64,000 bases of DNA. Origin: Saprospiraceae bacterium. GTDB lineage: Bacteria > Bacteroidota > Bacteroidia > Chitinophagales > Saprospiraceae. Below the pieces are notes generated by a model, which searched no databases, was not told the DNA's origin, and saw only the letters and a program-made list of their open reading frames with translations. Positions 1 to 64,000 of this stretch are shown piece after piece. The stretch lies in the NCBI GenBank assembly GCA_021739645.1, contig JAIPBL010000006.1:62001-126000 (forward strand), read 5' to 3'. Made by a program: the position numbers and the translations under genes. Positions within the stretch are counted from its first letter, which is position 1, and every line of letters starts with the position of its first letter.

Positions 1-909
1 TTCTTTTAGGTCAAAAGAGACCATTGCCCCGAAGAGGCTCATTTGCTTTTTGGCCAGCTCATGGCCGGGGTGGTCAGCGAAGCCGGGGTAGTAAACCTTG
101 TTGATTTTCGGGTTGCCAAGCAGCGCATGTGCAATTTTCTCGGCGTTCTCGCATGCCCGCTGCACCCGCAGGTGAAGCGTCTTGATGCCCCGCAGCACGA
201 GGAAGCAGTCCATTGGGCCGGGGACACCGCCGCTGGAATTTTGGATAAAATGCAGGCGCTGTGCAAGTTCGTCGGTCTTTGTCACAACGGCACCGAGCAC
301 CGTGTCGGAGTGGCCGCCGAGATACTTCGTGGCGGAGTGAATCACCATGTCGGCACCGAGGTCGAGCGGGTTTTGGAGGTACGGCGTTGCGAAGGTGTTG
401 TCCACTGCCGTGAGGATGCCCCGCTTTTTTGCGATAGCACAGATGGCCTCGATGTCCACGATGTTGAGCATCGGGTTCGTGGGCGTTTCAATCCAAATCA
501 ACTTCGTTTTTGGCGTTAGGTACTGCTCGAACTGGCTGGCATCGTACATGGGTACGAAGTGGCCCTTCATTCCGAAGCGCTCGTAAATCTTGGTAATGAG
601 GCGGTAAGAGCCGCCGTAGAGGTCGTTGGTGGCCACAATCTCGTCACCTGCGTCAAGCAGCTTGAGGATGGCGTCCATCGCGGCAAGGCCGCTGCCAAAA
701 CAGATGCCGTCAGCGCCATTTTCGAGGGCGGCCAAATTGGCTTCCAGCGCATGGCGGGTAGGATTCTGCGTGCGTGCGTACTCGTAGCCCTGATGGTCGC
801 CGGGTGCGGCCTGGGCGTAGGTGGAGGTTTGGTAAATTGGTGTCATCACTGCCCCCGTACTGGGGTCTGGCTCAATGCCAGCGTGGATGGTCTTGGTTGC
901 GAATTTCAT
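1..909 (-). CDS. Trans-sulfuration enzyme, PLP-dependent (cystathionine gamma-synthase/lyase family), 3' end cut by window
   Basis: The reading frame runs open from ATG at 909 to the left edge, 303 codons, so the C-terminal part lies outside. The protein is a Cys/Met metabolism PLP enzyme: it has an early PIYQTSTYAQ segment, an AVDNTF motif with the PLP-contacting Asp near residue 170, and SATKYLGGHSD with the Schiff-base lysine near residue 195. Members carry out cystathionine synthesis or cleavage in methionine/cysteine metabolism, and sequence alone does not separate gamma-synthase, gamma-lyase and beta-lyase here. It starts 13 bp after the stop of the upstream methyltransferase gene, so the two are probably co-transcribed from the promoter near 1720. 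Confidence 0.9.
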   Translation of the reverse strand, partial: MKFATKTIHAGIEPDPSTGAVMTPIYQTSTYAQAAPGDHQGYEYARTQNPTRHALEANLAALENGADGICFGSGLAAMDAILKLLDAGDEIVATNDLYGGSYRLITKIYERFGMKGHFVPMYDASQFEQYLTPKTKLIWIETPTNPMLNIVDIEAICAIAKKRGILTAVDNTFATPYLQNPLDLGADMVIHSATKYLGGHSDTVLGAVVTKTDELAQRLHFIQNSSGGVPGPMDCFLVLRGIKTLHLRVQRACENAEKIAHALLGNPKINKVYYPGFADHPGHELAKKQMSLFGAMVSFDLKE

Positions 910-922
910 GTATTAAGTTGCT

Positions 923-1681
923 TTATGCTTGTGAAACGTCTGGTTTTGAAGCAATCAAAACGATTTCGTTTTCCTTCATTCCTAAAAATTGGTCGCTCGG
1001 CTGGTTCTCGCCGAACTGTTTGATTTCCACCTGAAAGCCAGCTTCTTTGAGCCGACCTGCAAGTCCATTTGCGGAATAAACCCGCACGTGGTCTGCTTGC
1101 CCGAAGTGCTTTAGCCGTGCTTCTGGCGAGACGATGTTGGTGTCTTCGTAAATATCGCCCGCTTTGAGCGGCGTTTGAACAAGGGCTTTTCCGCTCGGTT
1201 TCAGCACCCGAAAGAGTTCCCGCATGGCTTGGCGGTCGTCGTCCACATGCTCCAGCACATGGTAGCAAAGCACGAGGTCGAACTCGCTGTCCGGCTCGGC
1301 GATGGCCGTGATGTCGTGCGATTTTTCGGCTTCAAACTCACCGACGAAATCGCTGCTGACGTATCGGATGCGCTTTTGCACCCGCATTTTCCTTGCCAGA
1401 CAACGGCTCGGCGAGAAGTCGAGCACGTTGCCATGCAACAAATCCTCCTCCATCAACACTTTCCAGAGCCGACGGTTGCGTGGTAGGCTTCCGCAGGCTG
1501 GACAGAGCGTTTCGCCATTTCCGAGGGGGATGAAGGCGGACAATTTGCTTTCGCAAATATTGCAGCCAAACTCGGTGCCCCTGTACTTGACGGCGAGGAT
1601 TTTCCGAAGGAACAACTCGTTTTTAAGGAGTAATTGCTTTGGAAGCCATCGTTTCGCCAACTTTTTTACGGCCTCGTACAT
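923..1681 (-). CDS. SAM-dependent methyltransferase (type 11) with N-terminal zinc-ribbon-like motif
   Basis: About 252 residues from the ATG at 1681; a TTG two codons upstream is less likely. The N-terminal third carries two CxxC pairs (CNIC near 40-43, CPAC near 60-63) that could bind zinc. The C-terminal two thirds is a Rossmann-type methyltransferase: an NVLDFSP motif I near residue 87, then FDLVLCYHVLEHV and LFRVLKPSGKALVQTPL, typical of the Methyltransf_11 family. The substrate is unknown. It is the first gene of a probable two-gene operon with the trans-sulfuration enzyme, with a TACCTTTG promoter box 36 bp upstream. Confidence 0.8.
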   Translation of the reverse strand: MYEAVKKLAKRWLPKQLLLKNELFLRKILAVKYRGTEFGCNICESKLSAFIPLGNGETLCPACGSLPRNRRLWKVLMEEDLLHGNVLDFSPSRCLARKMRVQKRIRYVSSDFVGEFEAEKSHDITAIAEPDSEFDLVLCYHVLEHVDDDRQAMRELFRVLKPSGKALVQTPLKAGDIYEDTNIVSPEARLKHFGQADHVRVYSANGLAGRLKEAGFQVEIKQFGENQPSDQFLGMKENEIVLIASKPDVSQA

Positions 1682-1716
1682 GGTCAATTTGGTGACAAGT
1701 CTGAAAAATCAGGCCG

Positions 1717-1724
1717 CAAAGGTA
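1717..1724 (-). promoter_or_regulatory. -7 box TACCTTTG (methyltransferase/trans-sulfuration operon)
   Basis: On the minus strand these bases read TACCTTTG, matching the Bacteroidota -7 consensus TAnnTTTG, 36 bp before the methyltransferase ATG. No convincing -33 element is visible because the HU terminator lies directly upstream. Confidence 0.5.
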
Positions 1725-1732
1725 GGAAAATG

Positions 1733-1780
1733 AAAAAGGAAAAGGGCAACTGGGGGTTTCCCGGTTGCCCTTTCCTTTTT
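1733..1780. terminator. Bidirectional intrinsic terminator after HU
   Basis: An inverted repeat (GGGCAAC at 1744-1750 with GTTGCCC at 1764-1770, extended by A/G-rich and T/C-rich outer arms) is flanked by A5 on one side and T5 on the other, so it can work in both directions. It follows the stop of the HU gene at 1806. Confidence 0.8.
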
Positions 1781-1805
1781 GAAAGCTAAATCTTTCGGCT
1801 TGTGA

Positions 1806-2078
1806 TTAGTTCACAGACTCAGACAGTTCTTTGCCAGGCTTGAATTTCACGGAAGTCTTAGCGGCAATCGTGATGGCTTGGCCTGTCTGTGGGTTACGAC
1901 CCTGACGAGCCTCACGCTTAGAAACAGAGAAAGTACCGAAACCGATGAGGGTAACTTTGTCACCGCTAGTGAGTGATTCACCGACAGCTTCGAATACAGT
2001 GTTAACGGCAGAAGTGGCTTGTGCTTTGGTAAGACCAGCGCTTTCTGCGACCTTGTTGATCAAATCTCCTTTGTTCAT
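1806..2078 (-). CDS. hup: HU-family nucleoid DNA-binding protein
   Basis: 90 residues, the usual length of HU/IHF subunits. It begins [18 protein letters not shown] and has the beta-arm DNA-binding signature [21 protein letters not shown] near residues 46-66, followed by the conserved KFKPGKEL C-terminus. HU bends DNA without sequence specificity and compacts the nucleoid. The gene is monocistronic: a full -33/-7 promoter lies upstream and an intrinsic terminator downstream. Confidence 0.97.
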
Positions 2079-2119
2079 CTTAAAATGGTTTAATAAATTA
2101 CAGTTTTAAAAAAGTGGCG

Positions 2120-2149
2120 CAAAAATATACAAGCATCCATATCTGCCAA
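2120..2149 (-). promoter_or_regulatory. HU promoter (TTGG - 18 bp - TATTTTTG)
   Basis: On the minus strand TATTTTTG (2127-2120) fits TAnnTTTG, and TTGG (2149-2146) lies 18 bp upstream, the spacing expected for the Bacteroidota -33/-7 promoter. It sits about 40 bp before the HU start codon. Confidence 0.65.
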
Positions 2150-2263
2150 CGTTTTAGGAAGAAAAAAGCCTTATTTTATTGACCTTTCCAGTAAAAGCTC
2201 GCTTTTGACAGGGATATTGCCCAACTTTGTACCATTCTTTTAAGCTAAAAATTGTTTTTGCTA

Positions 2264-2461
2264 ATGATTAAATCAAGGTTTTCGCTTGTTTTCGGCATCG
2301 CCGCCTTTGCCATCCTCCTCACTTCCAGCGCCTGCAACCGTGGTACTGGCTGTCCTGCGAATGAGAATGTGCACGTGCAGGCAGACAAAAAAGGCAGGTA
2401 TCCCAAGTCAAAAACCAAATCGGGACTTTTCCCGAAAAACGTCTATAAACGTTCACATTAA
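2264..2461 (+). CDS. Small putative lipoprotein
   Basis: 65 residues from the ATG at 2264; a TTG four codons earlier is possible. It has a basic N-terminus, a hydrophobic stretch and a lipobox-like LLTSSAC, so it is probably a lipid-anchored exported peptide. The mature part is small, basic and contains GCPANENVHV and a C-terminal SGLFPKNVYKR. I do not recognise a characterised family. A strong hairpin follows about 90 bp downstream. Confidence comes from the signal-peptide pattern, not from homology. Confidence 0.55.
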   Translation: MIKSRFSLVFGIAAFAILLTSSACNRGTGCPANENVHVQADKKGRYPKSKTKSGLFPKNVYKRSH

Positions 2462-2550
2462 CGCTTTCAAGTAAGCGGGTGTTTCAGCAATTGCTCGCTT
2501 TTTGGCTATGTTATTATCTTTTTTGGGAATTTTTCCGCTAAAAGCCTTTC

Positions 2551-2595
2551 TGGGGCGCCAATCGAATGTGATTTCGGTTGGCGCCCCAACTTTTT
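2551..2595 (+). terminator. Intrinsic terminator
   Basis: TGGGGCGCCAA (2551-2561) and TTGGCGCCCCA (2578-2588) form an 11-bp GC-rich stem, followed by a T-run from 2591. It probably ends transcription of the small lipoprotein gene. Confidence 0.7.
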
Positions 2596-2749
2596 TGAGC
2601 CAAAATCCAGTAACCCTACAATCTTCCGAAAGGAGGAAATATTCGCTATGCTTGCCAAAAAGACAATGCGGAGCAGTTTAATTGGGACTGACAACTGAAA
2701 AGTGATTGGTGCTAAACGTCGCGGATGCGTGATTGGGCAAATTGAATGC

Positions 2750-3133
2750 TCAACAACTATGGCTTGGGTTCGGGAAATTGTCGCTTTCGTCCACCCCGGG
2801 CCGATCCGTCAGGCACTTAAAGTCTTTTTCCACTAAAATCCGAAGGCCGCCGACTCCCGACGGAGGAATGACAACGTGCTCAATGCTTACTTCTTGCTCC
2901 GAATTCGCCCATATCACTCCAAGTTCAGCAGGCACCAATACACAAATTTTGTTTCCAGAAAAAGTGGCGGTTAGCTCCGGCTGGTCTGAGCGCTCCAGCG
3001 CATAAGTCAGCATAGCGCCGGGCTGGCCACCAAAGTGGGTGCTTTCCGACACGCTGCCAGTTTCAATGAACGCAGCCACTTCAGGCTGCGAAAGCCGCAA
3101 GCGGATGGAATTGCCTTGGATGCGAATTTTCAT
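2750..3133 (-). CDS. DUF7009-type conserved protein
   Basis: 127 residues starting MKIRIQGNSIRLRLSQPEV, an N-terminus I associate with the Bacteroidota DUF7009 family of short cytosolic proteins. No signal peptide, membrane segment or catalytic motif is visible. It is mostly predicted beta-strand, with an EHVVIPPSGVGGLRI segment near residue 85. The function is not known. It may share a transcript with the THX gene, which lies 81 bp upstream in the same direction. Confidence 0.65.
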   Translation of the reverse strand: MKIRIQGNSIRLRLSQPEVAAFIETGSVSESTHFGGQPGAMLTYALERSDQPELTATFSGNKICVLVPAELGVIWANSEQEVSIEHVVIPPSGVGGLRILVEKDFKCLTDRPGVDESDNFPNPSHSC

Positions 3134-3162
3134 AAAACCCGATTCTTTTGGCTACAAAGTCA

Positions 3163-3206
3163 GTTGGTTGTTGTTTGCCCAATTTGCGAAGCAAACAACA
3201 ACCAAC
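3163..3206. terminator. 16-bp inverted repeat, probable terminator after THX
   Basis: GTTGGTTGTTGTTTGC (3163-3178) and its exact complement (3191-3206) bracket a 12-base loop just beyond the THX stop. The T-tract on the minus side is poor, so it could be a transcript-stabilising hairpin rather than a full terminator. Confidence 0.55.
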
Positions 3207-3214
3207 GGCTATTC

Positions 3215-3340
3215 TTAGCCGTTTTTCTTCACTTCTAGTTTCTTTGGCTGCGCAACGCTGTTTGTCTTTTTGTTGCGAGTCTTGCCATGCGAACCCCTAG
3301 CGATTTTGCCCTTGGTGGTTCTTTTGTCTCCTCTGCCCAT
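3215..3340 (-). CDS. 30S ribosomal protein THX (bS31 type)
   Basis: A 41-codon gene. The peptide begins MGRGDKRTTKGKIARGSHGK, matching the short, very basic THX proteins of Bacteroidota and Thermus (usual form MGKGDKKTxxGKI). THX sits in the head of the small ribosomal subunit and stabilises the organisation of 16S rRNA. About a third of its residues are Lys or Arg, as expected for an rRNA-buried peptide. It is single-copy here and ends before a 16-bp inverted repeat. Confidence 0.87.
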   Translation of the reverse strand: MGRGDKRTTKGKIARGSHGKTRNKKTNSVAQPKKLEVKKNG

Positions 3341-3414
3341 GATTGGTATTTTTTAATGATGAAAATTGGTTTGTATTAAAAGGACGGCAAAAGTAACGGT
3401 TTTTCTAATAAATG

Positions 3415-4254
3415 CTAAAAACTAATCCGCTCGGCAGCACTGTAAATGTTGAACTGCCCATTTCGGAGAAACCCGACCAGCGTCATATCGGCTTCCTCGG
3501 CCAGCTCTACCGACAAACTTGTCGGGGCACCCACTGCCGCCAACACTGCCGCCCCGGCTATCACTGATTTCTGTACCAATTCGAACCCAGCACGGCCGCT
3601 CACCAGCACGAGGCATTGCGAAAGTGGTAAAAGACCTTGCCTCATTGCTGCGCCAATGAGCTTGTCAAGGGCATTGTGACGACCCACATCCTCCCGTGAG
3701 AGGAGTAGTTGTCCGCTGGCATCGAAAAGCGCTGCACCGTGCAAGCCGCCCGTGCAATCGAAGATGGACTGGCGACTAGCCAACAGGTCGGGCACGGCAT
3801 GAAGCACCTCGGCAGAGAACATCGGCACTGCTGCTGGCAGTTCGAAACGCCCCTGCACCCGAACCGCTTCGATGCTTGCTTTGCCACACACGCCACAGGA
3901 GGAGCTGGTGTAAAAATGCCGCTCCAAACGCCCCAAGTCCAACACCACATCGTCGGCAAGCTCGACGACCAGCACATTTTCCTTGGCCTGCTTCCATCGA
4001 ACGGATGGTCGACTAAACCCTGTCACCTGCTCTGCCCCAGCGATGATGCTCTCTGTAAAAAGGAACCCCAGGGCGAGCTCCTCGTCGTGGCCTGGCGTGC
4101 GCATGGTCACGGAGATACTTTTTTGCGTCCGGACACCATTTTTCAAAAAGCCCAGACGGATTTCGAGTGGCTCTTCGGATACCACAAGGTCAGCCATCTG
4201 GCTCTGTTGTTGGCCTTGTACCCGTACAATATCCCGCTTGGCAATGCCCTTCAT
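3415..4254 (-). CDS. fdhD: Formate dehydrogenase accessory sulfurtransferase FdhD
   Basis: 279 residues, full length. It has SEEPLEIRL near the N-terminus, the CGVCGK motif with Cys 120 and Cys 123 that carries the persulfide, and the FDCTGGLHGAALF and REDVGRHNALDKLIG segments that define the family. FdhD moves sulfur from a cysteine desulfurase to the bis-MGD cofactor and is needed for active formate dehydrogenase and related molybdenum/tungsten enzymes. No formate dehydrogenase subunit or molybdopterin gene is within the window, so the client enzyme must be elsewhere. Confidence 0.95.
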   Translation of the reverse strand: MKGIAKRDIVRVQGQQQSQMADLVVSEEPLEIRLGFLKNGVRTQKSISVTMRTPGHDEELALGFLFTESIIAGAEQVTGFSRPSVRWKQAKENVLVVELADDVVLDLGRLERHFYTSSSCGVCGKASIEAVRVQGRFELPAAVPMFSAEVLHAVPDLLASRQSIFDCTGGLHGAALFDASGQLLLSREDVGRHNALDKLIGAAMRQGLLPLSQCLVLVSGRAGFELVQKSVIAGAAVLAAVGAPTSLSVELAEEADMTLVGFLRNGQFNIYSAAERISF

Positions 4255-4606
4255 GTTTCTTCTATTTGTTAAAAACTGTTAGAAAATATGGTGTCTCCTG
4301 TTATTTCTGCTCCTACTGCCAAACTTCTCAAAGCTTTCAAGGTTGGTTAAATAAAGGAAGTTTTATCCCTCCCCAAAATGCGCCACAAGATTTTCGTTTA
4401 TTTCATGAGATTATAATTTGTTTATGGCAGCCGTACCGAAAGGTGCGGCTTTTTTGTTTGTCGTAGTTGTTCAAGCTAATGAGGCATTCGTCACGCACTT
4501 GAAACTTGGTTAGGCGCAAGAGCAATCAACCCCAAAAGTAGCCCAAATACCAATCGCTCGAGAATTAGCGTTTTAGTTCCCAGCAACTTTCAACCCCAGA
4601 ACCCCG
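4255..4606. other. Gene-free stretch with an orphan terminator
   Basis: About 350 bp between fdhD and the next plus-strand gene. The only clear structure is a plus-strand intrinsic terminator at 4430-4455: GCCGTACC, a GAAA loop, GGTGCGGC and T6. No plus-strand gene precedes it, and I found no consensus promoter upstream. It could end a short untranslated RNA or antisense transcript from the fdhD 5' side. Confidence 0.5.
4430..4455 (+). terminator. Intrinsic terminator with GAAA tetraloop
   Basis: An 8-bp stem (one wobble pair) closed by a GAAA loop, then six Ts. It points rightward although the upstream gene, fdhD, is on the other strand. Confidence 0.75.
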
Positions 4607-4614
4607 TAATTTTG
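4607..4614 (+). promoter_or_regulatory. -7 box TAATTTTG
   Basis: Matches TAnnTTTG 36 bp before the ATG at 4651. This favours that ATG over the TTG at 4612, which lies inside the box. No good -33 element is visible. Confidence 0.5.
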
Positions 4615-4650
4615 CTCCGCAAATTGTTTCACAAAATTAAACACACACCG

Positions 4651-5550
4651 ATGCCTAAATTTTTGCTGCTTGGCCTTTTCTATGCTTGTTTCGCCTTTGA
4701 CAACAACCCCGTGGCAGAAGGCCTACCGCCATTCCCCTATAATGTCAACGACCCCGATGTAGCTTTTAACATGCCAGAGGAAATCCGGGAAATCTCCGGC
4801 CTTAGCCTGACTGCCAATGGCCAGATGCTTGCCGCGATAAATGATGAAAAAGGTATTATTTTTTTATTGGACAAATCGAACGGTGAAGTTTTGTCAAGGA
4901 TAAAATTCCGAGAAGAAGGTGACTACGAAGGCATTGAAATCGTGGGAAACGATGCTTGGGTGGTCAAAAGCAACGGCACACTTTATCAAGTAAAAAATTT
5001 TGCAGCGCAAAACCCCGAAGTGCAGAGTTTCAAATCTTTCTTAAACAAAGAAAACGACGTGGAGGGCCTCGCTTACGACCGTGCCAACAACCGAATTTTG
5101 ATAGGCTGCAAGGGCAAAGGGTGCGACCATGCGGGTGTTCCATTGAACAAGGCCATCTACGCATTCGACTTAAAAAGCAAGACACTGTCGGATAACCCTA
5201 CCTTTCTGCTCACCTTGCCCAACTTAAAGGATTTTATGGTAAAAAGTGGCGAAGCAGGCAACAAAAAAATGATGGAAAAAGTCTTCATGCCAAAGGAGGC
5301 AGATATAAAATTCAGTCCATCTGACATCGCCATCCACCCCAAAACAGGCGATATTTATATCACCTCCGCCCGTGGCAACAGCCTTCTCATACTCGATTCA
5401 ACTGGTAAAATCCTAAACCTTGAACACCTGAAGAAAAGTGTTCATGCCCAGCCCGAAGGAATCTGTTTCGATACTGACGGAACACTTTTTATCTCCAACG
5501 AGTGCTCGGACGGAAGCCCAGGTAAGATTTATACTTTTCACCAAAAGTAA
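4651..5550 (+). CDS. SdiA-regulated-like beta-propeller protein, exported
   Basis: 299 residues from ATG 4651. It starts with a hydrophobic signal-like segment (MPKFLLLGLFYACFAF) and continues with the pattern of the SdiA-regulated domain (YjiK) family: EIREISGLSL, GDYEGIEIVGNDAWVV, DVEGLAYD and a late AQPEGICFDTDGTLFISNE, repeated beta-propeller blades related to SMP-30/esterase-like domains. The function in bacteria is not settled; a phytase-like or regulatory surface role is often inferred. It converges on the Bax inhibitor-like gene, and the two share a bidirectional terminator. Confidence 0.8.
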   Translation: MPKFLLLGLFYACFAFDNNPVAEGLPPFPYNVNDPDVAFNMPEEIREISGLSLTANGQMLAAINDEKGIIFLLDKSNGEVLSRIKFREEGDYEGIEIVGNDAWVVKSNGTLYQVKNFAAQNPEVQSFKSFLNKENDVEGLAYDRANNRILIGCKGKGCDHAGVPLNKAIYAFDLKSKTLSDNPTFLLTLPNLKDFMVKSGEAGNKKMMEKVFMPKEADIKFSPSDIAIHPKTGDIYITSARGNSLLILDSTGKILNLEHLKKSVHAQPEGICFDTDGTLFISNECSDGSPGKIYTFHQK

Positions 5551-5587
5551 AGGCCTCGGCAAGAGATATTTTGCTTGTCCCTCAAAC

Positions 5588-5627
5588 AAAAAAGGCACAA
5601 TCCGTTGAATTGGATTGTGCCTTTTTT
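5588..5627. terminator. Bidirectional terminator
   Basis: GGCACAATCC (5594-5603) pairs with GGATTGTGCC (5612-5621), with A6 before and T6 after. It serves both convergent neighbours. Confidence 0.9.
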
Positions 5628-5638
5628 ACAAATGCAAA

Positions 5639-5663
5639 AGCACGGACTGGCATTCCGTGCTAC
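5639..5663. repeat. Dispersed 25-bp palindromic element, copy 1
   Basis: AGCACGGACTGGCATTCCGT followed by GCTAC is an imperfect palindrome matching a second copy at 6612-6636 at 23 of 25 positions. This copy ends at the stop codon of the Bax inhibitor-like gene. Confidence 0.7.
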
Positions 5664-6427
5664 TAATCCCGTCCTGCCAACATGGACAGCAACCGAAGCA
5701 CTTCGATGTACAGCCAGACCAGCGTGATGAGTAGGCCCATTGCGGAGAACCACTCCATGTAGCTCGGTGCGCCAAATTGCTCGCCCTTTTCAAAATTGTC
5801 AAAATCGAGGAGCAGGTTGAACGAGGCGATGCCGATGATAACTACGCTGATGCCGATACCGAGGGCACCGCCTTGGTGCAGGAATGGCACTTGAATACCG
5901 AAAAAGCCAAGTACCATGCTCAACATGTACACCAGAAAAACGGCCATCGTAGCCATCATTACGCCCATGCGGAACTTGCTGGTCACTTTGATGAGGCCTG
6001 ATTTATAGATGAAAAGCATGGCGAAAAGCAAGCCCAGCGTCAGTGCAATAGCATTGAAAATGATACCACCACCAAATGCGCCACCATAAAAAGCGGTGAT
6101 TGAGCCGACGAAAAGTCCTTCCAACAGGGCATAAATCGGGGCAACCGTGGCCGACAGATGCGGCTTGAAGGTCGCAACCAGCACGGCAATCAGGCCACCG
6201 ATGGCACCTGACCACATCAAAATCGGATGGGCATACACGAAACTGGCTGCCGAGGTGAGCAGCATCAGCCCAAAGAGTATAAAGGATTTGTTGACCGCAC
6301 CCTGCACTGTCATCCGTTCGTTGGCGGTGATGAACCCGCCATCCAGTGGGCCACTAGTGCTGTTGCGGTAGGCATCCTCTTTCATGAAGGGGTTGCCGGA
6401 GGAGGAAAACATGCTTTTTCTTGCCAT
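5663..6427 (-). CDS. Bax inhibitor-1/YccA-like membrane protein
   Basis: 254 residues with a soluble N-terminus of about 40 residues, then seven predicted hydrophobic helices, ending in WLYIEVLRLLSMLAGRD. The pattern fits the bacterial Bax inhibitor-1-like family (YccA/YetJ relatives, Bax1-I). The EVLRLL.. near the C-terminus and the Asp-containing LLLDFDNF loop between the last helices are family hallmarks. Homologues act as pH-sensitive cation leak channels or as modulators of membrane proteolysis; which applies here is unknown. It is monocistronic and shares a terminator with the convergent gene. Confidence 0.88.
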   Translation of the reverse strand: MARKSMFSSSGNPFMKEDAYRNSTSGPLDGGFITANERMTVQGAVNKSFILFGLMLLTSAASFVYAHPILMWSGAIGGLIAVLVATFKPHLSATVAPIYALLEGLFVGSITAFYGGAFGGGIIFNAIALTLGLLFAMLFIYKSGLIKVTSKFRMGVMMATMAVFLVYMLSMVLGFFGIQVPFLHQGGALGIGISVVIIGIASFNLLLDFDNFEKGEQFGAPSYMEWFSAMGLLITLVWLYIEVLRLLSMLAGRD

Positions 6428-6611
6428 TGTAAATTGAATTTTTATTGATAAATCGGGGGTAAAGAAACGGCATTTTTGACATTATTCAAAAACGGCTTCT
6501 TTCAAACGAAGTCAGATGGGGAAAGTTGAGTCAGGCTGATTTTAATATGCCGCTGAAGGGAGGAGATACGATTTTGAAAATGATTCAAGCTGCCTTGTTG
6601 GGAAGTGGGGA

Positions 6612-6636
6612 AGCACGGACTGGCAGTCCGTGTTAC
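6612..6636. repeat. Dispersed 25-bp palindromic element, copy 2
   Basis: Second copy of the element at 5639-5663 (23/25 identical). Its right end overlaps the -7 box of the decarboxylase gene, so it may form part of that promoter. Confidence 0.7.
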
Positions 6637-6641
6637 CTTTG
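6634..6641 (+). promoter_or_regulatory. -7 box TACCTTTG (decarboxylase)
   Basis: Matches TAnnTTTG 21 bp before ATG 6662 and so supports that start. The place where a -33 box should be is occupied by the palindromic repeat. Confidence 0.55.
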
Positions 6642-6661
6642 CGGAGCAAAAAAAAAAAAAC

Positions 6662-8128
6662 ATGCTGCGCAAAAAAATAGAACAACTCGCCGAAGCTTCC
6701 CAACAACTGGAACCCAGTCCCGAACAACGCCAAAGCTGGGACGCCGCTGTGCACGACTACGCCCACGGATACATTGACTCGCTACCAACCTGGAAGGCAT
6801 ATCACGTCGTGGACAATCCCGCCGCCGCCCTGCTCGATTTCCCGCTTGACGGGCAGCCCAAGCCGCTGGAGCAGGTACTCGGCGTTTTGAAAACAAACCT
6901 GCACGAGGCGGGTCTCAACCCCGCTTCCGGCGGACACCTTGGCTACATTCCCGGTGGCGGCATCTACCCAACGGCGCTGGGCGACTACCTCGCTGCGGTG
7001 ACGAACGCCTACGCTGGCATCTTCTTCGGTGGGCCGGGGGCAGTGCGCATCGAGAACATGCTTATCCGTTGGATGTGCGAGCTGGTGGGCTACCCCGCCA
7101 CGGCACTCGGCAATCTGAGCAGTGGCGGCTCCATCGCCAACCTAATCGCTTTCGTGACGGCGAGGGATTCCAAGAAAATCACTTCCCGGCAGGTGCGGAA
7201 ATCGGTCATTTACCTGACCGAGCAAGTGCACCACTGCGTGCACAAGGCCATCCGAATCGGGGGAATGGCGGAGGCCGTGGTGCGCAACGTGCCGATGGAC
7301 AACCGCTTCCGAATGGATGCCTCGGCGCTGGCCAGAATGGTGGAGCAGGACGTTGCCGAAGGCAAAAAACCGTTCCTCGTAGTGGCCTCCGCAGGCACCA
7401 CTGACACGGGCGCCGTTGACCCGTTGGAATCCGTCGCCGACATTGCGGAGCAGCACGGCATGTGGTTCCATGTGGATGCGGCCTACGGTGGCTTCTTCCT
7501 GCTGGCCGATGTGGAGAACCCCGATGGTTCGACGGTGAAGGATGTTTTCAAGGGCATCGAGCGGTCGGATTCGGTGGCGATTGACCCGCACAAGGGGATG
7601 TTCCTGGCTTATGGGCTGGGAGCGATTTTGATAAAAGACGTGCAAGCCCAAATGGCCAGCCACTACTACCGGGCGAACTACATGCAGGATACTTTTGATG
7701 CCAACGAGGAACTCAGCCCTGCCGACCTCTCGCCCGAACTCACGAAGCATTTTCGGGGACTGCGCATGTGGCTGCCGTTGCAATTGCTTGGGATTCAGCC
7801 GTTTAAGTCGGCGCTGGAAGAGAAGATTTTGCTCTGCCGCTATTTTTACGAAGCGATTCAACAACTCGGATTCGAGGTGGGGCCGTACCCGGAGCTGTCC
7901 GTTTGCACCTACCGTTACGTGCCTCGGGACGGCTCGGATGCCAATGATTTCAACCGACGGCTGGTGGAGCATGTGCAGCACGACGGGCGGATTTTCGTTT
8001 CGTCCACGAATATCGGCGGCGTGTTTTGGATTCGGTTGGCGGTGCTCTCTTTCCGCACGCATTTGCGGGAGATTGACACACTGCTGGAGGTTTTTAAAAA
8101 TGGGGTGGAAAAGCTCGAAAAATGCTAA
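6662..8128 (+). CDS. PLP-dependent aromatic-amino-acid-type decarboxylase (group II)
   Basis: 488 residues from ATG 6662, which follows an A-rich run and a TACCTTTG box; the frame extends upstream only through a repeat. Group II decarboxylase features are present in order: GHLGYIPGGG and FGGPGAVRIENM (substrate-side loop), NLSSGGSIANL, VVASAGTTDTGAVDPL, the cofactor Asp in HVDAAYGG, and DPHKGMF with the Schiff-base lysine near residue 311. Relatives decarboxylate aromatic L-amino acids, glutamate or aspartate; the substrate here cannot be fixed from sequence. The SGNH hydrolase gene follows 93 bp downstream on the same strand, separated by a heptad array. Confidence 0.9.
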   Translation: MLRKKIEQLAEASQQLEPSPEQRQSWDAAVHDYAHGYIDSLPTWKAYHVVDNPAAALLDFPLDGQPKPLEQVLGVLKTNLHEAGLNPASGGHLGYIPGGGIYPTALGDYLAAVTNAYAGIFFGGPGAVRIENMLIRWMCELVGYPATALGNLSSGGSIANLIAFVTARDSKKITSRQVRKSVIYLTEQVHHCVHKAIRIGGMAEAVVRNVPMDNRFRMDASALARMVEQDVAEGKKPFLVVASAGTTDTGAVDPLESVADIAEQHGMWFHVDAAYGGFFLLADVENPDGSTVKDVFKGIERSDSVAIDPHKGMFLAYGLGAILIKDVQAQMASHYYRANYMQDTFDANEELSPADLSPELTKHFRGLRMWLPLQLLGIQPFKSALEEKILLCRYFYEAIQQLGFEVGPYPELSVCTYRYVPRDGSDANDFNRRLVEHVQHDGRIFVSSTNIGGVFWIRLAVLSFRTHLREIDTLLEVFKNGVEKLEKC

Positions 8129-8142
8129 TTTGGCTTTTGAAC

Positions 8143-8177
8143 AAGGAAAAAGTACAAAGGAAAAAGTCAAAAGTGAG
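8143..8177 (+). repeat. Imperfect 7-bp tandem array (5 units, AAGGAAA/AAGTnnn)
   Basis: Reads AAGGAAA, AAGTACA, AAGGAAA, AAGTCAA, AAGTGAG without gaps. It lies between the decarboxylase stop and the SGNH hydrolase start and belongs to the heptad-array set described in the findings. Confidence 0.6.
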
Positions 8178-8221
8178 GGGGAAATCCTCCAACTTTTGTT
8201 TTTCCACAAAATCGTTTTACC

Positions 8222-8956
8222 ATGAAAAAGTACCTTTTTTCAGTCCTATTGGCCACGCTGTTGGCCGCCACTTTTAGTTGCAAAAATGAGCCGGGGAAAA
8301 TGAGCCGAGCCGGATTGATTCCCCGAGGCGACACCACCAAGGTGGACCGTTTTGAGGAGGAGATAAAAAAGTTTGAGGCTGCCGACCAAGTGCAGATGCC
8401 AGCGAAAGGCGGGGTGCTCTTCGTGGGCAGTTCGAGTTTCCGGATGTGGAGTACGGTGGCTGCTGACTTTGCGCCGCTGCCTGTCACCAACCGGGGCTTT
8501 GGCGGGAGCACCACACCAGAGGTGATGCACTACGCACCCCGCATCGTTTACAAATACCAACCGAGCGTCATCGTGTACTACTGTGGCGAAAACGACATAG
8601 CGAGCGAGACGCCACCTCAGGTGGCATTTCAGAATTTCAAAAAATTCATTGGCGAGACGGAGAAGAACCTGCCCAATGCCACAGTGGTAGCACTTTCGGC
8701 CAAGCCCTCGCCCAGCCGGTGGGCTTTGTGGAAGAACTTTCAGCAGTTCAACATGATGGTGGAGCAGTTTGCCCAAAACCGCCCAAATCTGCGCTACGTG
8801 GACATCAGCGGCCAGCTTTTGGGGGCAAACGGGGAGCCCGACCCGACGCTTTTTGTCGAAGACAAACTGCACATGAATGCCAGTGGCTACGCAAAATGGA
8901 CGGCGGTTTTGAAGCCCATCATCACGGAAATTTACAATTCCAAAACACCCAAGTAA
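8222..8956 (+). CDS. SGNH/GDSL-type hydrolase lipoprotein
   Basis: 244 residues. The N-terminus MKKYLFSVLLATLLAATFSC is a lipoprotein signal with Cys 20 as anchor. The SGNH blocks are recognisable: VLFVGSSSFRMW (nucleophile Ser), NRGFGGSTTPEV, YYCGENDIA (block III Asn) and DKLHMNASGYAKW (catalytic Asp and His). Family members are esterases or carbohydrate deacetylases, so an envelope-anchored deacylase is likely; the substrate is unknown. Confidence 0.88.
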   Translation: MKKYLFSVLLATLLAATFSCKNEPGKMSRAGLIPRGDTTKVDRFEEEIKKFEAADQVQMPAKGGVLFVGSSSFRMWSTVAADFAPLPVTNRGFGGSTTPEVMHYAPRIVYKYQPSVIVYYCGENDIASETPPQVAFQNFKKFIGETEKNLPNATVVALSAKPSPSRWALWKNFQQFNMMVEQFAQNRPNLRYVDISGQLLGANGEPDPTLFVEDKLHMNASGYAKWTAVLKPIITEIYNSKTPK

Positions 8957-9062
8957 CCAGCCGAAATCCCATGTCAATTGGGCTTTGTTTTTTTAGTTGG
9001 AATGGTTATCTTCGCACCGCTTTTCAAAAAAGGCAGTAAAAGCTTCCTTTTTTTCTTGATGT

Positions 9063-9779
9063 ATGCAAAAGGTCATTTACAAGGATTTGGGCAGGATTTC
9101 GTACCGGGAGGCTTGGGACTTGCAGCAGGGGCTGCACGACGAGGCCATCCGCCGCAAACGGGAAAACCGGGAGCGAAAAGACCGGGGCGAGGCACTGCTG
9201 CCCATCAGCCACCACCTGCTGTTTTGTGAGCATTCACCGGTGATGACGCTGGGGCGGAGCGGCGCCGAAGCCAACTTGCTGCTTGACGAAAATGGCCTTC
9301 GAGAAAAAGGCATCGAGTTCTTTAAAATAAACCGGGGGGGCGACATCACGTACCACGGGCCGGGGCAAATCGTCGGGTATCCGATTTTTGACCTCGACGA
9401 GTTTTTCACGGACGTACACCGGTACGTTCGCTACTTGGAGGAGGCGGTCATCCGCACTTTGGCGGAGTATGGCATCGAGGATGCATACCGAATCAAGGAG
9501 TTCACGGGTGTTTGGCTGCCGCAGGCTGGCTGGCTGCCCAAACGGAAAATCTGCGCCATCGGGGTGCATCTGAGCCGTTGGGTGACGATGCACGGGTTCG
9601 CTTTCAACGTGAACACCGACCTCAACTACTTCCGCCACATCGTACCATGTGGCATCAACGACCAAGACAAGGACGTTACTTCCCTGGCTAAAGAGCTGGG
9701 GCATAGTGTTGACGAGAACGAGGTAAAGGAAAAACTGCGCCACCACTTCGCCGAACTTTTCGGCTTTGAATTTGCGTGA
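9063..9779 (+). CDS. lipB: Octanoyl-[acyl-carrier-protein]:protein N-octanoyltransferase LipB
   Basis: 238 residues. Conserved motifs are HHLLFCEHSPVMTLGRSG, RGGDITYHGPGQIVGYPIFDL, KICAIGVHLSRWVTMHGFAFN (catalytic Lys) and HIVPCGI (catalytic Cys). LipB transfers octanoate from ACP to the lipoyl domains of 2-oxoacid dehydrogenases and GcvH, the first step of lipoate synthesis. No lipA is nearby. The start is the first ATG with a conserved N-terminus, about 55 bp after a weak TATCTTCG box. Confidence 0.95.
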   Translation: MQKVIYKDLGRISYREAWDLQQGLHDEAIRRKRENRERKDRGEALLPISHHLLFCEHSPVMTLGRSGAEANLLLDENGLREKGIEFFKINRGGDITYHGPGQIVGYPIFDLDEFFTDVHRYVRYLEEAVIRTLAEYGIEDAYRIKEFTGVWLPQAGWLPKRKICAIGVHLSRWVTMHGFAFNVNTDLNYFRHIVPCGINDQDKDVTSLAKELGHSVDENEVKEKLRHHFAELFGFEFA

Positions 9780-9824
9780 GCAATGTTTTTCTATTTCTTC
9801 AACTGTCCGGACCGCTGAGGCTGA

Positions 9825-9894
9825 AACCACAGCGGACACAGAGGGCACAGAGTTTTAAGCTAATATCTCCGTGCGCGTTGTGTCCGCTGTGGTT
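9825..9894. repeat. Hairpin repeat made of 9-bp CACAGCGGA-like units
   Basis: AACCACAGCGGACACA (9825-9840) is exactly complementary to 9879-9894. Extending both arms to 28 bp keeps about 24 matches around a 14-base AT-rich loop. Inside each arm a 9-bp unit (CACAGCGGA, CACAGAGGG) is repeated. It lies between lipB and the next gene. Confidence 0.75.
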
Positions 9895-9939
9895 CACCAT
9901 CGCTTCGCAAAATCCGGGCACAATCATACTTCATGGCCC

Positions 9940-10350
9940 ATGAAAAAGGATATTCCAGAATACAAAGTGGAAGAACTTGCCATCGCCATCTTGCCCAGAA
10001 CGGATGAGGCATTGATAGAAGATGAAATGTGGGATGTATATTTGGTGAACCTCAAAGAGGCCCCAATAGAAAACGTGCTGATAAACTCCAGGGGCTACGG
10101 CGAACTGGACGGCGAGCAGATGCGGACGACCATCTTGCGCCATTTTTTCAACGAGGTTGGACCGTTGCAGGCTCATCTAATCGAGCCAATCCAAACAAAG
10201 CTATTTGATATTGCCAACGAATACTGGGTAAGCTTTACCTATGATGGGTACATGTACGACAAACGGTATGTGTTTGTGCGAGGCAGTATTTCTGAACAAA
10301 ACTTTACCACTATTCCCGTACTCGACCGCAGAGGGGTAATGATTAAATGA
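9940..10350 (+). CDS. Conserved hypothetical protein (Bacteroidota)
   Basis: 136 residues from ATG 9940 (MKKDIPEYKVEELAIAI). The upstream extension of the frame runs through the hairpin repeat and is unlikely to be coding. The protein is acidic, cytosolic, and predicted alpha/beta, with WDVYLVNLKEAPIENVL, the central SRGYGELDG, LRHFFNEVGP, and a C-terminal YVFVRGSISEQNFTTIPVL. I recall similar uncharacterised proteins in Bacteroidota but no function. It is followed by an imperfect repeat and then a thioesterase gene. Confidence 0.65.
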   Translation: MKKDIPEYKVEELAIAILPRTDEALIEDEMWDVYLVNLKEAPIENVLINSRGYGELDGEQMRTTILRHFFNEVGPLQAHLIEPIQTKLFDIANEYWVSFTYDGYMYDKRYVFVRGSISEQNFTTIPVLDRRGVMIK

Positions 10351-10445
10351 GGTCATTTTCTGGTCATTGAAGTCAATTGCCATGCGTCATTGGTTTTAGT
10401 TTTGTGCCAACCTCCAATAACAATTGACCGCAATAACCAATGACA
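10351..10445. repeat. Degenerate inverted repeat with ATTG-containing heptads
   Basis: GTCATTGGTT (10386-10395) is complementary to AACCAATGAC (10435-10444), and neighbouring bases repeat ATTG/CAAT roughly every 7 bp. It resembles the clearer heptad pairs elsewhere but is more decayed, and the right edge overlaps the first codons of the thioesterase ORF. Confidence 0.35.
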
Positions 10446-10988
10446 ATAGATTCAATGAAGCCAAAAAAAGTAAGCGAATCCAGCACCATAATGACGGAAA
10501 TGGTGATGCCCAACGACACCAACCCGCTGCACAACCTGATGGGCGGCAACCTGATGCGATGGATGGACGTGGTGGCGGGCATTGCCGCTGGCAAGCATTG
10601 CGAAGCGCATGTGGTGACGGCTTCCGTTGACCATGTTTCATTTCACAAGCCGATCGCCCTAGGCGACATCGTGACGCTGAATGCCCGTGTGACAAGAGCC
10701 TTCAATACTTCCGTGGAGATTTATGTTGAAGTGTTCGCTGCCGACATCAAGGGCGGCAACCCCCGAAAATGCAACCACGCCTACTTTACCTTTGTAGGCT
10801 TACAAGATAATACGCACAAGCCGACGCCCGTGCCAGCGGTAATACCACTCACGAGCGAGGAGCAACAACTGTTTGAGAGTGCTGCTCGTCGCCGTGAGTT
10901 GCGACTAGTGCTCAGTGGCCGCATGAAGCCGGAGGAGGCTTCTGAGATTCGTGCGCTGTTTTCGGGCTTTCAGCCTGTTAGCAGTTGA
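10440..10988 (+). CDS. Acyl-CoA thioesterase, hotdog fold
   Basis: 182 residues (ATG 10440; an alternative ATG lies five codons later). The hotdog thioesterase pattern is clear: MVMPNDTNPLHNLMGGNLMRWMDVVAGIAA contains the catalytic Asn/Asp region on the central helix, followed by VTASVDHVSFHKPIALGD and RKCNHAYFTFV. It resembles the YciA/BFIT group of acyl-CoA hydrolases that release free fatty acids from CoA. The last 40 residues (SEEQQLFESAARRRELRL) form a charged C-terminal helix. Confidence 0.88.
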   Translation: MTIDSMKPKKVSESSTIMTEMVMPNDTNPLHNLMGGNLMRWMDVVAGIAAGKHCEAHVVTASVDHVSFHKPIALGDIVTLNARVTRAFNTSVEIYVEVFAADIKGGNPRKCNHAYFTFVGLQDNTHKPTPVPAVIPLTSEEQQLFESAARRRELRLVLSGRMKPEEASEIRALFSGFQPVSS

Positions 10989-11000
10989 GGCGGAGCGCCA

Positions 11001-11129
11001 TCACATGCTTTTGTACATGATGTAAAGTAAAATCATGAGCACCAAAACAGCGATGCCCACAGCCCTGAAGAACTTCTTTGAATCCCGCTTGTCTAACGAT
11101 TCATTGCGCTTTTTGCTTTTAGTTGACAT
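11001..11129 (-). CDS. Small single-pass membrane protein
   Basis: A 42-codon ORF starting MSTKSKKRNESLDKRDSKKF and ending in a hydrophobic helix (VGIAVLVLMILLYIMY) plus KSM. A strongly basic cytoplasmic head and one membrane span, with a standalone ATG start and no overlapping gene, make it plausible as a real small membrane protein. No family is recognised. The function could be anything from an assembly factor to a stress peptide. Confidence 0.5.
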   Translation of the reverse strand: MSTKSKKRNESLDKRDSKKFFRAVGIAVLVLMILLYIMYKSM

Positions 11130-11232
11130 ATTGTAAAAGATTGGATGGTTAATGATTCAATGCTTAAAAACGTAACGCCAAAATAGGGTTTTGATGAAAA
11201 ATATCATGTAATGTAGCTGTATTTTTATTGAT

Positions 11233-11280
11233 AAAAAAACGAGGGGCCCTGCTTGACGTCAAGCAGGGCCCCTCGTTTTT
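11233..11280. terminator. Bidirectional terminator, 20-bp perfect palindromic stem
   Basis: A7/T5-flanked palindrome centred on TTGACGTCAA with arms running through GAGGGGCCCTGC. It ends the SRPBCC/GyrI-like gene (minus) and may also stop readthrough from the plus side. Confidence 0.92.
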
Positions 11281-11306
11281 AAAAAGGAAAAGCAAGTTCA
11301 TTCCAA

Positions 11307-12338
11307 TCAATTGCCTTCAATCAAGTAGATGATTTTGGTCAGCCATTTTGTCGAGTCTTTTTCCGAACCTGGGTCGGTGACATATTCCTCGATGACCGGC
11401 GCTTTTTCTGTTAGCCCATTGGCCTTGATGTACTCGCCAATGGCTTCGTGTGCTCCTTCAAAATTGTCGTAGGGGCCATAGTAATCCACTACCACTGCTT
11501 TAGAGGCAGGTATTTCAAAGACTTGGATGGCACCGCCAGCGACCGCAGTCCCACTGTTTACGGGGATAGCCACGGCCATGTCGGTAGTCTTGGTGGCCTC
11601 ATCCCAAGTATAATACACCCCAGAAGGGCTGCCTGCTGGCTGTATTTTCGTCGTGGTGAGCAGTGACATGATTTTACCAAAACGCTCCGCAAAAAAAGTG
11701 GACTTCATGACTTCCTCCTGTGTAGTTTTCTCCCGCAAGCCGATGTAGGTATGGCCAGGAAAATTCATCGACTTTACCTCGTACTTGCCAGTGGTAGCAG
11801 GTGTTTCGGCAGCTTTCTGCTCGGCCATTTCCTTGAGGCCGGCGAGGCCGTCATCGAGCATCTTGTTCATTTGGCCACCGCCAAATGACATCATGAGGTT
11901 GAAGGGGTAAGGGACGTCCATTGTAAATTTCCACTTTGCGTCAGTGATGCCATTGGAGGCATCCGCCAAGTTGAACATGGCGTCCCCGCCACCGCCACCG
12001 CCAAAATCAATGCGATAGGTAACAGAAGTTGAAGGTGTAGCGGCTGTAATCGTCTGAGTACCATTACCAGAAGAGCCTTCCGAAGTCCATGAAGAAATTT
12101 GGCCTACACCCGTAGCCACTTCATTGTAGGTGTTTTTTATAAGTGGATCTTCCTTTTTCCAAGGCCCCCAAGTTTCTTGAGTTTTAAGGTCGTTCACGAT
12201 ACCGAATACGACCTCTTTTGAGGCGTTGATGTTAGCGCTACGTTCATACTCGAAATGTTTGGGTATGAAGGCTGCAACAATAAGCCATAGAATTACTAAT
12301 CCTAAAATGGCTAACCCGATTAGTTTCAATACTCTCAT
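11307..12338 (-). CDS. Membrane-anchored SRPBCC (START/cyclase) plus GyrI-like effector-binding protein
   Basis: 343 residues. An N-terminal membrane helix (about residues 5-25) is followed by an SRPBCC domain, as in ASKEVVFGIVNDLKTQETWGPWKKEDP with a VTYRIDFGG strand, and then, from about residue 190, a GyrI-like/AraC effector-binding domain (FPGHTYIGLREKTTQEE, VFEIPASKAVVVDYYGPYDN). This pairing is common in Bacteroidota and suggests binding of a hydrophobic small molecule at the membrane. The ligand and output are unknown. A TATATTTG box lies 46 bp upstream of the start. Confidence 0.8.
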   Translation of the reverse strand: MRVLKLIGLAILGLVILWLIVAAFIPKHFEYERSANINASKEVVFGIVNDLKTQETWGPWKKEDPLIKNTYNEVATGVGQISSWTSEGSSGNGTQTITAATPSTSVTYRIDFGGGGGGDAMFNLADASNGITDAKWKFTMDVPYPFNLMMSFGGGQMNKMLDDGLAGLKEMAEQKAAETPATTGKYEVKSMNFPGHTYIGLREKTTQEEVMKSTFFAERFGKIMSLLTTTKIQPAGSPSGVYYTWDEATKTTDMAVAIPVNSGTAVAGGAIQVFEIPASKAVVVDYYGPYDNFEGAHEAIGEYIKANGLTEKAPVIEEYVTDPGSEKDSTKWLTKIIYLIEGN

Positions 12339-12383
12339 AATTCAAGATTTAGGTGGTGAAAATATTTGTTTCAGAATTTGTCA

Positions 12384-12391
12384 CAAATATA
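12384..12391 (-). promoter_or_regulatory. -7 box TATATTTG
   Basis: Fits TAnnTTTG on the minus strand, upstream of the SRPBCC/GyrI-like gene. No -33 match at the right spacing. Confidence 0.4.
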
Positions 12392-12538
12392 ATTTTTTGA
12401 AAACAATTTGTGCATCAAAATGCCATGTTTTTCCAATTTTTTTATCAAAAAGACGAATAACAGGCAGTTGCGAGTAGGCTTTGTGCGTGCATCTTTGGGT
12501 TTCTTGATTTTTTCTCCGCAATACTTTCCAGAAGCCCC

Positions 12539-12546
12539 TATTTTTG
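12539..12546 (+). promoter_or_regulatory. -7 box TATTTTTG (arginine decarboxylase)
   Basis: Fits TAnnTTTG 33 bp before ATG 12580 and is followed by a GC-rich CCCGC discriminator like that of other promoters in the window. Confidence 0.5.
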
Positions 12547-12579
12547 CCCGCTTTTAACAATGACTAATTTTTTTTTGAA

Positions 12580-13983
12580 ATGATCAAGAACCGCTATTTC
12601 GACCTTATTGACCAAACCTTTTACTTCCCACAGGAAGGCTTTGACATCGAAGATGGAAAGCTTATTTTCAATGGTGTCCCGCTTATGTATTTGATAAAAA
12701 AATACGGCACCCCGCTGAAGCTGACCTACCTCCCGAAAATTGGAACACAGATAAAACGGGCGAAGAACCTATTCACAAAAGCCATGAAATCCAGCGGCTA
12801 CCGGGGCAAGTACAACTATTGCTACTGTACCAAAAGCTCCCATTTTAGCTACGCAGTAAAGGAGGTACTCAAACATGACGTGGAGTTGGAAACCTCTTCC
12901 TCATTTGACATTGACTTGGTGCGACGGCTGTTCGAGGAGGAGTTCATAGACAAGGAAACCATCATAGTCAACAACGGCTATAAGACGAGGGAATACGCTG
13001 AAAAAATTAGCGGCCTTGTCAATGAGGGCTTTGTGAACGTCATCCCAGTACTCGACAACAAGGAGGAACTTGATTTTTTTGAGGAGATGATTAAGGGCAA
13101 ATGCAGCATCGGCATACGGGTAGCTACGGACGAGGAACCGAACTTTGAGTTTTACACCTCCAGGCTGGGCATTCGGGCGGCGGAGGTCATCAGCTACTGC
13201 AAGGAGCGCATCGCCAACAATCCAAAGTTTGAGCTGAAAATGCTCCACTTTTTCGTGGACACGGGTATCAAGGACTCAATTTACTACTGGGGAGAGCTGA
13301 AAAAGGCCGTGAAGATGTATTGCGAACTAAAGAAGGTCTGTCCGACTTTGGAGGGCTTGAACATTGGCGGAGGCATGCCCATCCGCAACTCGCTCGGCTT
13401 TGAGTTTGACTACACTTATATGGTGCGTGAAATCGTGAACCTCATCCTTGCTGCCTGTCAGGAGGAGGAGATTCACGAGCCGGACATTTATACGGAGTTT
13501 GGTAAATATACCGTGGGCGAGAGCGGAGCCATCATCTTCTCCGTGCTTGGCCAAAAGCAACAGAACGATGCCGAGGTTTGGTACATGATTGACAACTCGC
13601 TCATCACCACCATGCCCGATAGCTGGGGGATTGCGGAGCGGTTCATCCTGCTGCCCATCAACAAATGGCACAACGAATATCGCCGCGTAAATATCGGAGG
13701 GTTAAGTTGCGACAACTCTGATTACTACAATTCAGAGGTGCATGAGAGCCAGGTTTACTTGCCCACCATCGAGAAAAAGGACACGGAGCCGCTTTACCTC
13801 GGCTTTTTCCATACGGGTGCCTACCAAGATTCCCTGAGCGGCTACGGGGGTATCAAGCATTGCCTTATCCCTGCACCAAAGCACGTGCTGATTTACAAAG
13901 ATTCAAAAGGAAATATCGTGGACAAACTCTACAAGGAGGAGCAGAAGCCAGAGGACATGCTGCGGATTTTGGGGTACATCTGA
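12580..13983 (+). CDS. speA: Arginine decarboxylase, fold-type III PLP enzyme
   Basis: 467 residues, the length of the Bacteroidota branch of biosynthetic arginine/ornithine/DAP-type decarboxylases rather than the 630-residue E. coli SpeA. A YNYCYCTKSSHFSYAV segment near residue 88 lies where these enzymes carry the PLP lysine. It also has HDVELETSSSFDIDL, a LNIGGGMPIRNS glycine loop, and GLSCDNSDYYNS and FFHTGAYQ toward the C-terminus. The product would be agmatine for polyamine synthesis; other speA-pathway genes are not adjacent. It is flanked downstream by an inverted heptad pair. Confidence 0.85.
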   Translation: MIKNRYFDLIDQTFYFPQEGFDIEDGKLIFNGVPLMYLIKKYGTPLKLTYLPKIGTQIKRAKNLFTKAMKSSGYRGKYNYCYCTKSSHFSYAVKEVLKHDVELETSSSFDIDLVRRLFEEEFIDKETIIVNNGYKTREYAEKISGLVNEGFVNVIPVLDNKEELDFFEEMIKGKCSIGIRVATDEEPNFEFYTSRLGIRAAEVISYCKERIANNPKFELKMLHFFVDTGIKDSIYYWGELKKAVKMYCELKKVCPTLEGLNIGGGMPIRNSLGFEFDYTYMVREIVNLILAACQEEEIHEPDIYTEFGKYTVGESGAIIFSVLGQKQQNDAEVWYMIDNSLITTMPDSWGIAERFILLPINKWHNEYRRVNIGGLSCDNSDYYNSEVHESQVYLPTIEKKDTEPLYLGFFHTGAYQDSLSGYGGIKHCLIPAPKHVLIYKDSKGNIVDKLYKEEQKPEDMLRILGYI

Positions 13984-13986
13984 TGT

Positions 13987-14142
13987 ATTGCGGATTTACG
14001 ATTTACGATTTCGGATTGGGGGGCCGCTACAGCTTACCAGTTCTGATACTATTTTTATCCAAAACCCTGGATTTCTGGCAATATTTTTTGCTCTGATTTC
14101 GCAGTGGCTCTAATCCGCAATCGTAAATCCGAAATCCGCACT
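13987..14142. repeat. Inverted pair of 7-bp tandem arrays (ATTGCGG/ATTTACG)
   Basis: Left array (13987-14021): ATTGCGG, ATTTACG, ATTTACG, ATTTCGG, ATTGGGG. Right array (14115-14142) is the complementary set: CCGCAAT, CGTAAAT, CCGAAAT, CCGCACT. About 93 bp of unrelated sequence lies between. The pair fills the space between two convergent genes, where it could act as a long hairpin terminator. Confidence 0.75.
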
Positions 14143-14144
14143 CG

Positions 14145-15140
14145 TCAAAGCCACCCCTGCTCCTTGTACCAAGCCAATGTCTCAATAAGCCCATCCTCCA
14201 AATCGTACTGCGGCTGGAAGTTGAGGTCTTCCTTCAGCGGCTCAATGTCGCATTTCCAGTTCAGGCTTTCGAGGATGCGTACCTTTTCGAGGTTAAGCGG
14301 GGGATAGTTGCCAGTGGCTTTTCCTGCCTGTTCCATCATCCAAGCAATGCTGCGAATGAGTGTGACGGGAATATTGAAGCGGAGCGTTTTTTTACCCAAG
14401 ATTTGTCGGGCCGTCCGGCCAATATCTTGCTGCGAATAGTACCGACCGTCGGAGATGAAGTAGCTTTTCCTTGAAACCTCGGAGGCCGTAGTTGCATCGA
14501 GTACCACACGGGCGAGGTCTTTCACATAAACGAAGGCGAGGTGCTGCCGCCGGAAGCCGATATAGCCCTCTACGTGCCGGTTTATGAGTTTGAAATAAGT
14601 TAGTATCTCCTTCTCCCGAGGTCCATACACACCTGTTGGGCGCATTATGACATAGGGGAACTCAGGCAGGCTGGCGAGAAATTGCTCCGAGGCAAGTTTC
14701 GCCTCGCCATAGGTGTTGATGGGGCGGCGGGGGTCGTCTTCCTTCAAAAAATCGGTGAGGTCCTTGGTCGGCACCGGGCCGTAACTGGCAGCACTGCTGA
14801 TGTAGGTGAACTTCTCCAGTTGTTCTCCCGAAGCTTCGATGGCTTCCACGAAGTTTTTGGTGTAGTCGAAATTCACCCGCATATAGTCCGAGAGCTTGGG
14901 GGCGGCTACCACCCCGGCATTGTGGATAACATAATCGAACTCCTTGCGCCTCATCAGGTTGGACATCTGGCCCTTATCCCCAAAGTTCATCTCCACAAAA
15001 TTGATGCGCTCATCCTGCAGATATTCCTTGCTGCTCGACCGTCGGATGCCAGCGTACACGTCAAGGTCACGTCCTAGCGCCTCCTCCACGAGGTGGCTGC
15101 CCACGAATCCCGATGCACCGGTGATGAGTATTTTTTTCAT
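14145..15140 (-). CDS. NAD-dependent epimerase/dehydratase; ceramide reductase (CerR) candidate
   Basis: 331 residues of the extended SDR type: N-terminal ITGASGFVGSHL nucleotide-binding motif, catalytic SAAS and YGEAK (YxxxK), and VMRPTGVYGPREK. By sequence alone it is a generic sugar-epimerase-like protein. Context is informative: it overlaps by 4 bp (ATGA) with a GNAT-like gene and shares an operon with serine palmitoyltransferase. In characterised bacterial sphingolipid loci an SDR of this type (CerR) reduces the 3-keto group of the ceramide precursor, so I infer that role. It is the last gene of the operon. Confidence 0.8.
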   Translation of the reverse strand: MKKILITGASGFVGSHLVEEALGRDLDVYAGIRRSSSKEYLQDERINFVEMNFGDKGQMSNLMRRKEFDYVIHNAGVVAAPKLSDYMRVNFDYTKNFVEAIEASGEQLEKFTYISSAASYGPVPTKDLTDFLKEDDPRRPINTYGEAKLASEQFLASLPEFPYVIMRPTGVYGPREKEILTYFKLINRHVEGYIGFRRQHLAFVYVKDLARVVLDATTASEVSRKSYFISDGRYYSQQDIGRTARQILGKKTLRFNIPVTLIRSIAWMMEQAGKATGNYPPLNLEKVRILESLNWKCDIEPLKEDLNFQPQYDLEDGLIETLAWYKEQGWL

Positions 15141-16267
15141 CCAGCCAACGGTTTTTCGTACATCCGATAGCGTTTGTAGGGTTTCATCCCTGCATTTTCT
15201 ACGCCCTTTTTCATCATTTCATTGTTGTCCAAAATCCAGGACGCCTCGCCGTGCGTATGGCCCAGTTCAATGCCCTTGCTGAGGAGGTTGGCATAAAAAA
15301 CACCTTCTATGCCCAGCTTCCTATACTCCGGCAGCACGCCCAGCAGGATGACTCGCACACTCTTAATCTTGCTTTTTTGTAGCAATAATTTAAAAATTCC
15401 GAAAGGAAAAAGCCGCCCACGCTTGATATTGATGGCAATGGTATTGATGTCCGGGACGGCGAGGGCAAAGCCCACGAGCTTTCCGTCGTGCTCTGCAAAT
15501 ATGGCAAACCTCGGGTCAATGACCATTTTCAGGCCCTCGGCCATGTGGTCGAACTCGGCGTCAGTCGGTGGCACGAAGCCCCAGTTCCTGTCCCATGCGC
15601 CCTTGTAAACCTTGCGCACCTCCGACAGTTCCTGCTTGAATTTCTTCATTTTGGGGTTTCGGAAGGTGATGCCCTTGCCTGCCAAGCGTTCTTGTATCCG
15701 TTGGGAAAGTTCCAGTGCCTTGCGGTTGGTGGTGGCGTGGGTGCCGTGATAGGCCAGCAAGTCCATCTGTTTCTGGAAGCCGTAGCGCTCCAGAAAGTCG
15801 GCGTAGTAGGGCTTGTTGTAGGTCATCATGATGACCGGGGGGCTATCGAAGCCCTCGACGAGGAGGCCCGCCGTGTCGTTGGTGCTGAAATTGGCTGGGC
15901 CGATGACGCTGGCAAGGCCCTCCTTGCGGAGCCAGTTGGAGGCGGTGTCGAGCAGTAGTTTGGCCACTTCGTAATCTTCGATGACATCGAAAAAGCCGAA
16001 GAACCCGGCATTTGTGCCAGCAAACTCAATGTATTTGTTGTTGCGGGTGGCAGCGATGCGGCCCACAATCTTTTCGTTGCGGAGCGCCAAAAACAACTGC
16101 ACCTTTGAGTGCTGAAAAAAAGGGTTGCTCTTTTCGCTAAACAGGTCTTTTTGCCCAAGGAAAATCTCTGGTACGTAGTTCGGGTCGCCCTCGAACAGGT
16201 CGTGCGGGAAGTCAATGAAGCGTTTTTTCCACTTCCAATCTTTGACTTCGATGATGTTTGTTGCCAT
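15137..16267 (-). CDS. GNAT-like acyltransferase; bacterial ceramide synthase candidate
   Basis: 376 residues. It contains two regions with GNAT character: ALRNEKIVGRIAATRNNKYIEF early, and DGKLVGFALAVPDINTIAINI followed by VRVILLGVLPEYRKLGIEGVFYANLL, the acyl-CoA-binding signature, late. The middle (IGPANFSTNDTAGLLVEGFDSPP) is typical of this long Bacteroidota family. Bacterial ceramide synthases that N-acylate the sphinganine intermediate are GNAT-superfamily proteins coded with serine palmitoyltransferase and an SDR, the arrangement seen here. I infer that function from context. It starts 20 bp after the toxin gene. Confidence 0.8.
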   Translation of the reverse strand: MATNIIEVKDWKWKKRFIDFPHDLFEGDPNYVPEIFLGQKDLFSEKSNPFFQHSKVQLFLALRNEKIVGRIAATRNNKYIEFAGTNAGFFGFFDVIEDYEVAKLLLDTASNWLRKEGLASVIGPANFSTNDTAGLLVEGFDSPPVIMMTYNKPYYADFLERYGFQKQMDLLAYHGTHATTNRKALELSQRIQERLAGKGITFRNPKMKKFKQELSEVRKVYKGAWDRNWGFVPPTDAEFDHMAEGLKMVIDPRFAIFAEHDGKLVGFALAVPDINTIAINIKRGRLFPFGIFKLLLQKSKIKSVRVILLGVLPEYRKLGIEGVFYANLLSKGIELGHTHGEASWILDNNEMMKKGVENAGMKPYKRYRMYEKPLAG

Positions 16268-16287
16268 GTTTTGTTGTTTCGTATTGC

Positions 16288-16743
16288 TTATTCTCCTAAT
16301 TCCAAAAGGATTTGTTCAATCATCGCTTTTGAGACCCTGAAATCTGTTCCAATGATTTTCTCAAATACTGGCCTTATGGCAGGAAGGATACCTCGTTGTT
16401 TTGCACTAATGATTACACCCAAAGTGCCTGTGAAATCAATTCCCATGGAGGCTGCCATTTTTCTTGCTTTTTGGTCGTCAAGTATAAGGTAGCAATCACC
16501 CATTTCAACAGCAATTGCTATGGCGTTTGATTCGCCAGCATCTAAAGTTTCCTCCAATAATAAAACCAAGGAAGTTTGCTTTGGGGTACGAATAACAATC
16601 CATTCGGGCAGGTTTTGGCCGAATTCATCAGCCACTGCCTTTGGTACAATAACCTCCCCAAAGACTTGATGAAGCAACTCAAGCTGTCCAATTTTGCTCA
16701 ACACGATAAGGCAAGACGCATCGGAGATGACTACTTTATCCAT
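16288..16743 (-). CDS. PIN-domain toxin, DUF3368 family
   Basis: 151 residues. It begins VVISDASCLIVLSKIG (first PIN acidic residue), continues with DAGESNAIAIAVEMGDCYLILDDQKARKMA (further acidic residues), and ends with a helical tail, the layout of DUF3368 PIN nucleases. Such proteins cleave RNA when free of antitoxin. The start overlaps the upstream UPF0175 gene by 13 bp, indicating translational coupling. The pair sits inside an apparent sphingolipid operon, where it is functionally out of place. Confidence 0.87.
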   Translation of the reverse strand: MDKVVISDASCLIVLSKIGQLELLHQVFGEVIVPKAVADEFGQNLPEWIVIRTPKQTSLVLLLEETLDAGESNAIAIAVEMGDCYLILDDQKARKMAASMGIDFTGTLGVIISAKQRGILPAIRPVFEKIIGTDFRVSKAMIEQILLELGE

Positions 16744-16973
16744 GCGTTTTTGATGTCGCGGCGTAGGTCTTCGATAGAATCAGAAAAAATGGAGAACCCA
16801 TATTTTCCCATTATTTCAATAAAAGCCCGTTTCGACAAGCCCGCCACCTCGGCGGCTTGGCCGAGCGAAAGCCGACCGCGCTCATACAACTCTCCAGCAA
16901 GGATGACCTTTGCGTCAAATTCCGTGATACAAGCTGATTCTGGAAGCTGTATTGAAAAGGTTGTCATGCCCAT
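16731..16973 (-). CDS. UPF0175 family antitoxin
   Basis: 80 residues from ATG 16973. It starts with FSIQLPES and then LAGELYERGRLSLGQAAEVAGLSKRAFIEIMGKYG, the short helix-turn-helix of UPF0175 proteins, which commonly pair with DUF3368 PIN proteins as antitoxins. The DNA-binding HTH could autoregulate the module or influence the surrounding operon. The gene overlaps the toxin start by 13 bp and begins 45 bp after the serine palmitoyltransferase stop. Confidence 0.85.
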   Translation of the reverse strand: MGMTTFSIQLPESACITEFDAKVILAGELYERGRLSLGQAAEVAGLSKRAFIEIMGKYGFSIFSDSIEDLRRDIKNAWIK

Positions 16974-17018
16974 CTTCAAAGATTTTTATTGACAAATCTA
17001 CAATTATTTCATTGCCCT

Positions 17019-18230
17019 TCAAACCTCCTGCCCCTTCAAAATATCCAGTCCCCTTGCCACCTTTGCCAGCTTGTCAATGGCCTCGTCAATCTGTGCAAAC
17101 GTGTGCGTGGCCATGAGCGAGAACCGGATGAGCGTGTCTTCCGGTGCCACGGCTGGCGTGATGACCGGATTGACGAATACCCCTGCATCCTGCAACTGCC
17201 GGGTGAGCAGGAAGGTCTTGTTCAAGTCCCGCACGTAGATGGGGATGATGGGCGTGGTCGAGTGCCCCGTCTCGAAGCCGAGGTCATCGAGTTGTTGCTT
17301 GGCGTGGCGGGTGTTCGCCCAAAGCTGCTCAATGCGTTCCGGCTCGTGCTGAATCAGGTCGAGTGCAGCAATGACGGCAGCGGCGTTTGCTGGCGCAATG
17401 CTGGCGCTGAAGATGAGCGACCGGGCGTTGTGCTTGATCCAGTTGGCGATTTCGTGGCTAGTGGCAATGAATCCGCCGATGGTGGCCAGCGACTTGGAGA
17501 AGGTGCCCATGATGAGGTCCACTTCGTCGGTGAGGCCGAAGTGGTCGCAGGTTCCCTTGCCCAGCTCGCCCATGACGCCGAGGCCGTGCGCATCGTCCAC
17601 CATGATGTTGGCGTTGTTTTGCTTCGCAATGCGCACGATTTCCGGCAGGTTGCAAACGTCGCCTTCCATGCTGAACACGCCGTCCGTGACGATGAGCGCC
17701 ACGTCCTCCGGCCCACGTTCCTTGCCCGCCCGCTGGAGCACGGTTTCCATGGACTCCATGTTGTTGTGCTTGAACTTGCGGGTGGTAGCGAAGGAGAGCC
17801 GAGTGCCGTCCACGATGGAGGCGTGGTTGGCGTCGTCGGAGATGATGAAGTCCTTGCGGCCCAGCACGCTGGAAAGCACGCCGAGGTTCACCTGCATCCC
17901 TGTGCTGAATACGATGGCCTCGTCCTTGCCCACGAACTTGGCGAGTTTTTCTTCCAGTTCAATATGTAGGTCAAGTGTGCCATTCAAAAAGCGGGAGCCG
18001 GCGCAGCCGGAGCCGTACTTGTCCACAGCAGCTTTGGCAGCTTCTTTGAGTAGTGGATGATTGGTAAGCCCGAGATAACTGTTGGAGCCGAACATGAGGA
18101 CTTTCTTGCCGTTCATGGTCACCACCGTGTCCTGGTCGCTTTCGATGACACGGAAATAGGGGTACACGCCTGCCGCTTTGGCTTCTTGTGGAGCGGTGTA
18201 CCTTTTCATTTTCTGTTGAAGCAGATTCAT
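17019..18230 (-). CDS. spt: Serine palmitoyltransferase (alpha-oxoamine synthase family)
   Basis: 403 residues from ATG 18230. Strong resemblance to Sphingobacterium-type serine palmitoyltransferase: GVYPYFRVIESDQDTVV, VLMFGSNSYLGLTNHP, GSGCAGSRFLNGTLDLHIELE, DDANHASIVDGTRLS, TDGVFSMEGD, VDDAHGLGVMGE and the PLP lysine in GTFSKSLATIGGF. The enzyme condenses serine with a long-chain acyl-CoA to 3-ketosphinganine in the cytosol, the first step of sphingolipid synthesis. The close relative Kbl (2-amino-3-ketobutyrate ligase) is less likely given the AGSRFLNGTLDLH segment and the neighbours. It lies 38 bp after the PAP2 gene in the same direction. Confidence 0.9.
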   Translation of the reverse strand: MNLLQQKMKRYTAPQEAKAAGVYPYFRVIESDQDTVVTMNGKKVLMFGSNSYLGLTNHPLLKEAAKAAVDKYGSGCAGSRFLNGTLDLHIELEEKLAKFVGKDEAIVFSTGMQVNLGVLSSVLGRKDFIISDDANHASIVDGTRLSFATTRKFKHNNMESMETVLQRAGKERGPEDVALIVTDGVFSMEGDVCNLPEIVRIAKQNNANIMVDDAHGLGVMGELGKGTCDHFGLTDEVDLIMGTFSKSLATIGGFIATSHEIANWIKHNARSLIFSASIAPANAAAVIAALDLIQHEPERIEQLWANTRHAKQQLDDLGFETGHSTTPIIPIYVRDLNKTFLLTRQLQDAGVFVNPVITPAVAPEDTLIRFSLMATHTFAQIDEAIDKLAKVARGLDILKGQEV

Positions 18231-18268
18231 GTTATTTTCTGTATTGTGTGTTTTTGCGAATGAATTTT

Positions 18269-19189
18269 TTATTTGATTACCACGGCATATCGACCCAGCC
18301 ACCCATTCACCCTCGACTTCAAAATGACTTTTTCAAACACCAAAATCGTCGCCCCGGCACAGGCCAAACCCAGCAACACGTCAATGATATAATGGTGCCG
18401 GGAATATACTGCTGAGAACCAAATTCCGAGTAAAATTACCAAAAAGACCCAACTGGCAAGCTGCAAGCGCATTTTTACCCCAAAATACAAACTGATAATG
18501 GGATAAGCCGCATGTAACGACGGAATGGCAGCAAACACGTTGGCATTCTTGGCGTACATGCTGTGGAAGAGGTTCACACCCAAGATGCGGTCAAAGTTCA
18601 CCAACCCTGCCTCATTGCCGGGAATGTTGAAGTTTTCTTTAAAACCATGCAACTCCACGTACCAAGGTGCAGCAGCGGGGTAGGCATAGTACATCGCAAA
18701 GCCAAAAAGGTTTACCAAAAGGAAGCAAAGTGAAAAATCGAGGAGCATTCGTTTATCCTTGAAAAACAGCCAAAATGCAAAACCTATCGGCACGGGCACC
18801 CAGCAAAGATAAAACAGGCCAGAAAGGACGTCGGCAGCGGGATGTGTATTGATGGCAAAGAACTCGTTGGGCGTCACCCGCTGTCCGTGGTACTGAAACC
18901 CGAACAGCCATTTTTCGAGGTCATAGGGCTGTTGTACGTGCACAGGGTTCACGGCGTAATTGGGCAAAGCCCTCATGGAGTCATACAACACCCAGTAAAT
19001 GGCGAAGAAAATGAGTGACATGAGCAGCTTGCGGGTTGTGCTGGTACCAAAAAATAATCCGAGGGTGAGGGCTACAAACATCAGGTGGTCGGTGCGAAGC
19101 CCGAGCACAAGCGTTGTCCACAGCAGGTAAGCCACCTCCAGGCTCAATACGATTGTTGTCTCTTTTCTTGGAAACCGCTCAAAAGCCAT
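18269..19189 (-). CDS. PAP2/AUR1-type integral membrane phosphotransferase
   Basis: 306 residues with about six hydrophobic spans. The PAP2 motifs are clear: PSLHAAYP (motif 2) and YSRHHYIIDVLLG (motif 3). The AUR1/inositol-phosphorylceramide synthase-like branch is suggested by the preceding PAAAPWYVELHG and NVFAAIPSLHA. As first gene of the sphingolipid operon it could attach a phospho-headgroup to ceramide, as eukaryotic and Bacteroides IPC synthases do, or simply dephosphorylate a lipid. The headgroup is inference. Confidence 0.8.
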   Translation of the reverse strand: MAFERFPRKETTIVLSLEVAYLLWTTLVLGLRTDHLMFVALTLGLFFGTSTTRKLLMSLIFFAIYWVLYDSMRALPNYAVNPVHVQQPYDLEKWLFGFQYHGQRVTPNEFFAINTHPAADVLSGLFYLCWVPVPIGFAFWLFFKDKRMLLDFSLCFLLVNLFGFAMYYAYPAAAPWYVELHGFKENFNIPGNEAGLVNFDRILGVNLFHSMYAKNANVFAAIPSLHAAYPIISLYFGVKMRLQLASWVFLVILLGIWFSAVYSRHHYIIDVLLGLACAGATILVFEKVILKSRVNGWLGRYAVVIK

Positions 19190-19273
19190 CTACTGATTTT
19201 GGGTAGAAATTTTATGCCACCGCTTTCCTCCATCCAAGGTCCGTAAAAGGCAAGCCCTTGGCAAAAAGGCACG

Positions 19274-19281
19274 CAAAGGTA
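19274..19281 (-). promoter_or_regulatory. -7 box TACCTTTG upstream of the sphingolipid operon
   Basis: Exact TACCTTTG on the minus strand, 85 bp before the PAP2 start. No other consensus box was seen between it and the gene, so it may drive all six genes down to 14145. Confidence 0.45.
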
Positions 19282-19364
19282 GCAAGCATGGCCTCATTTT
19301 TATGCAGCGGTCTTTAAAGATTGGTAAAACTGCGTTTCTTTGGGTGGTAAATACACCTTCGACC

Positions 19365-20312
19365 ATGTCAGTTTTTACACAATTTCTACAAATACTGCTC
19401 ACCTGCCTTCCGTTGTTCCCTTTGCGGCAGCAAGTGTCGAGTGGGCAGGAAAGCCCGTTCGTGGTCGTGCTCGGTATCGCTCAAGATGCTGGCTACCCAC
19501 AGGCTGATTGCCAAAAAAACTGCTGCAAACCAGCTTGGGAGCAACCCGAGCGCCGCCGAATGGTCTCTTGCATCGCCGTGGTGGACCCCGCCAGCGGCCA
19601 GTGCTGGATGCTGGACGCCACGCCCGATTTTCCCGAACAGCAGCACCGGGTTCAGCAAGCGGTGCCAGGCAAGCGGATGAATTTGGCAGGCATTTTTCTC
19701 ACACATGCGCATATCGGACATTACACGGGACTGATTCATTTAGGCCGTGAAGTGATGGGTGCTGCCGCAATCCCCGTGTACGCTATGCCTCGCATGGCCG
19801 GTTTTTTGGAAAATAATGGGCCGTGGAGCCAGTTGGTTGCGCTGAAAAATATCGAAATTCGCCACCTGCGGGCCGATTCAGCGGTGGTGTTGAACGAACG
19901 CCTGCGCATAACACCACTGCTGGTGCCGCACCGGGACGAGTTTTCGGAGACGGTGGGCTATAAAATCGAAGGGCCGAACAAATCACTGCTTTTCATCCCC
20001 GACATTGACAAATGGGAGTGCTGGGAGCGGGACATCAACGCACTGGTGGGTGAGGTGGATTTTGCGCTGCTGGACGGCAGTTTTTACAAAAATGGCGAGA
20101 TTCCCGGCAGGGATATGTCAGAAATCCCGCACCCTTTTATCGAGGAAAGCCTCGAAAGATTTGGTAAATTGCCTGCAATGGAACGGACAAAAATCCGTTT
20201 CATTCATTTCAACCACACAAATCCCGTGCTTAGGGGAAACAGTGAGGCGGCACAAAGCGTTTTAGGCCAAGGTTTCGGCCTTGCGGAAGAGGGGGAGCGG
20301 TTTGGGTTGTGA
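19365..20312 (+). CDS. MBL-fold metallo-hydrolase, PqqB-like, exported
   Basis: 315 residues from ATG 19365 with a short hydrophobic leader. It has VVVLGIAQDAGYPQADCQKNCC at the start of the mature protein, then LTHAHIGHYTGLIHLGREVMG (metal-binding HxHxGH) and LLVPHRDEFSETVGYKI with a later HFNHTNP. This pattern is typical of PqqB-related beta-lactamase-fold proteins. PqqB itself hydroxylates a PQQ precursor, but no pqq genes are present and Bacteroidota carry many stand-alone relatives, so the substrate is unknown. The S41 protease gene follows 39 bp downstream. Confidence 0.82.
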   Translation: MSVFTQFLQILLTCLPLFPLRQQVSSGQESPFVVVLGIAQDAGYPQADCQKNCCKPAWEQPERRRMVSCIAVVDPASGQCWMLDATPDFPEQQHRVQQAVPGKRMNLAGIFLTHAHIGHYTGLIHLGREVMGAAAIPVYAMPRMAGFLENNGPWSQLVALKNIEIRHLRADSAVVLNERLRITPLLVPHRDEFSETVGYKIEGPNKSLLFIPDIDKWECWERDINALVGEVDFALLDGSFYKNGEIPGRDMSEIPHPFIEESLERFGKLPAMERTKIRFIHFNHTNPVLRGNSEAAQSVLGQGFGLAEEGERFGL

Positions 20313-20351
20313 ACCATTTTTACCATAAAAACAGATTTTCAATAAAAAATA

Positions 20352-21992
20352 ATGAAGCTTTTAAAATCCCGTACCGCCAAGTTTTTGGCCATTGGAGCAT
20401 TGGTTTTCACTGGCTTGGCAACCACGATTGTCGAGAATGGCAACTACTTCGAGATTGCCAAAAACATCGAGATATTCACCAATCTCTACAAAGAGGTGAA
20501 CACCTACTACGTGGACGAAATAGACCCATCCACGCTGATGAAGACGGGCATTGACGCTATGATGGAGAGCCTCGACCCCTATACCAGCTATATTTCCGAG
20601 ACACAGATTGAGGGCTACCGCTTCATTACCGAAGGAAAGTACAACGGCATCGGGGCGGACATCCGCCTCATTGACGACCTACCGACCGTGGTAGCGCCCT
20701 ATCTCGATGCCCCAGCCCAAAAGGCGGGCCTAAAGGCGGGCGACAAAATCGTGGCCATTGACGGCAAGGACACCAAGGGCAAAACCACCGATGAGGTGAG
20801 CGCCGTGCTCAAGGGCTACCCCGGCACAGAGGTGGAGCTGACCATCAGCCGCCTTGGCGAAGTCAAAAACCTGAAAATCACCTTGGTGCGTGACGAAGTG
20901 GAGGTGTCCAACGTGCCCTACTCCGGCATGGTGTCGGAGGATGTGGGTTATATCGCCCTCACCACGTTCACTCGTGAGGCGGGCGCCAATGTAGGCCGTG
21001 CGCTGCAAGACCTGAAAACCGAGCAGCCCAACCTCAAGGGCGTCATTCTCGACCTGCGCAACAACGGGGGTGGCCTGTTGGCTGAGGCCGTGAATTTGTG
21101 CAATGTTTTTATCCCTAAAGACGAACTCGTGGTGACCACCAAGGGCAAGGTGAAAGACTGGAACCGCAGCTTTCGCACGCTGAACCCACCGGTTGATGAG
21201 CGGGTTCCACTCATCGTGCTTATCAACAAAGGCTCTGCCTCGGCTTCCGAAATCGTGTCGGGTACCATTCAGGACGTTGACCGGGGCGTATTGCTCGGCC
21301 AACGCAGCTATGGCAAGGGCCTCGTGCAGAACACCCGCGACATTGGCTACAACGCCAAGGTGAAAATGACCACCGCCAAATACTATATTCCCAGCGGCAG
21401 GTGCATCCAAGGCGTAGAATATCATAATGGCGAACCCGTGGATATTCCCGATAACAAACGCGCTCCCTTCAAAACCCGCAACGGACGAACCGTGCTGGAC
21501 GGTGGCGGTGTGAAGCCCGACGTGGTGCTGGACGCAGATGCTGGCAGCAACATCTTGCAGACCTTGGAGGACAAATACGTGGTATTCAACTACGTGAACC
21601 AATGGGCAGTAAAAAACCCGGAGGTCACGTCACTCGAAGATTTCCACTTCACCGCTTGGGACGATTTCATTCAGTTTTTGACCAAGCAGAACTACGATTT
21701 TGATACAGAAACTGAGCAGCTTTTGAAAGACATGAAGGAAAAATCGAAGGAAGATGGATACCTATCCATGGCCGATATTCAGGCGCTGGAGACCAAAATA
21801 AATGCTGCCAAAAAAGTGGACATCGATATGCACAAAGAACTTATCACTGACATGATTGAGAAAGAAATTGTGAGCCGGGCGTTTTATGAAAAAGGCCGAG
21901 TGAAGATTGGCTTGCGCAATGACCCGGAAATCAAGGAGGCGCTGAAATTGTTTGGCGACCGGGCGAGGTATGACTCGATTTTGAAGGGATAA
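20352..21992 (+). CDS. ctpA: S41 family C-terminal processing peptidase
   Basis: 546 residues: an N-terminal membrane anchor (IGALVFTGLATTIV), a PDZ domain around residues 90-170 (LDAPAQKAGLKAGDKIVAIDGKD), and an S41 catalytic core with the nucleophile in KGSASASEIVSGTIQD and the general-base lysine in QRSYGKGLVQ. A C-terminal helical extension of about 130 residues follows. Periplasmic tail-specific protease; targets unknown. A paralogue lies at 44561. It is probably co-transcribed with the preceding hydrolase. Confidence 0.93.
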   Translation: MKLLKSRTAKFLAIGALVFTGLATTIVENGNYFEIAKNIEIFTNLYKEVNTYYVDEIDPSTLMKTGIDAMMESLDPYTSYISETQIEGYRFITEGKYNGIGADIRLIDDLPTVVAPYLDAPAQKAGLKAGDKIVAIDGKDTKGKTTDEVSAVLKGYPGTEVELTISRLGEVKNLKITLVRDEVEVSNVPYSGMVSEDVGYIALTTFTREAGANVGRALQDLKTEQPNLKGVILDLRNNGGGLLAEAVNLCNVFIPKDELVVTTKGKVKDWNRSFRTLNPPVDERVPLIVLINKGSASASEIVSGTIQDVDRGVLLGQRSYGKGLVQNTRDIGYNAKVKMTTAKYYIPSGRCIQGVEYHNGEPVDIPDNKRAPFKTRNGRTVLDGGGVKPDVVLDADAGSNILQTLEDKYVVFNYVNQWAVKNPEVTSLEDFHFTAWDDFIQFLTKQNYDFDTETEQLLKDMKEKSKEDGYLSMADIQALETKINAAKKVDIDMHKELITDMIEKEIVSRAFYEKGRVKIGLRNDPEIKEALKLFGDRARYDSILKG

Positions 21993-22014
21993 AATTTAGT
22001 TTTAAGTCTAATTG

Positions 22015-22089
22015 AAAGGGTTTAGGAGGTTTTATTTAGTGGCAAAAACGCCTAAGTTTGCGCTGCTTAAACCCCCTAAACCTTTTTCA
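22015..22089. repeat. Imperfect 18-bp inverted repeat containing the hmgA promoter box
   Basis: AAAGGGTTTAGGAGGTTT on the left is complementary at 16 of 18 positions to AAACCCCCTAAACCTTTT on the right. The loop holds TAAGTTTG (22053-22060), a -7 box for the downstream dioxygenase gene, so the repeat could act as terminator for the protease gene and as an operator for the next one. Confidence 0.5.
22053..22060 (+). promoter_or_regulatory. -7 box TAAGTTTG (homogentisate dioxygenase)
   Basis: Fits TAnnTTTG 50 bp before ATG 22110 and is followed by a CGC discriminator. Confidence 0.45.
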
Positions 22090-22109
22090 TTTTAAACAAC
22101 TTCCCTGCC

Positions 22110-23267
22110 ATGCATTACCACCAACTCGGACAAATACCCCCCAAGCGCCACATCCAATTCCGCAAACCCGATGGCAGTTTGTACGCCGAGGAGCTTTTTT
22201 CCACCGAAGGTTTCAGCGATGTCTATTCGCTGATTTACCACACCCACCCTCCGACCCAAATCGTGCAGGTGGGCGACCCCTACAGTGTGGCGCCAAAGCT
22301 GGTTTCCGATAAACAACTCAAGCACCGCAGCCTCAAAGGCTTTCAAATAGCGCCGGAGGACGACTACCTCCACAGCCGTAAGCCCGTGCTGGTCAACGAT
22401 GAATGCCGCATCACCTTGGCCGCTCCCCGCAAGAGCATGTCGGACTATTTTTACAAAAACGCCGATGCCGACGAGGTGATTTTCATACACGAGGGCACGG
22501 GTACATTGCGCACGATGTACGGCAACCTCGATTTCAGCTACGGCGACTACCTCGTGGTGCCCCGCGGTACGACCTACCAACTGGCCTTCAACGACGAGAA
22601 CAACCGCCTCCTTATCGTCGAGAGCACCAGCCCCGTCACCACGCCAAAGCGCTACCGCAACAACTACGGTCAATTGTTGGAACACTCGCCCTTCTGCGAG
22701 CGGGACATCCGAAAGCCGATGCAACTGGAGACGCACGACGAACAGGGCGACTTCCTTTTTTACATCAAAAAACAAGACCAGATTTACCCGTACCACTACC
22801 TGAATCACCCTTTCGATGTGGTGGGTTGGGACGGTTACCTGTACCCCTACGCTTTCAGCATCCACAATTTCGAGCCGATAACCGGCCGCTTGCACATGCC
22901 ACCGCCCATCCATCAGACTTTCGATACCAAAGGTTTCGTCATTTGCAGCTTCGTACCACGGCTCTACGACTACCATCCGCTTTCCATCCCTGCACCTTAC
23001 AACCACTCGAACATCGACAGCGACGAGGTGCTCTACTACGTGGACGGCGACTTCATGAGCCGCAAGAGCGTGGAGCGGGGCCAAATCACGCTGCACCCCG
23101 GCGGCATCCCACACGGGCCGCACCTCGGCACGGTGGAGAAGAGCATCGGAGCGAAAGAAACCTTGGAACTGGCAGTGATGGTGGATACCTTCCGGCCACT
23201 GAAAATGACGGAGTTTGCAGCGGGAATTGAGGATAAGGAGTATTACCGGAGCTGGTTACCCTCGTAA
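22110..23267 (+). CDS. hmgA: Homogentisate 1,2-dioxygenase
   Basis: 385 residues. It shows MHYHQLGQIPPKRHIQFRKP and GFSDVYSLIYHTHPPTQ at the N-terminus and a cupin core with VIFIHEGTGTLRTMYG, YGDYLVVPRGTTYQL and a late HPGGIPHGPHLG carrying iron ligands. It opens the ring of homogentisate to maleylacetoacetate in tyrosine/phenylalanine breakdown. No other pathway gene (fumarylacetoacetase, HPPD) is adjacent. A TAAGTTTG promoter box and an inverted repeat lie directly upstream. Confidence 0.93.
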   Translation: MHYHQLGQIPPKRHIQFRKPDGSLYAEELFSTEGFSDVYSLIYHTHPPTQIVQVGDPYSVAPKLVSDKQLKHRSLKGFQIAPEDDYLHSRKPVLVNDECRITLAAPRKSMSDYFYKNADADEVIFIHEGTGTLRTMYGNLDFSYGDYLVVPRGTTYQLAFNDENNRLLIVESTSPVTTPKRYRNNYGQLLEHSPFCERDIRKPMQLETHDEQGDFLFYIKKQDQIYPYHYLNHPFDVVGWDGYLYPYAFSIHNFEPITGRLHMPPPIHQTFDTKGFVICSFVPRLYDYHPLSIPAPYNHSNIDSDEVLYYVDGDFMSRKSVERGQITLHPGGIPHGPHLGTVEKSIGAKETLELAVMVDTFRPLKMTEFAAGIEDKEYYRSWLPS

Positions 23268-23285
23268 GATTTCGGTATTTGGCTG

Positions 23286-25085
23286 TTAGTTGTCTGTCAA
23301 GACAATTTTAGCAAAATTTCTTTGCCCATTATTTTCAACCACAATAAAATACATGGCCGCAGGCAAGCCTGAAAGATTCACACGGCCTTGCTCACCTGAT
23401 ACTGTGCGGAAGACTTCCTTGCCAGATAATTCCTTTAAAAAAACCTGTGCGCCTGCTGTTCCGCCGGGCAAATACAGTAACCCAGTCGTTGGATTCGGAT
23501 AAATATGCCAGTCTGTGGCAAGGTGTTGATTGGTAGCTGTGGCTGTTGCCGTGGTGTCAACAACAACAACAACGCTATCGATTAACTCACAAACCGTCAT
23601 TTGCCCCGCCAAATAGCGAAAGCGGGCGGGAATATTCCCTGAGTTGATGGCATTGGGTAAACCGATACTGGCAAGCTCAAGACCAAATTCTTGAAAATAG
23701 TCCGGCAAGCCATCTTTGTATAGCGAAGCGATGTCAAGGTCGGCAGTCCCTGCCGGTGTTATGTTTTGATGAATGTTGTTGCCGTATTCAAAATGGCCAG
23801 CGCCCTCCAATATGTACAGCCCTGTATAAGGCAAAGTACAGGTGACTTCGTTGCCAATAAATACTTGTCCGGAAGACGCAGGGTTGGCGTTCATGAAAAT
23901 GCCGAACAACTCCGCCCGGTTGCGGAAAAAAGTATTGCCCGGCCCGTTTATGCCATGCGAATTGTCAATGACGATGTTCTGCACGATGTTGCCCTCGAAG
24001 AGATTGCTATAGACATAGTTGCCATGAAGCACCATGTCACCGGCTGCGATGGTGGGGAGGTTGGTGCCCGTCCAAAAGGGCAGCATGGAATAATTGTAGC
24101 CAAAAACATTCCCGTTGGCGCCCGCCTGAAGGAGCATGGAATGCCGCAGGTGCCTGAAGATGTTGTTTTCCACGAGACAGCTCCCGGCGCCAAATTGCAG
24201 CACGACCCCATAGCCTTTTCCGCCGCCGCCGTAGTCAAAGGCACCGTGAAAATAGCTGCCACTGACCGACACCTGCGTGCTTTGCTGAACGGTAACATGC
24301 GAAAAATTGCAGTTTTCGGAATGCACACCACTCACCCAACAATTTGCCGCTAGGTTGAAGAAAATATTGCTGGTTTGCTGGCTGGTCGTATCCTTCCTGA
24401 TGATGGTCAGGCATTCTAACCCAGCGAATTGTACTGGTTCGAGCCGGACGATTCGGGGGTTGTCCTGCATCGAAATGGGCCTGCGGAGTGCGGGCTGAAC
24501 GGTGAGATGGCTGCCTGCGATACCGGTTATCCGGCAAATTTGCCCCGTGCTGTACATTGCCCAAGGGGAAGTGACAACATCATCATCGTCAGCAATTATT
24601 TTGATGAAATCGCCTTCCTGAAAAAGTACCGGGGCATCCACCGTCAGGTCGGCGGAATCCTTCGGAATGGAAAAGAGCACCAACGCCGAGTCGGTGGTGG
24701 CGTTGCCGTGTGCGGTGATCAGGTGTGCGGCTTCTGTCAGGTCGAAAATGAACCGGGTTTCGGTGGCGGATGCTCCTTTTATCACTTGCCCTGTGCGCAG
24801 TTGTATTGGTTTTTTAAAAAAATAGTCGCCCGGAGGGAAGAAAAATACGGTAGGGGTCGTGGCACTGGTAGCCAAGATAGCTGCCATCTGCTGGTCATTG
24901 GAGGTTTGGCCATCAGCAATAAAACCAAATGTTTCTGCTTGGATGGTATCGTAAACGGGAAGAACGCCTTGCCTACCTGCAACCGACCAATCAACTAATA
25001 TTCCTGTAGGCAGTTGCTGACAAAAAACGGAAAAGCTGCACAGCGATGCCATGACCAAGAGGGCGTATTTGTTCGACATTTTCAT
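23286..25085 (-). CDS. Secreted right-handed beta-helix protein with T9SS sorting domain
   Basis: 599 residues. After a signal peptide the N-terminal part resembles a pectate-lyase superfamily cap (DTIQAETFGFIADGQTSND, FFPPGDYFFKKPIQL), followed by a parallel beta-helix rich in Asn ladders (NIFFNLAANCWVSGVHSEN, NVFGYNYSMLPFW). The last 75 residues carry a type IX secretion sorting domain (WHIYPNPTTGLLYLPGG, ending in YFIVVENNGQRNFAKIVL). It is therefore exported across the outer membrane, probably to bind or cleave a polysaccharide. No catalytic residues can be fixed. Confidence 0.85.
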   Translation of the reverse strand: MKMSNKYALLVMASLCSFSVFCQQLPTGILVDWSVAGRQGVLPVYDTIQAETFGFIADGQTSNDQQMAAILATSATTPTVFFFPPGDYFFKKPIQLRTGQVIKGASATETRFIFDLTEAAHLITAHGNATTDSALVLFSIPKDSADLTVDAPVLFQEGDFIKIIADDDDVVTSPWAMYSTGQICRITGIAGSHLTVQPALRRPISMQDNPRIVRLEPVQFAGLECLTIIRKDTTSQQTSNIFFNLAANCWVSGVHSENCNFSHVTVQQSTQVSVSGSYFHGAFDYGGGGKGYGVVLQFGAGSCLVENNIFRHLRHSMLLQAGANGNVFGYNYSMLPFWTGTNLPTIAAGDMVLHGNYVYSNLFEGNIVQNIVIDNSHGINGPGNTFFRNRAELFGIFMNANPASSGQVFIGNEVTCTLPYTGLYILEGAGHFEYGNNIHQNITPAGTADLDIASLYKDGLPDYFQEFGLELASIGLPNAINSGNIPARFRYLAGQMTVCELIDSVVVVVDTTATATATNQHLATDWHIYPNPTTGLLYLPGGTAGAQVFLKELSGKEVFRTVSGEQGRVNLSGLPAAMYFIVVENNGQRNFAKIVLTDN

Positions 25086-25224
25086 GAAAGATGGAATTGA
25101 AACAGAAGGGAAGGTGCCTCAAAGGGGCAATAACTATTCCATTTCAGCGGGGCAGGGGCAGGCTGGTCACCGGCACGGGATGGGAAAGCGACGGCTCATC
25201 AACAGGGTATTTTATGCAAAAGAC

Positions 25225-26277
25225 TTAACTCTCCTCCTCAAAATACACCTTGTAAAATTTCTTCCCTTTCGCCTCATCAAAGCCCCGCTCGATGAGTTCC
25301 TGGTTGCCGTGGATGTAGATATGGAAGTTCTTGTCGAGCTTCAAAACGGAGCGCAGACTTCGCTCCTGTTTCTTGACGGAGGCCGTTGAGATATTGAAAC
25401 TATCCTCGAGCTCAGGTAGGGTGTGCGCCTCTTGGTAGGCGCTTTTGTGCTGCGCAAAAGCCGACTGCTTCTCCTCGTCCTCAAAGACGATTTTTGCGAA
25501 CTCCTCCTCCATCAGCGTATCGTTTTCTTTGAAATAATTGATGGACTTGTTCAGGTAGTCAATCTTCTCGGCTTTGCTCACAGCGAAGTCGTCGTCGAGT
25601 TTGTTCACCACGAAGTCCTTCGCCATTTTGATGTAGTGCGTGGTATGGAAATAGTCGTTGGCCAGTGGCTTTACGTTCAGGAAAAAATCCCGCCAGTACT
25701 GCGCCTCAAAGGCTCGGTTCGACTTGTCCACGATGCAGACGCGGTAGCCCGCCTCGGCGTTGGAATTGAAGATGAGGCATCCCTTGTCGAGCTTGTCCAC
25801 CGCCGTTCCGTCTTCGCTAACCAGTTGGAAATCACCGTTTTGCGACAGCAATTTCAAAAACGGCTGCTTGTTCTCCGATTTGAAAAGCCCAATGGCGTCG
25901 AACACCTCGTCGTCGAGCACGAGGCCCGTAATATAAGCCACGTACAGGTCGCCAGACTTGATTTTTGGATGGTTCGTCTGCTCGTGTAGGTGCTTGGCAA
26001 TGTCGGTGGAAAGTTGATGGAAGACAGTTTGGTCTTCAAAAATTTGCTTCGCAAAATGGCAGACCGGGTTCAGCGAGAGGTCGCCGTTGGAGAAGTCGAA
26101 ATGGAAGAACTCGTTGCCCTCGAAGGAATCGAGGAAGAACTTTTGGAGCAGGCTGTGCAAGTGCTCGTTGCTCACGTCGAGCGGTTGCTCAGAGGTTTTA
26201 AGTTCCTGCTCGTTAGCCTTGTTCCCGATAAAATGGGCGGAAACTTGGGTGATATTGCTGAGGGAATGTTCAATCAT
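25225..26277 (-). CDS. 37-kDa nucleoid-associated protein (NdpA/YejK family)
   Basis: 350 residues from the ATG at 26277. The upstream extension would run through an inverted repeat and is unlikely. The start MIEHSLSNITQVSAHFIGNKANEQ and the later SGDLYVAYITGLVLDDEVFDAIGLFKSE are family-typical, as is the C-terminal FHIYIHGNQELIERGFDEAKGKKFYKVYF. YejK-type proteins associate with the nucleoid; their molecular role is unclear. It is downstream of pdxA and separated from it by an inverted repeat. Confidence 0.85.
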   Translation of the reverse strand: MIEHSLSNITQVSAHFIGNKANEQELKTSEQPLDVSNEHLHSLLQKFFLDSFEGNEFFHFDFSNGDLSLNPVCHFAKQIFEDQTVFHQLSTDIAKHLHEQTNHPKIKSGDLYVAYITGLVLDDEVFDAIGLFKSENKQPFLKLLSQNGDFQLVSEDGTAVDKLDKGCLIFNSNAEAGYRVCIVDKSNRAFEAQYWRDFFLNVKPLANDYFHTTHYIKMAKDFVVNKLDDDFAVSKAEKIDYLNKSINYFKENDTLMEEEFAKIVFEDEEKQSAFAQHKSAYQEAHTLPELEDSFNISTASVKKQERSLRSVLKLDKNFHIYIHGNQELIERGFDEAKGKKFYKVYFEEES

Positions 26278-26293
26278 TTTTACTGGTTCATAA

Positions 26294-26365
26294 GGGTTGA
26301 TGAAGTTGATAAGAGTTGAAAAGTTCCCGTTGCTCCCATCAACTCTTATCAACTTTCATCAACCC
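26294..26365. repeat. 26-bp inverted repeat built of ~10-bp GTTGAT units
   Basis: GGGTTGATGAAGTTGATAAG plus AGTTGA (26294-26319) is complementary to 26339-26365 with a single inserted base, loop 19 bases. Within each arm the GTTGA/TCAAC motif recurs every 9-10 bp. It lies between pdxA and the NdpA gene and is likely to form a strong transcript hairpin. Confidence 0.8.
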
Positions 26366-26381
26366 TTGTCAACCCCAAAAT

Positions 26382-27491
26382 TTAATTCGAGTCGCCCTCT
26401 TCTTTTTCCATTTCAAACTCCACCTTGCGCACGGCATTTCGCTTCAGTTCTTCGTATTCCTTGCGGTTGCGGTAAATGTCAATGGCCATGAACATGGCAT
26501 GTAGGAACGACGACGGGTCAGCCTCATTTTTACCCGCCAAATCGAAGGCCGTGCCATGGTCGGGCGAGGTGCGGACGATGGGCAGGCCAGCAGTAAAGTT
26601 CACCCCGTTGCCGAAGGTAAGCGCCTTGAAAGGGATAAGCCCCTGGTCGTGGTACATGGCCAAAATTCCATCGAATTTATTGAACTGCCCGGAGCCGAAA
26701 AAGCCGTCTGCGGGGAAAGGGCCAAATGCCATCATCCCGTTCTTTTTGCACTCCACGATGGCCGGGCGGATGACTTTCTCCTCCTCGTCGCCCATCATGC
26801 CTTCTTCTCCGGCATGAGGGTTCAGGCCGAGCACGGCAATATTTGGCCGCTCATAACCAAAGTCAATGCGCAGTGTCTCGCTGAAAATGCGCAGCTTGCT
26901 GATAATCTGTTCCTTGGTAATGGATTGCGATACGTCCTTTAGTGGAACATGTGCCGTGACCAACCCGACCCGGAGGCGGTCGGCAGCCAGCAACATCAGG
27001 CTGTCGGCGACTTCGAATTCCTTCGTGAGGTACTCCGTGTGCCCCACATGCTCAAACCCCGCCAACTGCATTGATTTTTTGTGGATGGGCGCCGTCACAA
27101 TGGCGTCAATCAAGCCCAGTTTGAGGTCTTTCACAGCGGCTTCGAGGCTTTGCTGCGCATAAGTTCCGCCGATGTCGGTTGGCTTGCCGAGCGTGATGTT
27201 GACGTTGTCGTTCCAGATATTTACGACGTTGATTTTGTCGTATTGCAGCCGGTCGGCGTTGCGTTGGCCGATGAAGGTGACATCGTCAAGCTGTACGATG
27301 TTCTTGTGGTAGGAAACGACCTTGGAGGAGCCATAAATCACCGGCACACAGATGTCGAGAATTTTTTGGTGGGCAAGCGCCTTCAGTATGACCTCTAGCC
27401 CGATGCCGTTGATGTCACCTGCGGTGATGCCAAGTATGGGCTTGGTGCTTTTGGCTTGGGGGCGTTGATGTTGGTCGTTAGTAGATTCCAT
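26382..27491 (-). CDS. pdxA: 4-hydroxythreonine-4-phosphate dehydrogenase PdxA
   Basis: 369 residues from ATG 27491; a TTG eight codons upstream exists. Conserved segments include LGITAGDINGIGLEVILKAL, TAPIHKKSMQLAGFEHVGHTEYL, GLNPHAGEEGMMGDEE and AMYHDQGLIPFKAL with VRTSPDHGTAFDLAGKNEAD, which together hold the metal- and NAD-binding residues. It oxidises 4-phosphohydroxy-threonine in pyridoxal phosphate synthesis. The gene diverges from rsmA. Confidence 0.95.
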   Translation of the reverse strand: MESTNDQHQRPQAKSTKPILGITAGDINGIGLEVILKALAHQKILDICVPVIYGSSKVVSYHKNIVQLDDVTFIGQRNADRLQYDKINVVNIWNDNVNITLGKPTDIGGTYAQQSLEAAVKDLKLGLIDAIVTAPIHKKSMQLAGFEHVGHTEYLTKEFEVADSLMLLAADRLRVGLVTAHVPLKDVSQSITKEQIISKLRIFSETLRIDFGYERPNIAVLGLNPHAGEEGMMGDEEEKVIRPAIVECKKNGMMAFGPFPADGFFGSGQFNKFDGILAMYHDQGLIPFKALTFGNGVNFTAGLPIVRTSPDHGTAFDLAGKNEADPSSFLHAMFMAIDIYRNRKEYEELKRNAVRKVEFEMEKEEGDSN

Positions 27492-27650
27492 CTGTTCGGT
27501 GTATTCTTTTTCCAATGTTTGATATGATTGATCGTTGGTTGAGGCATTTTCGAAAAAGGCGTCAATCAGCGAATTATTGTCCGGGCAAGGTTCAAGGAAA
27601 TGTGTGTGGTTTTAATCTATTGAAAGTCAATGTTTTACAACCCAAATCCA

Positions 27651-27675
27651 CCTCATACCTCATACCTCATACCTT
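27651..27675 (+). repeat. 7-bp tandem array, CCTCATA x3
   Basis: Three perfect CCTCATA units followed by CCTTAAA, about 50 bp before the rsmA start. The same heptamer, in the opposite orientation, forms the array at 43441-43468. Confidence 0.7.
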
Positions 27676-27725
27676 AAAAGTGTATCTTTCCGGCCCGGGA
27701 AACGCCAAAATTAGTCATTTCACCT

Positions 27726-28493
27726 ATGCGAGCCAAAAAATCCTTCGGACAGCATTTTCTCACCAACGAGAGCATTGCCCAACGCATCGCCGATTCTCTT
27801 ACCCTAGAGACAGGCAAAACCAACGTTTTGGAGGTTGGGCCTGGCAAGGCCATGCTCACCAAGTACCTGCTGGAAAAGGACTTCGAGCTGAAATGCGTCG
27901 AAGCAGATTCGGATATGGTAGATTTCCTCAACGCCAATTACCCGGCACTTCACGGCAAAATCATCGCCGGAGATTTTTTGAAACTAGACCTTGGTTCGGT
28001 CTTCGAGGGGCAACCGTTCTGTATCATTGGCAATTTTCCCTACAATATTTCCTCGCAAATTGTATTCAAAATGGTGGAACACCGACCGATAGTGCCGCAG
28101 CTCGTGGGTATGTTCCAGAAGGAGATGGCGCAACGCATCATCGCTCCGCCCGGTGGCAAGGACTACGGTGTTATCAGCGTGTTGACGCAGGCTTTTTACG
28201 AAGGAAAATACTTGTTCTCAGTGGCTCCGGGAAATTTCAACCCGCCACCGAAAGTGCAGTCGGGCGTCATCCGGCTGGTGCGAAAAGAGGAGGCACTGGG
28301 CTGCGACGAGGCACTGTTTCGCAAGGTGGTGAAGCAGGCGTTCAGCCAGCGGCGGAAGATGCTCCGCAACACGCTCAAGCCGTTTTTTGAACAAAGACCG
28401 GAAGAATTGGAAGCGGTGTTTTTCACCCAAAGACCCGAGGTTTTGAGCGTCCGGGAGTTTGTGGATTTGACTAAAAGAATTTCCGAAGGGTAA
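27726..28493 (+). CDS. rsmA: 16S rRNA (adenine1518/1519-N6)-dimethyltransferase RsmA/KsgA
   Basis: 255 residues. Starts MRAKKSFGQHFLTNESIAQRIAD; motif I is NVLEVGPGKAMLTKYLL; motif IV is NFPYNISSQIVFKM; QKEMAQRI follows, and the C-terminal subdomain has FSQRRKMLRNTLKP. It dimethylates two adjacent adenines in helix 45 late in 30S assembly. Divergent from pdxA, and closed by a strong bidirectional terminator shared with the NlpC/P60 gene. Confidence 0.97.
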   Translation: MRAKKSFGQHFLTNESIAQRIADSLTLETGKTNVLEVGPGKAMLTKYLLEKDFELKCVEADSDMVDFLNANYPALHGKIIAGDFLKLDLGSVFEGQPFCIIGNFPYNISSQIVFKMVEHRPIVPQLVGMFQKEMAQRIIAPPGGKDYGVISVLTQAFYEGKYLFSVAPGNFNPPPKVQSGVIRLVRKEEALGCDEALFRKVVKQAFSQRRKMLRNTLKPFFEQRPEELEAVFFTQRPEVLSVREFVDLTKRISEG

Positions 28494-28534
28494 AAAGAAT
28501 GCCCCACCGGCACTCCGGTGGGGCATTCTTTTTT
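28492..28534. terminator. Bidirectional terminator with 14-bp stem
   Basis: GAATGCCCCACCGG and CCGGTGGGGCATTC flank a 4-base loop, with A5 before and T6 after. Confidence 0.95.
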
Positions 28535-28561
28535 GAGTATGAAATCTTGAAAAAAGGGGCG

Positions 28562-29092
28562 TTACTTCTTATTGTTGACGACATTTCTGAAAGTCATGAT
28601 TTTGGAGCGCCAATACGCTGAATCCTCCAGTTTATCTATCACCACGCCCCTTGATGTACTGTGGATAAGCGTCATGCCGCTTTTGTCGTTTTCATAAACC
28701 ATGGCCACGTGGAAAACCCGTCCTCCAAGGCTGCGGCGGAAGAAAACGAGGTCGCCAGGTTTTGCTTCTTTTTTTGAAATTCTAACGCCCTGCTTTTCTT
28801 GTGTTGCGGCGGAGCTGTTCATGCTGATGTCATGCTCTTTCATGACAAAATAAACGAGACCGGAGCAATCAAATCCACTAGGTGACTTGCCTGCAGAGCG
28901 GTAACGTGTGCCCAAATACTCTTCTGCCTCTTCCACGATATCATTTCGGAATAAAATTTCCTTTTCAACTTTTTTGGTGTTGGCCTCTGCTATCGGCCCT
29001 GAGTGAAGCGCTTGAGAAAAAACGCTACATGAAGTAATCCCTACGAGTGCTATAATAGGAAGCACCGCTCTCACCAGCCTTCTTACGGTCAT
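28562..29092 (-). CDS. NlpC/P60 peptidoglycan endopeptidase lipoprotein
   Basis: 176 residues. An N-terminal hydrophobic segment ends at a lipobox-like GITSC, so the protein is probably lipid anchored in the envelope. The catalytic domain has the cysteine in SPSGFDCSGLVYFVM, the PGDLVFF segment, and the histidine in RVFHVAMVYEN, with a third polar residue around LIHSTSRGV. Enzymes of this class cut D-Glu-meso-DAP or nearby bonds in peptidoglycan stems during growth. Confidence 0.93.
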   Translation of the reverse strand: MTVRRLVRAVLPIIALVGITSCSVFSQALHSGPIAEANTKKVEKEILFRNDIVEEAEEYLGTRYRSAGKSPSGFDCSGLVYFVMKEHDISMNSSAATQEKQGVRISKKEAKPGDLVFFRRSLGGRVFHVAMVYENDKSGMTLIHSTSRGVVIDKLEDSAYWRSKIMTFRNVVNNKK

Positions 29093-29323
29093 AATGTTTC
29101 TGAATTTTTAGTTGGCTTGAAAAACCACGATTTTAAAAAATAATTTGCCTAAAAAATTAGGTGTTTTCTGGTGGTGGTCATTAAGGAATGTGTTCAAAGC
29201 GGATAATTGGAAGTCTTGCCAGCACCTCAGTAAATGTCATAACATGAAAATTTGTTCGCTTCCTTTAACGGTGTGGCATTCGGCAAAGATGCAAAATGGA
29301 AATTTATTTTCAGCAAATAAACG

Positions 29324-30100
29324 CTAGAAAATTTCAAATTTATCTTTGTCTTCGAGGAATTGTAGGCTCCTTCGGTAGTCAAGCAACATTTCCATTGAAA
29401 GCGATAGCGTGGAAATGTCTTCCTCATCCGAAACTTGATGCAAGATTTTACCACTGTAATCTATCACAGACGTATCGCCAGCGTAGTGAAACCCCACACC
29501 ATCCGACCCGCATCTGTTTACCCCTGCTACGTAGCACTGGTTTTCGATGGCCCTAGCCGTTAGCAGGCTCTTCCAGTGGTGGCTGCGTCGGTCAGGCCAG
29601 TTCGCCACATACAATAATAGGTCATAACCTTCTACGTTTCGGCTCCAAACCGGGAAACGCAAGTCATAGCAGATGAGGGGGCAAATTTCCCAACCGAGCC
29701 ACTCAGTCACCAGCTTTTGGTGGCCAGCGGTGTAGGTCTCGTGTTCGGCAGCTGGGCTGAACAGGTGACGTTTGTCGTATAGGTCAAAACTACCATCTGG
29801 CCGCATCCATACCAGTCGGTTGAAGTAATGAACGCCTTCTTTTGCGATAAAACTTCCGGTAATCACCGCTCCGGTCAGCCTGGCCTGCTCGGAGAGCCAA
29901 GCCATCGTGCGACCATTCATCGGTTCGGCCAACCGGGGTGCATCCATACTGAATCCCGTGGTGAACATTTCCGGAAGTACAACCAAGTCGGTTGTACCGG
30001 CTAGGCCAGATAGTTTTTTTGTGAATGTTGTGAGGTTGGCAGTAGTGTCTTCCCAAGCAAGTGCAGACTGTACAGTGGTAATCCGGAGAATATTGGCCAT
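29324..30100 (-). CDS. Carbon-nitrogen hydrolase, omega-amidase (YafV/Nit2) type
   Basis: 258 residues from ATG 30100; seven extra residues are possible from an upstream start. The nitrilase catalytic triad is visible: Glu in VVLPEMFTTGFSM, Lys in DLYDKRHLF and Cys in LICYDLRFPVWSRN, with FNRLVWMRPDG between. These features are typical of omega-amidases that convert alpha-ketoglutaramate to 2-oxoglutarate as metabolite repair. It follows the L25 gene in the same direction, with a hairpin in between. Confidence 0.88.
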   Translation of the reverse strand: MANILRITTVQSALAWEDTTANLTTFTKKLSGLAGTTDLVVLPEMFTTGFSMDAPRLAEPMNGRTMAWLSEQARLTGAVITGSFIAKEGVHYFNRLVWMRPDGSFDLYDKRHLFSPAAEHETYTAGHQKLVTEWLGWEICPLICYDLRFPVWSRNVEGYDLLLYVANWPDRRSHHWKSLLTARAIENQCYVAGVNRCGSDGVGFHYAGDTSVIDYSGKILHQVSDEEDISTLSLSMEMLLDYRRSLQFLEDKDKFEIF

Positions 30101-30129
30101 GACGACGATGGATTTTGGCAAAAATGAAA

Positions 30130-30162
30130 CGAGGCATAAAGATGTGAAATCTTTATGCCTCG
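30130..30162 (-). terminator. Hairpin terminator after L25
   Basis: CGAGGCATAAAGAT and ATCTTTATGCCTCG form a 14-bp stem; on the minus strand it is followed by TTTCATTTTT. Confidence 0.75.
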
Positions 30163-30187
30163 CTAATACACCCGAGCCACAAAAAAT

Positions 30188-30802
30188 TTATTCAGCGGCA
30201 GCGGCTTCGCCAGCTTCAGCTACTACTGGAGCGGTTTCTTCTTCTTCATTTTTTAAGCCCCGTGGGATAGGTATTGTGCAAATCGGAAGCGCCTGCGCAT
30301 TGATGATTTCCACGCCAGCCACCGTAACGATGTCACGAATCCGAAGGGAAGCGCCAAGTTTCAATTTGGATATGTCCACCTTCATTTCGTTCACCATCGT
30401 CTCCGGTGTGGTCTTGATTTTCACAGACCGGAGCTTCTGTACAAGCTTGCCACCTGCACGTACACCGGGCGCAGTGCCTTCGAAACGGATGGGAACATTT
30501 ACTTTGATAGTATTGCCATCCACCAAGTGGAGGAAGTCAATATGGTTGACAGTATCCGTTACAGGATGGAACTGTATGTCTTTCAAGATACACCTATAGG
30601 TTTTGCCACCTACATTAACGTTGGCTAGCTTGAACTCGCCAGTGAAAACGACATCTCTGATAGAATCAGGTGTAACTGTAAAGTGGATGTTTTCGCCGCT
30701 ACCATAAAGTACGCAAGGAATAGTCCCTGAGTCCCTAGCTGCTTTGGCTGAGGATGTTCCCGTCTGGCTGCGAAGCGTTCCGTCGATAGATACCGATACC
30801 AT
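30188..30802 (-). CDS. rplY: 50S ribosomal protein L25 / general stress protein Ctc
   Basis: 204 residues from ATG 30802 (MVSVSIDGTLRSQTGTSSAK); the frame remains open upstream but passes through the promoter. It has the L25 N-terminal domain (DSGTIPCVLYGSGENIHFTV) that binds 5S rRNA, followed by the Ctc-type beta-domain (NVPIRFEGTAPGVRAGGKLVQKLR) and an Ala/Glu-rich tail. Part of the large ribosomal subunit. It has its own promoter at 30917 and a terminator after the stop. Confidence 0.95.
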   Translation of the reverse strand: MVSVSIDGTLRSQTGTSSAKAARDSGTIPCVLYGSGENIHFTVTPDSIRDVVFTGEFKLANVNVGGKTYRCILKDIQFHPVTDTVNHIDFLHLVDGNTIKVNVPIRFEGTAPGVRAGGKLVQKLRSVKIKTTPETMVNEMKVDISKLKLGASLRIRDIVTVAGVEIINAQALPICTIPIPRGLKNEEEETAPVVAEAGEAAAAE

Positions 30803-30916
30803 GTTTATTTTTATTGAATCGTTGTTCTTAAAATTTCCCTTGCCGACATTTCCCCCAAAGCGGTACGTCCACAAGTTTTTTTGCTCATTTTGAAAGCTAA
30901 TTTTCCAAAAGGCGGG

Positions 30917-30945
30917 CAAAGATAGGATTTTTTGAAAACCGCAAT
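30917..30945 (-). promoter_or_regulatory. L25 promoter (ATTG - 17 bp - TATCTTTG)
   Basis: TATCTTTG at 30924-30917 and TTG-containing ATTG at 30945-30942 on the minus strand, 17 bp apart. It implies a 5' leader of roughly 110 bases, unusually long, which may hold an autoregulatory structure. Confidence 0.55.
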
Positions 30946-31029
30946 ACTTTGGAAGCTCATTTTTTCTGTTTTTTCTTGAAAAAGAAACGCTTGGCCAATA
31001 CTTGACATGAAATCTTCTTGTGAAAATGC

Positions 31030-31061
31030 TTGGAGATTATGGATAAATAATTTTACCTTTG
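31030..31061 (+). promoter_or_regulatory. L34 promoter (TTGG - 20 bp - TACCTTTG)
   Basis: TACCTTTG (31054-31061) with TTGG (31030-31033) 20 bp upstream. It lies about 50 bp before the rpmH start. Confidence 0.6.
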
Positions 31062-31111
31062 CCCTCCCTTTTAAAAAAGGACTAATTAAGAATCCGTAAA
31101 TTAACGATACA

Positions 31112-31267
31112 ATGAAAAGGACTTTTCAACCTTCCAGAAGAAAAAGAAACAATAAGCATGGCTTTCGTGAGCGCATGAGCACCAAGAATGGCCGTAGGGT
31201 TTTGGCTCGCCGCCGTGCCCAAGGCCGCTGGAAACTGAGCGTTTCCGATGAGAAGCATGTGAAATAA
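31112..31267 (+). CDS. rpmH: 50S ribosomal protein L34
   Basis: A 51-residue gene. Sequence starts [20 protein letters not shown] and continues [20 protein letters not shown], the invariant L34 core, with a short SVSDEKHVK tail. L34 is a very basic component of the large subunit. It is not next to rnpA, yidC or dnaA, its usual neighbours in many bacteria, but stands alone with its own promoter and terminator. Confidence 0.97.
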
Positions 31268-31298
31268 GCAAGTAATTGCTGCAATATATCTTGGCGTA

Positions 31299-31331
31299 AA
31301 GCCCGGAGTGGTTAATTTCGCTCCGGGCTTT
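31299..31331 (+). terminator. L34 terminator
   Basis: AAGCCCGGAG (31299-31308) pairs with CTCCGGGCTT (31321-31330), ending in T3. The T-tract is short. Confidence 0.75.
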
Positions 31332-31343
31332 GCCATTTTGGTC

Positions 31344-31414
31344 AAGTAAAAAGTAAAAAGGCGGCATGGGCAAAATCCCACTTTTCACTTTGTTCTTTTT
31401 ACTTTTTCCTTTTC
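31344..31414. repeat. Inverted 7-bp tandem arrays (AAGTAAA / ACTTTTT) before a start codon
   Basis: AAGTAAA, AAGTAAA, AAGGCGG at 31344-31364, and the opposite-sense ACTTTTC, ACTTTGT, TCTTTTT, ACTTTTT, CCTTTTC at 31380-31414. The right array stops 4 bp before the ATG of the metallopeptidase gene, so it lies in the ribosome-binding region. Confidence 0.65.
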
Positions 31415-31418
31415 TACC

Positions 31419-32174
31419 ATGTTTTTTACAAAAAAAACTCCTAAGCCGGAACAGACCTTCGTAGAAGTGGGCGAACGAAAAATCCCCGCTAAAATCTACG
31501 TTGAAATGCGCCGTGGCGTAAGGTTTTCGCTCGGCAAGAACGGAGCAATCTTACGGATGCCGATCCTTTTGCCTGCCAGTGCCAAGCAAAAGGAACTGGA
31601 GCGGTTCAGGGCATGGGTCACTCAGAAAATTGAAGAAAAAGGCCCGGAAGAAAGCCATGCGCTTGGAAAAACCTACCAGGATGGTGACCAATTGCAGGTG
31701 GGCACTCGCAACTATGCCCTAAAAATTGACTGGACGACCAACAAAACACACTCCGCCCGTTTGCACGGCAAAACTATCCACCTCCGCCTCACGCAAACAG
31801 ACAACGAGGCCAATCGTACTAAAGTCGTGCGACAACTACTGAGTCGGGTGGTAGCGCAGGATTTTCAAACAGAAATGGAGCGGCGGGTGCAGGAACTCAA
31901 CCACCTTTTTTTTAAAAAAACCATCAAAAACGTTTCGCTCAAGTACAATACCTCCAATTGGGGCAGTTGCTCGAACGTGGGAAATATCAACCTGAGCACC
32001 TGCCTGCTGTTTGCGCCTGATGATGTCGTTGACTACGTCATTATCCACGAGCTGGCGCACCTGCTGGAAATGAACCACTCGACCCGTTTTTGGAAGCATG
32101 TGGAAAATGCCATGCCCGACTACAAGGAAAAGAAAAAATGGCTCAAACAGAACTGGCAGGCGTGCAATTTTTAA
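31419..32174 (+). CDS. YgjP-like metal-dependent hydrolase (M48/SprT-like)
   Basis: 251 residues. The C-terminal zincin domain contains KYNTSNWGSCSNVGNINLSTCLLFAPDDVVDYVIIHELAHLLEMNHS, in which HELAH gives two zinc ligands and the active Glu, and then RFWKHVENAMPDYKEKKKWLKQ. This is the YgjP/DUF45 pattern. Members are cytosolic and of unclear substrate; some associate with DNA-processing genes. Expression may depend on the heptad array abutting the start codon. Confidence 0.88.
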   Translation: MFFTKKTPKPEQTFVEVGERKIPAKIYVEMRRGVRFSLGKNGAILRMPILLPASAKQKELERFRAWVTQKIEEKGPEESHALGKTYQDGDQLQVGTRNYALKIDWTTNKTHSARLHGKTIHLRLTQTDNEANRTKVVRQLLSRVVAQDFQTEMERRVQELNHLFFKKTIKNVSLKYNTSNWGSCSNVGNINLSTCLLFAPDDVVDYVIIHELAHLLEMNHSTRFWKHVENAMPDYKEKKKWLKQNWQACNF

Positions 32175-32178
32175 CGTG

Positions 32179-32200
32179 CCGCCAAACTCCAGTTTGGCGG
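32179..32200. repeat. 22-bp perfect palindrome after the YgjP-like gene
   Basis: CCGCCAAACT, two bases, AGTTTGGCGG. It lies 5 bp beyond the stop codon and is followed by a second small hairpin (GGCG/CGCC) with A-rich loop. It probably acts as a 3' end structure, although no T-run follows. Confidence 0.6.
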
Positions 32201-32326
32201 TGGCGCATAAAAACGCCATTAACAAGGAATCAGTAAACGATTTTTACCGTTAGATAACTTTCCGTATTTTTCAAAAAATAATCAAATCATAAATCAAAGG
32301 GATACGTGCCTCCGGCCATCAATCCC

Positions 32327-32334
32327 TACCTTTG
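32327..32334 (+). promoter_or_regulatory. -7 box TACCTTTG 7 bp before the cysS start
   Basis: Exact consensus box ending at 32334 with the cysS ATG at 32342. With a normal start-site distance the transcript would begin at or within a few bases of the AUG, so the mRNA may be leaderless. Confidence 0.55.
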
Positions 32335-32341
32335 CGCCCTT

Positions 32342-33844
32342 ATGAAAAACGAATTACAGGTTTTTAACAGCTATACTGGCAAAAAAGAGGTTTTCAAGCC
32401 CATTCACGAAGGCCAAATCGGCATGTACGTGTGCGGCCCGACCGTTTACAGTGACGTGCACCTCGGCAACTGCCGCACCTTCGTCAGCTTCGATGTAATT
32501 TTCCGTTACCTGCAACACCTCGGCAACAACGTCCGCTATGTGCGCAACATCACCGACGTGGGCCACCTCGAAGGCGACGCCGATTCGAACGCAGAGGACA
32601 AAATCTCGAAAAAAGCCCGTATCGAACAGCTCGAACCGATGCAAATCGTGCAGCACTACATGAACGGTTTTCATGACATCATGAAAGTCTTCAACACGTT
32701 GCCGCCGCATATCGAGCCACGGGCCACGGGGCATATCGTGGAGCAAATGGAGATGGTGCAGGACATCATCGACAACGGGCTTGCATACGAAAACAACGGC
32801 TCGGTTTATTTCGACACGCTGAAATTTGCGGAAAAGCACGGTGTGTACGGCGCACTTTCTGGCCGGAAAATCGAAGACCTCATGGCCGAGAGCCGTGACA
32901 ATTTGAAAAACCAGGAAGAAAAACGCCATCCTTCCGACTTTGCGATTTGGATAAAAGCCGCCCCAGAGCACCTCATGCGCTGGAAGTCGCCTTGGTCCGT
33001 GGGTTTCCCCGGCTGGCACCTGGAGTGCTCGGTGATGAGCACCAAGTATTTGGGGGAGAAATTCGACATCCACGGCGGTGGCAACGACCTCAAGTTTCCG
33101 CACCACGAAAACGAAATCGCCCAGAACTACGGCGCTTGTGGCCATGCACCCTGCAACTACTGGTTACATACCAACATGCTGCTGCTCAATGGCAAAAAAA
33201 TGTCAAAAAGTGATGGCAATTCGATAATGCCCGGCGAGCTTTTCACAGGGCAAAGCCCCCACCTGACCAAGGCGTACTCGCCCATGGTGGTGCGGTTTTT
33301 CATGCTGCAATCCCACTATAGCAGCACCCTCGACCTCACAGACGAGGCCCTGCAAGCTGGTGAAAAAGGATACCGCCGCCTGATGGAAGGCCAGAAAGTG
33401 TTGCAATCGCTGACCCACCCCGGTGGCGGTTCGGCTGGCATTTTGGACAAAGAGGTGAACGCTGCCATCGACCAAGCCTTTGCCGACATGAACGACGACT
33501 TCAACACGCCGAAGGCATTAGCAAGCCTGTTCGAGTTGGTTACTAAAGTAAATAGCCTGAAAGGTGGCCAACTTTCTTTCAACGAAATCACCGTTGAGAC
33601 GTTGGAGCGTTTGAAAAAGACCTTCAACGACTTCATCATCACCATTTTCGGCTTGCGGGAGGAAAACTTCGACTCCTCTGGCGACGGCGTGGTGGACGGC
33701 CTCATGCAGCTCATCCTTGACATGCGCCAAAACGCACGGACGAACAAGGACTGGGGCACTTCCGACAAAATTCGAGATGTGCTAAAGGAACTGGACATCG
33801 TTGTGAAGGACGGAAAAGAGGGCGCTACTTGGGTGAAAGGGTAA
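32342..33844 (+). CDS. cysS: Cysteinyl-tRNA synthetase
   Basis: 500 residues from ATG 32342, chosen because family N-termini begin only a few residues before [14 protein letters not shown]. Class I synthetase motifs: [16 protein letters not shown] (HIGH-type HLGN), zinc-binding [10 protein letters not shown] with HHENEIAQ, and KMSKSDGN. It charges tRNA-Cys. Monocistronic. The ATG is unusually close to the promoter box. Confidence 0.97.
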
Positions 33845-33847
33845 ACA

Positions 33848-33882
33848 ATTGCGGATTTCGAATTGCGGATTGCGGATTGGGC
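33848..33882 (+). repeat. 7-bp tandem array, ATTGCGG type (5 units)
   Basis: ATTGCGG, ATTTCGA, ATTGCGG, ATTGCGG, ATTGGGC, starting 4 bp after the cysS stop codon. Confidence 0.7.
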
Positions 33883-34005
33883 GAACTGCATCGAAACAAA
33901 ACCTGTTAGGAGGTCGTTTTTAGCTGGTTACAAAAACATCACGTAAAATTTGATTGTCATTGTTGAATGCTTTTTCCATACTCGGCCAATTTTGATGGCC
34001 TTGAA

Positions 34006-34033
34006 AATCGTCAATCGTCAATCGTCAATCGTC
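34006..34033 (+). repeat. 7-bp tandem array, AATCGTC x4 perfect
   Basis: Four identical AATCGTC units ending 10 bp before the MoxR start codon, so inside its translation initiation region. The lack of divergence suggests recent expansion. Confidence 0.8.
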
Positions 34034-34043
34034 AATAATAATT

Positions 34044-35015
34044 ATGTCTCAAACTGCCCACAAATCAGACGTCGAAGCGGTTGACGCTTTGGCGCAATCG
34101 TACAAAGACCTAAAAAAAGAAATCGCCAAGGTCATAGTTGGCCAAGATGAAGTAGTGAAAAGCGTCATTATCTCCTTGTTTTCCAATGGCCACAGCCTCC
34201 TAGTAGGTGTGCCGGGCCTGGCTAAAACACTGCTCGTTAGCACCATCGCCGAAGTGCTCGACCTCGGCTTCAAGCGCATCCAGTTCACGCCCGACCTCAT
34301 GCCCTCGGACATCACAGGCTCGGAAATCCTTGGGGAAGACCGCCATTTCAAGTTCAACAAAGGCCCACTTTTTTCCAATATCGTCCTCGCCGACGAGATA
34401 AACCGGACGCCGCCTAAAACCCAGGCCGCCCTGCTCGAAGCCATGCAGGAACGCTCGGTGACAGTGGCAGGAACACGCCACGTACTGCCAGCGCCGTTTT
34501 TCGTATTGGCTACGCAAAACCCCATTGAACAGGAGGGTACTTATCCCTTGCCAGAGGCGCAACTCGACCGTTTTATGTTCAATATTCCATTGGACTACCC
34601 TTCTTACCAAGAAGAAATTGATGTGGTAAAAAGCACGACGGGCAACGAAAAGCCCAGCCTGAAGCACATCCTGAACGATACGCAAATACTTGCCTTTCAA
34701 CAACTTATACGCAAGATTCCAGTGGCTGACAACGTGCTGGAATATGCCGTGTCATTAGCCACAAAAACCCGTCCGGGTACCGAAAGAGCCACGGCGAAAG
34801 TCAACGACTACATCTCTTGGGGCGCTGGGCCTCGTGCTTCGCAATATTTGGTGCTGGGCGCAAAATGCCATGCCGCCGTCTCCGGCAAATACTCACCGGA
34901 TATTGATGACGTGAAGGCCATCGCCAATTACGTGCTTCGCCACCGTATCGTGCGGAACTACAAGGCCGAGGCGGAAGGGGTTACGGAGGAGAATATCATT
35001 CAGAGCTTGTTTTGA
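34044..35015 (+). CDS. MoxR-family AAA+ ATPase
   Basis: 323 residues. Walker A is VGVPGLAKTLL, Walker B VLADEINRTPPKTQAALLEAMQE, sensor region FFVLATQNPIEQEGTYPLPEAQLDRF, then the C-terminal lid with the VNDYISWGAGPRASQYL segment. MoxR ATPases act as chaperones, usually for von Willebrand-domain proteins encoded beside them. Here no BatA/DUF58 partner follows; a restriction endonuclease gene begins 105 bp downstream, suggesting the original operon was interrupted or the partner is elsewhere. Confidence 0.93.
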   Translation: MSQTAHKSDVEAVDALAQSYKDLKKEIAKVIVGQDEVVKSVIISLFSNGHSLLVGVPGLAKTLLVSTIAEVLDLGFKRIQFTPDLMPSDITGSEILGEDRHFKFNKGPLFSNIVLADEINRTPPKTQAALLEAMQERSVTVAGTRHVLPAPFFVLATQNPIEQEGTYPLPEAQLDRFMFNIPLDYPSYQEEIDVVKSTTGNEKPSLKHILNDTQILAFQQLIRKIPVADNVLEYAVSLATKTRPGTERATAKVNDYISWGAGPRASQYLVLGAKCHAAVSGKYSPDIDDVKAIANYVLRHRIVRNYKAEAEGVTEENIIQSLF

Positions 35016-35044
35016 GGTTGCAGTTATGTTCAGCAAATATGCCT

Positions 35045-35063
35045 TTTATTGGCGGTTGGTGGC
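35045..35063 (+). promoter_or_regulatory. Candidate tandem operator upstream of the restriction endonuclease
   Basis: TTTATTGGCGGTTGGTGGC, matching 16 of 19 positions of the element that overlaps the methyltransferase promoter (37127-37109, minus strand), in the same orientation relative to transcription and with the same 10-bp half-site spacing. It lies about 26 bp upstream of a TTTG that could be a -33 box (35089). Confidence 0.5.
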
Positions 35064-35120
35064 TGATTTAATCACCTAGTAAACTCATTTTGAGGGATAT
35101 AACGACATAATCTACTTTTT

Positions 35121-35837
35121 ATGAGAGAAAAAGAATTAGCCCAAAAAGTTGTTGAATATTTTGAAGTCAATATTTTCAGTAACCATATTGGTGCAGCCCT
35201 GAATATTCATTCACGCCTTGCCTCCTATAATATTAATCCCATATTGGTTAAATACCTCTCAAAAGTTTTGAAGGATGACTATAGCCCAATGGGAGTTGCA
35301 ATGGCTCTTTACTATCCTAGGGTATTGGGCACATCAATTTCAACATCATTTGGAACTCGTATCCAAAGCATGTTTGTAGAGCTAGGTATCGCTCAAGGTT
35401 CATTAATAAAAGGCATGGATATCGAATTTGTTGATAGAATAGATTCTAGGAAAAAGTGGTGTCAGCTAAAGTCTGGCCCAAACACCATTAACTCAGAGGA
35501 TGTGAAGCCGTTGATTAAAAAATTTACAGACACTATTAATCTTGCCAGAACTAATAGTGCCTTGAAAGGGATAAGTAATTCTGATTTCATTGTAGGAGTG
35601 CTGTACGGTGAGATTTCAGAATTGAGTATGCACTATAAGCGGATTGACCAGTCCCATCCAGTCTATGTTGGACGTGATTTTTGGCATAGGATTACAGGCT
35701 ATCTTGGGTTTTATGACAGTTTAATGCCTCCCTTGCATGAGTGCATTATGAGCCTAGACACACAAGATTTTATAAAAACAGGTTGTGAAAAGCTAGCACT
35801 TGAAATTGAAAAATCCCCACTATTTGATTTTCACTGA
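35121..35837 (+). CDS. Type II restriction endonuclease, PmeII-like family
   Basis: 238 residues. A central nuclease signature is visible: GMDIEFVDRIDSRKKWCQLKSGPNTIN, giving the Asp/Glu and QxK of a PD-(D/E)XK fold, preceded by YPRVLGTSISTSFGTRIQ. This fits the PmeII-type endonucleases. The target sequence cannot be deduced. The gene is noticeably more AT-rich than its neighbours, converges with a cytosine-5 methyltransferase gene and overlaps it by 18 bp, which identifies the pair as one restriction-modification system. Confidence 0.75.
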   Translation: MREKELAQKVVEYFEVNIFSNHIGAALNIHSRLASYNINPILVKYLSKVLKDDYSPMGVAMALYYPRVLGTSISTSFGTRIQSMFVELGIAQGSLIKGMDIEFVDRIDSRKKWCQLKSGPNTINSEDVKPLIKKFTDTINLARTNSALKGISNSDFIVGVLYGEISELSMHYKRIDQSHPVYVGRDFWHRITGYLGFYDSLMPPLHECIMSLDTQDFIKTGCEKLALEIEKSPLFDFH

Positions 35838-37055
35838 CGAGTAGTAGTAATTGAGAAATTTGACCACAGCATACCCCAGTTCCCTTCCCAAATTAACAGG
35901 CACAGCATTTCCAATTTGCTTGTACTGCTGGGCAACGGAACCAGCAAATTTCCATTCATCTGGAAAAGTCTGTATTCTCGCATATTCTCTCACGGTGAAA
36001 GGACGTGTTTCGTCGGGATGGCATCGTTCAGTTTGTTTTTGAGCAGGGCTACAAGTCAAGGTAAGGCATGGTTCATCCCAACCTATTCGCCTCGCCATTC
36101 CAGTTTTCCCCCCTGTTAAATAGAAACTCCCACCCATGAATTCTTTTTGGATGTCAATTGGTAAATCTCGCCAATAGCCCTTTGGAGGGACAAGGTCTAA
36201 GACTTCTTTTTTGCTTTTCGGGTAAGAGGTGCCAGCCGATTTTGGGACATCAACACCAAATAAATCGCCTTTTTTTAAAGCATCTTGCAAAGTGTATATG
36301 CGGGTATCAGGCCTTGGATACTCAAATCCTACCTTAATATCTTTTCTTACACCAACTAAAATCAAACGTTCCCTTTTTTGAGGAACTTTATAGTTCACTG
36401 CTTTTAGTATTTGGACTGGAGCTACATTATAACCGATTTCATCCAGAATGGAAATCATTCCCTCCAGCGTTTTGCCATTTTGATGGCTAATCAAACCACG
36501 GACATTTTCCCCAATGCAAATCAATGGGTTCACTTCTTGAACAACTCTTGCAAACTCATAAAATAATGTGCCCCTTGCATCAGCCAAGCCAAGCTTTTTG
36601 CCAGCATAACTAAAGGCTTGGCAAGGAAATCCGCCAGTGACGACATCTACTTTATTCCGATAATCTGAAAAGTCATAGGATTTGATATCGCCTTCCAAAA
36701 CATTCCAATGCGGGCGATTGCTCCTTAATGTTTGGCAAGCCCATTTGTCTATCTCATTCAATGCAACGCATTTTATTCCAGCTTTTTCCAGGCCATTTGC
36801 AAGCCCACCTGCTCCTGCAAACAGTTCAATGGCGGAATATTCGTTCTCAACAGCGACAAAATTTGAAACAGGCTTGATACTTTTATCAAAAATGAAATCG
36901 GAAAATAAACGTAATTGCTCCTTCTTATAAACCCTATAATTGCTCATCGGCTCACGGACAGCAGACAATTTCCCTTCCCTATCCCACCTGCGGAGAGTTT
37001 CTTTACTTTTACCAAGTATTTCTGATGCTTCGGAGAGCGTAACATAATTTTTCAT
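35820..37055 (-). CDS. DNA (cytosine-5)-methyltransferase with N-terminal HTH
   Basis: 411 residues from ATG 37055. Residues 1-60 form a MerR-like helix-turn-helix (YVTLSEASEILGKSKETLRRWDREGKL). The C5-MTase motifs follow in order: FAGAGGLANGLEKAG (I), GGFPCQAFSYAGK with catalytic Cys (IV), IGENVRGL (VI), PQKRERLILVG (VIII), and QIGNAVPVNLG (X). It protects the host against the partner nuclease. The fused DNA-binding domain resembles the arrangement in M.SsoII/M.EcoRII-type enzymes, which bind their own promoter. AT-richer than the surroundings, probably acquired. Confidence 0.93.
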   Translation of the reverse strand: MKNYVTLSEASEILGKSKETLRRWDREGKLSAVREPMSNYRVYKKEQLRLFSDFIFDKSIKPVSNFVAVENEYSAIELFAGAGGLANGLEKAGIKCVALNEIDKWACQTLRSNRPHWNVLEGDIKSYDFSDYRNKVDVVTGGFPCQAFSYAGKKLGLADARGTLFYEFARVVQEVNPLICIGENVRGLISHQNGKTLEGMISILDEIGYNVAPVQILKAVNYKVPQKRERLILVGVRKDIKVGFEYPRPDTRIYTLQDALKKGDLFGVDVPKSAGTSYPKSKKEVLDLVPPKGYWRDLPIDIQKEFMGGSFYLTGGKTGMARRIGWDEPCLTLTCSPAQKQTERCHPDETRPFTVREYARIQTFPDEWKFAGSVAQQYKQIGNAVPVNLGRELGYAVVKFLNYYYSSVKIK

Positions 37056-37086
37056 AACCAAGTTGTTTAACATTACACAATGGTTA

Positions 37087-37127
37087 CAAATGTACGTCTA
37101 AATATAATGCCACCAAACGCCACCAAA
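37087..37127 (-). promoter_or_regulatory. Methyltransferase promoter overlapped by a tandem operator
   Basis: Minus strand: TACATTTG (37094-37087) as -7 box, TTTG (37117-37114) 19 bp upstream as -33 box. The -33 box falls inside a direct repeat of TTTGGTGGC (37127-37119 and 37117-37109), the two copies one helical turn apart. Binding there would block polymerase, as expected for autorepression by the enzyme's HTH domain. Confidence 0.6.
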
Positions 37128-37206
37128 GAAAGTTATCAACACCCTTGAATCTGACTTTATTTTTAGGTCTGATTGGAAATCTATCCGATCATGACTTTTT
37201 CAATAA

Positions 37207-38130
37207 TCATGTGAATTTGGAGTTCATACTGGCCACCGCCACCCTCGCCGCCAGCCGGGCATTGTTCAGCACCAGCTCAATATTGGCCCGAAGGCTCTCC
37301 CCGCCCGTCAGTTCCTTTATTTTTCCCAATAAAAAAGGTGAAACCTCCTTGCCGCTGATGCCCAGCCGTTGCATCTCGGACAGTGCCTGCTCGGTCGCTG
37401 CTTGGATGCGGGCGGCCAAGGGTTCATGTTCCGCTGGAATTGGGTTGGCAATGACCACGCCGCCAGCAAGGCCAGCCAACCATTTGATAGTCAATACTTT
37501 AGCGATTTCGGCAGGCGAATCGAGGCGGTAGTCCACGCCGAAGCCGCTGCGACGGGTGTAGAATGCAGGAAACTCATCCGTCTGGTAGCCTATGACGGAG
37601 ACGCCGTGGGTTTCGAGGTACTCAAGCGTCAGGCCGAGGTCGAGGATGGATTTTGCGCCAGCACAAACGACGGCAACGCTGGTGCGGGCAAGTTCCTGGA
37701 GGTCGGCGGAGATGTCCATCGTTTCGGAAGCGCCCCGGTGTACGCCACCGATGCCGCCGGTGGCGAAGATTCGGATGCCCGCCATTTCGGCGATTAGCAT
37801 GGTGGAGGCGACGGTGGTAGCACCCGGTTTTCCGCTGGAGAGCAGGAAGGGGATGTCCCGACGGCTGACCTTGGCCACGCCACGCCCAGTTTTTCCGAGG
37901 TGCTCGATTTCGGCCTCGGAAAGCCCAGCCTTCAATTTGCCGTTGAGGATAGCGATGGTGGCTGGCACTGCCCCATTTTCCCGCACGGTCTGCTCCACAC
38001 GCAGGGCGGTCGCCACGTTGTCGGGGTAGGGCATCCCGTGCGAGATGATGGTGCTTTCGAGGGCAACGATGGGCTGACCGTTTTGCAGGGCCTCATTTAC
38101 CGAAGGTGATATTTCGAGAAACGGATTCAT
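37207..38130 (-). CDS. psuG: Pseudouridine-5'-phosphate glycosidase
   Basis: 307 residues from ATG 38130 (MNPFLEISPSVNEALQNGQPIVALESTIISHGMPYPDN). Hallmarks include ATIAILNGKLKAGLSEAEIEHL, FATGGIGGVHRGASETMDISADL, VCAGAKSILDLGLTLEYLETHGV and a C-terminal NIELVLNNARLAA. The enzyme cleaves pseudouridine 5'-phosphate to uracil and ribose 5-phosphate in RNA salvage. No psuK kinase is adjacent. A heptad array begins 2 bp upstream of the start codon. Confidence 0.95.
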   Translation of the reverse strand: MNPFLEISPSVNEALQNGQPIVALESTIISHGMPYPDNVATALRVEQTVRENGAVPATIAILNGKLKAGLSEAEIEHLGKTGRGVAKVSRRDIPFLLSSGKPGATTVASTMLIAEMAGIRIFATGGIGGVHRGASETMDISADLQELARTSVAVVCAGAKSILDLGLTLEYLETHGVSVIGYQTDEFPAFYTRRSGFGVDYRLDSPAEIAKVLTIKWLAGLAGGVVIANPIPAEHEPLAARIQAATEQALSEMQRLGISGKEVSPFLLGKIKELTGGESLRANIELVLNNARLAARVAVASMNSKFT

Positions 38131-38132
38131 GT

Positions 38133-38160
38133 GGTGATTGGTAACTGGTGACTGGTGATT
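38133..38160. repeat. 7-bp tandem array GGTGATT/GGTAACT abutting psuG
   Basis: GGTGATT, GGTAACT, GGTGACT, GGTGATT, contiguous. It begins 2 bp from the psuG start codon and therefore occupies its ribosome-binding region. Confidence 0.7.
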
Positions 38161-38197
38161 TGGAGGGGCAATGTAAGCTGTATTGATTTTTTGGGAT

Positions 38198-38226
38198 AAA
38201 AAAAGGGCATGACCAAAGTCACGCCC
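38198..38226 (-). terminator. Terminator after the DUF937 gene
   Basis: Minus strand: GGGCGTGAC, TTTG loop, GTCATGCCC, then T7. Confidence 0.85.
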
Positions 38227-38262
38227 ATGTTGTATTTCTGAAAAATGAAATTGGTTCGCTAC

Positions 38263-38297
38263 CAATTTTCAATTTCATAATTTTCAATTTCCAACTT
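38263..38297. repeat. 7-bp array CAATTTT/CAATTTC at the DUF937 3' end
   Basis: CAATTTT, CAATTTC, ATAATTT, TCAATTT, CCAACTT. It runs into the stop codon of the DUF937 gene. Bases 38247-38254 (AAATTGGT) pair with its left end to make a hairpin. Confidence 0.55.
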
Positions 38298-38934
38298 ACT
38301 TTCCGCCGAACAACTTGCTTAGTAGGCCCTTGCCGACCATACCAGCCACATCGTCCAGCATTGAGCCGTCGCCGTCCTTGTCAAGGAAGCGGGTTGCCAT
38401 GTCCATAAGTGGGTTGCCAGCTTCTTTTTGCTGGCCTACGCTGTTGGTGAGGAGGCCAGCGATGCCAGCCACGTCAAGGCCCTGCTGTTTTTTCTGTTGG
38501 CCGAGTAGGCTCATCACCATGGGTGCAAGGGTGGTCATGAGGTTGCCGGTCTTGCTGCTATCAAGACCGCTCATCTTGCTGATCATGTCAATGGCGCCGC
38601 TTTGGTTTGGGCCGAGGATATGGTTGAGGATGCCTGCACCGTTGAGGGCACGGGACTGTTCAGGTGCTGGTGCCGCTGCTTGTCCACCACCGCCCAACAT
38701 GCCCATGAGGTTGTCGAGGAGGCTGCCGTCGTGGTCGCGCTCAAGGGCGCTGTTAAGGCTTGCGGCACCTTCTGGTGTCGAGGCGTTCTTTGCCAAACCT
38801 GCGAGGAGGGTAGAAACGATGCTCTGTGCCGCTGTGGCGGTTTGAGCACGGTCTGCGCCGCCAATCTGGTTGCTAAGTTGGTCCACAACGTTATCGCCCA
38901 TGTGACCTTGTAGTAAATCAAACAAATTTCCCAT
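38296..38934 (-). CDS. DUF937 domain protein
   Basis: 212 residues. It starts MGNLFDLLQGHMGDNVVDQLSNQIG and is rich in Gly, Ala, Met and Leu, with repeated helical blocks (TLLAGLAKNAST, LLDNLMGMLGGGG, MTTLAPMVMSLLG). A C-terminal DKDGDGSMLDDVAGM resembles an EF-hand-like calcium loop. The DUF937/YidB family is widespread and uncharacterised; a dockerin-like calcium loop next to DUF937 repeats is common. Monocistronic with a strong terminator. Confidence 0.85.
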   Translation of the reverse strand: MGNLFDLLQGHMGDNVVDQLSNQIGGADRAQTATAAQSIVSTLLAGLAKNASTPEGAASLNSALERDHDGSLLDNLMGMLGGGGQAAAPAPEQSRALNGAGILNHILGPNQSGAIDMISKMSGLDSSKTGNLMTTLAPMVMSLLGQQKKQQGLDVAGIAGLLTNSVGQQKEAGNPLMDMATRFLDKDGDGSMLDDVAGMVGKGLLSKLFGGK

Positions 38935-39138
38935 GATATTTTTTTATGAATTTTTAGTAAAAACGCCGCAAGCGACGAGAGTTCAATGTTGAGACGCAAA
39001 ACACTTGGCAAGTATCGGATTTGCAACCGACAAATTTAAATTTCTTTCTTTATTTATCACTTACTGGACTTTTGACAAACCCTTAATAGTTGAAGGTTAT
39101 GCCTTCAAGTGCGCGTCTGCCATACATTTTGGTTTATT

Positions 39139-39613
39139 TCAATCTGTGGTCATTTTTTCTGCTGTTTTTTCTTCTTCCTCCTCTTTTTGAGGACAGGACG
39201 CCTCTTCCTTTTCTGCATGAGCTGCCCTTTTTTTCGCCCCTTTCCTTTTATTTGGAGTTTTGGCAAAAACAAGCCCTGCTCATTCTTTCCATCTGCAACT
39301 GAACCTGCGAAGGGGTCACTTGCCTATCATGTTCCACCCTGTTTTTAAAGCTCTTATCGTACTGTTGCCATTTGCGGCAACCATGTCCGGCTTCTCCCTT
39401 TCCAACAAAAAGCAGCCAATAGGCCAGGTTTACAAATTCCATCCAATTTTGCAAATGTCCCTCGTCCGGTGTCTGCGATTTGTCCAGCAGTAGCCTTTGT
39501 TTGCTGAACCGAAAAAAATGCGCTATGTCATACCGATTGCGGTATGCCCAATGGATTTCTTCTGCATCCAGTTCCATCCGCCGCTCACCCCACACACAAA
39601 GCCACATGCATTT
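39139..39613 (-). pseudogene. Decayed IS transposase, C-terminal remnant with frameshift
   Basis: The minus strand from 39613 reads ELDAEEIHWAYRNRYDIAHFFRF, SKQRLLLDKSQTPDEGHLQNW and TPSQVQLQMERM, the C-terminal part of a DDE transposase (YRxRYDIExFFRFxKQ pattern). The first frame ends at 39248, while the expected basic tail (AKTPNKRKGAKKRAA) continues in another frame to a stop at 39139, so a frameshift lies near 39270. An in-frame stop occurs just upstream at about 39614-39616, and the N-terminal half is missing where the SUMF1-type gene begins. This marks an old insertion and a rearrangement border. Confidence 0.65.
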
Positions 39614-39660
39614 TTAGAAGAGCGGTTGTTCTGTTTTTGCATCGAGCAGCCGGATTCGAC

Positions 39661-40308
39661 ATGATTTTCGTCGAGGGCGGCGACTTCCTCATGGGCAAAG
39701 GAAAGGACGCTCACCCTGTGAGAGTCAATAGCTTCTACATGGCCAAATACCAAGTCACACAGGCGCTTTGGCAAGCCATCATGGGTGAAAACCAATCAAA
39801 GATTATAGGTGAAAATCGCCCACCAGTAGAGACGGTTTCTTGGGACGACGCACAGGAATTTATCAAGCAATTGAGTAAGGCTACAAGCAAGGCATTCCGT
39901 TTGCCCACGGAAGCCGAATGGGAATTCGCTGCCCATGGCGGCATCTATTCCCAAGGCTGCATATTTGCTGGCAGCGACAAACTAAAACAAGTGGGCTGGC
40001 ACCATGAAAACAGTGGTAATGAAACCCACGATGTCGGCCTGCTGCTTGCCAACGAGCTTGGCATTCATGACCTCAGCGGCCATGTCTGGGAATGGTGTGA
40101 GGACGATTATCACGACAGCTACAAAGTTGCACCAAAAGACGGTTCAGCCTGGACAGATGCTCCTGATCGCCGTGTGATGCGTGGTGGCAGCTACTTCAGC
40201 GACGCTGACGGCCGCCACCCAGCGAACTGTGACAGGTGGACGCCGGGCAGCGGTGGCTGCGGCATCGGGTTCCGGCTGGTGTTCTCCCCCTCCAGTTCAG
40301 CCAGTTAG
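39661..40308 (+). CDS. SUMF1-fold (formylglycine-generating-enzyme-like) protein, likely diversified target protein
   Basis: 215 residues from ATG 39661 (MIFVEGGDFLMGKGKDAHPV). SUMF1 landmarks are present: FYMAKYQVTQALW, PVETVSWDDAQEFIKQLS, FRLPTEAEWEFAA, DLSGHVWEWCEDDY, and a final RVMRGGSYFS...GFRLVFSPS. It is short, lacks a signal peptide and ends exactly as C-type-lectin-like/SUMF1 target proteins of diversity-generating retroelements do. The last 30 residues before GFRLV align position by position with the usual variable-region layout. It is therefore more likely a ligand-binding variable protein than a sulfatase-activating enzyme. Confidence 0.8.
   Translation: MIFVEGGDFLMGKGKDAHPVRVNSFYMAKYQVTQALWQAIMGENQSKIIGENRPPVETVSWDDAQEFIKQLSKATSKAFRLPTEAEWEFAAHGGIYSQGCIFAGSDKLKQVGWHHENSGNETHDVGLLLANELGIHDLSGHVWEWCEDDYHDSYKVAPKDGSAWTDAPDRRVMRGGSYFSDADGRHPANCDRWTPGSGGCGIGFRLVFSPSSSAS
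40171..40281 (+). other. Candidate variable repeat (VR) of a diversity-generating retroelement
   Basis: Between the invariant RGGS and IGFRLV codons, 16 of 25 codons end in C (TAC, TTC, AGC, GAC, GGC, CAC, TGC and others) and only one AAC remains. That is the pattern left by adenine-specific mutagenesis of AAC-rich template codons. The GC-rich GGCATCGGGTTCCGGCTGGT end matches the expected homing-signal position. No template repeat, avd or reverse transcriptase was found in the window. Confidence 0.6.
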
Positions 40309-40497
40309 CAAAAGCAGCCAGCCAGCCCCTTTGGGAGAGGCCAGAAGAGGTGGAGCAAGCGAACAGTGTAAGCAAAGGAAAGGAGGCTTGGTGGACATGC
40401 GAAAGCATAAGTTTCGCAGACCGAAGTAGAGCAGCACAGCGGTAAGTGAATAAGGAATGGGGCGCAGCCCCGATTTAAAAATTGGGCTAGTGTGGCG

Positions 40498-40887
40498 TCA
40501 ATTCCCACTCCCAGTTTCCTTCTTCAGTGCTTTGATTTGAGATTCCCACAGGGCTTTTTGCTCCCTGACCTCGTCTTCGTCGCAGAAGTCGGTGATTTCG
40601 AGAATGGTCTCGCTGGTGACCGGGGACTGGGAAATTCGATATTCCAGGTACTCGCCTTCCCGGTCTTCGTCCACCCAATCAAAACGAACGACTTCATCCT
40701 CGACGTCCTCGGTCAGGCGGGCGATTTCGGGATAGCCGCCCCAACTAAAAGTGTAGAGCGTCTCGCCTTCTACTTCGATATCGTCGCAGAACCAGCGGAT
40801 TAGCTCTGACGGTGAGGTGAAAAATTGATACAACAAGGTGGGAGAAGCCTTGAGTATAAATTCCAGTGTAATCTTTACTCGGTTCAT
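40498..40887 (-). CDS. START-like domain protein (SRPBCC superfamily)
   Basis: 129 residues. MNRVKITLEFILKASPTLLYQFFTSPSELIRWFCDDIEVEGETLYTFSWGGYPE is the signature of the Bacteroidota START-like family, a helix-grip fold with a hydrophobic cavity. ETILEITDFCDEDEVREQKALWESQI forms the C-terminal helix. Cytosolic, very acidic. Its ligand and role are unknown. The gene ends at the edge of the SUMF1/transposase patch. Confidence 0.85.
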   Translation of the reverse strand: MNRVKITLEFILKASPTLLYQFFTSPSELIRWFCDDIEVEGETLYTFSWGGYPEIARLTEDVEDEVVRFDWVDEDREGEYLEYRISQSPVTSETILEITDFCDEDEVREQKALWESQIKALKKETGSGN

Positions 40888-41321
40888 ACAGCTGGATGTT
40901 TTTGTGCGAAATCAGGATTGAATCTTGCGACAATTCGTTGGTTTACAACGCTTTGTGGCAGGGTTTAACCATCTCGCCCTTAAGTTATTTGGTAAATGGC
41001 AGCTCTGGCTTTGGCTCAAACTGCCACAAACTTTGATTCAAAAATTACTGCTAGGTGGCTGTTATGGGTGTTGGAATGAGAAATTATCCAAATGCCCGAC
41101 GGTTTAGCCAATTTACAAGAAACGCCGCAAGTAAAAAGGAAAATATTGATTTTTCCAAAAAAACTATTCAAAATCACCTACAATGGTGCAATGAGGGCCA
41201 AATAAACGGTTCAGATGTTTTTTTCAATAAAAAAAACAAGGTTTCAAATTCAATCACGCTAAATGTCAGGCGTTTTTGCATCGGAAAAGCGGGGATATAA
41301 ATTAACTGGCATACATTAAGG
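40888..41321. other. Gene-free stretch
   Basis: About 430 bp between the START-like gene (leftward) and the rpoD promoter (rightward). The ORFs here are short, lack codon bias and have no recognisable domain. I see no hairpin terminator, no RNA gene and no repeat. Confidence 0.5.
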
Positions 41322-41352
41322 TTGATAACCTCGTTCAATTCCGTTATTTTTG
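41322..41352 (+). promoter_or_regulatory. rpoD promoter (TTGA - 19 bp - TATTTTTG)
   Basis: TATTTTTG at 41345-41352 and TTGA at 41322-41325, 19 bp apart, both fitting the Bacteroidota primary-sigma promoter. It predicts a leader of about 190 bases before rpoD, containing a small ORF. Confidence 0.65.
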
Positions 41353-41450
41353 CAGCGTTTTTACCCAATCCCTAGCCAAGCGGTAATTTTTGAGCAGAAC
41401 TTTTTGAGAATCAGGTCTTTTTGCATTTTTATTTACCTAAATTATTAAAA

Positions 41451-41552
41451 ATGGACAAACACTGGATTTCAAAAATTACTTTTCCGATGCTTTATCCCGA
41501 GCCAAACCTGAACAAAAGAACGCTAAACCTTTTCAAAATCTTTGCGGATTAA
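41451..41552 (+). CDS. 33-codon leader ORF coupled to rpoD
   Basis: ATG 41451 opens a 33-codon frame ([20 protein letters not shown] then [13 protein letters not shown]) whose TAA overlaps the rpoD ATG as TAATG. It lies wholly inside the predicted rpoD leader. The overlap suggests translational coupling, but the peptide resembles nothing I know and chance cannot be excluded. Confidence 0.4.
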
Positions 41553-42421
41553 TGAGACAGTTAAAAATTACAAAGTCTATTACGAACCGGGAGAGCCAAT
41601 CTCTTGAGAAATACTTGCAGGAAATCGGAAAAGTGGACCTGCTCACGCCAGAGGAAGAAGTGGATTTGGCCAAACGCATCAAGCAAGGCGACCAAACGGC
41701 CCTCGAAAAACTCACAAAAGCTAACCTGCGCTTCGTCGTTTCCGTTGCGAAGCAATACCAAAATCAGGGCCTTTCCCTCAGCGACCTTATCAATGAAGGC
41801 AACCTCGGCCTCATCAAAGCCGCACAGCGTTTTGACGAAACACGGGGCTTCAAGTTCATTTCCTACGCCGTTTGGTGGATTCGTCAGAGTATCCTCCAGG
41901 CCTTGGCAGAGCAGAGCCGTATCGTTCGCCTGCCACTGAACAAGGTTGGTTCTTTGAACAAAATCAACAAGGCATTCTCCGAGCTGGAGCAAAACTTTGA
42001 GCGGGAACCTTCCGCCGAAGAGCTGGCTACCCTACTCGAAATACCGACCGAAGAGGTGGAAACCACGCTCGGTGTAGCCGCTCGCCACGTGAGCATGGAC
42101 GCTCCGTTTGTGGACGGTGAGGACAACTCCTTGCTCGACGTACTGGAGAACATCCATTCACCAAAAACAGACCAGGACCTGGAGTACACCGAGTCCCTGC
42201 GCCTCGAAATCGAGCGCTCACTGAGCACTTTGACCGACCGCCAAATGGATGTTATCAAACTCTACTTTGGCATCGGCGTTGAGCATCCGATGTCGCTGGA
42301 AGACATTGGCGACAAGTTCGGCCTCACCCGTGAGCGGGTGCGCCAAATCAAGGACAAGGCCATCAACAAGCTCCGCAGTGCCAACCGCAGTAAGCTGTTG
42401 AAGCACTACCTTGGAGCGTAA
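41552..42421 (+). CDS. rpoD: Primary RNA polymerase sigma factor (sigma-70, Bacteroidota type)
   Basis: 289 residues, the short form typical of Bacteroidota that lacks most of region 1.1. Region 1.2 is [20 protein letters not shown], region 2 [56 protein letters not shown], region 3 [14 protein letters not shown], region 4.2 [19 protein letters not shown]. It directs transcription from the TTTG/TAnnTTTG promoters seen across this window. Own promoter, long leader with a coupled ORF, and a terminator nested between inverted heptad arrays. Confidence 0.97.
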
Positions 42422-42424
42422 GCA

Positions 42425-42572
42425 ATTGCGGATTCGGGATTTCGGAATGCGGATTCAAGAGTTCCTGAAAATAGTTTAATTGGAAAAGGGTACGGAGAAA
42501 TTATCTCTGTACCCTTTTTCTTATGGATTATTCGGTGCCCAAATCCGCATTCCGAAATCCTAAATCCGCAAT
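42425..42572. repeat. Inverted pair of 7-bp arrays (ATTGCGG/ATTTCGG) around the rpoD terminator
   Basis: Left (42425-42459): ATTGCGG, ATTCGGG, ATTTCGG, AATGCGG, ATTCAAG. Right (42545-42572): CCGCATT, CCGAAAT, CCTAAAT, CCGCAAT. The left array starts 4 bp after the rpoD stop, and the right one runs into the stop codon of the facing gene. Confidence 0.75.
42484..42519. terminator. Bidirectional terminator after rpoD
   Basis: GGGTACGGAGA and TCTCTGTACCC (one wobble pair) around a 5-base loop, A4 before and T5 after. Confidence 0.9.
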
Positions 42573-43585
42573 CAATCAAGTATCACCGCATCCGTGTTGT
42601 TCGTTTTGTCACATTCAAACCGGAACTGGTCAGAATCGAGCGAAAGGATAAGGCTTTTCATGTATCGGGTCTTTTTGCGCACATCCACCTTCATTTGGCC
42701 CGTGTAGGTGTCTCCGGGCAGCAAATCACCAGTCTGGCCGGGTAGGGGTTTCACGATTTGGCCACCTGCCGATAGTGCGCCCCTCGACAGGGTGGGCACG
42801 CCGGAAATAAAGGCATTCACCACCAGTTTTTCCTCGTTTTTGCTGCCTTTGTCGAACAGCTTAAAAGTGCCAAAACCTTTATTGGCGATGGTGTACTCGA
42901 TGGTGGCCCATTTGTCATCCTGCCCGATGATGTGCAGACGATAGAAATAGATATCCGGGCAGTCGTCTGCAATGCCGGGCTGCAGGGTGGTCGTGGAAGC
43001 TGGCTCCTCTTCGCCGCCCTTCCCTGCGAGCATGGTGGGGTCATCGGCCTCTAGGAGTGCAGCGGTTGGAGTGCCGACTTTTGTCTCAAACCCATCTGCA
43101 ACGGGCGGTGGCAGTGTGTTTTTCTTGACTATCACCACGGGCACTTTCAGTTCTTTGCCCCGCAATGTTTGCCCAGCTGCCAGCTTGAAGTTTTCTTCGT
43201 ACAGCGTGTATCGGATATTTTCTCGCAAGCCGCCAAGTTTGTAGCTGAAAAGCGTATGGTCAAAGATGAACTGCACCCAGTGCAGCGTTCCTTTTTTCGA
43301 AAAATTGACGTCCATCCGGCCTGAGTTGACGACATCGCAGCGGACTTTCACCCAATCGTCCGTTTGCTTGAGTATTTCGAAATTAATTAGCTCAAGGCGG
43401 AAGCCTCGGTATTTCATGGTATCCTCGTTGGAAGGGGTGTGAGGTATGAGGTATGAGGTATGAGGTATGGGCTGGGATTGTAGGTCTTTGTGTGGCTTCA
43501 AACCGGCAAAAGAAAGACCTGCGATGCCAAGCCCGATGGAAAGCACCCAAAAGAAGAAGTTTGCAGGTTTTAGTTTGAAGACCAT
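42572..43585 (-). CDS. Exported/anchored hypothetical protein
   Basis: 337 residues. An N-terminal hydrophobic helix (FFFWVLSIGLGIAGLSFAGL) acts as a signal or anchor. The rest is predicted beta-rich with two similar halves (FEILKQTDDWVKVRCDVVNSGRMDVNF and LHIIGQDDKWATIEYTIANKGFGTFKL), suggesting two CARDB-like immunoglobulin domains. Between the helix and the first domain, four perfect 7-bp repeats are translated as IPHTSYLIPHTP, so the array lies in coding sequence. No function recognised. Confidence 0.7.
   Translation of the reverse strand: MVFKLKPANFFFWVLSIGLGIAGLSFAGLKPHKDLQSQPIPHTSYLIPHTPSNEDTMKYRGFRLELINFEILKQTDDWVKVRCDVVNSGRMDVNFSKKGTLHWVQFIFDHTLFSYKLGGLRENIRYTLYEENFKLAAGQTLRGKELKVPVVIVKKNTLPPPVADGFETKVGTPTAALLEADDPTMLAGKGGEEEPASTTTLQPGIADDCPDIYFYRLHIIGQDDKWATIEYTIANKGFGTFKLFDKGSKNEEKLVVNAFISGVPTLSRGALSAGGQIVKPLPGQTGDLLPGDTYTGQMKVDVRKKTRYMKSLILSLDSDQFRFECDKTNNTDAVILD
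43441..43468. repeat. 7-bp tandem array GAGGTAT x4, inside a coding region
   Basis: Four perfect GAGGTAT units (flanked by a degenerate GGGGTGT). The complement, ATACCTC, is a rotation of the CCTCATA unit at 27651, so the same heptamer occurs at two distant places. Adding or losing one unit would shift the reading frame after codon ~50. Confidence 0.75.
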
Positions 43586-43756
43586 AGTTGTATAACGCTC
43601 GCTCTCAAGTCAGTAGGAGTGAAAGGTGAGTTTTTTTTCATATAAAACTACCGCACTCAGTTTATACTACACCAAAATATTGCCAATAAGGGGAATCATG
43701 GGCTTTCAAAGTCAGCTGGAGGGGAGGCTGCAATTTCAGTAGCCACTCGGGAGTCC

Positions 43757-44227
43757 CTACGTTTCATCCGTCAAAATGTCAACGGGCCGGTTGATGCTTT
43801 CCTGCAAAGAGATGAAGGTCTCGGTGCGTTGGATTCCTGATATTTTCTGGATTTTGTCGTGCAGCACGTCCCGGAGGTGGTCGGTGTCCCGGCAGTAGAT
43901 TTTTGCGAAGATGCTGTAAAGCCCAGTGGTGTAGTAGGCCTCCACCACCTCAGGGATTTTCTTTAGCTCCTCCGACACATCGTCGTAGAGGGAGCTTTTG
44001 TCGAGGTAGATGCCGAGAAAAGCACAAATGTCGTAGCCGAGCCTATCGTGGTTCACCACAAGGTTGGCGCCTTTCACGATGCCCATTTCCCGCAGTTTTT
44101 TCATCCTTACGTGTACGGTGCCACCGGAGACGTAGCCGATTTTCTTCGCAATATCAGTGTAGGCTTGCTCCGCATCGTTCATGAGCAAGGAGAGGATGAG
44201 CTTATCGGTCTTGTCGATTGAATTCAT
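43757..44227 (-). CDS. Lrp/AsnC-family transcriptional regulator
   Basis: 156 residues. The N-terminal winged HTH is IDKTDKLILSLLMNDAEQAYTDIAKKIGYVSGGTVHVRMKKLREMGIV and the C-terminal RAM ligand domain has GYDICAFLGIYLDKS and VVEAYYTTGLYSIFAKIYCRD. It would sense an amino acid or related metabolite and form octamers on DNA. The target is unknown; the aldehyde dehydrogenase of lysine degradation type lies 2.4 kb away and divergently transcribed genes follow. Confidence 0.93.
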   Translation of the reverse strand: MNSIDKTDKLILSLLMNDAEQAYTDIAKKIGYVSGGTVHVRMKKLREMGIVKGANLVVNHDRLGYDICAFLGIYLDKSSLYDDVSEELKKIPEVVEAYYTTGLYSIFAKIYCRDTDHLRDVLHDKIQKISGIQRTETFISLQESINRPVDILTDET

Positions 44228-44507
44228 GTACCACGATTTATTATGAGCCGAACAAGCAGGTTAGTGAAGAACCCATTTTATGATTTTAAAAATTTCAACA
44301 AATTTGCGTTTTTGGGCGGAATTTTTGAAATAATCTTGTGAGATAGTCATCTATTTTACTGTATCGTCAAATATTCTAGGCAAATCTATTCGTTGTTGTT
44401 TCTTGATTTTATTGAATTGTTGCCCCACAAACCAATGGTTGCCCTAAACTTTAGGGGCTTAACACACATTATTATTTGGTGTCAAAACCGAATACGTCAG
44501 ATTGGCG
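44228..44507. other. Intergenic region between divergent Lrp and S41 genes
   Basis: About 280 bp, AT-rich. I found no repeat, terminator or RNA gene. It presumably holds the Lrp promoter and binding sites; no TAnnTTTG match was seen on the minus strand. Confidence 0.4.
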
Positions 44508-44515
44508 TAATTTTG
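44508..44515 (+). promoter_or_regulatory. -7 box TAATTTTG (second S41 protease)
   Basis: Fits TAnnTTTG 46 bp before ATG 44561. No matching -33 element at 17-20 bp. Confidence 0.45.
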
Positions 44516-44560
44516 TGGGGCAAACTTTAACCCAATTTGCCCTCAACAATTTTAAAAGGT

Positions 44561-46225
44561 ATGAATCAAGAGAATACGCCAACAACGAAGAAGCTCAATA
44601 TCTGGCTGCCCATGCTGTTTTCACTGATGCTGGTGGCCGGGATGCTAATCGGCACCCGGATGCAATCGAACCCGCCTACCGCTGTAGCGATAGACCTGCC
44701 CAATGGCCTCAACGCACTGCCGCCAAGCACCATCGGACAGGGCAAATTAGAAGAGCTTATCCGCTACATTGAATCTCGCTACGTGGACGAAGTGAACAAG
44801 GACGAACTTGTCAAGGAAGCAATTGACAACATCCTCTACCAACTCGACCCGCATTCAAATTACATCTCCGCCGAGCAACTCAAGGAAGTGAACGAGCAGC
44901 TCGAAGGCAGCTTCGACGGTATCGGCATTGAGTTCGTTGTGGTGGACGACACCGTGATGGTCGTGGCCGCCCTATCAGGTGGCCCCGCCGAGGGCGCTGG
45001 CATCCTTTCGGGTGACAAAATCGTGCAAATCGAGGACTCACTGACCATCGGCAAGAACATAGATTACGAAGGAATTTTAACCAAATTGAAAGGCGAAAAA
45101 GGCTCAAAAATAAAGCTGGGCATTTTGCGGGGCTTGGAGAAGTCAATCCGAAATTTCACCTTAACCCGTGATAAAATTTCTGTCCACAGCGTCGAGGTTG
45201 CTTACATGCTCGACGACCTGACGGGGTACATCAAGATCAACCGGTTCAGCGCCAATACCTATGACGAGTTCATGAAGAACCTCGAAAAACTCGTGGACGA
45301 AAAGGGCATGAAACACCTGGTGATTGACCTTCGGCAAAACCCAGGTGGCTATATGCAGGAGGCCACCAATATCCTCAGCCAGTTGTTCAAAGAGAAGGAC
45401 AGACTGCTTGTTTACACTAAAGGAAAAAATGTGCCCCGCAATGACTACAAATCCACTGGCCGCACTTTCTATGATGTCGAAAACATTGCCGTACTGACCG
45501 ATGAAGGCACCGCAAGCGCCAGTGAAATCATCGCTGGCGCCATTCAGGACTGGGACCGTGGCGTCATTATCGGGCGGCGGAGTTTCGGAAAAGGGCTGGT
45601 GCAGGAACAGTACCGCCTCCGTGATGGCTCGGCCATCCGGCTTACAGTTGCGCGTTACTTCACCCCATCGGGCCGCTGCATCCAAAAGCCTTACGCAGGC
45701 CGTGACGACTACGACGACGACATGGCCGAACGCATCGAAAACGGAGAGCTATACGACAACCACAACGTCCACCACGAAGACACCACCGTATATAAAACCG
45801 ACGGTGGCAGAACCGTGTACGGCGGCGGCGGCATAGACCCAGACTTTTTCGTGCCCCTCGATTCCACCTTGCTCAACCCCTACTACATTCGACTGAACCA
45901 GCATGTGCCGTCGTTTGCCTTCCGCTATCTTGAAGCCCACCGGGCGGTGCTGGAAAAATACTCGATGGAAGATTTTTCGGCAAATTTCACTTTGAGCGAT
46001 GCGACTGTTGCCGAGTTCCTTGATTTCGCTGTAACTCGGGGCGAAAAGCGGAACGAGCGCCAGTGGCTTAAAGTGAAAAACAAGCTCAAAATGTCCATCA
46101 AAGCCGGTATTGCTCGCCATATTTGGTCTGACCAAGGTTACCACTATGTCATGAACGAGTCCGACGCCTCCATCAAAAAGGCGAAGCAAGTGGTGCGGCA
46201 AGAAAACCCATTGTCCCTAAAATAG
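44561..46225 (+). CDS. S41 family C-terminal processing peptidase (second copy)
   Basis: 554 residues from ATG 44561 (MNQENTPTTKKLNIWLPMLF), a membrane anchor near residues 13-30. PDZ domain: LSGGPAEGAGILSGDKIVQIED. Catalytic core: LTDEGTASASEIIAGAIQDWD (nucleophile Ser) and GRRSFGKGLVQEQY (Lys). RYFTPSGRCIQKPY is typical of the family. Longer and divergent from the protein at 20352, so the two probably have different periplasmic substrates. Confidence 0.93.
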   Translation: MNQENTPTTKKLNIWLPMLFSLMLVAGMLIGTRMQSNPPTAVAIDLPNGLNALPPSTIGQGKLEELIRYIESRYVDEVNKDELVKEAIDNILYQLDPHSNYISAEQLKEVNEQLEGSFDGIGIEFVVVDDTVMVVAALSGGPAEGAGILSGDKIVQIEDSLTIGKNIDYEGILTKLKGEKGSKIKLGILRGLEKSIRNFTLTRDKISVHSVEVAYMLDDLTGYIKINRFSANTYDEFMKNLEKLVDEKGMKHLVIDLRQNPGGYMQEATNILSQLFKEKDRLLVYTKGKNVPRNDYKSTGRTFYDVENIAVLTDEGTASASEIIAGAIQDWDRGVIIGRRSFGKGLVQEQYRLRDGSAIRLTVARYFTPSGRCIQKPYAGRDDYDDDMAERIENGELYDNHNVHHEDTTVYKTDGGRTVYGGGGIDPDFFVPLDSTLLNPYYIRLNQHVPSFAFRYLEAHRAVLEKYSMEDFSANFTLSDATVAEFLDFAVTRGEKRNERQWLKVKNKLKMSIKAGIARHIWSDQGYHYVMNESDASIKKAKQVVRQENPLSLK

Positions 46226-46533
46226 CGAGTGAGCGAGAGAGCGAAGTGAGCAGGAGAGGAACGCTCACTCGACGAAACGCTGGGCAGCGCGGTCTGCTAC
46301 CCGTGGTTTTGTCTTCGGAAAAGTAACGCCCATCCGGGTGGGGCCGCTTGATGCATGTCTGGAGCATCGTTTTTGCATCTTCGCCGGGGCGTAATAGCCC
46401 AGCAGCTTTTCCGTGAAAGCCCAGCGATGAAGTCGGAGAAGACTTGATAAATATCAGCTTGTTGAGCAAACATGTCTTTATTTTTTTACAAAACTATTCG
46501 AAAAGGATATTCCCGCCAAGGCCCTCCATCCCT
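46226..46533. other. Gene-free region with a decayed 8-bp repeat
   Basis: Begins with AGCGAGTG, AGCGAGAG, AGCGAAGTG (8-bp units, 46225-46250) facing CGCTCACTCG (46261-46270), an inverted arrangement like the heptad pairs. The rest has no gene, hairpin with T-run or RNA that I can identify. Confidence 0.45.
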
Positions 46534-46541
46534 TATCTTTG
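46534..46541 (+). promoter_or_regulatory. -7 box TATCTTTG (aldehyde dehydrogenase)
   Basis: Fits TAnnTTTG, followed by CGCCCC. It lies 74 bp before ATG 46615 and makes the earlier in-frame starts, which lie upstream of it, unlikely. Confidence 0.5.
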
Positions 46542-46614
46542 CGCCCCAATTCAAAACCCAACCCCAAAAATCCCCGTATTACCTAACCAATTTCCAAACC
46601 ACAATATCCACTTC

Positions 46615-48144
46615 ATGGCAAAAGACTTTTTAGCAAAACTCAACCTCCAAGAAAAAAACGCAGGCACCAGCACCGGCCAACAGACGGTTTCTGGCAGCGA
46701 CAATTACATCCAATCCCACAGCCCCGTGGACGGTTCGTTCATCGGCAGCGTGAGCCAGACCACCCGGGAGCAGTACGAAGCTGTGCTGAAAAAATCCCAA
46801 GAGGCATTCCTTGTTTGGCGGGAAATTCCCGCTCCGAAGCGGGGCGAAATCGTGCGGCAGTACGGTGAAGAACTGCGCCGCTACAAAGAGCCGCTCGGCC
46901 AACTCGTCAGCTACGAGATGGGCAAGAGCCTCCAGGAAGGCTTCGGCGAGGTGCAGGAAATGATTGACATCTGCGACTTTGCCGTCGGCCTGAGCCGCCA
47001 ACTCTACGGCCTCACCATGCACTCCGAGCGCCCGCACCACCGTATGTACGAGCAGTGGCATCCGCTCGGCGTGGTCGGCATCGTCTCGGCGTTCAACTTC
47101 CCCGTGGCCGTTTGGTCGTGGAACTCCATGCTGGCGCTCGTCTGCGGCGATGTCTGTATCTGGAAGCCTTCGGAAAAAGTGCCCCTCTGTGGCGTTGCTT
47201 GCCAGAACATTTTCCACAAGGTTTTGAAAGAAAACAATGTACCCGAAGGCGTCGTCTCCCTTATCAACGGCGACTACAAAGTCGGTGAATGGATGACGCA
47301 GGACACCCGTGTGCCGCTCATCAGCGCCACAGGCAGCACCCGCATGGGTAAGATAGTTGCGCAGACGGTGGCTGGCCGATTGGGCCGCTCGCTATTGGAA
47401 TTGGGTGGCAACAACGCCATCATCGTCACCCCAAGTGCCGACGTGAATATCGTGCTCACTGGGGCAGTCTTCGGGGCAGTCGGTACTTGCGGCCAACGCT
47501 GCACCAGCACCCGCAGGCTCATCGTGCACGAGAGCCTTTTTGACGAAGTAAAAACAAAATTGGCCAAAGCCTACACCCAACTCCGCATCGGCGACCCCCT
47601 CGACCAGCACAACCACGTCGGGCCGCTGATTGACAAGGATTCGGTGAATGCCTACCTCAGCTCCATTGAGCAGTGCAAGGCACAGGGCGGCAGCTTCATC
47701 GTGGAAGGCGGCGTGCTGGAAGGCAAGGGCTACGAAAGCGGCTGCTACGTGAAGCCGTGCATTGCGGAAGCGAAAAACGACATGGCTATCGTGCAGCACG
47801 AGACGTTTGCACCGATTCTTTACCTGTTGAAATACAAAGACCTCGACGAGGCCATCTCCATTCAGAATGGTGTGCCACAGGGCCTCAGCTCTGCCATTAT
47901 GACGAATGATATGCGGGAGGCGGAGAAATACCTATCCACGGCTGGCTCCGATTGCGGCATCGCCAACGTCAACATCGGCACGAGCGGCGCTGAAATCGGC
48001 GGGGCTTTTGGTGGTGAAAAAGAGACTGGTGGTGGCCGTGAGTCCGGCTCCGATGCCTGGAAGGCGTACATGCGCCGCCAGACGAATACCATCAACTACA
48101 GCAAGACCTTGCCGCTGGCGCAAGGGATTAAGTTTGATTTGTAG
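46615..48144 (+). CDS. Aldehyde dehydrogenase, ALDH7/antiquitin type (alpha-aminoadipate semialdehyde dehydrogenase)
   Basis: 509 residues. PVDGSFIGSVSQTTREQYEAVL, MYEQWHPLGVVGIVSAFNFPVAVWSWNSMLALVCGD, ATGSTRMGK and LELGGNNAIIV, the catalytic Cys in GAVGTCGQRCTSTRRL, and NVNIGTSGAEIGGAFGGEKETGGGRESGSDAW identify the ALDH7 branch. It oxidises alpha-aminoadipate semialdehyde, using NAD, in lysine catabolism. No lysine aminotransferase or saccharopine gene is adjacent. Confidence 0.92.
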   Translation: MAKDFLAKLNLQEKNAGTSTGQQTVSGSDNYIQSHSPVDGSFIGSVSQTTREQYEAVLKKSQEAFLVWREIPAPKRGEIVRQYGEELRRYKEPLGQLVSYEMGKSLQEGFGEVQEMIDICDFAVGLSRQLYGLTMHSERPHHRMYEQWHPLGVVGIVSAFNFPVAVWSWNSMLALVCGDVCIWKPSEKVPLCGVACQNIFHKVLKENNVPEGVVSLINGDYKVGEWMTQDTRVPLISATGSTRMGKIVAQTVAGRLGRSLLELGGNNAIIVTPSADVNIVLTGAVFGAVGTCGQRCTSTRRLIVHESLFDEVKTKLAKAYTQLRIGDPLDQHNHVGPLIDKDSVNAYLSSIEQCKAQGGSFIVEGGVLEGKGYESGCYVKPCIAEAKNDMAIVQHETFAPILYLLKYKDLDEAISIQNGVPQGLSSAIMTNDMREAEKYLSTAGSDCGIANVNIGTSGAEIGGAFGGEKETGGGRESGSDAWKAYMRRQTNTINYSKTLPLAQGIKFDL

Positions 48145-48319
48145 ATTTTATTGTTGAATTGATGTCTGTACGGATTTTTCAATTTGGGGCAAACGCTAAA
48201 TCAGGCTGTTTTCACCTAGCGGCTAAATTTGACAGCCAGCCATAAAAGCCATTGCTATTGCAAAGCAATTTAGTATCAATCGTTTGGACAGCATTTTAGT
48301 CGGGATTGGTGGTTTATGC

Positions 48320-49369
48320 CTACTTTATCTCCCACGTACTCCCCCCCGCCAGCATCTTATCCAAGTCACCTTCTCCCAGATTTTCCACCACCGCATTGAG
48401 CTGCTGGTGCAGCATTTCCTCATAGCAAGGCCGTTGTGTCTGGTAAAACACGCCGAATGGCCGTGGCAAGGCGCTTGGGTTCACCGCCGGGTTATCGAAG
48501 AAACGAGCAAGAATGTTCGCTTTTAATTGGTCAGAATCGTCGTGCACCCAGAGGTCATCTTTGGTGAAGCCGTCAGAACGGAGGTCAACCACCGTTGGCG
48601 TGAATCCATCGAGGCGGATTCCCTTCTCACCTTCCTGCCCAAATACCAGCGGCTGGCCGGATTCAAGCAGCAGTGTCGTTGCAGGCTTGGAGGTTTTTTC
48701 GGTAAACACCTCAAAAGCGCCGTCGTTGAAGATGTTGCAGTTCTGGTAAATCTCCAGGAACGAGGTGCCACGGTGCGCATCGGCACGGGCAAGCATGTCC
48801 TTGAGGTGCTTCGTGTCACGGTCCATCGAGCGGGCGACGAAGGTGGCATCGGAGCCGAGTGCCAGCGCAATCGGGTTCACCGGGTGGTCAATAGAGCCGT
48901 AAGGTGTGCTGGGCGTGCGTTTGTTCTCTTCCGAAGTGGGCGAGTATTGCCCTTTCGTGAGGCCGTAAATCTGGTTGTTGAACAGTAGCAGGTTCAGGTC
49001 AAAATTGCGGCGAAGCAAGTGGATGAAATGGTTGCCACCAATGGACAGCCCATCCCCGTCGCCTGTGATGACCCAGATGCTGAGATTCGGATTTGCAATC
49101 TTCAAACCAGAAGCAAACGCCGGAGCACGTCCGTGGATGCTGTGCATCCCGTAGGTTTCCATGTAGTACGGGAAGCGGGACGAACAGCCAATACCGGACA
49201 CAAAAACCGTCTCGTGCGGCTGTTTGCCGAGGTCGGCCAGCGTCGTCTGCACCTGTTTTAGGATGGAGTAATCGCCACAGCCCGGGCACCAGCGAACGTC
49301 CTGGTCGGTGGCAAAATCTTTGGCTTTTAGGGTGTATGGAGTGCCGTTTGGATTGGAATCTATGGCCAT
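48320..49369 (-). CDS. korB: 2-oxoacid:ferredoxin oxidoreductase, beta subunit
   Basis: 349 residues. Thiamine-diphosphate subunit: [57 protein letters not shown], and the TPP motif [24 protein letters not shown]...[22 protein letters not shown]. With the alpha subunit it decarboxylates 2-oxoglutarate (or another 2-oxoacid) to the acyl-CoA while reducing ferredoxin. It follows korA after 42 bp holding a palindrome. Confidence 0.93.
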
Positions 49370-49383
49370 TTTTTTATAGTTTA

Positions 49384-49410
49384 GTAGCGCCCGCCTTTAG
49401 GCGACACTAC
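49384..49410. repeat. Imperfect palindrome between korA and korB
   Basis: GTAG, CGCCTTTAGGCG core, CTAC ends. A hairpin in the 42-bp gap between the two genes that might set their relative expression. Confidence 0.5.
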
Positions 49411-49411
49411 A

Positions 49412-51256
49412 TTATTTCAAAAGATTTAACACAAAATCAAACAACTCCTCGTGCGCAATGGGCGTGCCCTGTATCTTGTTGTACGGGATGGCAGGTAGCA
49501 GGTATTTGTCACGAATGACTTTCACCAATTGGCCGTTGTTGATTTCCGGTATCACGATTTTGTCAAAACGTTTCATCAATTCCTCAAGGTTTCTCGGGAA
49601 CGGGCGCAGGTATCGTAGGTGTGCATGTCCTACCGAGTAGCCCATTTTCGTCAGGCTGTTCGTCACCGCCTCGCAGACGCCGTAGGTGGAGCCCCAACCG
49701 AGCAGCAGTAGGCTACCGCTTTCGTGGCCCGACTCGATTTTTTGCTCCGGGATATAATCAGCAATCATTTCCACCTTCCGCTCACGGGTCTTCACCATGT
49801 GCTCGTGGTTGGCGGGGTCGTAGCTGATATTGCCTGTCACGTCCTCTTTTTCGATGCCGCCCACCCGGTGCAGGAGGCCCGGAGTACCGGGGATGGCCCA
49901 TTGGCGGGCCAGTTTTTCATCCCGTTGGTAGGGCATGAAGGGTTCGCCATTTTCGTTTTGCTTCGCAAACGAAACCTTCATTTCGGGGATGTCCGAAGCC
50001 TTCGGAAAGCGCCAGGGTTCTGCGCCATTGGCGATATAACCGTCACTCAGCAGCACGACGGGGGTCATGTGCTGCACCGCAATCCGGCATGCCTCCATGG
50101 CCACCTCGAAGCAGTCGGAGGGCGTACTAGAAGCAATCACGGGCATTGGGCACTCGCCGTTGCGGCCATAGAGCGCCTGCAACAGGTCGCTCTGCTCCGT
50201 TTTGGTGGGCAAACCAGTGGATGGGCCGCCCCGCTGCACGTCTATCACCACCAACGGAAGTTCCAGCATCACCGCTAAACCCATTGCCTCGCCCTTGAGC
50301 GCAAGGCCGGGGCCGGAGGTGCCGGTGATGCCCAGGCTGCCGCCGTAGCTGGCGCCAATGGCGGAAGAAACAGCGGCTATTTCGTCCTCAGCCTGGAAAG
50401 TACGAACGCCGAAGTTCTTGTATTTTGATAGGGAATGCAATATGCTGGATGCCGGGGTGATGGGGTACGAGCCGTAGAAAAGCGATAGCCCCAGTTTTTT
50501 CGAAGCAGTGACAAGCCCCATAACAAGGGCGTCGTTGCCCATGATGCTGCGGTATTTGCCGGGGGCAAGTTTGGCTGGTTTCACCACGTAGCGGTCTTGG
50601 ACAACCTCCATCGTATCGGCGAGGTTGTAGCCAGCCATCAGCGCCTTTTGGTTGGCGTCGAGGATATCTGGCTTGTTCTTGAACTTGGCGTTCAGGAACT
50701 TCGTCGTCGTGTCCATGGAGCGGCTGTAGCGCCAGAGCAGGAAACCCAGCACGAACATGTTCTTGCAGCGGTCTTTCTCCTTCGTTCCTAGCGTGGACTC
50801 GCTGATGGCCTCCCGTGTCAACTTCGTCACGGGGATTTTGATGGTTTCAAACCCCTCCAAGGTATTGTCGTCGAGTGGGTTTTTGTCCTCATCGTACTTG
50901 GCGAGCCGCAGGTTTTTCGAATCGAAACCGTCCTCGTTGATGATGATGGTGCCACCCTTGCGGACGTTGCTGATATTGGATTTTAATGCGGCGGCGTTCA
51001 TGGCCACCAGCACGTCGTAGCGGTCGCCGGGGGTGTAAATGCGCTCGCTACCAAAATGCAGTTGGAACCCAGACACGCCCGCCAGCGTCCCGATGGGGGC
51101 ACGAATCTCGGCAGGGAAGTCGGGGAAAGTGGCGAGGTCACTGCCAGAAATGGCAGTGTCATCGGTGAAAAGGCCGCCCGTGAGCTGCATTCCATCGCCG
51201 GAATCGCCCGCAAACTTGATGATGACGGCTTGTTTTTCTTGTGTTAATGTGGCCAT
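49412..51256 (-). CDS. korA: 2-oxoacid:ferredoxin oxidoreductase, fused gamma-alpha subunit
   Basis: 614 residues from ATG 51256 (MATLTQEKQAVIIKFAGDSGDGM). The N-terminal gamma domain has FAGDSGDGMQLTGGLF; the alpha domain from about residue 190 has YGSYPITPASSILHSLSKYK, FQAEDEIAAVSSAIGASYGG, GTSGPGLALKGEAMGLAVMLELPLVVIDVQRGGPSTGLPTKTEQSDL. The fusion order is the KorA type. It suggests a ferredoxin-linked step at the 2-oxoglutarate node of the TCA cycle. Confidence 0.93.
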   Translation of the reverse strand: MATLTQEKQAVIIKFAGDSGDGMQLTGGLFTDDTAISGSDLATFPDFPAEIRAPIGTLAGVSGFQLHFGSERIYTPGDRYDVLVAMNAAALKSNISNVRKGGTIIINEDGFDSKNLRLAKYDEDKNPLDDNTLEGFETIKIPVTKLTREAISESTLGTKEKDRCKNMFVLGFLLWRYSRSMDTTTKFLNAKFKNKPDILDANQKALMAGYNLADTMEVVQDRYVVKPAKLAPGKYRSIMGNDALVMGLVTASKKLGLSLFYGSYPITPASSILHSLSKYKNFGVRTFQAEDEIAAVSSAIGASYGGSLGITGTSGPGLALKGEAMGLAVMLELPLVVIDVQRGGPSTGLPTKTEQSDLLQALYGRNGECPMPVIASSTPSDCFEVAMEACRIAVQHMTPVVLLSDGYIANGAEPWRFPKASDIPEMKVSFAKQNENGEPFMPYQRDEKLARQWAIPGTPGLLHRVGGIEKEDVTGNISYDPANHEHMVKTRERKVEMIADYIPEQKIESGHESGSLLLLGWGSTYGVCEAVTNSLTKMGYSVGHAHLRYLRPFPRNLEELMKRFDKIVIPEINNGQLVKVIRDKYLLPAIPYNKIQGTPIAHEELFDFVLNLLK

Positions 51257-51373
51257 AAAATCCTGGTGGTTTTTGCGCTTCGACGAAACCTGGGTTTCTT
51301 CAAAATGCAATTGAGGCGGAAAATTAGAAAAGGTCAATGTAAATCACGTGTGATTTAACGGATTGATTTAAAT

Positions 51374-51406
51374 AAAAAAACCTGTCAGGGTTGTTCTGAC
51401 AGGTTT
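51374..51406 (-). terminator. Terminator after the 75-residue membrane protein
   Basis: Minus strand: AAACCTGTCA, 9-base loop, TGACAGGTTT then T-rich tail. A second hairpin (GGCCCAC/GTGGGCC) lies at 51443-51469. Confidence 0.85.
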
Positions 51407-51511
51407 CGCAATTTGAAAATTTGTTACCAATCTTAAAAAATTGGCCCACACCGCAAGAAAGTGGGCCGTGCAATTTGTAATCTTTATCGTGATGTATGAA
51501 AATGTAGGTAA

Positions 51512-51739
51512 TTATCCAGCCGCATAAGCGTCCAAATTGAGAAGCCCGGCAACCCATTCTGATTGCTCTTTCAACAAGAACAAAACGATAGCAAAAGCTA
51601 TCATCAATGTTGCCTTGAAGATACGACGTTGGTGACGCTCAGCATCAGCCTTCTCGTTCGTAAGCCATTCAACAAATTCAGTGGAAATCTCAGTGGATTG
51701 GAAAGATGAATTTAGGCTGGTAGTGCTTGATTGTGACAT
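51512..51739 (-). CDS. Small membrane protein
   Basis: 75 residues. The first 45 are polar and charged (TEFVEWLTNEKADAERHQRRIF), then one hydrophobic span (ATLMIAFAIVLFLL), then KEQSEWVAGLLNLDAYAAG. It stands alone with a strong terminator downstream, which supports it being a true gene. I do not recognise a family. Confidence 0.6.
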   Translation of the reverse strand: MSQSSTTSLNSSFQSTEISTEFVEWLTNEKADAERHQRRIFKATLMIAFAIVLFLLKEQSEWVAGLLNLDAYAAG

Positions 51740-51887
51740 TGTTAGTGTTTTTGTTTTTTTCTGCGAAGAAATACAAACAGAAAACCGTGCCAGAAATGGA
51801 AATCGAGGCGGTTAATTTTGTTTTTCATAAAAATAAGTGTGCAAACAGGCCGGAATTTCACAATTTCTGAAAGCAAGCAAATCATCT

Positions 51888-51895
51888 TACCTTTG
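51888..51895 (+). promoter_or_regulatory. -7 box TACCTTTG (FtcD)
   Basis: Exact TACCTTTG followed by CCGCC, with TTTC 20 bp upstream as a weak -33. Lies 101 bp before ATG 51996. Confidence 0.55.
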
Positions 51896-51995
51896 CCGCC
51901 TTGGAAAACAATCATTATTTGAACTGATTTTCTGCCCTTTTTACATTGAGAACATAGCTACAAAACAATTCAAACTTCCTAACCATACTACAATA

Positions 51996-53681
51996 ATGAC
52001 CAACCAACTCATCGAATGCGTCCCCAATTTTTCCGAAGGCCGTGACATGGCCATCATCAAACTCATCACCGACGAAATCGAAAGCGTGGAAGGCGTCAAG
52101 CTGCTCGACGTTGACCCAGGAAAAGCCACCAACCGCACGGTCGTCACCTTCGTGGGCGCACCGGAGCCCGTGATTCAGGCGGCATATTTGGCCATCAAAA
52201 AAGCGGCGGAAGTCATCGATATGAGCAAGCACAAAGGCGAGCACCCCCGCATGGGCGCCACCGATGTTTGCCCGCTCATCCCCATCGCTAATATCACGAT
52301 GGAGGAGACGGCCAAATGGGCGCACAAACTGGGTGAAAAAGCAGGCAGCGACCTCGGCATACCTTTTTATATGTACGAATCGGCGGCGACCAAACCGGAG
52401 CGCCGCAACCTCGCCACTGTCCGTTCGGGCGAGTACGAGGCGCTGCCGGAGAAGCTCAAAAAACCGGAGTGGAAGCCCGACTACGGCCCTGCCGTTTTCA
52501 ATGCGAAAGCTGGCGCAACGGCCATCGGCGCTCGGGACTTCCTCGTGGCCTACAACGTAAACCTGAACACCACCTCCGAGCGCCGGGCCAATTCCGTGGC
52601 CTTCGACGTGCGGGAGCAGGGGCGGGTGATGCGCAAAGGCGACCCGATTGAGGGCGAGATTGTGAGAGATGCGAGCGGTGAGCCAGTGAGAGAAGCTGGT
52701 GCCTGCAAGGCGGTAAAAGGCATCGGCTGGTACATCCCAGAGTATGGCGTAGCGCAGGTGAGCATGAACCTGACGAACATCGAAGTGACGCCACTGCACG
52801 TTGCTTTTGAGGAGTGCCGCAAGAGCGCAAACAACCGGGGGATGCGAGTCACCGGCTCGGAACTCGTCGGCCTAGTGCCACTGAAAGTGCTGACCGAAGC
52901 TGGGCGTTATTTTTTGCAACAACAAAAATGGAGCGCCGGGGTGTCGGAAGAGGAGCTTGTCCACATCGCCGTGAAGTCGCTGGGACTGGACGAGCTGACG
53001 CCGTTTGACCCCAAGAAAAAAATCATCGAGTACCAACTGGCGGACGAGCAATCAGCGCCGCTCATCCATAAGAGCCTGCGGGCCTTCGCCAATGAGACGG
53101 CCAAGGACTCGCCTGCTCCCGGTGGCGGCTCCATCTCCGCCTACGTGGGTGCGCTCGGTGCTTCGCTTGGTACCATGGTGGCCAACCTGAGCGCTGGCAA
53201 GCGTGGCTGGGACGACCGCTTGGAGGAGTTTTCCGCTTGGGCGGAAAAAGGACAGGCCATCAAGGACAGTCTGCTAAAACTGGTGGACGAGGACACCAAC
53301 GCCTTCAACCAAATCATGGCCGCCTTCCGTTTGCCGAAGGAAACTGCCGAGGAAAAAGCGGCCCGAAAGGCCGCCATTCAAGCCGCTACCCGCTATGCCA
53401 TCGAGGCGCCAATGCGAACTATGGAGGCCGCCTTTGCCGTGTTCGAACTGGCGGAAGCGATGGTGAAGGATGGAAACCCGAACTCCGTATCTGATGCGGG
53501 TGTGGGTGCGCTCTGCGCCCGTGCTGCCGTGATGGGCGCTTGGATGAACGTGAAAATCAACGCTGTGAGCCTCGCCGACAAGGAATTGGCTGCGGATTTC
53601 ATCCAAAAAGCGGAGGCCATTGTGAGGCAAGCAAATGAATGGGAGCAAAAAATCGTAAAGATGGTGGAGGAGAAGATGTGA
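51996..53681 (+). CDS. ftcD: Bifunctional glutamate formimidoyltransferase / formimidoyltetrahydrofolate cyclodeaminase
   Basis: 561 residues from ATG 51996 (MTNQLIECVPNFSEGRDMAI). The N-terminal transferase domain (to about residue 300) has VDPGKATNRTVVTFVG and KHKGEHPRMGATDVCPLIPI. The C-terminal cyclodeaminase domain (from about 355) has DSPAPGGGSISAYVGALGASLGTMVANL. It transfers the formimino group of histidine breakdown to tetrahydrofolate and deaminates it to methenyl-THF. No hut genes are adjacent. Confidence 0.95.
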   Translation: MTNQLIECVPNFSEGRDMAIIKLITDEIESVEGVKLLDVDPGKATNRTVVTFVGAPEPVIQAAYLAIKKAAEVIDMSKHKGEHPRMGATDVCPLIPIANITMEETAKWAHKLGEKAGSDLGIPFYMYESAATKPERRNLATVRSGEYEALPEKLKKPEWKPDYGPAVFNAKAGATAIGARDFLVAYNVNLNTTSERRANSVAFDVREQGRVMRKGDPIEGEIVRDASGEPVREAGACKAVKGIGWYIPEYGVAQVSMNLTNIEVTPLHVAFEECRKSANNRGMRVTGSELVGLVPLKVLTEAGRYFLQQQKWSAGVSEEELVHIAVKSLGLDELTPFDPKKKIIEYQLADEQSAPLIHKSLRAFANETAKDSPAPGGGSISAYVGALGASLGTMVANLSAGKRGWDDRLEEFSAWAEKGQAIKDSLLKLVDEDTNAFNQIMAAFRLPKETAEEKAARKAAIQAATRYAIEAPMRTMEAAFAVFELAEAMVKDGNPNSVSDAGVGALCARAAVMGAWMNVKINAVSLADKELAADFIQKAEAIVRQANEWEQKIVKMVEEKM

Positions 53682-53787
53682 TGAATTGGGCCGTTTTTTG
53701 TATTTTTAGCCGTTGCTTTTGGCTACCTATTTTATCCGAAGATTAAACTGAATGCGCCTTGACAAGGTTTTTAAGGCGTTGTCTTTC

Positions 53788-54081
53788 ATGAAAATACTGC
53801 TTAAAATAAAATTGCTGTTGCTAATAACGTGCATCATCGCAGATACGGTGATGCCTTTGTTCGTCAACCAGCAGGATGTTCAAGCGATAGAAATTTGCCT
53901 GGAAGCAGAGCATGAAAATGAAAAAGGATTCGGGGAGGAAAAAGCCGAAGCTGACAAAGTGGTCAGCAAAATTGGCCTTTCCTTCGATGCTGAAACTCAG
54001 CAGTTTTTTGACCACGACAAACTCGCCAAACACTTCTATTCGCTTCCCATCCCAACGCAACCCCCGAAATCGGTCGGCTGA
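53788..54081 (+). CDS. Small exported hypothetical protein
   Basis: 97 residues from ATG 53788; an in-frame ATG at 53752 would add 12. It starts with a typical signal stretch (MKILLKIKLLLLITCIIADT) and has a short polar mature part with a charged EHENEKGFGEEKAEADK segment and a hydrophilic C-terminus. It may be a periplasmic peptide. No family recognised. Confidence 0.5.
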   Translation: MKILLKIKLLLLITCIIADTVMPLFVNQQDVQAIEICLEAEHENEKGFGEEKAEADKVVSKIGLSFDAETQQFFDHDKLAKHFYSLPIPTQPPKSVG

Positions 54082-54139
54082 ATTTCCCACCCTTTTAGTA
54101 TTCATTTATCCAATTCTGCATGATTTTAAAATGCTGCAC

Positions 54140-54168
54140 TTTGTCAACTGGCAATATGCCTACTTTTG
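54140..54168 (+). promoter_or_regulatory. SulP promoter (TTTG - 17 bp - TACTTTTG)
   Basis: TTTG (54140-54143) and TACTTTTG (54161-54168) are exact consensus matches with 17 bp between, the best full promoter in the window. It lies 34 bp before ATG 54203. Confidence 0.75.
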
Positions 54169-54202
54169 AGTTTGGTTAGAAATAAAGCTAATTCAATTAC
54201 TT

Positions 54203-55825
54203 ATGTTTAAAATAAAATCTGGAGACCTTTTCGGGGGACTCACAGCAGGTATTGTGGCGCTGCCATTGGCATTGGCGTTCGGCGTTCAGTCGGGCATGGG
54301 TGCAGCGGCGGGGCTTTACGGCGCCATCTTCATCGGCTTCTTTGCGGCAATACTCGGCGGCACTCCTTCCCAAATCAGCGGCCCGACTGGGCCAATGACC
54401 GTCGTTACGGCGGCGCTTTTGATAGAACTATTGGCAGGTGGCTTCACCGTTGAACAGAAAATCGGCGCTATCGTGCTCACGTTTTTCCTTGCTGGTGTGA
54501 TTCAAATCGCCATGGGCTTTTTGAAGCTGGGCAGCCTCATCCGGTTCATCCCTTATCCGGTCATATCGGGTTTCATGTCGGGCATTGGGGTCATCATCAT
54601 TTTGCTGCAATTGTTCCCGGCGGTCGGACTGGCCTCCCCTTCCTCCACTATCGGTGTTTTCGAACATCTATCCAGCCTATTTACCCAAAGCAACCTAATC
54701 GCATTTAGCCTCACGGCCGCAACCATCGCCATCATCTACCTTTTTCCGAAGGTGACAAAAAAAATACCGGCGGCCCTGGTGGCACTAGTAGCAGGCACGC
54801 TGCTCTCCTTGTTTTTGGGTGAGGTGCCAACCATTGGAGAAATCCCAAGCGGCTTTCCGCCATTCCTCGGTGCAGGCATTTTTACTTTTAGTTCAAAGGA
54901 GTTTATTGTCATTTTAGAAATGTCGGCGACACTCGCCGCACTCGGCGCTGTGGACTCGCTGCTCACCTCCGTGGTGGCCGACAACGTGACCAAGACCAAA
55001 CACGATAGCAACCGGGAACTCATCGGCCAAGGTGTTGGCAATGCGGTTGGCGGCCTTTTTGGTGGTCTGCCGGGTGCTGGCGCTACCATGCGAACCCTCG
55101 TCAACGTCCGTGCAGGTGGCCGGGGAAGAATATCTGGCGTGGTGCATTCACTGGTGCTGCTGGCGGTACTGCTTGGCCTAGGCCAATATGCGGCGGTGAT
55201 ACCAAAGGCAGTGTTGGCGGGCATCCTCATTACGGTGGGTGTTGGCATCCTCGATTACAAGGGAATTGCCCATTTGAGGAAAGTGCCGGTCGGCGATGCA
55301 GTAATCATGATAGCAGTGCTGGTGCTTACCGTGTTCGTGGACCTGCTGGTGGCAGTGGGTATTGGTATGCTACTGGCGTCTATTTTGTTCATGAAAAAAA
55401 TGAGTGACCTAGCAGAGGAGGGCACGACTGTTGATTCCGTGGAGGATTTGCAAAAGGAAAAGCCTTGGGCCGACGAGAATCTCCCGCCCGAACTCGCCAG
55501 CCAAGTGTTGGTAAAGCACCTGGATGGCCCGCTATTCTTCGGTTTTTCCAACCGCTTCCAGGCACTGGCGAACAACCTGCCAGACACCCGCTACCTCATC
55601 ATCCGCATGACAAAGGTGCCGTACATTGACCAAAGTGGCCTCTACGCACTCGAAGAAGCGATTCTGGACATGGAACGCCGCAACATTCAAGTGCTGTTGA
55701 CGGGATTGCAGACCCAGCCGAAAGACCAATTGGAGCGGGTGAAAATCATCCCCGACCTCGTGAGCGAGGATAATATTTTCAATAATTTTTCTGACTGTAT
55801 CGCCTGGCTCAAAGGCAATCATTAA
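54203..55825 (+). CDS. SulP-family anion transporter with STAS domain
   Basis: 540 residues. Begins with GLTAGIVALPLALAFGVQSGMGAAAGLYGAIFIGFFAAILGGTPSQISGPTGPMTVV, the SulP core, with about 11 membrane spans, and ends in a STAS domain from about residue 425 (VLVKHLDGPLFFGFSNRFQAL, RMTKVPYIDQSGLYALEEAI). SulP proteins carry sulfate, bicarbonate or dicarboxylates. A beta-carbonic anhydrase gene follows 25 bp downstream, which favours bicarbonate. Confidence 0.92.
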   Translation: MFKIKSGDLFGGLTAGIVALPLALAFGVQSGMGAAAGLYGAIFIGFFAAILGGTPSQISGPTGPMTVVTAALLIELLAGGFTVEQKIGAIVLTFFLAGVIQIAMGFLKLGSLIRFIPYPVISGFMSGIGVIIILLQLFPAVGLASPSSTIGVFEHLSSLFTQSNLIAFSLTAATIAIIYLFPKVTKKIPAALVALVAGTLLSLFLGEVPTIGEIPSGFPPFLGAGIFTFSSKEFIVILEMSATLAALGAVDSLLTSVVADNVTKTKHDSNRELIGQGVGNAVGGLFGGLPGAGATMRTLVNVRAGGRGRISGVVHSLVLLAVLLGLGQYAAVIPKAVLAGILITVGVGILDYKGIAHLRKVPVGDAVIMIAVLVLTVFVDLLVAVGIGMLLASILFMKKMSDLAEEGTTVDSVEDLQKEKPWADENLPPELASQVLVKHLDGPLFFGFSNRFQALANNLPDTRYLIIRMTKVPYIDQSGLYALEEAILDMERRNIQVLLTGLQTQPKDQLERVKIIPDLVSEDNIFNNFSDCIAWLKGNH

Positions 55826-55850
55826 ATCACTCCACTTAAAAATTTCAATC

Positions 55851-56516
55851 ATGGACAAATATTATCATAAACTTCTCGACAACAACATCAAAGTAACCCA
55901 AGCCCGCTTGGTGGAAGACCCGGATTTTTACAAAAACCTCTCATTGGGCCAACAGCCAAAGGTGCTTTGGATTGGCTGCGCCGACAGCCGATTGGCTGCC
56001 AACGAGATTACAGGCACTCGGCAAGGTGAAATTTTTGTGCACCGCAATATCGCCAACATGGTCGTGCACAGCGACATGAACATGCTCAGCGTGCTCGATT
56101 ATGCGGTGAATGTGCTGAAGGTGGAGCACGTCATCGTCTGCGGCCACTATGGCTGCGGGGGCATAGAGGCCGCCATGAGCAACAAGCAGTACGGCCTGAT
56201 TGACAATTGGCTCCGGCACCTGAAGGACGTTTATCGGCTGTACCAGCAAGAGCTTGACGCCATCGAAGACGAACCGAAGCGGCTACGCCGATTTGTGGAG
56301 GTGAATGTCTTTGAACAGGTGTTCGATTTGTGCAAAACCTCCATCATCCAAAACGCTTGGCAACATCGCCAAGCACCGCACGTGCATGGATGGGTTTATG
56401 ATATTTCGACCGGGCTTATCAAGGATTTGGACGTGACCGTGCGCATTGATGAGGATTTGACCAAGATTTTCCATTTTCAAAACCTGCTTATTTCCAAAGA
56501 AGGGAAGTTGAGTTAA
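55851..56516 (+). CDS. can: Beta-carbonic anhydrase
   Basis: 221 residues. Zinc ligands in WIGCADSRLAANEI (Cys, with the Asp-Arg dyad) and VIVCGHYGCGGIEAAM (His, Cys). It interconverts CO2 and bicarbonate. The 25-bp gap after the SulP gene and shared terminator indicate an operon in which the enzyme can hold or release inorganic carbon moved by the transporter. Confidence 0.95.
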   Translation: MDKYYHKLLDNNIKVTQARLVEDPDFYKNLSLGQQPKVLWIGCADSRLAANEITGTRQGEIFVHRNIANMVVHSDMNMLSVLDYAVNVLKVEHVIVCGHYGCGGIEAAMSNKQYGLIDNWLRHLKDVYRLYQQELDAIEDEPKRLRRFVEVNVFEQVFDLCKTSIIQNAWQHRQAPHVHGWVYDISTGLIKDLDVTVRIDEDLTKIFHFQNLLISKEGKLS

Positions 56517-56556
56517 GCAGTATTTGCAGGAGGACTTAGCGAGGGTGGTGATTTGG

Positions 56557-56602
56557 CTTGCGGGGTTTAATTTTGGTGATTGCCACCATGAAACCCCGCA
56601 AG
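56557..56602. terminator. 12-bp inverted repeat, terminator of the SulP-CA operon
   Basis: CTTGCGGGGTTT and AAACCCCGCAAG are exact complements with a 22-base loop that itself pairs (GGTG/CACC) and contains TAATTTTG, a possible -7 box for the next gene. A T-rich tail follows. Confidence 0.7.
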
Positions 56603-56669
56603 TGCTTATTTTTGACCTTCATTTCGATGGGCAATGCTGAACAAACAGCTTGCTAAAACCAATAAATCC

Positions 56670-57530
56670 ATGCGGTACCTGCTTTTCCTGTTTTTCCTGC
56701 CTAACATATTTTCCTGCACCCAACAGGGGTCGGCACAGACCGAACAGGCCAGCGCCCAATTGCCGGAGGCAACAAAGCAAACCAAGGCAACGGACACCGC
56801 CCAAGTGATTGTGGTAAAAGCGGTTGCACCGCCAAAGCCCGAACCCAACCCGGCGTTTTCCATCGAGTACATCATGGGCAAGTTCGACCCGGCGCAGCAC
56901 CCCGATTTTGTATCGGTGGACAAAAAATACGCTGACGGCGAGGGCTATTTCCTTCGGAAAGAGACTTACGAGAGCTTCGCAAAAATGCACGACGCCGCAC
57001 TGGCCGATGGCGTCACGCTGACCATCATTTCCGCTACCCGCAATTTTTCTAAGCAAAAATCCATCTGGGAAGCAAAGTGGATGGGCGAGCGCAAAATCGA
57101 GAACGGCACCAACGCCGCCAAGAAGTACCCCGACCCGAAGACCCGTGCCCTGAAGATTCTGGAGTACAGCTCCATGCCCGGCAGCAGCCGACACCACTGG
57201 GGCACCGACGTGGACCTGAACGACCTAGACAATTTCACCTTCGAGCAGGGTCCCGGCAAAAAGGTCTATGATTGGATGGTAAAACACGCCCACGAATACG
57301 GCTTCTGCCAACCCTATTCCAAAAAATCTGCCGAAGAAGGCGGGCGCACCACTGGCTACAACGAGGAGAAATGGCACTGGTCCTACATGCCCATCGCCAA
57401 AAAGCTCACCGACCTCGCCGCCCGCAGCATGACCGACGACATGATAGGCGGCTTCAAAGGGGCAGAGACAGCGGTCAAGATTGGGATTGTGGAGAAGTAT
57501 GTGCTGGGGGTGAATGGGGCGTGTTTGTGA
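56670..57530 (+). CDS. VanY-type M15 D-alanyl-D-alanine carboxypeptidase, lipoprotein
   Basis: 286 residues from ATG 56670 (MRYLLFLFFLPNIFSCTQQGS), a probable lipoprotein signal; 12 more residues are possible from 56634. A low-complexity Gln/Ala/Pro linker precedes the peptidase domain, which has SATRNFSKQKSIWEAKWMG, SRHHWGTDVDL (zinc His, Asp) and YNEEKWHWSYMP (catalytic Glu and His). It trims peptidoglycan stem peptides. A fragment of a second copy lies at 60411-60479. Confidence 0.92.
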   Translation: MRYLLFLFFLPNIFSCTQQGSAQTEQASAQLPEATKQTKATDTAQVIVVKAVAPPKPEPNPAFSIEYIMGKFDPAQHPDFVSVDKKYADGEGYFLRKETYESFAKMHDAALADGVTLTIISATRNFSKQKSIWEAKWMGERKIENGTNAAKKYPDPKTRALKILEYSSMPGSSRHHWGTDVDLNDLDNFTFEQGPGKKVYDWMVKHAHEYGFCQPYSKKSAEEGGRTTGYNEEKWHWSYMPIAKKLTDLAARSMTDDMIGGFKGAETAVKIGIVEKYVLGVNGACL

Positions 57531-57622
57531 AGCTTAGACTGTGTTCTTGTCGTTGCAATACAGGTTGACAAATCTCACCTGCCCGTTTAGCAATTCTCAA
57601 TAATGTCACTTATATTCTTGTT

Positions 57623-57630
57623 TACCTTTG
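57623..57630 (+). promoter_or_regulatory. -7 box TACCTTTG
   Basis: Exact TACCTTTG 54 bp before ATG 57684. No clear -33 match. Confidence 0.45.
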
Positions 57631-57683
57631 ATGCCAAGGCGAAATACTTCATGTATTAAGTAGTCGGATAAAATAAATCTGCT

Positions 57684-58916
57684 ATGTCCAATACATCATC
57701 AACTCCATCATCAACTCCATTTGCAGGATTATTGACCTTTTTAATTCTCTTCTTTGCCTTGCTCCAAGTAATTCAAGGCCAATCCGTTCCTGAGCCAGTA
57801 GATTCAACGATTTCCGTACTCAAAGAACCCATATTGCGGGTTTCTATCATCAACGGTAAGTTCATTAGGCAAAAAGGGCCTTTTTTTACCGGTGCAGACG
57901 ATGAAGGCAATTATTTCAAAACAACAAAGGCTATATCCTTAGAATATGGCTGGCAAATGTTGGGCGGTATAGAATGGGCTCAGGCCTGCAATTACCCACG
58001 CCTGGGAATTGGCCTTCAGTACCTGCATATCATGAACAGAAATGAATTGGGCCACCCTCTTTCGGTGTATGGGTTTTATGATGGCAATTATTTGAGGTTA
58101 AAAAATTTCGAGTTGACCAGTAGATTGTCAGCAGGACTTGCTTATGGGTTAACCACCTACGACCCAAACGACGTTTTGCCAAATGATATCATTTGCACAA
58201 AAGTGAATTCGTTTATTGAATTGGGAATCGGTATGGCTTTTCGTTTGAATGAGTCGCTTTTCATTGAACCTGGATTTCGCTTAACGCATTTTTCGAATGG
58301 CAATATACGAGAGCCACAAAAGGGGATTAATATCACCTCATACAGCATTGGACTGCGTTCCTATTTAAACGGCCCACCGCCTGCACCGATAAAAATGTCC
58401 CTGAACAAGCCCCAACATAGACACGAAATGATAGCTTTTATTGGGGTTGCCTCTCGCCAAATTGAATTCCATACGCAGGAAAATGATTGGTCTATCGAAA
58501 CTTATGGCATGAACTATCTCATGACCAATATCCACTTGGGTTATAATTATGAAATGACCCGTCGTTTCAAATTGGGAGGCGGGGTGGATTTAATTTATGA
58601 TGGCACCAATGGGCAACGAGAATCGGCGAAAATAGGCGTACCAGATAAGGGTGCCGTTGCCTTTGAGGACAAATTAGGCGTGGCTGTTTTCATTAGTGGC
58701 GAAACTGCCATTAACCAGCTATCGGTTGTCACCACTTTGGGTTATATGGTGGCAGGCACCCGGTATGAAAGTTCTTCATCCCGTTTTGAGCAGCGGCTTG
58801 GATTTAAGTACCATTTTTACGAGCACTATTTTGCGGGCATAAATGTGAGGTCTTATCATTTCAGGGCAGCAAAGGCACTGGAATTTAATGTGGGCGTGAG
58901 GAAGTATTTGAAGTAG
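57684..58916 (+). CDS. Outer-membrane beta-barrel protein, PagL/acyloxyacyl-hydrolase-like
   Basis: 410 residues. A Ser/Thr-rich start precedes a hydrophobic signal helix. The rest alternates as beta-strands, ending in EFNVGVRKYLK like a barrel. A segment around residue 210 (FIEPGFRLTHFSNGNIREPQKGIN) matches the His-Ser-Asn-Gly region of PagL-type lipid A deacylases, so acyl-chain hydrolysis on lipid A is possible. A second, similar barrel half follows (from about residue 250), so the protein may hold two barrels. Confidence 0.6.
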   Translation: MSNTSSTPSSTPFAGLLTFLILFFALLQVIQGQSVPEPVDSTISVLKEPILRVSIINGKFIRQKGPFFTGADDEGNYFKTTKAISLEYGWQMLGGIEWAQACNYPRLGIGLQYLHIMNRNELGHPLSVYGFYDGNYLRLKNFELTSRLSAGLAYGLTTYDPNDVLPNDIICTKVNSFIELGIGMAFRLNESLFIEPGFRLTHFSNGNIREPQKGINITSYSIGLRSYLNGPPPAPIKMSLNKPQHRHEMIAFIGVASRQIEFHTQENDWSIETYGMNYLMTNIHLGYNYEMTRRFKLGGGVDLIYDGTNGQRESAKIGVPDKGAVAFEDKLGVAVFISGETAINQLSVVTTLGYMVAGTRYESSSSRFEQRLGFKYHFYEHYFAGINVRSYHFRAAKALEFNVGVRKYLK

Positions 58917-58957
58917 TGCATTTGGCAATCGAAAGTGCATTTGGAGTCTAATTTTTC

Positions 58958-59047
58958 AATTTGCCCCCAATCTGTTACAAAAAATGGAGAAAAATGGTGG
59001 CATTTTGTAACAATAAATCAGTAAATTTGCCCCCAATCTGTTACAAA
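58958..59047 (+). repeat. 24-bp direct repeat with internal inverted GTTACAAAA, upstream of the broken ATPase gene
   Basis: The 24-mer starting AATTTGCCCCCAATCTGTTA occurs at 58958-58981 and 59024-59047, 66 bp apart. The first copy's GTTACAAAA (58974-58982) is complementary to TTTTGTAAC (59003-59011). The second copy begins within TAAATTTG (59022-59029), a -7 box 28 bp before the TTG start. It may be a regulatory region with repeated operators. Confidence 0.6.
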
Positions 59048-59057
59048 CTCCATCAAA

Positions 59058-60407
59058 TTGATACAAAGAAGCCTAATAAAACAACTGCGAGGCTGGAAGA
59101 AAAGAGAAACTCGTAAACCCTTGATTGTCAGGGGCGCACGGCAGGTTGGCAAGACGACTCTGGTCAACTATTTCGGAAAAGAATTTAGCAGCTTCATAGC
59201 CTTGAACCTTGAGCTTGCCAGAGACTGTGAGCTTTTCGAACGATTCGACGATGTAAAACTGCTGGTTCAATAGCTTTTTCTGCGAGAAGGAATAGAAACT
59301 AGTCAAACAGACTTGTTGATTTTCATTGATGAAATCCAAGAGTCGCCAAAGGCCATTCAAAGTCTCCGGTATTTCAAGGAGGAGTTCCCGAATTTGTACG
59401 TCATAGCTGCCGGTTCCCTGTTGGAACACGCCCTTGGAGATGTTGAAAGCTTCCCAGTTGGAAGGGTGGAATACCTCACCTTACATCCCGTCAATTTTGA
59501 AGAGTTTCTAGCATCCGCAAACCCATTGGCCGCTGAGGCATTCTCTACTTTGCCAGTGCCTGAGTTTGCCCATCAAACCTTGATGGACTTGTTTCACCAA
59601 TATGCCATTGTTGGAGGCCTGCCAGAGGTTTTGTCAACTTTCATCGAAAAAAAGGACTTTACGGCACTGGTCCCGTTTTATGAAAGCCTGGTGCAGTCGT
59701 TCAAGGATGACGTCAAGAAATATGCAAAAAACGAGGCAGAGGCCCGCATCCTTCGCCACATCATCGAAACGGCGCCTTATGAGGCCGACAGCCGCATCAA
59801 GCTCCAGAGTTTTGGGCAGTCCAACTACCGCTCAAGAGAAGTGGGAGAGGCCATGCGATCACTTGAACTTGCCGGGCTGGTACGGTTGCTTTACCCGACA
59901 ACTGCGGTCAGCCTACCTGCGCTCCCCGACCTCAAAAAATCCCCACGATTGCAGTTGCTGGACACCGGGATGATGAACTATCAGGCCGGACTTCAAAAGG
60001 ACTTGCTTGGGATACAGGATTTGAACCAGGTTTTCAGGGGGAAGATTATCCAGCACCTGGTGACACAAGAGGTCATCTCCACGCATTACCTTCCTTCTTT
60101 CAAGGCCATGTTCTGGGTGCGGGAAAGAAGCGATGCCCAAGCCGAAGTGGACTTGGCCTATCCTCACCGCTCCCTGCTCATTCCGGTGGAGGTGAAAGCT
60201 GGCAAAGACGGCAAGCTGCGCTCCCTCCACCAGTACATGGACCGCTGCGACCACCCCTTCGCCGTGCGCTTTCACGCCAATTATTTTGTAGTTGAAAAAG
60301 TGGCAACACCCGCAGGCAAAGACTTTTATTTGATGAACCTGCCGTATTATCTCGCCACTCGGCTGGATGCCTATCTTGACTGGTTTGCAGTGCAATATCC
60401 TGATTAA
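59058..60407 (+). pseudogene. AAA ATPase (DUF4143 family) interrupted by an in-frame TAG
   Basis: A single frame runs from TTG 59058 to 60407 except for TAG at 59271-59273, after 71 codons. Walker A (VRGARQVGKTTLV) precedes the stop; Walker B (LLIFIDEIQ), sensor (AAGSLLEHAL) and the C-terminal DUF4143 nuclease-like part (AQAEVDLAYP, IPVEVKAGKDGKL) follow in the same frame. No frameshift is seen. This is either a recent nonsense mutation, a sequencing error, or readthrough. No ATG is available at the 5' end; TTG aligns with the start of the homologue at 60500. Confidence 0.8.
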
Positions 60408-60410
60408 TCA

Positions 60411-60479
60411 GCTTCAACTGCGGCACATATCGGCATCGTGGAGAAATATGTGCTGGGGGTGAACCGGGCGTGCTTGTGA
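60411..60479 (+). pseudogene. 3' relic of a second VanY-type gene
   Basis: Reads SASTAAHIGIVEKYVLGVNRACL and stop. The functional gene ends AETAVKIGIVEKYVLGVNGACL. The 22-codon match carries mostly synonymous differences (for example ATC/ATT, GGC/GGG, AAA/AAG), so it is an old coding copy, not a recent duplication. The remaining part of the gene has been lost where the ATPase gene lies. Confidence 0.8.
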
Positions 60480-60499
60480 GGGCTTGGGTAAATAGGAGT

Positions 60500-61840
60500 T
60501 TATTGTTTATCCACAGTTTGAACGACAGGTGCCACCAAATTGGACACAGCATAAAGCGGAAACGATTTGATGTCGCCGTATTCCGAGAAATTTTCGAGGG
60601 AGAAACGGTAACCAAACGGCTTGCCCTTTTCTTTCAAAAAATGCCGTAGGCTTTGCATGGCGCCCTTCCCCGAAGACTTTACCTCGATGGGCAGCAGGTC
60701 AGCCCCCACTTGCATCACGTAGTCCACCTCGGCATTGGCGTTGGCCGACTCCCTATGCCAATAGTACAAGGAGGGCGGCGACCAAGGCGAGTTGTATTTC
60801 AGGTACTCCAAGCCCCAGAACTGCTCTGCAATCACGCCTTTGTTGATGAGCGTGGCAGCGGGGTCGAACAGGAAATCGGAGAGGTCCAGCCCCAGAATCC
60901 GTTGAAAAATGCCCGTGTCGAGCAACAGCATTTTCCGTTTTTTTGGGTCTGCCTCAGCACCGGGCGGTATGCCGTTGGCAGCAGTGTGCGTGACGGGCAA
61001 CACCAGGCCAGCCATGATGAGCAGTTCCAGTGCCTCCTTGATTTGGCCGTGGTTGGCTGTGGCGGATGCTTTGCTGTACATGAATTTTCCGCCCGTTTGC
61101 TGCACCACCGACTCCATGACCTCCACCAAACGGGCAGGTGGTACCGTGTTTTTGTACTTCGTAAAATCAGCTTGAAACGCAACGTACAGGTCGTCCAAAA
61201 CCAATTGGGCATCGAGCAATTGCCGGCTATTTGCATACTTCGCCACGGCCTCAGGCATCCCACCCGTGAGCAGGAATGTTTTCAAATAATCCAGCAATTT
61301 TTGATGGAAAATATCGGGCAAGGGGTTTTCAATTCCAGCGTTTCGCTTGGCATCCAACAGGCGTTGCTCGCCCATCGCCCCCAGAAACTCATGAAAGGAA
61401 AAAGGATACATGAACAGCGAGCGCACCCTGCCGACGCCATACGAAGGCAATGATTGCAGCGCAAATTCCAGCAGCGACCCCGCCGCCACTACGTGCAGCT
61501 CGGGCATTTTTTCATAAAAAAAACGCAGTGACGAAATGGCGGTCGGACAAGCCTGAATCTCATCGAAGAACAACAGCGTCCTGCCAGGCACGATGGGCTT
61601 TCCAAAGAAAACGGACAGGTTTTCGGCAATGCGAATCGGGTCAAGGTCGGCGGCGAAGAGCGTTTGCAGGTTGGGGGTTTCCTCAAAATTGACCTCCACA
61701 AATTGCTCGAACTTTGCCGCCAACTGCCGCACCGCCGAGGACTTCCCGACCTGCCTCGCACCACGGAGCATTAGCGGCTTACGGTTAGCCTCAACCTTCC
61801 ATTCATTTAAATAGCTGTCTATCAGTCGTTTGTGATACAA
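60500..61840 (-). CDS. AAA ATPase with DUF4143 C-terminal domain
   Basis: About 446 residues from TTG 61840. A TATATTTG box at 61866-61859 makes the TTG at 61861, which lies inside the box, unlikely, and no ATG is available. Walker A LMLRGARQVGKSS, Walker B RTLLFFDEIQACP, VVAAGSLLEFAL, and a C-terminal PD-(D/E)XK-like segment (ANAEVDYVMQ, LLPIEVKSSGKGAMQSL). The family is abundant and uncharacterised, sometimes acting with toxins. It converges with the broken paralogue at 59058. Confidence 0.85.
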   Translation of the reverse strand: MYHKRLIDSYLNEWKVEANRKPLMLRGARQVGKSSAVRQLAAKFEQFVEVNFEETPNLQTLFAADLDPIRIAENLSVFFGKPIVPGRTLLFFDEIQACPTAISSLRFFYEKMPELHVVAAGSLLEFALQSLPSYGVGRVRSLFMYPFSFHEFLGAMGEQRLLDAKRNAGIENPLPDIFHQKLLDYLKTFLLTGGMPEAVAKYANSRQLLDAQLVLDDLYVAFQADFTKYKNTVPPARLVEVMESVVQQTGGKFMYSKASATANHGQIKEALELLIMAGLVLPVTHTAANGIPPGAEADPKKRKMLLLDTGIFQRILGLDLSDFLFDPAATLINKGVIAEQFWGLEYLKYNSPWSPPSLYYWHRESANANAEVDYVMQVGADLLPIEVKSSGKGAMQSLRHFLKEKGKPFGYRFSLENFSEYGDIKSFPLYAVSNLVAPVVQTVDKQ

Positions 61841-61906
61841 AATTTTATTTTTAGTAGGCAAATATATGGGTGATTTTTTAATTTTAGTAATCTAAAATAG
61901 TAGTAA

Positions 61907-62137
61907 AACTCAATTTTTAGCAAAAAAAAAGAACTCCGACTATTTTCCGATGGTCTTGCCAAGAACCACTCCCCCTTTGCCAAGCAGTTTCTAGAAGCGC
62001 TCCGAAACCCCGAAGAAGGCATCATTACATTGGAAAGGCTGCAACAGTATTTGGACAAAAGCAGCCCAGTCCCGCATTATTCGGTTTTCGGCAAAAACGA
62101 ACCAGGAAGCAATTTTCTGTTTTTGTTGAAAGGGTGA
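61907..62137 (+). pseudogene. C-terminal relic of a probable caspase-family (peptidase C14) protein
   Basis: An open frame without a start codon: KELRLFSDGLAKNHSPFAKQ, then FLEALRNPEEGIITLERLQQ, YLDKSSPVPHYSVFGKNEPG and SNFLFLLKG before TGA at 62135. The HSPFAKxFLEAL segment and the GxxFLFxxK ending fit the end of bacterial caspase-like domains (small-subunit side). The catalytic His-Cys half is absent. It is a remnant left beside the ATPase gene. Confidence 0.55.
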
Positions 62138-62180
62138 AACTTGAGTACATCACAAATGGCTGTACTCCTATCTCTTCCTT

Positions 62181-63053
62181 CTACTTCCCCGGCAACAACT
62201 TGATATAATCGTAAATCAATTCATTCGACACCAACACCGCAAGGTCGTAGTGCCGGATTTTCCAGCCACCCGCAGTTTTTGTCAGTACGCCGCTGCCACG
62301 GCACGGGCCCATCCAGGTTTTGAGCAATTCCTCAAACCAGGCAGTTTGGCCGTTTTGCGAAAAATAAACCTGGCGGTCATGGGCGGTGAACGCCCAAGCG
62401 GTGTCCTTCGCAAAATACTCCTTTGACCACTCCTTCATCTCGTCCCGCAGCCAACGCTCGCTGGCGTCCGTGCCGAGATAGACACCATCGGCGGACATGC
62501 TTCCGAAGAACGTATCCTCATCAGCAACGGCGGCGGCATGGTGCCAGGCGTCCATGAGTAGGTGGATGGTGGCGAGATCGGCGTTGGGTTCAGTTTGGCA
62601 GCCATCCTTTCGGCGGGTATCGGTGATTTGCGTGATTTTCCAGCCGTTCTCCCCCTTAAAAAGGTGAAAAGCGTTGACGCCGCAGTGCAGCATTTTATCA
62701 TCCAAAAAAAACGTGTAGTCTGTCCAGACAGAGGCTAGGCGGCCATCTATGCGCACATCGTAGCTCCAGATTCGCTCGTCCCAGACTTCCGGGTGCGGGG
62801 TGCCCACTGCCCCCACAAACTCATCAATGGACTCATCGTGCAGCACAGGTTTTCCTTCTTTGCTGGTGAACGCCGACTGCAACCTCGCCGTGGGGTCGAA
62901 GGTGGAGCGCAGCATCGTACTGTCGCCCGCCCGCATGGCATCGAACATTCGCTGGATGGTGGCGATGACGGCGGCCTGGTCGTCGGGGGCAGTTTGGGCG
63001 CTGGCGCAAAAATGGCCAAGGAGCAAGGCGGGAAGAAGGAGATATTTTAGCAT
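62181..63053 (-). CDS. Exported protein with two NTF2-like (DUF4440/SnoaL) domains
   Basis: 290 residues from ATG 63053 (MLKYLLLPALLLGHFCASAQ), a clear signal peptide. Two NTF2-like folds follow: residues ~20-150 (VIATIQRMFDAMRAGDSTMLRSTFDPTARL, VWTDYTFFLDDKMLHCGVNAFHLFKGENGWKITQI) and ~155-285 (DAWHHAAAVADEDTFFGSMSADGVYLGTDASERW, GSGVLTKTAGGWKIRHYDL). Such cone-shaped folds bind small hydrophobic molecules or act as isomerases or dehydratases; the role here is unknown. Confidence 0.82.
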   Translation of the reverse strand: MLKYLLLPALLLGHFCASAQTAPDDQAAVIATIQRMFDAMRAGDSTMLRSTFDPTARLQSAFTSKEGKPVLHDESIDEFVGAVGTPHPEVWDERIWSYDVRIDGRLASVWTDYTFFLDDKMLHCGVNAFHLFKGENGWKITQITDTRRKDGCQTEPNADLATIHLLMDAWHHAAAVADEDTFFGSMSADGVYLGTDASERWLRDEMKEWSKEYFAKDTAWAFTAHDRQVYFSQNGQTAWFEELLKTWMGPCRGSGVLTKTAGGWKIRHYDLAVLVSNELIYDYIKLLPGK

Positions 63054-63148
63054 GAAATGGATTTTTCGTTTGTTTTGAAAATCAAAACTATTGAAAAAAT
63101 GACAGGACGGGCGCCTGTCTGTTGCATCACTGTTTTGATTTGTTTTGG

Positions 63149-64000
63149 TCAGTTTACCACTAGCTTCCTCCAAGCCACATTTCCACCCGAAGTTCTCACC
63201 TTCAAAAAATAGACCCCAGGCAATACCGAGTCCAATTCCATTTCACAGAAACCGGTGTTGTTCAACGTTTTGCGAAGCAAAACAACCCCGCTGACGTTCA
63301 TCAATTCCACTTCGGAAATGCTTTCAGATTCACTTTCGAGGGTGATGCTGACCCGGCCGCTGGCAGGGTTCGGCGAAATTTTGAGACTCAAACTTGTTAG
63401 CCCAATCTCTTCCACTGCTGTGTACGGCTGGTTGGTAGTGCCCTGCGTTGGGTTCACTGGCTGGAAATCACCAGTGCCGTTTGGCAATCGGCCCGTGGCT
63501 TGGTCAGGATTTTGTTCGCCGAAGTCGAAGCCATCCACGAGGCTGAAGCCGGCGGCATTTTTTTCATAAATAGCAACGTATTCGCCGCTTGCGGACAGTT
63601 TGAAATTGGTGTGGAGGTTTCCTTGCGACTCGTCGCTGTCCGCCCAAAAAACGAGGTAGGCCTGCGGTTGTATCCAGATATTCGGCATTCGCCATTTGGC
63701 GGGCAGTTTTTCATTGTCGGTGAGGAAGAAATTTTGGAGTGGCAGTGGTGCGTCGCCCGGATTGTAAATTTCCACCCAGTCTTCAAACTCGCCCGCTTCG
63801 TCGGGGTAAACGCTGGAATTGCTGGCCATAAACTCATTGATGACGAGCGGCACCACGTTTTCACCCACATAAATCAAGCGCCAACCGCATGCAGGTTGGC
63901 GGCTTTGTTGCCCAATATTGTCAATCGCCTGCACGTAATACTCGAAGCGCCCGGTCTGGCTCGCCACGTCAATGGTATTGCCGTAAGCACCATCGCCTGC
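63149..64000 (-). CDS. T9SS-secreted protein with lamin-tail domain, 5' part outside window
   Basis: 284 codons visible. The frame is open to the right edge, so the N-terminus is missing. A fibronectin-like end (FEYYVQAIDNIGQQSRQP) is followed by a lamin-tail domain (VINEFMASNSSVYPDEAGEFEDWVEIYNPG, YLVFWADSDESQGNLHTNFKL) and a type IX secretion C-terminal sorting domain (LKISPNPASGRVSITLES, PGVYFLKVRTSGGNVAWRKLVV). Such proteins are exported to the cell surface; many lamin-tail/CotH-type proteins of this phylum are large adhesins or polysaccharide-binding proteins. Confidence 0.88.
   Translation of the reverse strand, partial: AGDGAYGNTIDVASQTGRFEYYVQAIDNIGQQSRQPACGWRLIYVGENVVPLVINEFMASNSSVYPDEAGEFEDWVEIYNPGDAPLPLQNFFLTDNEKLPAKWRMPNIWIQPQAYLVFWADSDESQGNLHTNFKLSASGEYVAIYEKNAAGFSLVDGFDFGEQNPDQATGRLPNGTGDFQPVNPTQGTTNQPYTAVEEIGLTSLSLKISPNPASGRVSITLESESESISEVELMNVSGVVLLRKTLNNTGFCEMELDSVLPGVYFLKVRTSGGNVAWRKLVVN

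Follow-up and report, generated by a model that had tools for sequence, protein, structure and literature searches.

A solitary FGE-sulfatase-family gene in a Saprospiraceae genome was likely once the target of a diversity-generating retroelement

Within a 64,000-nucleotide stretch of a Saprospiraceae genome (hereafter the window), one gene ends in the manner of diversity-generating retroelement (DGR) targets and has no such element beside it. Was this gene ever diversified by a DGR, and, if so, is it still? An earlier note, made from the letters of the window alone, described it as a SUMF1-type DGR target lacking a nearby retroelement, which would be either diversified in trans or frozen. Its product folds as DGR variable proteins do, the relatives nearest to it are DGR targets, and neither the reverse transcriptase (RT) nor the template of that type of DGR was found in the assembly. 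We consider it likely that the gene was once the target of a DGR of the HRDC-RT-FGE target-template type and now stands alone, and its variable end is probably frozen.

The 215-residue product has a single Pfam match, to PF03781 (FGE-sulfatase; 143.3 bits, cut-off 23.3), and TvpA (2y3c) is the best of its 22 sequence matches among solved structures (E 2e-24). With an AlphaFold2 model built from 27 aligned sequences (mean pLDDT 86.8, pTM 0.86), a Foldseek search likewise placed TvpA on top (E 5.5e-17, TMq 0.85), and enzymes of the same fold ranked below. Sequence and predicted structure thus point to a C-type-lectin/FGE fold that ends in a variable block, a combination expected of DGR targets. 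Eight NCBIfam families matched the protein, all with scores far under their own cut-offs, and it was therefore not filed as a known enzyme. Catalytic formylglycine-generating enzymes have paired active-site cysteines; here, no equivalog score exceeded its cut-off, and the variable-type block holds only C190 and C200. By eye, the protein appears to lack a signal peptide, as the earlier note had stated. The core shows no clear decay, with deviations at 3 of 47 highly conserved columns (rank 25 of 132), and gives no support to gene decay as proof of freezing; only the loss of landmark residues in the block points that way.

Features of the locus, in window coordinates
Feature	Coordinates	Strand	Details
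Transposase-like fragment facing the 5' end of the gene	39248..39607	-	DDE_Tnp_1, 17.5 bits (below the threshold of 23)
In-frame stretch upstream of the ATG, still alignable with the L156 target	39637..39660	+	tblastn with the L156 target
FGE-sulfatase / C-type-lectin-fold protein, likely orphan DGR-type target	39661..40308	+	Open frame of 215 aa on contig C86 of the source assembly; PF03781; TvpA matches by sequence and predicted structure
RGGS-x25-GFR block	40180..40275	+	RGGS 40180-40191; 25 codons matching the variable region 40192-40266 (16/25 NNC); GFR 40267-40275
START-like gene, conserved right-hand neighbour (flank only)	40498..40887	-	PF19569, 98.8 bits

The block was the original reason to suspect a DGR. 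Its length does match that of a variable region, as had been claimed, though the RGGS-25-GFR spacing is a property of the family and is also common to relatives without an RT in the stretch examined. The count of NNC codons that had been offered as the trace of adenine mutagenesis is exact, and a single AAC codon is left among the 25, in line with the remark that almost none remained. However, at least 16 NNC codons were also reached by 4.6% of 5548 overlapping 25-codon stretches taken from 16 neighbouring ORFs; the argument from NNC codons is therefore weak, and codon bias was ruled out as proof of DGR mutagenesis. The GC content of the block is 0.70, versus 0.54 for the whole gene. The landmark residues, which had been said to match as well, did not hold up. 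Cys8, Arg9, Arg13 and Arg21 (block numbering) are encoded by all five templates available, and all four are replaced here (by R, H, C and G, respectively). Across the loci examined, the fixed-spacing pattern RGGS-x25-GFR identified 52 distinct elements, including the five templates and one chance frame (L034). Among the 45 elements other than this gene, templates and chance frame excluded, four landmarks are retained in 20, three in 16, two in 7, one in 2 and zero in none. All four losses are codon changes at non-adenine template bases. The block, and not the rest of the gene, thus looks worn, which is suggestive, though not proof, of a frozen block. A gapped alignment that would rescue the landmarks, weighed by eye, was disfavoured: the ungapped register is anchored by the AGG codon at position 15 and by the flanks.

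Relatives were searched for in 24 stretches (20 from relatives, L059 and three from the source genome itself). The three best-scoring, L059 (JAJFJK010000038.1, labelled as a Nitrosomonas MAG), L143 (G036:C93) and L156 (G225:C212), all come with an RT and a template. So does L145 (G047:C106), seventh by E-value, with a gene on contig C115 of the source genome ranking before it. The targets of L156 and L059 are the closest target proteins, at 53–56% identity; among 60 genomes, the nearest relatives are at most 55% identical. Both loci combine an HRDC accessory, an RT, an FGE target, a template and an LRR-Roc-COR protein, with a TIR in L156. In a core tree of 131 rows from which the variable region had been removed, the window gene is sister to the L156 target (support 87/81), inside a 16-row clade that contains six of the seven rows labelled as DGR-linked; L146 carries this label by its Avd alone, and L058 because it is a target, on a different contig, of the L156 template. 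The core thus groups with targets of HRDC-RT-type DGRs, with moderate support and, according to a program warning, a bootstrap that had not settled. What the earlier note took for a DGR target therefore stands as a statement of ancestry, as the targets of L059, L143 and L156 lie beside DGR RTs and that of L156 is the sister. Separately, one template in G225 (L157 1883-1978, L156 3528-3433) is shared by two targets that lie on different contigs and both match it at every non-adenine site, and the second of these belongs to a distant FGE branch of the tree.

At home, the machinery of these relatives was not detected. Using two DGR RTs and one Avd as tblastn queries, we found no RT or Avd relatives in the window at E 0.01, as the earlier note had stated, and HRDC and RT queries gave chance matches only. 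The source assembly (6.16 Mb, 147 contigs, 99.68% complete, 3.33% contamination) contains a single RT over threshold (RVT_1, 96 bits), on contig C51. The L156 RT as query recovered the same RT plus a chance match on C9 (E 0.41), which was rejected as an RT remnant: it falls within an unrelated long frame on the opposite strand. The C51 enzyme is a DGR RT, but of another type, sharing 36–38% identity with those found beside the gene's relatives. Together with a template and a divergently placed Avd (NF033474, 94.2 bits, cut-off 80) it forms a DGR core at L012 1160-2839 (G000:C51, ~40.9-42.6 kb), 1–3 kb from the contig end. The template is A-rich and FGE-type, holds 11 AAY codons and overlaps the 3' end of the RT; a cognate target for it was not found in the source assembly. 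Several copies of a palindromic repeat of the CCGAACTGGGGTTCGG type occur at L012 2340-2500 and 2840-2900, between the C51 RT and Avd and beyond, next to an IS200-like Y1 transposase (35.3 bits). The DNA of the window block matched only itself in its own genome and, among 298 genomes of the family (up to two candidates scored per genome), only its own genome and G225. The C51 template and an orphan block on C115 were also used as DNA queries against the source genome, and no template differing from the block of the window gene only at adenines was found there. The earlier note had proposed that its reading would fall if the genome held neither a template nor a DGR RT; both exist on C51, but the template is not that of this gene.

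Repeat-rich loci often drop into assembly gaps, and it counts against the orphan reading that an assembly of 147 contigs may lack the locus. We regard it as unlikely that diversification continues in trans through a second DGR absent from this assembly. Besides the fragmentation, and a C51 DGR itself so near a contig end, this alternative is favoured by the variable regions of C108 and C115 (47019-47135), which have the look of sister copies made from a template not seen here: of 96 nt, 19 differ, 15 at codon positions 1 or 2 and none at any of the 28 C. Yet neither RVT_1 nor the L156 RT detected a second RT in the 147 contigs, and fresh copying of a template would restore the lost landmarks, which all five templates encode.

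The fit to templates was judged against template/target pairs in relatives, of which six were seen and four counted, the L059 first target and L145 being of unequal length. The counted pairs show 16, 16, 10 and 14 changes at adenines, and none at the remaining sites (0/69, 0/69, 0/72 and 0/70). Over all codon positions, the window gene differs from each of the five templates at 20–27 of 68–72 non-adenine sites, and none stands out. At codon positions 1 and 2, it differs from the L156 template at 17 of 25 adenines and at 6 of 23 other bases (Fisher 0.004, uncorrected). This is a modest fit, which places it third of 46, behind only the two targets that belong to this template; its ranks against the other four templates are 11, 14, 16 and, for that of C51, 23.

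These comparisons also bear on whether the gene was ever hypermutated. It would be quite improbable, in our view, for this to be an ordinary FGE-like protein whose block is a fast-evolving surface loop of the family, even though many relatives without an RT in the stretch examined share the spacing, the NNC richness is unexceptional, and the negative control L087 (no RT in the stretch examined) scores nearly as well as the window gene against one template. Both its sister and its closest relatives are targets of DGRs, and residue identity to the variable region of the L156 target splits exactly along the AAY codons of the L156 template: 0/11 at these codons and 6/13 elsewhere.

Diversification in trans by the C51 DGR is hardly credible: although its RT, Avd and A-rich FGE-type template lack a cognate target in the assembly, the template differs from the 96-base block at 25 of 68 non-adenine sites (and 19 of 28 adenines) versus 0 of 69–72 in the four counted pairs, its fit lies at the middle rank given above, and its RT is of a different type. 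In PMC10907252, a match at all non-adenine sites is the test for action in trans, which the window gene fails with these 25 mismatches. As this template is the only one found in the genome, a frozen former target is preferred over trans diversification, the two fates that the earlier note had left side by side.

The flanks suggest how the gene may have become separated. In tblastn, residues 17-247 of the L156 target match window positions 39637-40290, and ~16 residues at the start of that target are without counterpart. A gap of 30 bases separates this similarity from the start of the transposase-like frame at 39607. That frame was described earlier as a truncated transposase; it does resemble the end of a DDE transposase, albeit with a score under the cut-off, and no other copies were found in the source genome at E 0.001. 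On the other side, START is followed by RpoD in 10/11 same-genus loci, and neither a window-type gene nor the transposase-like fragment stands next to START in any of the 11 (≤1.5 kb per locus). No empty site could be defined, as synteny does not extend into the left flank in seven longer stretches. Since similarity begins at 39637, close to the transposase-like frame, and the gene is absent beside START in the 11 loci, the sequence makes a rearrangement at 39607-39637 likely. That the gene was copied there, as had been suggested, is accordingly possible on these same grounds. A 262-bp partial copy of START, 96% identical, was also observed at G000:C140:49921-50172 (L175 1494-1755); it ends at the window similarity boundary 40498.

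If the gene is a solitary former target, its ancestor would have carried, or acquired the gene from, an HRDC-RT-type DGR locus. RT copies of the A-rich template, with adenines randomised, would have overwritten the C-terminal block and altered the binding face. The transposase-linked rearrangement at the 5' boundary could have severed the target from this locus or relocated the target by itself, after which RT and template would have been lost. The block would since have been fixed and have accumulated ordinary non-adenine changes, such as those in the four landmark codons. The remaining protein appears intact and may still bind the ligand of its last variant.

Other genes of the source genome extend the pattern. 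FGE variable-type ends without a template in the assembly are also found on C115, where the protein is a TIR-FGE, and on C108, where the gene lies near an AAA_5 ATPase. Behind the TIR-FGE gene lies an orphan 45-codon copy of a variable region (L011 1501-1617, G000:C115:47019-47135), which shares 84% identity with C108 over 172 bp that span the end of the gene there and its 3' flank. The genome encodes one COR-A protein, on C41, and no FGE relative of the window type was found above chance within a 14-kb stretch of that contig. A C51 core without a cognate target thus coexists with at least three target lineages (C86, C115 and C108) without a template. On this basis, mutators and targets might turn over separately in this genome, with targets kept as fixed binders, a memory of past specificities and not junk. 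We consider this reading doubtful, and assembly gaps could also produce a mismatch between core and targets. Should the mismatch be true in a closed assembly, the retention of fixed variants after loss of the mutator becomes testable. More generally, the gene makes a case for recognising orphaned DGR targets by the company of their relatives rather than by a template, and shows that codon bias alone is unfit for spotting them.

Among known systems, putative conflict-system sensors diversified by DGRs combine FGE/C-type-lectin variable domains with neighbouring NTPases and TIR (PMC10907252, PMC7159879). The window gene shares the FGE/C-type-lectin domain with the sensors described there, but has no effector domain or adjoining effector partner. 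The HRDC-RT-FGE loci L156 and L059 hold its nearest target proteins, including its sister in the tree, whereas the window lacks their HRDC accessory, RT, template and LRR-Roc-COR protein, as well as the TIR of L156. The gene resembles TvpA (T. denticola variable protein 1), the best match in both sequence and predicted structure, in pairing a C-type-lectin/FGE fold with a variable block at the C-terminus. TvpA is identified as a DGR variable protein by its record and by PMC6328139, whereas neither a partner RT nor a template accompanies the window gene. A precedent comes from T. denticola isolates that keep target genes without an RT and template, which the authors of PMC4891356 regard as likely leftovers or singly acquired. 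The same paper describes a remote target in isolate SP32 (HMPREF9732_00892) that fits the template of another DGR type better than that of its own genome, and a leftover with 21 changes from a known template, 19 of them at adenines. The window gene is akin to these remote and leftover targets (SP32 HMPREF9732_00892; al-2); unlike the leftover with its near-perfect template match, it fits no available template at non-adenine sites, which implies either a loss older than in T. denticola or an unsampled template. The window gene is thus of the same, already described kind as the T. denticola leftovers of PMC4891356, with a more eroded template match.
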